Source of the DNA: Desulfobacteraceae bacterium
Lineage (GTDB): Bacteria; Desulfobacterota; Desulfobacteria; Desulfobacterales; ETH-SRB1
Direction of reading: 5' to 3'
Length of the DNA stretch: 32,068 bases
Assembly (NCBI GenBank): GCA_028571455.1
Contig: JAPVVG010000173.1
Span: 1-32,068, forward strand
Both the position numbers and the translations under genes were made by a program. Below, piece after piece: positions 1 to 32,068 of the stretch. Position 1 is the first letter of the stretch. Every line of letters starts with the position of its first letter. Under the pieces are notes generated by a model. It searched no databases and was not told the DNA's origin. It saw nothing but the letters and a program-made list of their open reading frames with translations.

Positions 1-1046
1 AACATCTGAATCGGCCCGCTGATTGATGCAAGAGGGTTTCTTATTTCATGGGCAAAGCCTGCGGCCATTTCACCGGCGAATGCAAGTCTTTTATTTTTTT
101 CAATCTGCTGTTCCATTTCTTTAATAACCGTCAAATCCTGAAAGATCAGAATATTGCCGATTTTTTCTCTATTGCTATCGACAAGGGGAGAAAGAGAACA
201 ACCTAATATCTTTCCCGAATCTGCAGCTTCAAATCTGCCCCCATGTTTCCATTGGTCTTCTTTATTCAGCATCCTTGAAAGAACAGGGAAGACATCATCG
301 ATTTTTTTATTTATAATTTTAAAGCGCAAAAAACCGGTGATCTTTTCTGCTCCTGTGTTAAAGGATTTTATATTTCCATGAAGATCGAGTGTTAAAATAC
401 CTGTATCTACAGACTCGATTATGCTTTTGTGCAAGAGGTCAAGCTGATCAAAAGCGCTTTCCTTTTCCGCCAGAAGTTCCCTGGTCTTCTTTTCCTGTCT
501 GGCAGCATAGCTTGTCAACAATGCAATAATATAAAAAGATATGATATGGATAAAAATTCTCGAAAAGACATAACCTGCATCAAAGTCATAATCATAATCC
601 AATGTGTATACCGGTTGAATAAAACCGTAGTATTCCAGATCAAGCAGCAGCCCGTAAAATATGCTGCTGACTGAGGCTGAAATCAACCCTCCTCTGCCCG
701 CTAAAAAGAGCGCTGAATAGATGATAACGAGTGGATACAAAACAGAATAGATGCTCTCAATTCCGCCTGTCACATATACAAGCCCGGTTATCAGCAAGAT
801 ATCTAAAAGGCTTTGCAGGTATATGTTTGTCCTGATGTTTTTTATGATCTTTGGAATGAAAAAGCAGGTAAAAGAAAAAAGATAGGCTAATGTTAGAATG
901 GAATATGTTGGCGCAAGTGCCGTGTGCAGTGATAATTCTGTTCCTTTAACCCGGATAAAGGTTGCAACGCCTAAAAGGAAGGTTACAATTACAACCCTGA
1001 AAAACATCAACCATCGAAGTCTTCTTTCCAGAGAATTATCTTCCAA
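1..1046 (-). CDS. PAS-domain sensor histidine kinase, PilS/NtrB-like, C-terminus cut by window
   Basis: Membrane sensor kinase of a two-component system; only the N-terminal part is in the window. The open frame is uninterrupted. It starts with a basic stretch ([11 protein letters not shown]), followed by about six hydrophobic segments over roughly the first 170 residues, a layout typical of PilS-type kinases. A PAS-like region follows ([17 protein letters not shown]) and then the HisKA H-box [10 protein letters not shown], whose His is the expected phosphorylation site, near the window edge. I chose the TTG at 1046 because GGGAAGG lies just upstream; the first in-frame ATG is at 1007. With the TTG start the gene overlaps the end of pyrC by 11 nt, suggesting translational coupling. 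The catalytic HATPase domain and any partner sigma-54 regulator lie outside the window. The PilS assignment is inferred from topology. Confidence 0.85.
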
Positions 1047-2337
1047 ATACGACCTTCCCGCCCACCATGGTCAGAACTGCCCTTCCTTTCATATCCCAGC
1101 CGTCAAATGGGGTATTGCGACTTAAAGATTGAAAGCCGGCGGCATCTACCTTGTATGTTATATCCGGGTCGATAATGGTTATATCGGCAGGCTTGCCTTT
1201 TTTTATACCAAAATCAAGCCCTAAAATACGGGCAGGATTTGTCGACATCTTTGCGATAAGATCGGCAATTGTTATTACACCTTTTTCAACCAGCTTCAAG
1301 CTCAGGGAAACCGATGTCTCGAGCCCTATTATGCCGTTTGCCGCAAGATCGAATTCAACATCTTTTTCAATGGAGGAATGAGGCGCATGATCTGTAGCAA
1401 TAACATCAATGGTTCCGTCAGACAGCCCTTCAAGGACAGCTTCCCTGTCCTGCATGGAACGTAAGGGGGGATTCATCTTCGCATTTGTATTATAACCCTC
1501 GACAGCATCCTCAGTCAGTGTAAAATAGTGTGGCGCAGTCTCAGCCGTGACAAGCGCCCCTCTTTTTTTTGCATTTCTTATCGCTCTCACTGATTCAGTT
1601 GTGCTGACATGGGCAATATGAAGGCGGGCGCCTGTTAATTCACAGAGAGCGATATCCCGCATAACTGCTATACTTTCAGATGCATTAGGTATTCCGGCTA
1701 AACCCATCCGTGTGGCGACTGCGCCCTCATTCATGGCGCCGCATCCTGCAAGATCAAGATCCTCGCAGTGGGAAATAACCAGAAGATCGAATCCTTTTGC
1801 ATACTCCAGCGCCCTGCGCATCAACTGGCTGTCTGTTACAGGGTTGCCGTCATCAGAAACAGCGATAGCTCCCGCGTCTTTTAAATCCCCATATTCGCAA
1901 AGGCCTTTTCCTTGAAGCCCCGGGCTTATTGCGGCAACCGGGTAAACACGAACCAAGTCCGCAAGGCCGGCCTTTTTTAATATATATTCCGTAACCTGGC
2001 TGTTGTCATTTACAGGGTTTGTGTTCGGCATTGTACAGACCGCGGTAAAACCTCCAAAGGCCGCTGCCATGCAACCTGTTTTTATGGTTTCTTTATATTC
2101 ATGCCCCGGCTCCCGAAAATGGACATGCATATCAATCAGCCCGGGCGTCACTATTTTGCCTGAAGCATCAATGACTTTGAGCTTTGAGCTTTGAGCTTTG
2201 AGCTTTGAGCTTTGACTTCCGACTTCTGACCTCTGACCTCCGACCTCTACTATCTTTCCATCTTCAATCAGAATATCCATGATGCTGTCTAAATTGCCGG
2301 GATCAATTACTCTTCCGCCCTTAATCAGCGTCAACAT
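1036..2337 (-). CDS. pyrC: Dihydroorotase, PyrC (class I amidohydrolase)
   Basis: Catalyses the third step of pyrimidine synthesis, interconverting carbamoyl aspartate and dihydroorotate. The metal-binding [10 protein letters not shown] motif places His71 and His73, and an ATDHAPH motif lies in the last third. The length of 433 aa is typical. I chose the ATG at 2337 because AGGAGG sits 8 nt upstream; a GTG three codons earlier is less likely. The start overlaps the pyrB stop by 17 nt. Oddity: residues about 33-54, between the N-terminal beta-sandwich strands and the first catalytic strand, are a low-complexity insert with a QSSKLKA heptapeptide repeat, encoded by about eleven 7-bp repeats that also occur between genes here. 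The catalytic core is intact, so the enzyme is probably functional. Confidence 0.95.
2173..2248. repeat. Heptamer tandem repeat inside pyrC
   Basis: About eleven consecutive 7-bp units. On the + strand there are five GAGCTTT units, followed by GACTTCC, GACTTCT, GACCTCT, GACCTCC and GACCTCT. Three units encode seven residues, giving the peptide repeat in PyrC. The same GACCTCT family occurs between genes near 4601-4630 and 16668-16720. Confidence 0.95.
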
Positions 2338-3259
2338 TGCGCGCACCTCCTGCGGTCAGATATAAAAGAGCCATACGAACGGCAACACCGTTTGTTACCT
2401 GATCAATAATTATCGAGTATGGTCCGTCCGCAACCTCAGGCGCTATTTCAACGCCCCGATTAATGGGCCCGGGATGCATGATCAGCACATCCTTTTTAGC
2501 GTGTTTCATCTTTTGCATTGTCAACCCATACACCATGGCGTACTCACGCTCAGTGGGAAACAAAAAACTATTTTGCCGCTCCTTTTGTATCCTGAGCATC
2601 ATTACTACATCGGCATTACAAACAGCATCATTCACGCTGTATGTGACAGAAGCCCCAAGGATTTCAATTCCTTTTGGGATCATAGTTGGCGGGCCGGCCA
2701 GCACCACGTCGGCGCCCATTTTTATAAACCCGATTATATTTGATCTCGCCACCCTGCTGTGAGATATATCACCGATTATCGCAACGCGCAGCCCCGAAAT
2801 CTTTCCTTTATTTTCTCTGACAGTCATGAGATCGAGCAGCGACTGGGTTGGATGGGCATGCATGCCGTCGCCTGCATTGATGATGGATGTCCTGACAATT
2901 TTTGCCAGCATATGTGAAGCCCCTGCCCTAAAATGACGCATAACGATCACATCAGGGTTCATAGCTTCAAGGTTGCGCGCTGTATCTACAAGGGTTTCCC
3001 CTTTTATTAGACTGCTGGCGCTTCCGGATATTGAAATACTGTCGGCGCTGAGCCGCTTTGCCGCAATATCAAAAGATGTGCGGGTGCGGGTGCTGGGCTC
3101 ATAGAAAAAAAGCACTATTGTCTTGCCTCGCAAGGTTGGAACCTTTTTGACAGGCCTTTTTGAAATTTCCTTCATTTGCTGTGCAGTATCAAGAATCAAG
3201 GCAATTTCATCAACAGAAAGCGATTCCATGTCCAGAATATCTTTTTTTGCAAACTGCAT
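2321..3259 (-). CDS. pyrB: Aspartate carbamoyltransferase catalytic subunit
   Basis: Condenses carbamoyl phosphate with aspartate, the committed step of pyrimidine synthesis. The carbamoyl-phosphate-binding motif STRTR is at residues 56-60 ([11 protein letters not shown]). The mid-protein [11 protein letters not shown] motif and the C-terminal HPGPINRG motif are both present. The length of 312 aa is normal for the catalytic chain. The gene lies directly upstream of pyrC and overlaps it. No pyrI regulatory subunit is adjacent, which fits bacteria with unregulated or PyrC-associated ATCase. Confidence 0.96.
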
Positions 3260-3351
3260 AATCCACCTGTTTTATTTAACATTGGTCAAGTGGTCGAGTA
3301 GGAAATTGGTCGAGTGGTTGACTACTGATTTTAATTCCTTAATCCCTTCTC
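3260..3351. repeat. Short repeat-filled gap between lepB and pyrB
   Basis: The 92-bp gap contains loosely 8-bp-periodic units (TTGGTCAA, GTGGTCGA, TTGGTCGA, GTGGTTGA) at about 3284-3325. It then has a TTAATTCCTTAATCCC stretch resembling the repeat near 6160-6190. No convincing promoter was found. Confidence 0.6.
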
Positions 3352-3993
3352 TCATTTTAACAGATGTCCGAGTCTGTTCCACCTGACTCCAAAACTTCCA
3401 TTATCCCATGACCAATAGACAATAAATGCTTTTCCTTTTACAGCTTTTAAATCAACAAAACCCCAAAACCTGCTGTCATAGCTGTGGTCCCTATTGTCCC
3501 CCATCACAAAAAGGGAAGCTGGAGGCACAGTAACAGGCCCGAAATTATCCCTTGGTTGAAAAACTCCCGGAATTATGCGTGGATCTGTGTGAATACCATG
3601 ATCGTGATTCAGAAGCATATTATTAATATATACCTGTTTATTACGTACCTCAACCACGTCTCCGGCAACACCGATAACCCTTTTGATAAAATCCTTGCCA
3701 GGGTCCTCTGGGAACTTAAAGACTATGATATCCCCCCGCTTTGGTTTTTTAATCGGGATAACCGTAATATCTGAAAATGGAAGCTTAACCCCATAAATAA
3801 ATTTACTTACCAGAATATGATCTCCAATTAAAAGGGTCTGCTTCATGGAGCCTGATGGAATTTTAAAGGCCTGAACAACAAAGGTGCGTATAAATAAGGC
3901 TAACACTATTGCAACAATTATTGCTTCGATATTTTCTCGAAGAACGCCTTTCTTTTGCAGCTCGATGTCCTTTTCTGGTTTATCTGATTTCAA
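3352..3993 (-). CDS. lepB: Signal peptidase I
   Basis: Inner-membrane serine peptidase that removes signal peptides from exported preproteins. One N-terminal membrane segment spans about residues 22-40. The catalytic serine is Ser49 in PSGSM, and the general-base lysine is Lys104 in DFIKRVIG. The conserved GDNRDHSYDSR box follows. The length of 213 aa matches a single-TM signal peptidase. The start is a TTG (3993-3991) with AAAGG upstream; no suitable ATG precedes the membrane segment. pgpA ends just upstream on the same strand, so the two are probably co-transcribed. Confidence 0.95.
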   Translation of the reverse strand: MKSDKPEKDIELQKKGVLRENIEAIIVAIVLALFIRTFVVQAFKIPSGSMKQTLLIGDHILVSKFIYGVKLPFSDITVIPIKKPKRGDIIVFKFPEDPGKDFIKRVIGVAGDVVEVRNKQVYINNMLLNHDHGIHTDPRIIPGVFQPRDNFGPVTVPPASLFVMGDNRDHSYDSRFWGFVDLKAVKGKAFIVYWSWDNGSFGVRWNRLGHLLK

Positions 3994-4016
3994 AATAATA
4001 TAGAACCTTTCTTTTT

Positions 4017-4478
4017 TTACGAAATCGTAAAGAATAAAACCCTTAATACAAGGTTGCTGAATATTCCTGCAACCACATCATCCATAACAATCGCGGTTCC
4101 ACCTGATAATTTTTTTTCAATCAAGCGGATGGGAAACGGTTTCAAGATATCAAAGAATCTGAATATTGCAAATCCGGCTGCCGCATAAATCACATTAAAA
4201 GGCAAACCAAATAACGCTACCATAAGTCCTGCAATTTCATCAATAACAATACAGCCTGGATCATCTTTTTTTAATATTTTCTCAGCATCATGAGCTATTA
4301 ATATGGCAAAAATAATAAATATCGCTGTCAGAAAGACGGCAATTGAAAAATTTGTTTTGGATAGAATAAAGCAAAATGGAAGTCCCAGGATGGTTCCAAG
4401 GGTACCTGGGGCAAAAGGAATATTCCCGATAAAACAGCCGGTCGCAAGAAACACGACCGATTTTTCTCGAAAATTCAT
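4017..4478 (-). CDS. pgpA: Phosphatidylglycerophosphatase A
   Basis: Membrane phosphatase that converts phosphatidylglycerophosphate to phosphatidylglycerol. The N-terminal FIGNIPFAPGTLGT motif and the acidic VIDEIAGLMVAL motif are characteristic of PgpA, as is the C-terminal MDDVVAGIFSN motif. There are three to four hydrophobic segments, and the length of 153 aa is typical. The ribosome-binding site is weak. The gap to lepB is about 23 nt, consistent with one transcript. Confidence 0.93.
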   Translation of the reverse strand: MNFREKSVVFLATGCFIGNIPFAPGTLGTILGLPFCFILSKTNFSIAVFLTAIFIIFAILIAHDAEKILKKDDPGCIVIDEIAGLMVALFGLPFNVIYAAAGFAIFRFFDILKPFPIRLIEKKLSGGTAIVMDDVVAGIFSNLVLRVLFFTIS

Positions 4479-4527
4479 GGCCAGTTTCTATATTTTAGTC
4501 TATTTTTTGTCAAGGCATAGTTAGGGA

Positions 4528-4632
4528 TCAGGGTTCAAAGGTTCAGAGTTCAAAGGTTCAATGGTTGTTGTTTTTCCATGATGGACGTTCATCTTTTCTC
4601 TTTCCGACCTCCGACCTCCGATCTCTGATTTA
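4528..4632. repeat. Heptamer repeats between larC and pgpA
   Basis: Two families lie side by side: GGTTCAA-type 7-mers (about 4531-4566) and GACCTCC/GATCTCT-type 7-mers (about 4601-4630). The second block runs into the coding end of larC. Confidence 0.85.
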
Positions 4633-5779
4633 TTGTATCGTACACAATCCTTATCGGGATATTTTTTTCAAGAGCAATTTTTTTGCAAACCTCATATTCG
4701 GGCACAATTCGAGTGCTTCCATCTGTATCTGTAATTTGTTTAGCCTTAATCATCCCGTATCCGGTTTTAACGATTATCTCTTCACGGGCAAGTATTGCCC
4801 TTTCAACATCATAGTATCTTACGCCAGATGAGGTGGTTTCAGATAAAATACGATTTATTATTGCCTGCTTTTGGCTCTTCCGACATAGAACCTGCATCAT
4901 TGTCCCGGGCCTGTTTTTCTTCATAAAAACCGGAATCCAGTAAACATCGAGAGCTCCGTCTTCAAACAAACGATCCATGACAAACCCGAAGATTTCAGGG
5001 CTCATATCGTCAATGCAGGTTTCCATCATAACTATTGTCTCTTTTTGACAACCGGTTTGATGATTTTGCGGTGTTCCGGCAATAATCCGCAAAAGATTCG
5101 GTTTTGATTCAATGTCTTTCTTGCCGGCGCCGTAACCAGTTTTTTCAATCGTTATATCAGGCATTGGCCCATAAGATTCGGCAAGTGTGGCTATAATCGC
5201 AGCTCCGGTAGGAGTTACAAGTTCACAGGCAACTCCTGAGCCAAACACCGGAATTCCTTTAAGGATTTCAAGCGTAGCAGGAGCCGGCACTGGCAAAGTG
5301 CCATGCGCGCATGATACAAAGCCTGTACCAAGAGGCAGGCTTGAAGCAGTTATACTTTCAATATCAAGATACTCAAGACAAAGAGCCGTTCCAGCAATAT
5401 CTGCTATGGCATCAATTCCACCGACTTCATGAAAATGAACCTTCTCCACAGAACAGCCGTGTATTTTTGATTCAGCATTTGCAAGCCTTTCAAAAATTTT
5501 AAGGCTGTTTTCTTTAACCATTTCAGATAGGGGACTTTGTTCAATTAGAGACTTTATATCTCTATAATTCCTTGACGTTTCATTATCATCTGTATGGATA
5601 TTAATACTTTTGGCTTTTATTCCATGCCTGAAAACAGATGAAACAGTTATGCCAAAACCTGTTAAGGGAATAGAGCGAAGAGACTCTTTCAGCCATTTTA
5701 CTGGCACTCCAAGATCGATAAATGCCCCCAGGGTCATGTCGCCGCTTATACCGGAAAAACAATCAAAATAGGCTATCAT
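4589..5779 (-). CDS. larC: LarC family nickel-pincer cofactor biosynthesis protein
   Basis: LarC (TIGR00299 family) inserts nickel into the pincer cofactor used by lactate racemase and related enzymes. The N-terminus MIAYFDCFSGISGDM and the HFHEVGGIDAI motif (residues 115-125) are diagnostic. In Lactiplantibacillus plantarum LarC is made through a programmed frameshift; here one continuous 396-aa frame covers both halves. No larB, larE or larA is nearby, so the recipient enzyme is unknown. RBS AAGGA precedes the ATG. The last dozen residues (NQRSEVGGRKEKR) are encoded by the GACCTCC heptamer repeat and appear to be an acquired tail. The family call is firm; the biochemical role is taken from the family. 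Confidence 0.9.
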   Translation of the reverse strand: MIAYFDCFSGISGDMTLGAFIDLGVPVKWLKESLRSIPLTGFGITVSSVFRHGIKAKSINIHTDDNETSRNYRDIKSLIEQSPLSEMVKENSLKIFERLANAESKIHGCSVEKVHFHEVGGIDAIADIAGTALCLEYLDIESITASSLPLGTGFVSCAHGTLPVPAPATLEILKGIPVFGSGVACELVTPTGAAIIATLAESYGPMPDITIEKTGYGAGKKDIESKPNLLRIIAGTPQNHQTGCQKETIVMMETCIDDMSPEIFGFVMDRLFEDGALDVYWIPVFMKKNRPGTMMQVLCRKSQKQAIINRILSETTSSGVRYYDVERAILAREEIIVKTGYGMIKAKQITDTDGSTRIVPEYEVCKKIALEKNIPIRIVYDTINQRSEVGGRKEKR

Positions 5780-5799
5780 ATAATTTTCCTTTTTAAAGG

Positions 5800-5880
5800 T
5801 TCACGGTTCATTTAAAAGATGAACGTCCAACATCGAACATCGAACGTCCAACATCGAATGAAAAAACAAACACCCAATAC
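5800..5880. repeat. AACATCG/AACGTCC heptamer array, left copy
   Basis: After GGTTCA-type units, a TTTAAAAGATGAACG stretch leads into 7-bp units GAACGTC, CAACATC, GAACATC, GAACGTC, CAACATC, GAATG. An inverted copy lies at about 6082-6125. The two face each other across a truncated four-helix-bundle gene. Confidence 0.9.
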
Positions 5881-5894
5881 CGAACATTGAATGA

Positions 5895-6080
5895 CTATTT
5901 CTGTTTCTTTTCAGCCGTTTTGATACTCGTACCGAAAATCTTAATTAATTCCTCTGTTTCCTGTAAAATATCATCTAATAGTTCAGGCTTTTTAATTAGT
6001 GGTACACGCTGAATAAGTTTTAACCATCTCTGGCTCTCCCTGAGTTCCTTTAATGAGATTCTTGCCCTTGTTTTTGTCTT
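5895..6080 (-). pseudogene. C-terminal remnant of a four-helix-bundle (S23/IVP-type) protein
   Basis: The minus strand encodes 61 residues ending in TAG at 5895-5897. It contains ISLKELRESQRWLKLIQRV, then PELLDDILQETEELIKIFG and a lysine-rich end. This matches the last two helices of the four-helix-bundle family related to 23S rRNA intervening-sequence proteins. The frame is closed by TGA at 6081-6083, exactly where the right heptamer array begins, so the N-terminal half has been lost. Members of this family are usually about 110-130 aa. Family recognition is from the RES-W-L-L-I pattern; a homology search would confirm it. Confidence 0.75.
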
Positions 6081-6081
6081 T

Positions 6082-6190
6082 CATTCAACATTCGATGTTG
6101 GACGTTCGACGTTCGATGTTCATCTTTTAATCCGTTCGATGTTCATCTTTTTCTCTTCTAATTCCTTAATCCTTACCCCTTAATCCTTAC
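6082..6190. repeat. AACATCG heptamer array, right copy, and CCTTAATCCTTACC tandem
   Basis: ATTCAACATTCGATGTTGG and following units are the inverted counterpart of the 5800-5880 array and end in ATGTTCATCTTTT (about 6082-6128). A second, shorter array alternates TTAATCC and TTACCCC (about 6163-6193) and supplies the final codons of the M20 peptidase. Confidence 0.85.
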
Positions 6191-7339
6191 CCCTGACGAA
6201 TGGACTCTGATAATCTCAAGCAAAAGCTCGGCTGTCTTGACCATATCATCAAGCCGTATTGATTCGCGAACAGTATGCATATCATGCATCCCTGTGCCCA
6301 ATACCCCGGTTATGATTCCTTTCTCAAAAAATATATTGGCATCCGACCCTCCTCCGGTTGTCTTGGCATTCATCTTTGTCCCTAAATTTGCCGCAGCTTT
6401 TTTGGCTAAAAGCACAACTAAATGATCAGCAGCAATATTTGTGCGTGGAAATTCCTTATCCACAAAAACCTCAAGGGCCGGAAGTTTGTCTTCAGACGGA
6501 TTGGTGTAATGTTCAACCACATTCTTAAAGGATGATACTATTTCATTTGTAATTTTATCGAGTTTATTTGCATTATGGCTTCTGACCTCCCCCTTAACAG
6601 TTACCAGATTAGGCACTATGTTGACGGCAATACCCCCTTCTATTATGCCTATGTTGCATGTTGTTTCGCTATCGATCCGGCCGATATTAAGACCGGCAAT
6701 TGCCCTGCTTGCAATGGCGATTGCATTTATCCCGTGTTCAGGATTTGCTCCGGCATGTGCATCCTTGCCGTGTATTTTAAACTTGAGACTGTTTGCGGCA
6801 GGAGCCTGTATTACAATCCCTTCCGTGTCTGTTGCATCCAGAGTATAACCCCATTTTGCGGTGATAAGGCTGTAATCAAGATTCTTTGCGCCTAAAAGAC
6901 CAATCTCTTCACAGATAGTGAAAACAATTTCCAGCGGGCCATGTTGGAGGTCATTTTCCTGGAGAGTTTTCATGGTCTCTAAAAGAATGGCAATTGCGCT
7001 TTTGTCGTCTGCTCCAAGTATTGTTGAACCGCTGCTTGTAAAATTTCCATTTTTTAATATCGCATTTATACCTCTGCCAGGTTCAACTGTATCCATGTGG
7101 GCGTTAAGAAGAAGCGGTTCTATTTGCGTATTTGCCGTCAGTCTGTTGCCGGCGAATCTGGCAATAAGGTTTCCTGTATTGCTTCCTATCCTGTCTCCTG
7201 CTCCATCAATAACTGTTTCAGCGCCTATGGATACAAGCATTTTCCTGATTTCGCAGCAAACAGCCTCCTCATCTTTTGAAATACTGTCTATTGAGACAAG
7301 ATGTTTAAAGGTTTGCGCCAGTCTATCTTTGTTTATCAT
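6173..7339 (-). CDS. M20-family metallopeptidase, peptidase T-like
   Basis: Zinc aminopeptidase, probably acting on small peptides in the cytoplasm, of the PepT-like subgroup (TIGR01883). Visible metal-site residues are His81 and Asp83 in NAHMDTVEPG, Asp111 in GADDKS, Glu144-Glu145 in ICEEIG, and a late MHDMHTVRE His. The length of 388 aa is slightly short of classical PepT (about 410). RBS GAAGGA precedes the ATG. The last residues (SSGVRIKG) are encoded by the TTAATCC/TTACCCC repeat, so the native C-terminus has probably been replaced or extended. Confidence 0.9.
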   Translation of the reverse strand: MINKDRLAQTFKHLVSIDSISKDEEAVCCEIRKMLVSIGAETVIDGAGDRIGSNTGNLIARFAGNRLTANTQIEPLLLNAHMDTVEPGRGINAILKNGNFTSSGSTILGADDKSAIAILLETMKTLQENDLQHGPLEIVFTICEEIGLLGAKNLDYSLITAKWGYTLDATDTEGIVIQAPAANSLKFKIHGKDAHAGANPEHGINAIAIASRAIAGLNIGRIDSETTCNIGIIEGGIAVNIVPNLVTVKGEVRSHNANKLDKITNEIVSSFKNVVEHYTNPSEDKLPALEVFVDKEFPRTNIAADHLVVLLAKKAAANLGTKMNAKTTGGGSDANIFFEKGIITGVLGTGMHDMHTVRESIRLDDMVKTAELLLEIIRVHSSGVRIKG

Positions 7340-7461
7340 TTTTTCCTTCTGTGGTGAAAATGGCCGATTTTTTAATTCAAATTAATTGGCCTTAAAAAAT
7401 CTCTGCTCAAGGGGGGAATTTGAAGGATTTTATCCTTAAGTCAACGGCATTGAGTCAGAGG

Positions 7462-8775
7462 TCACTGGTCGATAAGTTGATGAAGAGCATCCATAATGTT
7501 TTGCATTGATTTGCCGGGCGAGTTTAGCATTACTACAAAGCGATACAATTCCCCTTTTTTATTTTCAATATAGCCTATCCTTGTTGTTATATCCTTTAAT
7601 GTTCCTGATTTATAATACTCTCCCTTTGAATGGCGCATTAGATTGCGATACGGCTCGAATTCTTTGATAATTTTAGCCAGACTCTTTGCGGAAACCCTGT
7701 TTTTCCTCGATATTCCAGAGCCTTCAACAAAGCGAATGTTGTCTATATTAAGCACCTTTTTTGCATAAGTTGATGCTGCGAGTATCCCTTTGTCCAGTGT
7801 CCCGGGAGGACCGAAAACCTTTGCCCCTGCCGCAACTAATATCTGGTTTGCCATAAAGTTATTTGAATGCTCAAGTAGTTTTGATATTATTTGTTTTAAG
7901 GTAAATCGTGAAGTATGCCGGTAAATTAGTTTATCTTTGTCTTTCCGAACCTTTCCTGATTTTATCCTTCCTTTTGTTTTGATTCCTTCTTTATTCAGGA
8001 AATATTGAAAAAGATGTCCGGCATAGAGTGTAATTTCATTTTCAGCATGAGTAAGCACTATTCTTCCCCTGTCGAGACCGGACTGTTTAATTCTTTTAAA
8101 AGCGATCGGCAAAAGAGGTGTCTGGGGTTCAGCGCTGATAAAAGAGCCGTCTTTAACTTGTTTAAAATAAACAGTGTTAAAATTGACGCACAGGGCTCCA
8201 TTTGGCGCATCATACGGCTCTAATGATTCTGTTTTTCCGGGAATTACTATTTTTCTTATAAAATATGAATCATCTAAAACAAGATCGTTGATTCTTTGAG
8301 CCTTTATTGAAAGGTCGCTGCTTAAGGATTTTGATATCTCCGCTAAAACCTCTGATATCAAAAGCGGATCTCCATATCCCTTTATTTTCAGATTTGCCTT
8401 TGCATCCATGTAGAATTCAGTTGTGAATCTGTAATCAGGGCCGAGATAATGAAGCGCCACAAGAGATGTCAGTATTTTCAGAGTAGAAGCAGGAATCAGC
8501 AGCTTTTCAGCATTTTTGGAAAATATTATTCTACCTTGTCGGTTTGCGACAAGCACAGCATCATTACGGCCGATGTCATGTTGCAGGGCATGAAGCGCTT
8601 TGCTTATAGAGCGCTTTGTTGGATGATTGTTTCGAGTGTATTGATTTTCCGCCCATAAATTTTCCGGTTGCCCGAAATGCAAAAAACAGAAAAACAATAA
8701 GATCCAAGCAGATGATAAGGAAGCTTTTGTTTGGAAAGTTTTGAGCTTGGCAAACAATGAGTATGCTGACAACAT
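7462..8775 (-). CDS. D-alanyl-D-alanine carboxypeptidase / PBP4-like (peptidase S13)
   Basis: Periplasmic penicillin-binding protein that trims or cleaves peptidoglycan cross-links. All three motifs of the serine penicillin-binding fold are present: SxxK with Ser97 and Lys100 (PASTLK), SxN with Ser304-Asn306 (HSNNFMAN), and KSG at 389-391 (YKSGTLKD). A hydrophobic segment at about residues 20-35 serves as signal peptide or anchor. At 437 aa it is shorter than E. coli DacB (477 aa), so inserted domains are probably reduced. It stands alone, followed on the minus strand by the M20 peptidase. Confidence 0.9.
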   Translation of the reverse strand: MLSAYSLFAKLKTFQTKASLSSAWILLFFCFLHFGQPENLWAENQYTRNNHPTKRSISKALHALQHDIGRNDAVLVANRQGRIIFSKNAEKLLIPASTLKILTSLVALHYLGPDYRFTTEFYMDAKANLKIKGYGDPLLISEVLAEISKSLSSDLSIKAQRINDLVLDDSYFIRKIVIPGKTESLEPYDAPNGALCVNFNTVYFKQVKDGSFISAEPQTPLLPIAFKRIKQSGLDRGRIVLTHAENEITLYAGHLFQYFLNKEGIKTKGRIKSGKVRKDKDKLIYRHTSRFTLKQIISKLLEHSNNFMANQILVAAGAKVFGPPGTLDKGILAASTYAKKVLNIDNIRFVEGSGISRKNRVSAKSLAKIIKEFEPYRNLMRHSKGEYYKSGTLKDITTRIGYIENKKGELYRFVVMLNSPGKSMQNIMDALHQLIDQ

Positions 8776-9094
8776 ATTTTTTTCTTAACCGGTTTTGTTT
8801 TTCCGTCACGTTTCAACTGGGCCTGGCATTTCAATATTTGACAAAATGGCGGCGCAGTTATAATTGATGAACTCGTAAAAAGTCAAAAATGCTCCCTCTC
8901 CCTCACGCGGCGCAAGCGCCTGCGCTGCACGTGATGGGAGAGGGTTGGGGTGAGGGTGAATATAATGCCATTTCAACCACTTATATCCCCCTCCCCTTTG
9001 TCCCCTCCCGCCAGGGGAGGGGAAATCCGACTTTTTACGAGTTCGTCAACTATAGGGGCATTAAATATTCCGGCTGTATATGTAGAGGTGTTAT
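8776..9094. other. Gene-free divergent region between the S13 peptidase and MscS
   Basis: Apart from the MITE-like element at 8864-9049, this gap holds no gene. It should contain the divergent promoters of the two flanking genes, but no clear -35/-10 pair could be chosen. Confidence 0.6.
8864..9049. mobile_element. MITE-like element 1, 186 bp
   Basis: Bounded by 21-bp terminal inverted repeats at 8864-8884 and 9029-9049 that match at 20 of 21 positions; the core is ACTCGTAAAAAGTC. Inside are two nested hairpins, one with CCCTCTCCC/GGGAGAGGG arms and one with CCCCTCCC/GGGGAGGGG arms. No transposase is encoded. The same ends recur at 31390-31526 around different contents. Confidence 0.8.
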
Positions 9095-10192
9095 ATGAAT
9101 AAATTATATGCGTTTATTGATAAACTTCAAGCAGTTTTTGGGCCAGAAGCATCTTATCTTCATATACTGTATAAGACAGCAATAGCAATAGCAGTTTCGT
9201 TAATAGTCTGGTTAGTTTTAAAATGCATCCTGAATTATATTCAGAAACGTATAAAAAAATATGAGGCTATACGTATTAACGCAAAGATTTTTATAGCTGC
9301 CCGCAAAGCAGTTTTGTATGCTCTGGTGCTTGTAACAGGCACATATCTTATCAGGATTTTCAACATTCAATTAATCGAAAAGGCATTCTTTGCTTTTTTG
9401 ATTATACTACTTGCAGCCCCTGTAAAAGATCTCCTTGTTATGCTTCTTACTTATCTGGAAAATAATATTGCCGCTAAAACAGAGACCAAGATTGATAATA
9501 TTATTTTCGACCTGCTTAACAAATTTGCCGGCGTAATAGTTTATCTAACGGCGATTATTCTGGCCCTTGACATTCTGGGCGTAAATGTAATGCCGTTTAT
9601 TGCGGGTGCAGGTGTAGTAGGAATAGCAATAGGGTTTGCGGCCAAAGATACACTGTCAAACCTAATAGCCGGTGTATTGCTTATCATCGATCGACCCTTT
9701 GAAATAGGTGATCGGATCGAAGTTTGGAATGCTCCAGCCGGAAGCGCCACGTGGGGCGATGTAATAGATATCGGCCTTCGCGCGACAAAGATAAAGACAA
9801 CCGATAATATTGTGATAATTATACCCAATAATGAAATTATGACACGTGATATTGTAAATTACACTATTATCACATCAAAGATCAGGGTTAGAATTAATAT
9901 TGGGGTTGCATATGATGCGGATATGAAAAAGACAAAAGAGATAATTATAAAGGTTGCTGATTCTGCAGACTGGATTGCAAAAGAACCTCTGCCCAAAGTG
10001 GTTGTGAGAAGGTTTGGGGAATCATCGGTTGATCTCCAGCTCAGGGTATGGATTGATGATGCGCGAAAACGCATGGATACAATTTCCTATATTACAGATA
10101 AAGTAAAAGATGAGTTTGATAAGGAGGGGATTGAGATACCATACCCGAAAAGGGAAATCACCATAACGCATAAGAAGGAAAAACCTGCCTGA
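9095..10192 (+). CDS. MscS-family mechanosensitive ion channel
   Basis: Small-conductance mechanosensitive channel that releases solutes on osmotic down-shock. Several hydrophobic helices occupy roughly residues 20-190. The pore-lining TM3 motif is at about 167-185 (FIAGAGVVGIAIGFAAKDTL) with the Gly/Ala packing typical of the family. It is followed by SNLIAGVLLIIDRPFEIGD, the entry to the beta domain, and then the C-terminal alpha/beta domain. The length of 365 aa is between E. coli MscS (286 aa) and larger homologues. A GAGGTG ribosome site precedes the ATG. It stands alone on the plus strand. Confidence 0.93.
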   Translation: MNKLYAFIDKLQAVFGPEASYLHILYKTAIAIAVSLIVWLVLKCILNYIQKRIKKYEAIRINAKIFIAARKAVLYALVLVTGTYLIRIFNIQLIEKAFFAFLIILLAAPVKDLLVMLLTYLENNIAAKTETKIDNIIFDLLNKFAGVIVYLTAIILALDILGVNVMPFIAGAGVVGIAIGFAAKDTLSNLIAGVLLIIDRPFEIGDRIEVWNAPAGSATWGDVIDIGLRATKIKTTDNIVIIIPNNEIMTRDIVNYTIITSKIRVRINIGVAYDADMKKTKEIIIKVADSADWIAKEPLPKVVVRRFGESSVDLQLRVWIDDARKRMDTISYITDKVKDEFDKEGIEIPYPKREITITHKKEKPA

Positions 10193-10201
10193 TAAGCCAG
10201 T

Positions 10202-10642
10202 CTATATGCTTTCCACGATCAGAGTAACCGGTCCGTCATTAATTAAAGATACATCCATCATGGCGCGGAATTGACCGGTTTTGACGGTTATGCCCCTTTC
10301 CTCGACCTTCTTTACAAATTGTTCGTAAAGTTCGTTAGCTGCTTTTGGTTCGGCGGCATCCACAAATGACGGGCGCCTTCCTTTCCGGCAGTCGCCCAGC
10401 AGGGTAAATTGCGAGACTACAAGCATTTCGCCCCCTGTTTCGAGTAAGGACCTGTTCATCTTGCTGTTTTCATCTTCAAAGATCCTCAAATTAGTTATTT
10501 TATCTGCGAGGTATTCACTATTACCGGTATCATCCCCTTTAGCTACGCCAAGAAGCACAAGAAGGCCAGGGCCGATTTCATTGATTATCTCATTGTTTAC
10601 AGATACAGAACTCTTTTTTACTCTTTGTATTACAGCGCGCAT
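10202..10642 (-). CDS. dtd: D-aminoacyl-tRNA deacylase
   Basis: Hydrolyses D-amino acids from mischarged tRNA. It begins [15 protein letters not shown]. The [17 protein letters not shown] motif and the C-terminal [11 protein letters not shown] motif (the Gly-cisPro-type active-site loop) are both intact. The length is 146 aa, as expected. I placed the start at the ATG at 10642 because the upstream in-frame extension runs through a dispersed hairpin repeat and has no Dtd similarity. Confidence 0.95.
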
Positions 10643-11134
10643 ATCTCTATCCAGCCCCCATACTCTGTCATTCCCGCGAAGGCGGGGCACGCAGTGAAGC
10701 GTTAGCGTTATCCAGTAATTACGCATAGTTGTACAATAGGCTTTTGGCCTGATCTTCGAAATTGGGACTTTCAAATAACTTAAGTTATTTTCGTCTGCAG
10801 TGTCGCAGAGCGGCATAATATAGCTTTTGACGAATTCATCATATTTACATACTTATCAAAAATTGATAACAAATTCAAATAGCAGTTCAAAAAATATCTT
10901 GAATATAATTACGTAAAATGCGTAAATATTTTGTAGTTATTCAGATTGGTAGAGACCTTTGAAAAACACCCTCTTCCTGTCATTCCCGCCCCGCATCAAG
11001 TGCGGGATAAACTTCAGCGGGAATCTAAGTATATTTCCGACTGGACTCCCGCTTTCGCGGGAGTGACGTAATGAGGTTTTACGGCTCATTTAGAGTTGTA
11101 TTTCAGTGCTTAAAAAAACAGGAGGTTAAGATTA
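10643..11134. other. Repeat-rich gap upstream of the thiamine-binding gene
   Basis: The gap holds a dispersed hairpin unit beginning GTCATTCCCGCGAAGGCGG (about 10667-10718), an AT-rich stretch with no gene (10800-10950), and a longer hairpin element with TGTCATTCCCG and CGCGGGAGTGACG ends (about 10979-11069). It also holds AGAGACCTTTGAAAAA (10951-10966), which recurs inverted at 13397-13412. Confidence 0.7.
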
Positions 11135-11161
11135 ATGAAAAAATTGTTTTGCTGGTTTTAA
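11135..11161 (+). CDS. Possible 8-residue leader peptide MKKLFCWF
   Basis: A perfect AGGAGG stands 8 nt before an ATG that opens an eight-codon frame (MKKLFCWF) ending in TAA. It lies about 100 nt upstream of the MTH1187-type gene. Either it is a regulatory leader or the surviving start of a deleted gene whose MKKLFCWF resembles the beginning of a signal peptide. The sequence alone does not decide. Confidence 0.3.
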   Translation: MKKLFCWF

Positions 11162-11190
11162 TACTTTTTCCCTGTAGGAATGCAATATAT

Positions 11191-11255
11191 GTCCCCCATA
11201 CGGTTTTCTAAGAATGCTGCCGCAAGAGAGGTGGGGTTTTGCGGCAAAAGGAGGG
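11191..11255 (+). promoter_or_regulatory. Possible 5'-UTR switch before the thiamine-binding gene
   Basis: TGCCGCAA (11218-11225) and TTGCGGCA (11239-11246) form an 8-bp stem directly before the AAGGAGGG ribosome site. The loop carries GGTGGGG, which could instead pair with GTCCCCCAT upstream (about 11191-11199). This gives two mutually exclusive structures near the start codon. It lacks the CUGAGA-type core of a TPP riboswitch. Confidence 0.3.
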
Positions 11256-11259
11256 TTTC

Positions 11260-11565
11260 ATGGCGATAGCGGAAGTTAGCATTGTCCCCCTTGGTACACA
11301 GTCCACAAGCACGAGCGGTTATGTACGTGCATGCGTTAAGGTTCTGGATGGTTCCGGCCTGACGTATGAGGTCCACGGCATGGGCACCATCATTGAGGGG
11401 AGTCCAAAAGACCTTTTTGAAATTGTCTTGAAGATGCACGAAGTGCCATTTGAAGCCGGTGCTCTCCGAGTAGTCACGTCCATCACGATCGACGATAGGC
11501 GCGACAAAGAAGCTTCGGCCAAAGATAAGGTGGAAGCGGTGGCAGTGAAGAGAAATGGAAAGTGA
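11260..11565 (+). CDS. MTH1187-family thiamine-binding protein
   Basis: Small ferredoxin-like-fold protein of the MTH1187/YqgV family (former DUF77), some members of which bind thiamine. The start MAIAEVSIVPLG and the motifs TYEVHGMGTIIEG and RVVTSITIDDRRD fit. The ATG at 11260 follows AAGGAGGG; an in-frame TTG at 11239 is part of the preceding hairpin and unlikely. The length is 101 aa, typical. It overlaps the following methyltransferase by 11 nt, so they are co-translated. No thi genes are nearby, so the ligand and role are inferred only from the family. Confidence 0.88.
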   Translation: MAIAEVSIVPLGTQSTSTSGYVRACVKVLDGSGLTYEVHGMGTIIEGSPKDLFEIVLKMHEVPFEAGALRVVTSITIDDRRDKEASAKDKVEAVAVKRNGK

Positions 11566-12094
11566 TACGCAAAAATGGTTAAGACAATATAGCGAAAAGG
11601 TCTTAAAGCAGGTAGGCATTACAAAGAACCGGAATGTACTCGATTTTGGATGTGGTTCCGGTTACTACACCATTCCTGCTTCCCAAATAGTCGGTAACAA
11701 AGGGAAGGTGTATGCGTTGGATAAGGATAGGAAGTATCTAAGTGAAGTAGCAAAGAGTGCGCAATCACGGAAACTTAAAAATATTCAGACCATATCAACA
11801 TTGGGGGAATTGAAAATCCCATTGGAGGATGAGTCTGTAAATGTTGTTCTACTTTATGATGTCATCCATTCCTATTATTTCTCCTCAACTACCAGAAAGG
11901 AACTACTGAGAGAAATCTATAGGGTTTCAAAGCACAATGCGCTGATTTCAGTTTATCCAAGACATATGGAGTTACAAGATGCTCAAGATATAATAGAGAA
12001 TGCAAATTTTACTTTTGAAAGCAAGCTCTTTAAAACGTTGCTTCATGATAGTAGTCTTGTACAGGACTATTTGTTAAATTTTCGAAAGAAATGA
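11555..12094 (+). CDS. Class I SAM-dependent methyltransferase
   Basis: Small cytoplasmic methyltransferase, 179 aa. Motif I is DFGCGSGYY (residues 30-38), and the acidic residue closing the second strand is Asp56 (KVYALDKD), both expected to hold S-adenosylmethionine. A motif IV-like strand (VVLLYDVIHSYYF) follows. The substrate cannot be read from the sequence. It begins inside the end of the thiamine-binding gene and is followed 24 nt later by the EEP hydrolase. Confidence 0.85.
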   Translation: MESDTQKWLRQYSEKVLKQVGITKNRNVLDFGCGSGYYTIPASQIVGNKGKVYALDKDRKYLSEVAKSAQSRKLKNIQTISTLGELKIPLEDESVNVVLLYDVIHSYYFSSTTRKELLREIYRVSKHNALISVYPRHMELQDAQDIIENANFTFESKLFKTLLHDSSLVQDYLLNFRKK

Positions 12095-12118
12095 AGCGAA
12101 ACATTACAGGAAAATAGT

Positions 12119-13252
12119 ATGGATAAGTCTATGTTTAAAAGGCACCTGCTGCGACTTGCTTGCACGGCGAGTATGAAAACGATAATTGTATCAATTTTGC
12201 TTGTTTTGCTGTTTTGCATTACGTCAATAGAAGCAAAAACTTTTAAAGTCGCAAGCTACAACCTGGAAAACCTTTTTGATCTTACCAGGGATGGAACGGA
12301 ATACCCGGAGTATATTCCGAATACCGGCTATGGCTGGACTAAGGATATGGCAAATATTAAATACACCAATATTGCCAGAGTGATAAAGGACCTGGGAGGT
12401 GATGTTGTCGCTTTGCAGGAAGTCGAGTCGAGAAAAGCCCTTATTACTTTACGTGCCAGGCTGAAAGACTTTGGTGTAGATTACCCTTATCTTGAAATTG
12501 CGGACTCCAAGGCCACGCCGGTGAAGTGCGCTGCTTTGTCTAAGTTTCCAATTGTTGAAAAAGAAGAGATACAGGTTGATAATAAAGTTGCCAGAAATAT
12601 TCTTAAAATAACCCTTGATATTGATGGTAATCGTATCATACTGTTTATCAATCACTGGAAATCGAAACGAGGTCCTGAAAGTATGAGAATAGCTTACGCC
12701 AAAACGCTTAGGAGAGAAATTGACAAACTAAAAGAGGATGTTGATTTTATATTGATAGGTGATTTTAATTCAAACTATAATGAATACAAAACCTTTCGAA
12801 ATTCTGGGAGATTAAACGATACCGGCGGTATTACAGGAATCAATCATATTTTAAGGACTATCAAAGATTTTGGCAAAGATTCTGAAATGGTAAATGAAAA
12901 GACACTGACAAAGCAGGCCGCGAATGAGTATCTGTATAATTTATGGCTTGAAGTCAGTAAAACCAGACGTTGGTCGTACAATTTTTTCGGGGACAAGGGC
13001 AGCCCGGATAATATTATCGTATCCAAAGGACTTTATGATGATAAGGGAATTTCCTATAGCGATAATTCGTTTAATAAGTTCCAACCGGACTACCTGTTCA
13101 AGAGAAAGGCCGTCTATCGCTGGCAAAGGGCTGAAAAAGGCATGGGCAGACACCTGGGTAAGGGGTACTCGGATCACCTGCCGATTTTCGCGTATTTTTC
13201 CACTGAACCCTTCACAGTCCAGCTCAAGTCATTTTCAAACAAGGAGAAATAG
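12119..13252 (+). CDS. Exported endonuclease/exonuclease/phosphatase-fold hydrolase
   Basis: Metal-dependent phosphodiesterase/nuclease-fold protein, probably periplasmic. A signal peptide (SILLVLLFCITSIEA) precedes the EEP fold. Active-site residues are Asn48 (SYNLENLFD), Glu101 (ALQEVES), His179 (NHWKSKRG), Asp215 and Asn217 (IGDFNSN), and the terminal pair Asp352-His353 (SDHLPIF). This set is complete, so the enzyme should be active. The length is 377 aa. An internal Met at codon 19 (MKTIIVS) would give a more conventional signal peptide and may be the true start. Whether it cleaves DNA, RNA or a phospho-ester is unknown. Confidence 0.88.
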   Translation: MDKSMFKRHLLRLACTASMKTIIVSILLVLLFCITSIEAKTFKVASYNLENLFDLTRDGTEYPEYIPNTGYGWTKDMANIKYTNIARVIKDLGGDVVALQEVESRKALITLRARLKDFGVDYPYLEIADSKATPVKCAALSKFPIVEKEEIQVDNKVARNILKITLDIDGNRIILFINHWKSKRGPESMRIAYAKTLRREIDKLKEDVDFILIGDFNSNYNEYKTFRNSGRLNDTGGITGINHILRTIKDFGKDSEMVNEKTLTKQAANEYLYNLWLEVSKTRRWSYNFFGDKGSPDNIIVSKGLYDDKGISYSDNSFNKFQPDYLFKRKAVYRWQRAEKGMGRHLGKGYSDHLPIFAYFSTEPFTVQLKSFSNKEK

Positions 13253-13254
13253 AT

Positions 13255-13359
13255 ATGGGTGATAAGGGGAAAAAAGATAAAGGCAAAAGGGAACAACAGA
13301 AAAAGGCCCAGATTAATCCAAAGGAAAAACGAAAATTGAAAAAAGAAAAGAAGAAATAA
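13255..13359 (+). CDS. 34-residue lysine-rich small protein
   Basis: A short frame opens 2 nt after the EEP stop with AAGGAG upstream, starts MGDKGKKDKGK and ends NPKEKRKLKKEKKK. More than half of the residues are Lys or Arg, with Gln/Glu between them, so it should be an extended or helical polycation that could bind nucleic acid or acidic proteins. The good ribosome site and tight spacing argue that it is translated. Function unknown. Confidence 0.6.
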   Translation: MGDKGKKDKGKREQQKKAQINPKEKRKLKKEKKK

Positions 13360-13400
13360 ATGCTGATAATTAGATAATATATGGTAATATTGAACATTTT

Positions 13401-13745
13401 TCAAAGGTCTCTGTTTGCCATGGTTTTCTCACGGCGCGCACGTTCAACATTTTCCCTGGCCATGCCTAGAAAAATACGGTATGGCCCTGGTGTTCCGTAG
13501 GGAAGAAAGGCCACGCGGTCGCCGGGAAACACGGAATCATAGATATTTTTTACGCTTCCGTTCAAGAAGACTCCTTCAATTTCTTCTGGAGGGATATGAA
13601 GTTCCACAGCAATATCGTACGCTGTCTCACCTTTGGGGTCGATATCTTTATCAAAGGCATATGAAAATCCTTGCGCATCCATATAACGACGGAGAAAACT
13701 AAATACGCGAATGCTGATGCTGTTCGGTTTACTAACGCCTGTCAT
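13401..13745 (-). CDS. MoaD/ThiS-like beta-grasp protein
   Basis: Ubiquitin-like small protein, 114 aa. The pattern ETAYDIAVELHIPPEEIEG, then VFLNGSVKN and GDRVAFLPYGTPGPYRIFLG, matches the MoaD/ThiS beta-grasp fold. The C-terminal Gly-Gly needed for sulfur transfer is not at the terminus: the chain continues into a helical ARENVERARREK tail. It is therefore either a non-sulfur-carrier relative or must be processed. I chose the ATG at 13745 because AGAGGTGG lies 5 nt upstream; a start at 13787 has no proper ribosome site. It is divergent from the tungsten-type AOR, which suggests a pterin-cofactor-related role. Its stop codon lies within a 16-bp dispersed repeat. Confidence 0.75.
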   Translation of the reverse strand: MTGVSKPNSISIRVFSFLRRYMDAQGFSYAFDKDIDPKGETAYDIAVELHIPPEEIEGVFLNGSVKNIYDSVFPGDRVAFLPYGTPGPYRIFLGMARENVERARREKTMANRDL

Positions 13746-13965
13746 ATTAACCACCTCTGTTATTTCCCCATCCACAGAAAAATTCATCCTTATTTAAATT
13801 ATCATAAAAATACATTATTATGTCAATGCGATAATCGATATATCCTTATGTCAAGGCTGAACTATCTCTTTATTTTTTATTGTTTTGCCTTGATAGAATA
13901 CCTTTATTGTGACATATTTGAAAAGCTTTTTAGGTTCTGACATTTATAATATTAAGGAGGCTGCT

Positions 13966-15699
13966 ATGTTTAAGATTATTAGGGTGAACATGTCTGACCT
14001 TTCGGTCAAAAAAGAAGATGTCCCTGAAGCTTACCAGGGTCTTGGAGGAAGAGGATTAACATCCGCGATCCTGTTAAGCGAGGTGGAGCCGACCTGCTTC
14101 CCTATTGGGCCCAACAACAAACTTATTTTTGCTCCAGGCTTGCTTGGAGGCACCAAATGCGCCAACTCCGGCAGGATTTCCGTAGGGGCCAAAAGCCCGC
14201 TGACCGGAGGCATCAAGGAGGCCAATTCAGGCGGCCAGGTAGGTGGATATCTTGCCAGGCTTGGAATCACAGCCATAGTGATTGAGGGCCTGCCTGAAGA
14301 TGGAAAATTGTATAAGTTATTTGTCAGCAAAGAAAAACAGGAATTGTCTCCTGCTGATGATCTCAATGGCCTGGGAAACTATGCAACAGTAGATAAGCTG
14401 AAAAATGAGTTCGGTGAAAAAGCGGGGTTTGTGAGTATCGGTCCTGCCGGCGAATGGAAACTGGCAGCCGCAAGCGTGGCCTTTACAGACAAGGAGGTTC
14501 GCCCCACGCGTCATGCAGGTCGGGGAGGCATGGGCGCTGTTATGGGCTCCAAGGGTCTCAAAGCAATTGTCATTGATCCGTCAGAGAGTGAAATGGCGCC
14601 TCTGGCTGACAAAGAGGCATTCAATGGAGCCGCAAAGCGGTTTGCAAAGGCCCTGACCGAACACGCTGTAACAGGCCAGGGTCTTCCAACCTATGGCACA
14701 GATGTGCTTATAAACATTATCAACGAGGCCGGCGGCCTTCCCACTCGAAATTTCAGATCCGGGCGCTTTGAAGGAGCCGATAAAGTGGGAGGAGAAACTT
14801 TAAACAAGATCACGCTCAAGCGAAAAGGGGAGACCACCCAGGGGTGTATGACCGGCTGCATCATCAATTGCTCAGGTACTTACCTGGATGAAAAAGGCAA
14901 ATATCTATCCAAGTGGCCTGAGTATGAGACGGTCTGGGCATTTGGCCCTAATTGCGAGATCGATGATATAGATGCCATTGCGCGAATGGACCGTGCTTGC
15001 GACGACATCGGGATTGATACCATTGAAACGGGCAATGCAGTAGCAATAGCCATGGAAGGCGGAGTCAAAGAATTCGGGGACGCGGCCGGAGCCGAAGAAC
15101 TCCTGGCCGAAATCGGCAAGGGAACACCCCTGGGTCGAATTTTAGGTTCAGGAGCGGCAGTAGTTGGAAAGGCCTTTGGGGTAAGGCGCGTTCCTGTTGT
15201 TAAAAACCAGGCCCTCCCGGCTTACGATCCCCGAGCTGTTAAGGGTGTTGGTGTAACCTACGCCACATCAACAATGGGGGCCGACCATACAGCAGGGTAT
15301 GCCGTAGCAACCAACATCATGAAGGTGGGAGGGGATGTGGATCCTTTGAAAGCAGAAGGGCAGGTTAAATTATCCAGGGATCTCCAGGTGGCAACCGCTG
15401 CCATCGATACGGCAGGTCTCTGCCTGTTCGTGGCCTTTCCGGTCCTGGATATACCGGATGCCTTCAATGCCATTGTGGATATGCTCAACGCAAAGTATGG
15501 TCTTTCGTTAACCGGTGATGATATCGCTTCCCTGGGGCAACGGGTCCTGAAAATGGAAAGGGATTTTAACAAGCGGGCAGGCTTCACAGCGGCTGATGAC
15601 CGTCTGCCCGAGTTTTTTAAGCTGGAAAAGCTTCCGCCTCATAACGAGGTGTTCGACATTACAGACGAGGAGCTGGACACGGTTTTTAATTTTGAATAA
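13966..15699 (+). CDS. aor: Aldehyde:ferredoxin oxidoreductase, tungsten pterin
   Basis: Oxidises aldehydes to acids using a tungsto-bispterin cofactor and a [4Fe-4S] cluster, passing electrons to ferredoxin. It can run in reverse to reduce acids. The N-terminal GLGGRGLTSAILL and NSGRISVGAKSPLTGG motifs are typical. Cluster ligands are Cys294, Cys298 and Cys302 (CMTGCIINC) with a distal Cys486 (TAGLCLF). The length of 577 aa is slightly short of most AORs (about 605). The ATG at 13966 follows AAGGAGG; an upstream in-frame extension is unlikely. TATAAT occurs just upstream at 13945-13950. A conserved-looking partner follows 9 nt downstream. Confidence 0.93.
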   Translation: MFKIIRVNMSDLSVKKEDVPEAYQGLGGRGLTSAILLSEVEPTCFPIGPNNKLIFAPGLLGGTKCANSGRISVGAKSPLTGGIKEANSGGQVGGYLARLGITAIVIEGLPEDGKLYKLFVSKEKQELSPADDLNGLGNYATVDKLKNEFGEKAGFVSIGPAGEWKLAAASVAFTDKEVRPTRHAGRGGMGAVMGSKGLKAIVIDPSESEMAPLADKEAFNGAAKRFAKALTEHAVTGQGLPTYGTDVLINIINEAGGLPTRNFRSGRFEGADKVGGETLNKITLKRKGETTQGCMTGCIINCSGTYLDEKGKYLSKWPEYETVWAFGPNCEIDDIDAIARMDRACDDIGIDTIETGNAVAIAMEGGVKEFGDAAGAEELLAEIGKGTPLGRILGSGAAVVGKAFGVRRVPVVKNQALPAYDPRAVKGVGVTYATSTMGADHTAGYAVATNIMKVGGDVDPLKAEGQVKLSRDLQVATAAIDTAGLCLFVAFPVLDIPDAFNAIVDMLNAKYGLSLTGDDIASLGQRVLKMERDFNKRAGFTAADDRLPEFFKLEKLPPHNEVFDITDEELDTVFNFE

Positions 15700-15708
15700 G
15701 GAACGTCC

Positions 15709-16425
15709 ATGCAAGATGATTTCATCTCCGCCCTGACCCTTGAGGTCAAAGAGGAGGTTATTCAAAATTATCTTTATGAAAGGCGGCTGGTAGAAGAACA
15801 GATTCACTATGCTGAGGAATTGGCGGAGCATGTTGCCCAACTGCAGGAGATGCTCTTTGGTCGCTTTGCGCGCATGTATGATTTGCTCTTTGAGACCGGA
15901 TTTATTAACGAACTTATGGATATTCTTGGGTTAAAGGAACCTCCTTTTAATGATCGGATTGACAGAGATTCAAAATACCGAAAAGATGTCCGGTTTATCA
16001 AAGCACACGGCCTAACCGACCGGGCCAGATTCAGGAAGCTGGTTTTAGAGGCATATCAAAGGCTGGTTACATGGAATGACAAATACAAGGAGGCCTGCGA
16101 AAATCTTAAAGAGGAATGCAAAGCTGTAAACACCAACCTAACAAGATTTGAAAAAAACCACGACCTGCTCACTATTATAAACTTTTTAAAGAGTATGGAT
16201 GTTGGAGAGATTGTAAAAAAGCATTTTATGGGTGGAAATTTCACTCCTGAAGAACTTGGCGCAATTGAAAAAAGCCTTCATTTTAAACCTGTACGAATCG
16301 AGCAATTCAATCTCATCCAGCCATTGCAGCTTCCCGATCCCGATGCTGTTCAGAAAAAGCTTGGCGCTCTGGCAAACGCTGTATATACTAAATACAGCAA
16401 CAGGACAAAGGAACTTATCAAATAA
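15709..16425 (+). CDS. Uncharacterised helical protein co-transcribed with AOR
   Basis: No family recognised. The 238-aa chain is acidic to neutral and almost all helical by composition. An amphipathic N-terminal stretch (residues about 10-45, EVKEEVIQNYLYERRLVEEQ) has coiled-coil character. A central ETGFINELMDILGLKEPPFNDR segment is followed by long charged helices. There is no signal peptide, membrane segment or cysteine cluster. It begins 9 nt after the AOR stop, so it is probably an AOR-associated accessory, assembly or regulatory factor. That role is inferred only from position. Confidence 0.75.
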   Translation: MQDDFISALTLEVKEEVIQNYLYERRLVEEQIHYAEELAEHVAQLQEMLFGRFARMYDLLFETGFINELMDILGLKEPPFNDRIDRDSKYRKDVRFIKAHGLTDRARFRKLVLEAYQRLVTWNDKYKEACENLKEECKAVNTNLTRFEKNHDLLTIINFLKSMDVGEIVKKHFMGGNFTPEELGAIEKSLHFKPVRIEQFNLIQPLQLPDPDAVQKKLGALANAVYTKYSNRTKELIK

Positions 16426-16883
16426 AACCATATCACACCCATACGCCATAAGCGCCAAGTTGTTTTTGTCCAGGAGGGACTGAAAAAAAATGAACATCCA
16501 ACATATTAAAAGATGAACGTCCAACATCGAATGTTGAACGTCGAACATCGAATAATGATGTCGCTCCGCTCCTTAAATTATTCCAACATGCTTGGTTCCC
16601 ATGCTCCAGCGTGGGAACCCATATGGTATGCATTCCCACGCTGGAGCATGGGAACGAGAAAAAACCTACGGCTTCTGACCTCTGACCTCTGACTTCTGAC
16701 TTCTGACCTCTGACCTCTGTTTCTTCATCTTTTCCCATTCAACATTCGATGTTGGACGTTCGACCTGCCCGCAATGCCTTTGGGTAGTCTTGATAGAATG
16801 TCCTGGTGTCTCGGCCCGGTGACAATGATCATGCCACCATCGTTTGTGATGCATGGCAGGCGGGTGTTCGATGTTCATCTTTT
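16426..16883. repeat. Composite repeat cluster between the AOR and radical SAM genes
   Basis: No gene recognised. In order it holds AACATCG heptamers (about 16490-16552), a perfect 23-bp inverted repeat (16595-16617 with 16633-16655), a GACCTCT heptamer array (about 16668-16720), inverted AACATCG heptamers (about 16738-16763), a roughly 90-bp unique segment (16766-16862), and GTTCGATGTTCATCTTTTT (16864-16882). The unique segment is open on the minus strand in more than one frame and may be a gene scrap. Confidence 0.85.
16595..16655. repeat. Perfect 23-bp inverted repeat hairpin
   Basis: The arms begin GTTCCCATGCTCCAGCG (16595-16617) and pair perfectly with 16633-16655; the 15-nt loop contains CCATATGG. 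This is a REP-like unit. The hairpin is GC-rich but has no T-tract, so it is not a classical terminator. Confidence 0.9.
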
Positions 16884-18074
16884 TCATCGTTCATGCATCC
16901 ATACGCCAGGAATAACGCTCTTGCAAAACTTGCATTTATTTCCAACAAGATTATAAATAGGAATTAAATACCCTTTTCTTTCAACCAATAACTTTCCGCA
17001 ATTATGGCAATAGGTATTGTTGCCTTCGTGGCCTGGCACATTACCCACATATACATAATGGATTCCCTCCTGCATGGCCAATTCACGGAAGCGAGTCAGG
17101 GTAGATATCGGAGTTGGCGCCAGCCTGTCTAATTTATATCTGGGGAAAAATCGTAAAAAATGCAACGGATAATCAGGGCCAAGATTTTTGAGGATCCATT
17201 CGCACATCCTTTTAGCCATGTCAGCATCATCTACATAGCCGGGGACCACTAAGTTTGTCACCTCAAAATGAACCCCCTGTTCATGCAGGGTCATAAAGGT
17301 ATCTAATACCGGTTGCAGCCTGCCGCCATTTAATTTTCTGTAAACCACATCGCTGTACGCTTTCAGGTTGACATTGGCAGCATCCAGAACTTTGCACAGC
17401 TCCAGCAGCGGCTTTTGGTTAATGTAGCCGTTTGAAATCCACAGATTATACAGCCCATTTCCACGGGCCAGACGGGCAATGTCGATCATGTATTCAAAAA
17501 AGGTGGTTGGCTCGGAATATGTATATGCTATGGATTTGGCCCCGGCGCGCTTTGCCTCAATTACAACCTCAGGCGGGAAAAGCTCAATATGGCGCACCTG
17601 CCAGGGTTTTACCTGGGAAATCTCCCAGTTTTGACAGTTCAAACAGCGGAAATTGCACCCTGCGGCAGCAAGGGAAAATGCAAGTGTTTTTGGTTTAAAA
17701 TGGAAAAGAGGTTTTTTTTCTATTGGGTCGACATGGATGCTGCAGGGGTTGCCGTAGGCCATGCTGTATAATGTTCCGTCAATATTAACCTTACTGCGGC
17801 AGACGCTTAAATCACCCGGCGCCAGAACGCATCTGTTGGGGCAAATGCCGCATACAACCTTGTTTTCTTTTAACTTCTTATAAAAAAATCCTTCATGAGA
17901 CCATTTCCATAGTTTTGCGGGCGCTCCTCCTTTAAAAATCTTTCCGCGGATATCAACAGATCCGGATGCCTCGCTATCTGTTCCTGTAAGAGGCCAAAAG
18001 GAACGAAAAGGCATAGCAGTTGAAAGAATGGCTACGCTACAATATAGAAATTTTCGCCTACTTATTTTTTTCAT
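16884..18074 (-). CDS. amrS: AmmeMemoRadiSam-system radical SAM enzyme (AmrS-type)
   Basis: Radical SAM enzyme of the three-part AmmeMemoRadiSam system. The cluster motif is CNFRCLNC, with Cys140, Cys144 and Cys147. An extra N-terminal cysteine set (Cys75, Cys78, Cys82, Cys92) and a C-terminal YCHNC...CKFC pair probably hold further metal. The N-terminus SRRKFLYCSVAILSTA looks like a Tat signal or lipobox-type leader, which is odd because radical SAM chemistry normally occurs in the cytoplasm. The start overlaps the end of the spermidine-synthase-like gene by 17 nt. Family membership is sure; the reaction is not known from the sequence. Confidence 0.9.
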   Translation of the reverse strand: MKKISRRKFLYCSVAILSTAMPFRSFWPLTGTDSEASGSVDIRGKIFKGGAPAKLWKWSHEGFFYKKLKENKVVCGICPNRCVLAPGDLSVCRSKVNIDGTLYSMAYGNPCSIHVDPIEKKPLFHFKPKTLAFSLAAAGCNFRCLNCQNWEISQVKPWQVRHIELFPPEVVIEAKRAGAKSIAYTYSEPTTFFEYMIDIARLARGNGLYNLWISNGYINQKPLLELCKVLDAANVNLKAYSDVVYRKLNGGRLQPVLDTFMTLHEQGVHFEVTNLVVPGYVDDADMAKRMCEWILKNLGPDYPLHFLRFFPRYKLDRLAPTPISTLTRFRELAMQEGIHYVYVGNVPGHEGNNTYCHNCGKLLVERKGYLIPIYNLVGNKCKFCKSVIPGVWMHER

Positions 18075-20220
18075 GTCTTGTCGCCATAATAGTTAAGCTT
18101 GTCAGTTTCAGGCCGATTAATCCTGCCGTGGCCCATACAATGCCAAGATATGGAATAAGCGCCACGCTGGTGAACAGGGTGCCGAACGCAGCGCCTATAA
18201 GATCAGCGGAAAAGGCTCGTGTCACCACACGATTATCACCACCCCTTAAGCGAAGCGCAACCGGAAATTGAAAACCGCACATCAAAGAAATCACAAATCC
18301 AAACAAAAGAAATGAAATAACGGGCAACCGATCTCCGCCATACTTCATGGCCAGGATAAAAAAACCCAAAAGGATAATCAGCAGGCTGTCTGTAATTATT
18401 AGCATCTGTTTCCCACGGCTACGCAGTTTTTCACCAAACCAGGCGCCGGGCAACAGGCCGGCTAAAAAAACGGTTATGATCAGGCCTATCTGAAAATAAA
18501 TATAACCGAAAAAAATCTGAAAAGCAAAAATAACCAGGATTTCGCTGCCCATGGTCATAAAGCCGGTTGAAAACAGAACAAACTCCTCTCGCGCAATACG
18601 TACAAGATAGATGATAAGCAACACAGTTAGACCGGCAATGAATCGATTCGGGGATGTGGAGAATTTGGCAAACCACTGTAAAAACATCAGTCGCATCAAC
18701 TGGGGGGATTCGTCAATGTTTTTAGGGGCGACAGGATCGAGCAGATTGTTTAACCCTGCTATTCTTTCATTTGTCAGATTGCCATAATAAAAGCCGCTGA
18801 TGTAACTGGTTGAGATGCCTTTTTCAGCAAGACATGCCGGAATATCAAGATTTATTGGATTATCACTGCACAGGAAAAATATCCTTTCTCCGGGCAGCAG
18901 CAAAACATGTTTAAAGTAATCGGACACCGTATTATAAAGAGAAGAAATTTTCTGACGCTGGGGTTCGGCAAGGTAGCTGTCAAATCCCTGCACTGAAAAA
19001 CTTAATATTCCTGAGCCTGTAAGATGTTGCTTTGCCACAGCAAAAAAGCGGTCTGTAAAAAACCGGTTTATTTGAAAGGTTTCAGGTTCAGGCAGATTGA
19101 CTATTATAGCATCGTAGATTTCATCAGATTTTGTTAGATATGCCCTGGCATCTTGATTAATAACGTGTAAACCCGGAATATCCTTTATCAGGCCGAATCT
19201 AAACAAAGCAGAGCTAACCTCTGGATCAAGCTCAACATAATCTATGCGTGCAGGCAGGTATTTTTGCAATTCCTCCAACATCCCGCCTTGAGCCGAAATT
19301 ATCAGAATTTTTTGTGGATTGTCCAATTGTGACAAAGGATAATGAATCGTTTCTTCCGCCATAGTCAGGTTCTGGCTGCTGAACACGGGTGTGCCGTCCA
19401 TAAACAAGGTGAACTGCTCCTTATCTTTATAGACGGCTATGCGGCCGTATCTGGACTCGTGATAATATATTGGTTCGCCTTTGGAGGTGGCAAGTGAGGC
19501 CGGCTCCATAAAAACACCGGCCAGAAGAATTGTAAGAGCCAGCCCTGTGCCAATGAAAGCGGCTGGATGATGCCGTCGAATGGATATAAATAGAAAACAG
19601 GCTGCCGCCAACAGCGGCAGGTTGGACAGAAAAACCGCTTGCAGGGGGGTTACAAGATAAACCAGTATAAATGAAAACAGGGCGCCGCCCGCCACATCAC
19701 CGATATTGTCTGTCATATATATGAACGCCCCGGGATAATCCGGCTTTTCAAGCCTGAGCACAAAGAGACTATATGGAAGGACAAAGCCAAGCAGCAATCC
19801 GTAAGGGGCAATTGTAATAAAGGTATATGCGAGAGTGGGGTAAAATCCGACCGAACTGCCGTGAATAAAAAAATAATCACGCAGCCCGCGAATGGCCATG
19901 ATTTGTAAAGCCGGAAGACAGGCCAGGCAAAAGGAAAGCCAGCCAAGCCGGTTGGCTGTGGCTCGCCAAAAGCCTTTAATTGCCAGGTGAGCCAGAAGAG
20001 TGCCGATCCCGCCGATAATAAGCCAGTTGAAAAGAATCAGGGCGATAACAAACTCGTTTCCCTGGAATTGAGCCAGAAATTCGCGGATGATCAATAGTTG
20101 AGTCACTATAGAAGAAACGCCTGTGGCGATGACTACCAGAGTTATGGCTCGTTCACTTTTTCTCTTCAAAATATTGGACCTGGTAAGTCGATATTTTAAG
20201 CCGGGTGTTTTCCCATGCAT
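18058..20220 (-). CDS. Membrane-bound spermidine-synthase-like protein (polytopic fusion)
   Basis: A 720-aa protein with many hydrophobic helices in the N-terminal 240 residues, a soluble Rossmann methyltransferase/spermidine-synthase-like centre, and another set of helices from about residue 520. The centre shows ILIISAQGGMLEEL (about 303) and DYVELDPEVSSAL. GQ/GGG-type motifs of true spermidine synthases are only partly kept, and the acidic catalytic residues are uncertain. It overlaps the Memo-AMMECR1 gene by 68 nt; a TTG at 20169 would shorten the overlap. It sits inside an AmmeMemoRadiSam locus, so an aminopropyl-like or methyl transfer step linked to that system is a reasonable guess. 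Confidence 0.8.
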   Translation of the reverse strand: MHGKTPGLKYRLTRSNILKRKSERAITLVVIATGVSSIVTQLLIIREFLAQFQGNEFVIALILFNWLIIGGIGTLLAHLAIKGFWRATANRLGWLSFCLACLPALQIMAIRGLRDYFFIHGSSVGFYPTLAYTFITIAPYGLLLGFVLPYSLFVLRLEKPDYPGAFIYMTDNIGDVAGGALFSFILVYLVTPLQAVFLSNLPLLAAACFLFISIRRHHPAAFIGTGLALTILLAGVFMEPASLATSKGEPIYYHESRYGRIAVYKDKEQFTLFMDGTPVFSSQNLTMAEETIHYPLSQLDNPQKILIISAQGGMLEELQKYLPARIDYVELDPEVSSALFRFGLIKDIPGLHVINQDARAYLTKSDEIYDAIIVNLPEPETFQINRFFTDRFFAVAKQHLTGSGILSFSVQGFDSYLAEPQRQKISSLYNTVSDYFKHVLLLPGERIFFLCSDNPINLDIPACLAEKGISTSYISGFYYGNLTNERIAGLNNLLDPVAPKNIDESPQLMRLMFLQWFAKFSTSPNRFIAGLTVLLIIYLVRIAREEFVLFSTGFMTMGSEILVIFAFQIFFGYIYFQIGLIITVFLAGLLPGAWFGEKLRSRGKQMLIITDSLLIILLGFFILAMKYGGDRLPVISFLLFGFVISLMCGFQFPVALRLRGGDNRVVTRAFSADLIGAAFGTLFTSVALIPYLGIVWATAGLIGLKLTSLTIMATRHEKNK

Positions 20221-21649
20221 TGGCTGAAAGGCCGGCCTTTACGCACAAATGGGACAGAAAGTTTTCCGGCCGGGGCAACTGTTCCCAGACCTGGGGTAAA
20301 AATGTGGCACTGGCCCGCCCTTTTTGAAGAATAACTCCGTCAACATTGACTCTCAGCTTGGAGATCAAATCTACGCCGTTGGTGTATTCGAGAGGCTGGG
20401 GATTAGTCAGGATGCTGATTTCTATGTCCACATCTTCTATTTCTTCAACAGTTAAAGGAGAAAAACGAGGGTCATGGAATGCAGCATTGACGGCATTGCG
20501 CTTTACCCCGTCAAGAATCGATTCCTTTGCTGCCAGGCTTCCAATGCAACCACGCAAATTACCGGCAATCTTAAGGGTTACAAAGGTGCCGCGGCGGACC
20601 TCAAGCGCGTCATCTTTAAGGGCCGCCGCTACCAAATCCGATCCTTTGCCGGAAATTTTTAATCCCAGTCTTTCCATAATGGTTTGCCTGGCCAGTTTAA
20701 TTAGAGCCTGTCCAAGTTGTGGATTGATTTGCTGATGATTATGATGTTTTTGCATAGATGAATCTCCATAAAAGGCGATTGCCGCATAACCGACAACCTG
20801 TGAACGTCCTCCAGCAGTGTCCCCGCTGTTTGAATAATGAAGAAGAACCGGTCCCCAGCCATATTTTCCGGCCATTTCAAGCGCAATTAGAATCGGTATT
20901 ATGCCGCATGCGCGATTGCTGCTTTTCAACAGCTTATCAGATTCCAGCTTTAAAATCATATTAATTGTTTTTTTGTCTCTTTCCACAGCTTCCGAATATG
21001 GAAGAAAATGAGACAGATCAGAACTGACAATTAGCAAAGTATTTTTGTCGAGCAAGGGCTCTATGGCCGCCGCAAGTTGCCTGGCATTACCCCTGCCCAT
21101 GACAATCGGTATAAACTCGAATTTATTCAAATAGCGCTGAAGAAACGGCAGTATAACCTCCAATGAATGCTCAACCCTGTCAGAGGCTGGAATAGATTGA
21201 AACAGGTCTGAACTTGCGCGCAATTTGGCTGCATCCTTATTCAGACTGACAAGGCCAAGCGGGGTTTCATAAGCATCTACATCGCTGATTGCGCAGTTAT
21301 TAAAACCGACCCTGTGATCCGGTCCCATTAAAATAACTTTGTCAAACTGATTTTCTCTTAATACCAGCGAAGCATGAGCTGCCGTAAGCCCGGAATAAAT
21401 ATACCCTGCATGAGGCAGTATCAGGGCCTTAAGTTGCTTATGAGGAGGAATTTGGACACGGGTCTGTTTTGCCTGAAAAGTTAAGCTGTCAATAGTCTGC
21501 TCCAATTCAGACCGTGAAGCAGGATAGAAACGGCCCGCCCATACAGCCTCTCGGATACCTGCAGCACAAACGGTTTCGGCTGGCTGTATAGATACAAAAC
21601 AGACAGCCAAAAGAATTGATAAGATGAGACCTTTGCAAAGTTGTTTCAT
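20153..21649 (-). CDS. AmmeMemoRadiSam fusion: Memo (AmrB) plus AMMECR1 (AmrA), exported
   Basis: Two domains in one 498-aa chain. After an N-terminal signal-peptide-like segment (LILSILLAVCFVSI, then ETVCAAG), residues about 33-296 form the Memo domain with LPHAGYIYSG (His80), GPDHRVGF (His112), RVEHSLEV (His161), SSDLSHF (His214) and Cys248. These are the expected metal-site residues of Memo-like dioxygenase folds. Residues about 310-490 form the AMMECR1 domain with the signature LRGCIG (365-370). RBS AAGGA precedes the ATG. It is the first gene of a three-gene locus with the spermidine-synthase-like and radical SAM genes. The exported form is unusual; function unknown. Confidence 0.9.
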   Translation of the reverse strand: MKQLCKGLILSILLAVCFVSIQPAETVCAAGIREAVWAGRFYPASRSELEQTIDSLTFQAKQTRVQIPPHKQLKALILPHAGYIYSGLTAAHASLVLRENQFDKVILMGPDHRVGFNNCAISDVDAYETPLGLVSLNKDAAKLRASSDLFQSIPASDRVEHSLEVILPFLQRYLNKFEFIPIVMGRGNARQLAAAIEPLLDKNTLLIVSSDLSHFLPYSEAVERDKKTINMILKLESDKLLKSSNRACGIIPILIALEMAGKYGWGPVLLHYSNSGDTAGGRSQVVGYAAIAFYGDSSMQKHHNHQQINPQLGQALIKLARQTIMERLGLKISGKGSDLVAAALKDDALEVRRGTFVTLKIAGNLRGCIGSLAAKESILDGVKRNAVNAAFHDPRFSPLTVEEIEDVDIEISILTNPQPLEYTNGVDLISKLRVNVDGVILQKGRASATFLPQVWEQLPRPENFLSHLCVKAGLSANAWENTRLKISTYQVQYFEEKK

Positions 21650-22077
21650 AATTTTTCCTTATAGCATGAAAAAGCTATATTTAAAAATAATTTTGAAACA
21701 GCCTCATTGGTTTGTAATTTTTTGAAATGACACAGGGGGCTACCAACTTAAAGCGGGACACTTTTCGCCATTTTGGCTCTATGGCTGATTAAATTTACAG
21801 TTTTTGGTGGATTCGCTTCGCTTAATCCACCCTACAAACTTACGTTGGTCCTGAATCGTAGGGTGGATTAAGGAGCGTAAGCGACGAATCCGCCAAAGCA
21901 GATGTCCCGCCTTACGTTGGTAGCCACACAGGGGGCAGCCCACACACTTTTGATAATTGTTCCCAATATATTTATAAAAAAGAAATGCGGAATTTGTTGC
22001 CTGTTCCGATTGTTCCACAACATCTGACGAAACTATTAAGTTTGTACTAATGGGACCACATGATGAAGTGTACAGCA
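21650..22077. other. Gene-free region carrying a non-autonomous element
   Basis: No gene recognised. It contains the element at 21741-21925 and otherwise AT-rich sequence. The AmmeMemo operon promoter should lie in the first part, but no confident hexamers were found. Confidence 0.6.
21741..21925. mobile_element. Non-autonomous element with inverted ends and 11-bp direct repeats
   Basis: The ends TACCAACTTAAAGCGGGAC and its imperfect inverse (GTCCCGCCTTACGTTGGTA, about 21905-21923) bound about 185 bp. Directly outside both ends stands ACACAGGGGGC (21730-21740 and 21926-21936), a probable target-site duplication. A hairpin built on GGTGGATTCGC/TAATCCACC units lies within. No transposase is encoded. 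Confidence 0.65.
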
Positions 22078-22180
22078 TTAAATAACTTCAGCATCAATTT
22101 TCCTGGCCTTTGCGCGATTTGCTGTAAAACCTTTACTTGACCGCTTTTTTCTGTTATTCTTTTTTTTGTTGTTTTACCAT
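22078..22180 (-). pseudogene. Small basic protein gene interrupted at an A8 tract
   Basis: A strong AGGAGG stands 8 nt before an ATG (22180). As written the frame gives MVKQQKKE and stops. If the run of eight A is read as seven, it continues as 33 residues through NRKKRSSKGFTANRAKARK to IDAEVI and a TAA at 22078-22080. The good start site and the coherent basic downstream sequence argue for one real gene with a 1-nt indel. That indel could be a mutation, an assembly error or a slippage site. Confidence 0.45.
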
Positions 22181-22222
22181 CTGGGCGCCTCCTGTTTTAA
22201 GAATACGTGTACCAATGAGGTC

Positions 22223-22273
22223 ATGAGTAGTGAAAAAAACACTCAAAGTTTTGAACGATATGGTAAAAAATGA
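22223..22273 (+). CDS. 16-residue micro-ORF coupled to the next gene
   Basis: TGAGGTC precedes an ATG opening MSSEKNTQSFERYGKK, whose TGA overlaps the next start as ATGA. It may be a coupling leader or the remnant of a longer protein. Confidence 0.3.
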   Translation: MSSEKNTQSFERYGKK

Positions 22274-22461
22274 AAAATAATGAGAAGATGTGGCAAGGCG
22301 TCGAGAGAATGAGTTTGGCAAAAAATAAAAGACGCCGGGAATTGGCAAGGCTTCCGTTTGAAAAAAAGATTTCAATCCTTTTGCGGTTGCAAAATGTCGC
22401 AAGAGAAATGAGCCAAATATCTGGAAGAAAGCGCCGTGATGTCTGGGAGATTAGTGGATAG
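22270..22461 (+). CDS. Small hypothetical protein, 63 aa
   Basis: Acidic-basic helical protein starting MKNNEKMWQGVERMSLAKNK, with a central RRELARLPFEKKISILLRLQ helix and a basic end (GRKRRDVWEISG). It resembles the small helical proteins that accompany toxin-antitoxin-type loci, but no partner toxin is adjacent. The start overlaps the micro-ORF stop. No function assigned. Confidence 0.5.
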   Translation: MKNNEKMWQGVERMSLAKNKRRRELARLPFEKKISILLRLQNVAREMSQISGRKRRDVWEISG

Positions 22462-22480
22462 GGAACGCTGGAGGACATGA

Positions 22481-22552
22481 GGGTCACCCTTTGACCAGTT
22501 CGGCGTGGAACTGGGCAAAACAATAGCATCTGGTATCAGAAACGAAAAATAG
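22481..22552 (+). pseudogene. C-terminal scrap of glucose-6-phosphate isomerase
   Basis: The frame ending at TAG 22550-22552 reads PFDQFGVELGKTIASGIRNEK, preceded by a TGA. The FDQFGVELGK string is the conserved near-C-terminal segment of glucose-6-phosphate isomerase (FDQWGVELGK in E. coli). Only about 23 codons remain, so this is a deletion relic. Confidence 0.75.
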
Positions 22553-22572
22553 CATTAATACTACAGCGTCAC

Positions 22573-22664
22573 TTTTACCGTCATGCCCGCGAAGGCGGGC
22601 ATCCAGAACCCCAGTTATATCTAAAAACAAACTGGATTCCCGCTTTCGCGGGAATGACAATAGA
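22573..22664. repeat. REP/MITE hairpin element
   Basis: About 90 bp with ends GTCATGCCCGCGAAGGCGGG and its inverse TTCCCGCTTTCGCGGGAATG around an ATCCAG...CTGGAT inner stem. It belongs to the same dispersed family as the units near 10667, 10979 and 31410-31490. Confidence 0.85.
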
Positions 22665-22760
22665 AATAAATATCTGATACAATTTAGGATAAATTTCAAA
22701 TGGTTAGCAATAAAATGTCGCTGTAGCATTAAAAAATGAACAAAAAGCTCACTCGTTTGA

Positions 22761-22793
22761 AGTCCCCCGCAGCAAGTTACGGGGTATCAAAGG
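22761..22793. repeat. Hairpin repeat copy A flanking hicB
   Basis: Contains CCCCCGCAGCAAGTTACGGGG followed by TATCAAAGG. The reverse complement resembles the unit at 23055-23087, so the two copies face each other across the hicB-like gene. Confidence 0.75.
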
Positions 22794-22850
22794 ATAACAT
22801 ATTTTGTCATTCCGTGCTTGACACGGAATCCAGAAAAACTGGAGAGAGCC

Positions 22851-23096
22851 GTGTTTGCAACATATACCGCAAAGTATACAAAGATTACTACCGGTTATAT
22901 GGGCCAATTAGTTGAATGGCCAGAGATAGTTACTGAGGGCAGGGATATTGAGGATTGCCGAGATATGCTCAGAGATGCTCTCAACGAAATGATTTTGGCC
23001 TATCAACATCAAGGAAAAGAAATTCCCTTGGGGCGTTGTTCAATGCTTTTTAAGATACCCCGCTGCTTGCGGCGGGGTAGTTCATTTGAATCTTAA
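22851..23096 (+). CDS. HicB-family antitoxin-like protein
   Basis: HicB proteins are partial RNase H-fold antitoxins of HicA mRNA interferases. The start FATYTAKYTKITTGYMGQLVEWPEIVTEG and the DALNEMILAYQHQGKEIP segment fit the HicB fold. I chose the GTG at 22851 because GGAGAG precedes it; the in-frame extension upstream comes from a dispersed repeat. No hicA is adjacent, so it is an orphan or remnant. The last dozen residues (CLRRGSSFES) are encoded by hairpin copy B, so the native end has been replaced and the DNA-binding domain of larger HicBs is absent. It ends 30 nt before mod. Confidence 0.8.
   Translation: MFATYTAKYTKITTGYMGQLVEWPEIVTEGRDIEDCRDMLRDALNEMILAYQHQGKEIPLGRCSMLFKIPRCLRRGSSFES
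23055..23087. repeat. Hairpin repeat copy B, overlapping the end of hicB
   Basis: TACCCCGCTGCTTGCGGCGG continues to GGTA; the arms TACCCCGC and GCGGGGTA pair around CTGCTTG-rich sequence. It is the inverted counterpart of 22761-22793 and supplies the last hicB codons. Confidence 0.8.
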
Positions 23097-23126
23097 TTGG
23101 ACACTAATGACTAAAAGGAAATCATA

Positions 23127-24995
23127 ATGGATGGCAAATCGCTGGATCTAAAACAGGAAAAAATTGAAAGGCTTAAAGAACTACTGCCTGAGGTTTTTAC
23201 AGAAGAAAAAATCGACTGGGAAAAGCTGAAAGCAGCGCTGGGCGAGGACGTTGAATTCAAAAACGAGCGTTATGTTCTGAACTGGGCCGGAAAATCCGAT
23301 GCGTTTAAAGTATTACAGGCCCCGACAACAGCGACACTGGTTCCTGACAGAAATGAGTCAACTGATTTTGATAACACGGGAAATGTTTTCATTGAAGGCG
23401 AAAATCTGGAAGTTCTGAAAGTGCTTCAAAAGTCATATTTCAACAAGATAAAAATGATCTATATAGATCCGCCTTATAATACAGGCAACGACAATTTTAT
23501 CTATCCTGACAAGTTCTCTGAAACAAAAGAAGAATATCTTGAAAGAATCGGGGATAAGGATGAATTGGGATACATGACCAGAGAAGGTCTGTTCAGGAAA
23601 AACAGCAAAGACAGCGGCCATTATCATTCCAACTGGCTTTCAATGATGTATCCGAGACTGTTTCTGGCAAGGAATCTGTTGAAAGATGACGGGGTTATTT
23701 TTGTAAGTATTGATGATAATGAGGTTCATAATTTAAGATTGTTGATGAATGAGGTTTTTGGGGAGGAGAATTTTGTTGCGACTTTCATCTGGGAGAAACG
23801 AACAACGAGAGAAAATCGGCGTGTATTCTCCTTCAACCACGATTTCATCGTCTGTTATGCACGAATAAAGGAGCTTTTCGAGACAAGCAGAGGTTTGCTC
23901 CCTATGACAGAGGAAGGGCGAAAGAGATATAAGAATCCAGACAATGATCCACGGGGAGATTGGCAGTCTGTTTCTTTGAACGCTATGGCAGGACATGCAA
24001 CCCCAGCACAGTTCTATACAATTACCACACCTGGGGGAAGAAAACTCGACCCTCCTCCTGGGCGGTGCTGGTCAGTAACACAATCCGAACTTCAAAGACT
24101 CATCGCTGACAATCGCGTCTGGTTTGGGAAAGACGGTAACAACGTGCCTCGGCGAAAGGTGTTCCTTTCTGAAGTTGATGAAGGACTTACCCCGCATACT
24201 CTGTGGAAAGCTGCGGAAGTTGGAACGACAGACAATGCGAGCAAAGCATTACTCAATCTCTTCGGTGGTGAGTCTTTGTTCGAGACACCGAAGCCAATTG
24301 AATTGGTAAAGCGTATGACCGCTATTTCCACTCAGCATGATTGTGGTGACATCGTCCTCGACTTCTTCGCTGGCTCTGCCACCACCGCTCACGCGGTCCT
24401 CGACCTGAACAAACAAGACAACGGCACCCGCAAATTCATTATGGTCCAGCTTCCCGAAAAGTGCGACGAAAAATCCGAGGCTTTTAAAGCAGGTTACAAA
24501 ACCATTGCTGATATCGGCAAGGAACGTATCCGACGCGTTATAAAAAAGATAAAAGACAGCGAAAACGGTAAGCTCTCTTTTGAAAAAACAAAACAGGATT
24601 TGGAGTTCAAAGTATTTAAACTCCAAACCTCAAACTTCAAAATCTGGCGGGGAGACGGCATTGAAAACGGCAGGCAGCTTGAAAAACATTTGCAGCTTCA
24701 CCTTGATTCTATAAAAAAGGATGCCAGTGAAGAATACATGCTGTATGAACTGCTTATAAAGTCAGGCCGTGATCTGAATTCAAAAATTGAAAATACAGAT
24801 AATTATTACAGAATAAATGACGGAGAAATGGTTATTGCTATTTCAAAAATTGATGAAAAAATTGTGGACTCAATCCTTGAAGCCAAACCTCAGATATTTA
24901 TCACGCTTGACAAACTGTTTAAAAACAACGACCAGTTAAAAACCAATACGTTGCTGCAAATGAAGGATGCAGGCATTGAATTTAAGGTGGTGTAA
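23127..24995 (+). CDS. mod: Type III restriction-modification methyltransferase (Mod)
   Basis: Adenine-N6 DNA methyltransferase and specificity subunit of a type III system. Motif IV DPPY is at residues 114-117 and the SAM-binding motif I DFFAGSATT at 412-420. This is the beta-class order, with the target-recognition region between them. The C-terminus (LDKLFKNNDQLKTNTLLQM) is typical of Mod and probably contacts Res. The length is 622 aa. A RBS AAAAGGAA precedes the ATG. Codon use in about 23770-24480 (frequent CTC, TTC, GTC) differs from both flanks, suggesting cassette exchange. First gene of the mod-AAA-S8-res operon. Confidence 0.95.
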   Translation: MDGKSLDLKQEKIERLKELLPEVFTEEKIDWEKLKAALGEDVEFKNERYVLNWAGKSDAFKVLQAPTTATLVPDRNESTDFDNTGNVFIEGENLEVLKVLQKSYFNKIKMIYIDPPYNTGNDNFIYPDKFSETKEEYLERIGDKDELGYMTREGLFRKNSKDSGHYHSNWLSMMYPRLFLARNLLKDDGVIFVSIDDNEVHNLRLLMNEVFGEENFVATFIWEKRTTRENRRVFSFNHDFIVCYARIKELFETSRGLLPMTEEGRKRYKNPDNDPRGDWQSVSLNAMAGHATPAQFYTITTPGGRKLDPPPGRCWSVTQSELQRLIADNRVWFGKDGNNVPRRKVFLSEVDEGLTPHTLWKAAEVGTTDNASKALLNLFGGESLFETPKPIELVKRMTAISTQHDCGDIVLDFFAGSATTAHAVLDLNKQDNGTRKFIMVQLPEKCDEKSEAFKAGYKTIADIGKERIRRVIKKIKDSENGKLSFEKTKQDLEFKVFKLQTSNFKIWRGDGIENGRQLEKHLQLHLDSIKKDASEEYMLYELLIKSGRDLNSKIENTDNYYRINDGEMVIAISKIDEKIVDSILEAKPQIFITLDKLFKNNDQLKTNTLLQMKDAGIEFKVV

Positions 24996-24998
24996 ATT

Positions 24999-25979
24999 AT
25001 GGCAAGAGCAGATATACTTCTTAGTTTGGTACAGTCAGCCAATCGCAATGATATGGCCTCTTTTCGTAAATCTGTTGAAAGCTTAATTGCAGAAGAACGG
25101 GCTAAAAAACATAATATTCTTGCTGATAGGCTATCTACAGCCATTACTGAAAATGGAAATAAGAATAATACTGCCATTCGTTCCAATGGGCCAGCCAAGG
25201 ATTTGGTTTTCGAAATTGTACCTCAGAAGCAATTTGATGATTTAATAATTGAAGATCAATCCTTAAAAATATGTAAAGATTTAATAGAGGAACAACACAG
25301 AGCCGATTTACTCCGGTCTTATGGTCTTGAACCACGCAACAGAGTATTATTAACAGGTTCTCCTGGAAATGGTAAAACCAGTCTTGCGGAGGCCATCGCC
25401 ACGCACTTAATGTATCCTTTTTTTGTTATTCGTTACGAAAACTTAATCGGAAGCTATTTAGGGGAGACAGCGTCACGCCTCAAAAATGTGTTTAATTATA
25501 TAAGAACACGAAATTGTGTGCTTTTTTTCGATGAATTTGACACCATCGGAAAAGAAAGAGGCGACACCAAAGAAACAGGTGAAATAAAGCGTGTTGTAAG
25601 TTCTTTACTTCTCCAAATGGATAGGCTTCCAAGTTATGTGGTTGTTATTACTGCGAGTAATCACCCGGAGCTTCTCGACCGTGCCGTATGGCGCAGATTC
25701 CAATTAAGGTTAAACCTAGAAGTACCAGATAAGTCACAAATTGAACGTTTTATAAAAATGTTCACGAAAAAAACTGGTATCAGCATTGATTATAATATGA
25801 AACAACTTACTGAAATATTAAAAGGTCAAAGCTATTCTGATATAGAATCTTTTTGTACGGATGTTTTAAGACAAGCAATTTTGGATCATCAGCAGGATAA
25901 TACGAAGTCTATAGTTATTGAAAAACTAAAACAATGGCAACAAAGATTTATGACTGATAGCCGGAAAGAGGAAAAATAA
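24999..25979 (+). CDS. AAA+ ATPase partnered with a subtilase
   Basis: Cytoplasmic AAA+ ATPase of 326 aa. Walker A GSPGNGKTS is at 120-128 (Lys126). Walker B VLFFDEFD has Asp178 and Glu179. The pore-like loop GSYLGET and the Arg-finger region LDRAVWRRF (228-233) follow. The small N-terminal helical region (about 1-85) is unlike ClpX and may select partners. It starts 3 nt after the mod stop and ends 1 nt before the subtilase ATG, so the two are a unit. AAA-subtilase pairs recur in bacterial genomes; their placement inside a type III system is notable. It probably supplies unfolding or switch activity to the protease (inference). Confidence 0.9.
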   Translation: MARADILLSLVQSANRNDMASFRKSVESLIAEERAKKHNILADRLSTAITENGNKNNTAIRSNGPAKDLVFEIVPQKQFDDLIIEDQSLKICKDLIEEQHRADLLRSYGLEPRNRVLLTGSPGNGKTSLAEAIATHLMYPFFVIRYENLIGSYLGETASRLKNVFNYIRTRNCVLFFDEFDTIGKERGDTKETGEIKRVVSSLLLQMDRLPSYVVVITASNHPELLDRAVWRRFQLRLNLEVPDKSQIERFIKMFTKKTGISIDYNMKQLTEILKGQSYSDIESFCTDVLRQAILDHQQDNTKSIVIEKLKQWQQRFMTDSRKEEK

Positions 25980-25980
25980 T

Positions 25981-28737
25981 ATGCCAAGAAAACCTCTTTT
26001 AATGTTCCCAGCACCTTCTACCACTGATAGAGTAAAGAAAAAGCAGGGCTTTGGCTCTCCGTCATACCATTTCCCTGATTTTTCAAAACAAAAAGACCGA
26101 CTTACGCCACAATTTGAAACCATGCTACAGTCTTTTATTGTCGATTCAGCTGATGGACTTGAACCGGAATATGTATTGGTAATTGAGACCATTGGCCAGA
26201 TTGATGATTTTCAAAGGGCGGTTCGCGCTATTCCCGGCCTTGAATGGCTGGCAGAAATTGATGAAGAAGCCATTGAGCCGAATGAATATTTTTATCAAAT
26301 TTGTAAAATTGGTAAGTCTCTTTTTAATAAAAAAATCAAACCAATTAATAGAAAGCAATCATCACAACTATGGAATCTGCTTTTAGAAAATGCTTTTATA
26401 AATAGGGATGGTTATTTAACAGATAGAGATATTAATGAGTTTGAGGAACTTATACCAGATGAATTTTATGAATATAGTGAAAAAATAATAAAAATTATAA
26501 AAGATGAATCTATTGCAGGCCTTACACAGCCATTAAGCGGCAGGCTTTTCCTCAGCATGAGCAACAGGCAGGCCATAGATAACTTACTCAGTTTGTGGAA
26601 TCAGTGGGATGCTAGCGACAAAAAATTACCGAAGCCATATGGTAAATGGGCTGAAATATTTAAACAAATAAAGACAATAAGAAAATGGGATACGCCGGAT
26701 CGGTTAAGAGATACCGGTATTATTAATTACTGGAAAGATGAATTAGAATTAAAAAAAGGGACTTCATCAAAAATAACCTTTGAAATTGAACTGTGGTATA
26801 GAAATAACTCTGTCCAAAGAAAAGAAATTGAAAATAAAGTTCGTCGACTAATTTTAACGGAAAATGGGAGTATTATAACAGCTTGCGCAATAAAAGAGAT
26901 ACGATTTCACGCCATAAAAGCAGAATTACCACCGGAAAAAATTGAGAGAGTCCTTAAATTTGAATACACTAACGTGTTTACCAGTAACGATGTAATGTTT
27001 TTTCGGCCTGTTGGCCAATGCAGAACAGATGTACCAACCGATAGTGTAGAAAGAGATTTTGAATTCGGGAATACAGTTGGTTATCCAATTGCCGCCATAC
27101 TTGATGGTGTGCCTTTTGCTCGCCACAATCTTCTCGTAAACCGATTATTTTTGGAAGACCCTGATGATTTTGAAAGCAGCTACTCGGCAAATGCCAGAAG
27201 GCATGGCACTGCAATGGCTTCGCTTGTATGTCATGGGGAATTGGATGCACAGGAAGAACCACTTACTCGGCCGGTTTATTTCAGACCGATAATGAAACCT
27301 GACCCCGATGATTTTGTCAATAATCCACCATGTGAAATTATTCCAAAAGAATATTTCATGGAAGATCTGATTGAACGTTCAGTTCGCAGAATGTTCGAAG
27401 GGGATAGCAATGTGCCCGCAGTCGCACCAACAATAAAAGTAATCAATCTTTCAATTGCTGATTCATCAAAGATGTTCTTTAATCAATTAAGTTCTTGTGC
27501 AAAATTATTAGACTGGCTTTCCTATAAATATCAAGTTCTTTTTTGTGTCAGCGCAGGAAATATCAACACCGACATTGACCTCCAAAAGAGCATCAATGAA
27601 TTAAGGGCGCTCTCGAATGATGAGCTATCAACTCTTACGATGTTAAAAATCAATGAAGATATTCGTAACAGGAAAATGTTATCTCCTTCTGATTCCGTAA
27701 ACTCAATAACGTTAGGCTCTATTCATGCGGATAGAGCAACAGCAGATAATATCGGTAACAGATTTGACATTTTACCAAGCCAGGATCTACCTTCACCAAT
27801 TTCTGCTCATGGATTAGGTTATAAAAATTCCATAAAGCCGGAGTTGTACATATTTGGCGGAAGACAGTTATACGATGCAAAAGATAACAATCGTTACAGG
27901 GTGTCTGATTCAGGATTGGCGCCCGGACAAGGTGTAGCCACATCACCCTCAACAGGCGGTGAAATTAACAGATGCGTTTACACCAGAGGAACAAGCAATT
28001 CGACAGCCCTTGCGACACGATCTGTAGCTCAAATTTATGAGATGTTAAACTCATTAATATCTGAAAATAACCTTTTAATTGACGAAAGCAATATCGCCGT
28101 CATTCTAAAAACCTTACTGGTTCATGGTTCGTCTTGGACTGAGGGTCATACTATTTTAGAAAACATATTAAAAACCGATAATTCCAGACAACTTAAAAAG
28201 ACCATCGCCCGTTATCTGGGATTTGGCGTGCCAAATATTCACCGTGTTCTGGAGTGCACCTCTCAAAGAGCAACAGCTATCGGCTTTGGGAAAATAAAAA
28301 AGGATGATAAGCATGATTTCCGGTTTCCTTTACCACCATGTTTAAGTGGCATAAACGAAATGAGACGATTAACGATTACTCTGGCCTGGTTTAGCCCTAT
28401 TAACCCAGCAAACAGAAAATATAGAAAAGCAAATCTGTCTGTTGAACCTCCAAAGAATGATATAGGTGTTGATAGAATAAACGCAGATTGGCAACAAGTC
28501 AAAAATGGAACTGTGCAACACGAAGTTTTAGAGGGAAACAAAGTCGTTTCTTATCAGGATGATGATTTTTTAAAAATATCAGTGGTGTGTAGGGAAGATG
28601 CGGAAAGTCTTGATGAAGAAGTCCCTTATGGGCTTGCTGTGACATTAGAAACAGGTGAGCATATTGATTTGCCGATTTATGAAGAAATTGAGGCCAGAAT
28701 AAGCATTCCTGTACAAGTTGAGGAAAAAATTCAGTGA
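25981..28737 (+). CDS. Cytoplasmic S8 subtilase, AAA-associated, 918 aa
   Basis: Subtilisin-like serine protease with no signal peptide. The triad is Asp375 (AILDGVP), His408 (RRHGTAMA) and Ser672 (RGTSNSTALA), and the oxyanion Asn is Asn527 (VSAGN). The order D-H-S and spacing fit S8. A roughly 370-residue N-terminal region precedes the catalytic domain; it contains RLFLSMSNRQAIDNLLSLW, typical of AAA-partnered subtilases, and an extra helical stretch (about 105-170). A C-terminal domain (about 740-918) with MRRLTITLAWFSPINP looks like an all-beta module. It lies between the AAA gene and res, overlapping res by 4 nt (GTGA). Substrates unknown; a host, phage or Res target are all possible. 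Confidence 0.88.
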   Translation: MPRKPLLMFPAPSTTDRVKKKQGFGSPSYHFPDFSKQKDRLTPQFETMLQSFIVDSADGLEPEYVLVIETIGQIDDFQRAVRAIPGLEWLAEIDEEAIEPNEYFYQICKIGKSLFNKKIKPINRKQSSQLWNLLLENAFINRDGYLTDRDINEFEELIPDEFYEYSEKIIKIIKDESIAGLTQPLSGRLFLSMSNRQAIDNLLSLWNQWDASDKKLPKPYGKWAEIFKQIKTIRKWDTPDRLRDTGIINYWKDELELKKGTSSKITFEIELWYRNNSVQRKEIENKVRRLILTENGSIITACAIKEIRFHAIKAELPPEKIERVLKFEYTNVFTSNDVMFFRPVGQCRTDVPTDSVERDFEFGNTVGYPIAAILDGVPFARHNLLVNRLFLEDPDDFESSYSANARRHGTAMASLVCHGELDAQEEPLTRPVYFRPIMKPDPDDFVNNPPCEIIPKEYFMEDLIERSVRRMFEGDSNVPAVAPTIKVINLSIADSSKMFFNQLSSCAKLLDWLSYKYQVLFCVSAGNINTDIDLQKSINELRALSNDELSTLTMLKINEDIRNRKMLSPSDSVNSITLGSIHADRATADNIGNRFDILPSQDLPSPISAHGLGYKNSIKPELYIFGGRQLYDAKDNNRYRVSDSGLAPGQGVATSPSTGGEINRCVYTRGTSNSTALATRSVAQIYEMLNSLISENNLLIDESNIAVILKTLLVHGSSWTEGHTILENILKTDNSRQLKKTIARYLGFGVPNIHRVLECTSQRATAIGFGKIKKDDKHDFRFPLPPCLSGINEMRRLTITLAWFSPINPANRKYRKANLSVEPPKNDIGVDRINADWQQVKNGTVQHEVLEGNKVVSYQDDDFLKISVVCREDAESLDEEVPYGLAVTLETGEHIDLPIYEEIEARISIPVQVEEKIQ

Positions 28738-31367
28738 AACTTCATTTCGACCCCAACCACCAGTACCAGCTTGACGCTGTAAAGTCCATAATAGACATCT
28801 TTGAGGGCCAGCCTTTAAACCAGGGTGATTTTGGCTTTTCAATCTCTGAAAACGGCCAGCTTTTTAATGAAAATGGAGTCGGTAACAGGATCGTTCTTTC
28901 AGAAAAACAGATTCTGAGCAATCTGCAGGAAGTTCAGAAAAAAAACGGGTTCAAAAATATATCCGAAGAACTTGACGGAATGCATTTTTCCGTTGAGATG
29001 GAGACCGGCACAGGAAAAACTTATATCTATATCAGAACTATTTATGAGCTGAATAAAAAATACGGTTTTAAAAAATTTGTAATAGTAGTTCCAAGTATTG
29101 CCATCCGTGAGGGTGTGTTAAAAAATCTTGAGATTACTTTTGATCATTTTCAAAACCTGTATGACAGAATCCCTGTAAATTTTGATGTATATGATTCCAG
29201 AAAGGTTTCCGGTCTTAGAGGTTTTGCATCCGGCAATACGATTCAGATCCTTGTTATTAATATAGATTCATTTGCCAAGGATGAAAATGTTATCAACAGG
29301 CCGAATGACAAACTTACAGGCAAAAAACCTATTGAGTTCATACAAAGCGCCAGTCCAATTGTAATTGTTGACGAACCGCAAAACATGGAAACAGAAATCA
29401 GGAAAAAGGCTACTGAAAACCTGAACTATTCCTGCACTCTCCGTTATTCTGCCACTCACACCAATCAATATAATTTAGCTTACAGCTTGAACCCTGTAAA
29501 AGCATACGATCTTGGACTGGTTAAACAGATTGAAGTTGATTCCATAGTAACTGAAAATGATTTTAATGACGCTTTTATCAGGCTTGAAAAGGTATCTGCT
29601 ACAAAAACAAAAACATCCGCCAAAATTACAATCGATGTAAACCAAAAGGACGGTGTGGCAAGAAAAACTGTTACTGCAAAAGTAGGAGACGACTTGTACA
29701 AACTTTCCAAAAACAGGGAGATTTATAAACAAGGCTATATAATCAACGGCATAGATGTTGAATCGGGACATATTTCCCTGTCCAATGGCGAGGACCTTTT
29801 TGTAGGCGACTCTCAGGGCGGCATGACTGATGAATTAATGAAATTCCAGATTGAAAAAACTGTAAAGGAACATTTAATCAAGGAGAAGAAATATAAGGAT
29901 AAAGGGATTAAAGTTCTTTCTCTGTTCTTTATCGACAGAGTTGCAAACTACAGGCAGTATGATGAGGCCGGAAACCCGGCAAATGGGAAATTCGCAAAAT
30001 GGTTTGAAGAGTCTTTTAGGGATATCTGTTCTAGATCTGCATATAAGGGGCTGATACCTTTTCCTGTTGAGGAGATTCACAACGGTTATTTTTCACAGGA
30101 TAAAAAAGGAAAATTTAAGGATACTCAAAAAACCGCAAAAGCAAAAGCGGATATTGATACATTCAAATTGATAATGAAGGATAAGGAAAGACTGCTTAGT
30201 ACGGAAGAACCTTTAAGGTTTATTTTCAGCCATTCTGCTTTACGTGAAGGATGGGACAACCCGAATGTTTTTCAAATCTGCACATTGAATGAAACCAGAT
30301 CTGAATTAAAAAAAAGACAGGAAATCGGAAGAGGACTGAGGCTATCGGTTGATCAGTCCGGTTATAGAATTCAGGACCCGGTAATAAACAAGCTCACTGT
30401 TATTGCTAATGAAAGTTATGAAGACTTTGCAAAACAGCTTCAGAATGAGATAGAGGATGAGTGTGGTGTTTCATTTAAGGGGAGAATAAAAAACAGGAAA
30501 AAAAGAAAAGAGGTAAAATACCGCAAGGGTTTTGAGCTTGATGAAAATTTTAAAAGCCTCTGGGATAAAATAAAGCATCACACAAAATACAAAGTCATGT
30601 ATGAAACCGGAGAGCTTATTGAAAAAGCATCAAAGGCTCTCAGATACATGCCTGAAATAAAAAGGCCCGTTATAAAATCCACAAAAACATCTGTAAAATT
30701 TGATGAAGGCGGGATTAACGGTGATGTTGTTTCAAGCTATTCAACTCTCTGGGATAAGGCATTCCGGATTCCCGACATACTGGCCTATATACAAAGCAAA
30801 ATCGGCTTGACACGGTCAACCATCCTGAAAATCCTTATCGAATCCGACAGGCTTGATGATGTTATCATTAATCCGCAATTGTTTCTTGATAATGCAGTTT
30901 CGGAAATAAAAGAGGTTTTGAATGATTTGATAGTTGAAGGCATTAAGTATGAGAAAATAGGAAATGTTGAATATGAAATGCGGCTTTTTGAGGATTATGA
31001 AATACATGTTAATGATTTGACATTTATTATTTCCAAAAGAGAAAAAACAATTTACAGCAACATGATGCCGCTTGACTCCGGTGTTGAATATCAGTTTGCA
31101 AAGGATTGTGAAACACGTGAGGATATAGATTTTTACTTCAAGCTTCCGTACTGGTTCAAAATTAAAACACCTATAGGAAATTATAATCCCGACTGGGCTT
31201 TGATAAAGAAAAACGAGAAAACAGTCTATTTCGTGGCTGAAACCAAGTCTGCAAATCAGGAATTGAAAACAAGCGAAAAAAGAAAAATAAAATGCGGTAA
31301 GGCACATTTTGATGAATTTGAAGGCGTTGAATACAGGCAGATTGCAAAAGTGTCGGATTTGGATTAA
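28734..31367 (+). CDS. res: Type III restriction endonuclease subunit (Res)
   Basis: ATP-dependent translocase/nuclease of a type III system. Helicase motif I METGTGKTY is at residues 89-97 and the DEPQ Walker B box at 213-216, the form typical of type III Res. SATH follows, then the late helicase motif EIGRGLRLSVD. The C-terminal PD-(D/E)xK nuclease is intact: Asp820 in NPDWAL, then Glu836 and Lys838 in AETKS. The length is 877 aa. The start is GTG, overlapping the subtilase stop, which couples Res output to protease translation. The catalytic residues are all present, so the system should be able to cleave. Confidence 0.94.
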   Translation: MKLHFDPNHQYQLDAVKSIIDIFEGQPLNQGDFGFSISENGQLFNENGVGNRIVLSEKQILSNLQEVQKKNGFKNISEELDGMHFSVEMETGTGKTYIYIRTIYELNKKYGFKKFVIVVPSIAIREGVLKNLEITFDHFQNLYDRIPVNFDVYDSRKVSGLRGFASGNTIQILVINIDSFAKDENVINRPNDKLTGKKPIEFIQSASPIVIVDEPQNMETEIRKKATENLNYSCTLRYSATHTNQYNLAYSLNPVKAYDLGLVKQIEVDSIVTENDFNDAFIRLEKVSATKTKTSAKITIDVNQKDGVARKTVTAKVGDDLYKLSKNREIYKQGYIINGIDVESGHISLSNGEDLFVGDSQGGMTDELMKFQIEKTVKEHLIKEKKYKDKGIKVLSLFFIDRVANYRQYDEAGNPANGKFAKWFEESFRDICSRSAYKGLIPFPVEEIHNGYFSQDKKGKFKDTQKTAKAKADIDTFKLIMKDKERLLSTEEPLRFIFSHSALREGWDNPNVFQICTLNETRSELKKRQEIGRGLRLSVDQSGYRIQDPVINKLTVIANESYEDFAKQLQNEIEDECGVSFKGRIKNRKKRKEVKYRKGFELDENFKSLWDKIKHHTKYKVMYETGELIEKASKALRYMPEIKRPVIKSTKTSVKFDEGGINGDVVSSYSTLWDKAFRIPDILAYIQSKIGLTRSTILKILIESDRLDDVIINPQLFLDNAVSEIKEVLNDLIVEGIKYEKIGNVEYEMRLFEDYEIHVNDLTFIISKREKTIYSNMMPLDSGVEYQFAKDCETREDIDFYFKLPYWFKIKTPIGNYNPDWALIKKNEKTVYFVAETKSANQELKTSEKRKIKCGKAHFDEFEGVEYRQIAKVSDLD

Positions 31368-31389
31368 AATATTTGGTAATTGATTAACA

Positions 31390-31526
31390 TTGATGCACTC
31401 GTAAAAAGTCGTCACTCCAGTGAAAACCGGAGTCCAGAGCCTTCGTAAGTAGTTGAATAGACTGGAATCTGGCTTTCGCCGGAATGACGAAAAATGGTAC
31501 TTTTCGACTTTTTACGAGTTCAAAAC
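31390..31526. mobile_element. MITE-like element 2, same ends as element 1
   Basis: Left end TTGATGCACTCGTAAAAAGTC at 31390-31410 begins with one mismatch to element 1, and GACTTTTTACGAGTTCA (31506-31522) is its inverse. The internal sequence is unrelated to element 1 and is built on a GTCATTCCGGCGAAAGCC-type hairpin. Confidence 0.75.
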
Positions 31527-31528
31527 TA

Positions 31529-31591
31529 TGGTGTCAAAGCTTGAATTGTGAATTAAGGAAAGTTTAATTCACAATTCAAGCTTTGACACCA
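31529..31591. repeat. Perfect 28-bp inverted repeat with 7-nt loop
   Basis: Arms 31529-31556 and 31564-31591 pair without mismatch; the left arm begins TGGTGTCAAAGC and the loop is GGAAAGT. It is AT-rich, without a T-tract. It abuts the MITE-like element on one side and the truncated reverse transcriptase frame on the other. Confidence 0.95.
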
Positions 31592-31915
31592 GTTCCTTGG
31601 GTGATAAAGAAACAGACAGCACGGAAACGACTAAACCGTTTTCTGCGGATGTTGTGGAATTGGTGCAAGAAGAATCGGCATGAACCCATAGAAGAGCAGC
31701 ATGACATATTATGTAGCAAACTTCGAGGGTTTTACCAATACTTTGGGGTGCGGAGCAATTATAAGGCGTTGGAGGCAGCGTTCGAATATGCAGAAAAAGC
31801 ATGGCGTCGCTGGCTCGGACGACGCCACAGGGATGGCTATATAAGTTGCGAAAAGTTTAAGCGTATTCTTGAAAGAGCCCCTCTGCCGCTTCCCAAAATA
31901 GTCCATAATATTTGA
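31568..31915 (+). pseudogene. 5'-truncated group II intron reverse transcriptase/maturase
   Basis: The in-frame residues QTARKRLNRFLRMLWNWCKK, then EEQHDILCSKLRGFYQYFGV and PLPKIVHNI, are the X/maturase-side C-terminus of bacterial group II intron reverse transcriptases. Only about 110 residues remain of the usual 400-600. The frame is closed upstream by a TAA within the palindrome arm, and the fingers/palm and YADD part are gone. No domain V/VI hairpin was recognised downstream. Confidence 0.8.
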
Positions 31916-32068
31916 TAGAAAATCGGTGTCATTATGTTGCGACTTTAGTTATGTTGCAAGTTTTGGATATACTTCCCTTTAAATATCAAAAATATATTTT
32001 CTTTGCATATAATTCTTCTTCTGATTATATTCTTTAATAAAAAGGGGTTACAAAAACTCGCAACATAA
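31916..32068. other. Gene-free right edge with short inverted repeat
   Basis: TTATGTTGCGA (31932-31942) is the exact inverse of TCGCAACATAA (32058-32068) at the window edge, and a near copy TTATGTTGCAA lies at 31949-31959. It may be one end of an element continuing outside. Otherwise AT-rich with nothing recognised. Confidence 0.5.

What the first reader, a model, noticed from the sequence alone, without database searches (positions are those of the whole stretch)
23127..31367. An AAA+/subtilase pair nested between mod and res of a type III R-M operon
The four genes share one strand, with gaps of 3 and 1 nt and a GTGA overlap, and all catalytic motifs are intact (Mod DPPY, AAA Walker A/B, S8 triad, Res helicase and PD-ExK). 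Type III systems normally have mod directly followed by res. Here a dedicated ATP-driven protease is co-translated between them. This is the best candidate for a composite defence system in the window.
Basis: partly seen in the sequence, partly recalled or inferred. Interest (0 to 1): 0.78.

Follow-up and report, generated by a model that had tools for sequence, protein, structure and literature searches.

The report
Protease-bearing type III restriction operon
A bacterial DNA-cutting defence operon carries, between its two standard genes, a known ATPase–protease defence pair whose protease has a piece resembling a part of the cutting enzyme, which suggests that the two defences physically work together.

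Summary
In detail: mod–AAA–S8–res on one strand, exact coordinates, motifs intact. The AAA/S8 pair is IetAS, a known anti-phage pair. Of 52 IetAS loci inspected, 16 are nested inside a methylation-based system (type III, type I, BREX type 3 or Hma).

The four genes are not one co-evolving unit. The mod–res junction is a cargo slot that also holds other defence genes or nothing; scars of mod and res ends flank moved copies; Res and IetS trees conflict.

Yet the cargo is specialised. IetS from two unrelated type III lineages forms one clade and shares a 62–72-residue insert, absent from 20 of 20 other IetS aligned. The insert matches a module that long type III Res proteins carry just after their motor domains (HHalign 97%, E 6e-11). 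In the five type III IetAS loci with readable Res, that Res lacks the module. A joint profile found one weak other hit in 84 genomes.

Best reading: a type III chassis with a docked, type III-adapted IetAS as a second, coupled defence layer. Coupling is inferred, not shown. New variant of a known kind; the Res-like module is the novel part.

The parts
23127..24995 (+). mod: type III DNA adenine methyltransferase (622 aa)
   Evidence: Pfam N6_N4_Mtase 2.7e-35; PADLOC MTase_III 693.9 bits; DPPY before the FxG motif (sequence; beta-class assignment recalled)
24960..24995 (+). 3' end of mod (about 36 nt) that recurs as an in-frame scar abutting ietA in L005, L006 and L004, and downstream of res in L003
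   Evidence: local alignments and sequences
24999..25979 (+). ietA: AAA+ ATPase of the IetAS pair (326 aa)
   Evidence: PADLOC IetA PDLC04232 488.8 bits; Pfam AAA 2.5e-31; NCBIfam IteA 232.9 bits, below its cut-off of 510
25981..28737 (+). ietS: S8 subtilase of the IetAS pair (918 aa); D375, H408, N527, S672 present
   Evidence: PADLOC IetS PDLC04233 1000.4 bits; Pfam Peptidase_S8 4.3e-13; conservation
26314..26514 (+). type III-specific insert of IetS (residues 112-178), similar to the post-RecA2 module of long type III Res proteins
   Evidence: present in 7 of 7 aligned type III-clade IetS, absent in 20 of 20 others; HHalign to the Res module 97.1%, E 5.7e-11; genome background
28734..31367 (+). 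res: type III restriction subunit (877 aa, GTG start), SF2 motor plus PD-ExK nuclease; lacks the ~80-aa module found in long Res (junction at residues 581/582, nt 30476/30477)
   Evidence: Pfam ResIII 2.3e-16 and RE_endonuc 9.5e-34; PADLOC REase_III 982.4 bits; EcoP15I Res 4zcf_C 3e-56; gap in the PADLOC profile at about 595-676; alignment

Best explanation
A type III R-M operon acts as a chassis with an exchangeable cargo slot between mod and res, here filled by a type III-adapted IetAS. Inferred working: Mod and Res sense and cut unmethylated incoming DNA. IetA, an AAA+ motor expected to be hexameric by homology, hands substrates to, or switches on, the subtilase IetS as a second layer. In the type III clade, IetS carries a Res-like module that lets it dock on the Mod/Res complex at the place where long Res proteins hold their own module, so protease action is tied to the state of the R-M complex (engaged on foreign DNA, or blocked by an anti-restriction protein). 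Shown: anatomy, IetAS family match, cargo exchange, clade-specific insert, its similarity to Res, absence of the module from the neighbouring Res. Inferred: docking, coupling, trigger and substrate.
For: Family matches. Recurrence of ietA-ietS between mod and res in two type III lineages. Those chassis are unrelated (WIN vs L046 Res 41 bits; one clade of IetAS-bearing Res rejected, AU 6e-6), yet their IetS form one clade: 100/99.7, and SH-aLRT 100 without the insert columns. Insert in 7 of 7 vs 0 of 20. Insert versus Res module: HHalign 97.1%, E 5.7e-11; T3a rows alone 96.6%, T3b rows alone 93.7%; 20 control windows of IetS at most 6.0%. HMM hits in both directions. In 84 genomes, 5 hits at E<=0.01: the window IetS, 3 at the module position of type III Res, and 1 weak unrelated (E 0.003). 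Module absent from Res of WIN, L003, L007 and not detected in Res of L046, L076. Cargo slot and scars.
Against: Short Res without IetAS (L124, L126, L127) also lack the module, so its loss from Res does not require IetS to supply it. Insert/Res identity is low (best 22 of 73 aligned residues, L003 vs L136). The insert HMM also hits a 105-codon ORF of viral contig L138 almost as well as Res (1.6e-4 against 7e-5), though the Res-module HMM does not (0.41). The joint profile finds nothing convincing in the PDB, not even EcoP15I Res. T3a and T3b are only about two independent cases. L005, a type III-clade copy with a split ietS, now lies behind type I M and S gene fragments, so the clade's tie to type III slots is not absolute. 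No structural support: AlphaFold2 models failed (mean pLDDT 48.6 and 35.0). IetAS also occurs alone, as at the 6 plasmid sites inspected, so it does not need R-M.
Confidence: 0.55

Rival explanations
1. Independent passenger: IetAS is a free-standing defence pair that sits in the operon only for shared expression and co-transfer; it has its own trigger, and the insert is incidental.
For: IetAS occurs without an R-M chassis in many loci, including the 6 plasmid sites inspected. The same slot holds unrelated cargo: Ppl-like ATPase plus Schlafen-type gene, PDC-S13, a type II nuclease and methylase. Embedding of further systems in R-M loci is published: TgvAB (PMC11411939, passages) and DarTG2 (PMC12255303, passages and one section). 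L005 lies behind type I gene fragments.
Against: The type III IetS clade sits in the mod-res slot of two unrelated chassis, and the 3 close relatives found outside a chassis carry mod and/or res scars. It has a private insert resembling Res, which a mere passenger would not need.
Confidence: 0.28
2. Restriction control: IetAS is a local protease that degrades Res (or free Mod/Res) to restrain self-restriction, as ClpXP does for type I HsdR (recalled), and phage defence is secondary.
For: Tight packing directly before res, and a Res-like module that could recognise Res partners.
Against: Stand-alone IetAS without any R-M neighbour, and a close type III relative that does without it (L127).
Confidence: 0.12
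3. One reading: a stable four-gene unit whose parts co-evolved as one system.
For: Same order in L003, and with extra genes in L004 and L007, and in a second type III lineage.
Against: Res of L004 groups with Res carrying other cargo (97/95), as does its Mod (93/99), while its IetS groups with WIN, L003 and L006 (100/98). AU p 0.032 for a WIN+L003+L004 Res clade, 0.055 (not a clear rejection) for all four, and 0.006 for an L004+L007 IetS clade; the groups were chosen after seeing the other tree.
Confidence: 0.04

Closest known systems
IetAS (PADLOC IetA/IetS; NCBIfam IteA/IteS)
   Same: Adjacent AAA+ ATPase and S8 peptidase; matches to PADLOC models PDLC04232 (488.8 bits) and PDLC04233 (1000.4 bits, two stretches)
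   Different: Far below the NCBIfam equivalog cut-offs (232.9 of 510; 80.5 of 900); nested in type III R-M; extra 62-72-aa insert in IetS
Type III R-M, EcoP15I kind (4zcf; PMC4490356, abstract and passages read)
   Same: Mod and Res families; Res matches 4zcf_C at 3e-56
   Different: mod and res separated by two genes; Res 877 aa, lacking the post-RecA2 module of long Res relatives
Systems embedded in R-M loci: TgvAB, DarTG2, PrrC (PMC11411939 and PMC12707154, passages; PMC12255303, passages and one section)
   Same: A second defence module inside a methylation-based operon; DarTG2 sits between hsdS and hsdR as IetAS does in L045, L056 and L092
   Different: Host is type III; cargo is an ATPase-protease pair; the cargo shares a protein module with the restriction-subunit family of its host type
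Phage defence candidates found by guilt-by-embedding (PDC; Payne 2024 preprint, not read, seen only as cited)
   Same: PDC-S13 and PDC-S02 occur in or beside the same slots
   Different: Whether that work lists IetAS or type III slots could not be checked; the preprint is not held

Membership tests
IetAS | Adjacent AAA+ gene and S8 peptidase gene matching PADLOC IetA and IetS models | tested here: met
   488.8 and 1000.4 bits
IetAS | NCBIfam equivalog cut-offs for IteA and IteS | tested here: not met
   232.9 of 510 and 80.5 of 900; so it is filed as a divergent relative, not as an equivalog of the named proteins
IetAS | Anti-phage activity needing both genes | not testable with these tools
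   needs phage challenge
Type III R-M | Mod: N6-adenine methyltransferase of the type III kind | tested here: met
Type III R-M | Res: SF2 motor plus PD-ExK nuclease | tested here: met
Type III R-M | mod directly followed by res | tested here: not met
   3,738 nt with two genes lie between them; plain order in relatives L127, L130, L135, L136. Order is customary, not defining of the enzyme
Type III R-M | Methylation of and cleavage at an asymmetric site | not testable with these tools
   needs methylome or cleavage assay
R-M guard (PrrC kind) | Effector gene nested in the R-M operon | tested here: met
R-M guard (PrrC kind) | Activation by inhibition of the R-M enzyme | not testable with these tools
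   needs an anti-restriction protein assay
R-M guard (PrrC kind) | Anticodon nuclease effector | tested here: not met
   the effector is a subtilase; it may work like a guard but is not a PrrC

The most novel reading that the evidence does not exclude
IetS has taken a module of the type III restriction subunit and uses it to sit on Mod (or Mod2Res), so that Mod's DNA recognition steers a protease: a type III system with proteolysis as a second, sequence-guided or inhibition-triggered output. The complementary pattern (module in IetS, missing from the neighbouring Res) would then be a transfer of a docking part from one subunit to another.
Probability: 0.25. Interest if true: 0.87.

Novelty: new variant of a known kind. 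Interest (0 to 1): 0.63.

Why it matters
Two of the papers seen call the mechanism of IetAS unknown (PMC9958689, passages; PMC11878078, passages). A clade whose protease carries a part resembling a type III restriction subunit gives a concrete, testable handle: what the module binds should reveal how this IetAS is recruited or triggered. The mod-res slot also shows how R-M operons accept and swap second-layer defences, with scars that record the swaps.

Tried and rejected
Rejected: the idea that the short Res is caused by IetAS; short Res also occurs with other cargo or none. Rejected: a strictly co-evolving unit. No sign of phage-borne spread of this clade: no IetS match in the phages collection or among viral contigs candidates with the window protein. 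The IetA alignment gave 2 viral-contig loci, with no IetS recognised in the stretches held; one of them, L139, ends just behind ietA.

Led nowhere: AlphaFold2 of IetA and IetS from 6 and 5 sequences (mean pLDDT 48.6 and 35.0), so no fold search was run. Pfam and PDB searches with the insert gave only a weak DEP hit (E 0.013, one of four insert pieces) and noise. Promoter- and terminator-like sites in the operon are at chance level (24 against 24.0 expected, 6 against 7.2), so they say nothing about internal promoters. One search returned the same hits as apart from the centre genome, so the window's phylum is taken to be that of L004. Literature searches returned no paper; in the listings of 35 and 103 I saw nothing on IetAS nesting.

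Not done: a control rate of nesting for another two-gene defence pair. The nesting counts have no background rate; they are lower bounds, because the neighbour reference set was small, and only some neighbours were checked against PADLOC.

Dropped before counts: L057 (no IetA or IetS found). IetS ORFs of 600 aa or less were left out of the IetS set, and 27 of the 47 longer ones went into the insert alignment. L132 and L135 were left out of the Res tree of the first two AU tests. L109, L125 and L128 (divergent, broken or partial Res) are not in the 2x2 module count.

Full report
What is there. The window holds four same-strand ORFs at exactly the stated places, with gaps of 3 and 1 nt and a 4-nt GTGA overlap. 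Pfam and PADLOC name them as a type III Mod, an AAA+ ATPase, an S8 peptidase and a type III Res with helicase and nuclease parts. Res matches the solved EcoP15I restriction subunit at 3e-56. Triad, oxyanion Asn and Walker residues are intact and conserved among relatives.

What the pair is. PADLOC identifies it as IetA (488.8 bits) and IetS (1000.4 bits). It falls far below the NCBIfam equivalog cut-offs for IteA and IteS, so it is a divergent relative of that known anti-phage pair. That IetAS was first tested for defence by Gao and co-workers in 2020 is recalled, not read here. Two papers call its mechanism unknown (PMC9958689, passages; PMC11878078, passages).

How widespread the nesting is. 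Searches with the IetS profile matched 36 of 395 genomes of the window's phylum, 31 of 294 in the phylum of L005, 12 of 198 in that of L007, 13 of 82 in that of L006 and 2 of 144 in that of L003; many of these matches are weak. I read the surroundings of 53 loci, mostly of the stronger matches; 52 had a recognisable IetA or IetS. By my reading, 16 of these 52 are flanked on both sides by same-strand genes of one methylation-based system: type III in WIN, L003, L004, L007, L046 and L076; BREX type 3 between pglXI and brxHI in L039, L040, L042 and L043; type I in L045, L049, L052, L056 and L092; Hma in L086. PADLOC confirmed one BREX locus (L043), one type I locus (L045) and parts of the Hma locus; the others rest on profiles built here, with weak HsdS matches (25-41 bits) in L049, L052, L056 and L092. 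Five more have such genes on one side (L044, L051, L053, L083, L084), and three carry only scars (L005, L006, L008). Of the 39 loci taken from genome draws (L038-L056, L074-L093), 12 are nested; L042/L043 and L049/L052 are near copies of each other. At the six plasmid loci inspected no R-M or BREX gene is annotated next to the pair; in L059, where ietS is broken, a restriction endonuclease gene lies 3.5 kb away on the other strand. I have no background rate for another gene pair, so these are counts, not a test.

The mod-res junction is a cargo slot. Res relatives at E<=1e-20 were found in 32 of 395 genomes. Of 14 Res contexts fetched, mod and res stand directly together in L127, L130, L135 and L136. 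L124 and L126 hold a Ppl-like ATPase plus a second gene (Schlafen-type in L124, the one scanned); L128 and L137 hold a PDC-S13 gene, with mod in pieces; L125 holds a type II nuclease and methylase between broken mod and res. L129 and L134 have res in pieces, L131 a short ORF in between, L132 res before mod, and L133 only a res fragment. The genomes with the closest Res relatives (G039, G108, G164, G250) are not among the IetS matches.

Scars of exchange. In L005 and L006, which have no mod or res, an in-frame remnant of the mod 3' end abuts ietA (28 of 33 and 32 of 40 nt like the window), and a few codons like the start of res follow ietS in L005, L006 and L008. The res-side remnants are much shorter and weaker than the mod-side ones, and the L008 contig begins inside ietS. 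L004 has a second mod 3' remnant (46 of 58 nt) directly before ietA although its whole mod ends about 1.4 kb upstream. L003 has, downstream of res, a mod 3' remnant (70 of 78 nt) followed by the start of the Ppl-like cargo gene of L124 (107 of 138 nt). L007 has a decayed res 5' copy (39 of 49 residues like its own Res) and a 171-codon ORF before res. So cargo is swapped at these junctions.

Chassis and cargo histories differ. In the Res tree L004 groups with the Ppl and type II carriers (97/95), away from WIN+L003; the Mod tree agrees (93/99). In the IetS tree L004 groups with WIN, L003 and L006 (100/98). Holding WIN+L003+L004 together in Res gives AU p 0.032; holding all four IetAS carriers gives 0.055, not a clear rejection; holding L004+L007 together in IetS gives 0.006. 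The groups were named after seeing the other tree, so the p-values are indicative.

But the cargo is specialised. IetS from two type III chassis lineages (T3a: WIN, L003, L004, L007, with the scarred L006; T3b: L046, L076) form one clade: 100/99.7 with 13 rows, and SH-aLRT 100 with 27 rows after dropping the insert columns. For IetA the same grouping has only 87. The two chassis are not close within type III: WIN Res scores 41 bits against L046 and L076 but 402-654 against L130-L132 and L134-L137, and one clade of all IetAS-bearing Res is rejected (AU 6e-6, in a tree with long branches). The simplest reading is that the pair moved between unrelated type III operons and landed in the same slot. 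One fact against strict fidelity: L005, of this clade by IetA, lies behind fragments of type I M and S genes, with ietS split in two ORFs.

The insert. The 7 type III-clade IetS in the alignment carry 62-72 extra residues at window residues 112-178; 20 of 20 others lack them, apart from 1, 3 and 11 stray residues in three rows. The first ietS fragment of L005 has it too. T3a and T3b inserts are alike (20 of 60 residues, WIN-L046).

The insert resembles a part of Res. An HMM of the insert picked out, among the ORFs at hand, the plain Res of L136 (residues 619-672, E 7e-5) and, nearly as well, a 105-codon ORF of viral contig L138 (1.6e-4). At that place 12 of 19 aligned type III Res proteins (969-1025 aa) have an ~80-aa module right after the motor domains; WIN, L003, L007 and three other short Res (872-877 aa) lack it, as does the divergent L109. 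HHalign between insert and module gives 97.1%, E 5.7e-11; T3a rows alone 96.6%, T3b rows alone 93.7%; 20 other IetS windows of equal length reach at most 6.0%. The reverse HMM, built from Res alone and run on 2,293 ORFs, hits IetS inserts (best 6.7e-6) and, apart from Res and IetS, nothing better than 0.0088; the L138 ORF scores 0.41 there. In 84 genomes a joint profile made 5 hits at E<=0.01: the window's IetS, three at the module position of type III Res, and one weak hit elsewhere (0.003). The joint profile contains Res rows, so Res hits are expected; what counts is the near absence of others. In EcoP15I the corresponding place is near the start of the helical spacer (RecA2 366-594, spacer 620-810; PMC4490356, passages), but the profile does not detect EcoP15I itself, so that mapping is by position only.

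Distribution of the module. Where IetS has it, the neighbouring Res lacks it in WIN, L003 and L007, and none is detected in Res of L046 and L076. Res of L004 is cut by the contig end; a fragment elsewhere in that genome has the same gap. So 5 of 5 type III loci with IetAS and readable Res lack the module, against 3 of 15 without IetAS (L124, L126, L127 lack it; 12 have it). For 5 of those 12 the context was read; for the other 7 absence of IetAS rests, where six of the genomes have no IetS match and G210 has one on another contig. Fisher p is 0.004, but the rows are related, so this is about two independent cases. Short Res without IetAS exists, so IetS is not needed to replace the module.

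Mechanism. Most likely the locus gives two defence layers: type III cleavage of unmethylated DNA, and an IetA-driven protease that in this clade is docked to the type III complex through the Res-like module. Docking, trigger and substrate are inferences. Rivals are an independent passenger, a protease that restrains Res, and a strict four-gene unit. Guard systems such as PrrC, nested in a type I locus and triggered by an anti-restriction protein, are the closest working analogy (PMC12707154, passages).

Known or new. Embedding of defence genes in R-M loci is published (PMC12255303, passages and one section; PMC11411939, passages; the Payne 2024 preprint only as cited). A survey of Pseudomonas islands counts both type III R-M (1542) and ietAS (797) among the systems of one hotspot; the passage seen does not say whether they are nested (PMC12629846, passages). 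A 2026 BREX survey has no match for subtilisin, subtilase or IetA in its main text (PMC12839542, passages). My searches showed no report of IetAS nested in type III R-M or of a Res-like module in IetS; this covers only the held open-access library, seen mostly as listings and passages.

Noticed in passing
window 31394-31591: Just downstream of res: an 18-nt inverted repeat with 93 nt between its arms (MITE-like) and a perfect 28-nt inverted repeat with a 7-nt loop.
   Followed up: no
window 31583-31912: Short ORF with a group II intron maturase-specific domain match below the Pfam cut-off (21.4 bits, cut-off 23); probably a remnant.
   Followed up: no
window 22818-23096: UPF0150-like small ORF (30.7 bits) directly upstream of mod, overlapping the second arm of an imperfect 31-nt inverted repeat (22758-22788 and 23054-23084).
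   Followed up: no
window 16884-21649: Memo-AMMECR1 fusion, spermidine-synthase-like gene and AmmeMemoRadiSam radical SAM gene in a row.
   Followed up: no
L124 3225-6994, L126 2967-6757: Other cargo of the same mod-res slot: 865-869-aa Ppl-like ATPase plus a 396-399-aa gene, in L124 with a Schlafen AlbA_2 match; it may be a defence pair of its own.
   Followed up: partly
L086: IetAS nested in an Hma locus between a TmtA-like gene and HmaB/HmaC.
   Followed up: partly
L039, L040, L042, L043: IetAS between pglXI and brxHI of BREX type 3; these IetA and IetS cluster together with L038.
   Followed up: partly
L138 9001-9951 and 18313-18630: Viral contig with an IetA-like gene (61% identity) and no IetS recognised, plus a 105-codon ORF weakly matching the insert profile (E 1.6e-4, 0.0053, 0.41 with the Res-only profile).
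   Followed up: no
L003: Record whose genome belongs to a phylum draw in which the listed genomes are nearly all about 1 Mb or less, although ietA, ietS and res are 86-97% identical to the window; mis-binning is possible.
   Followed up: no
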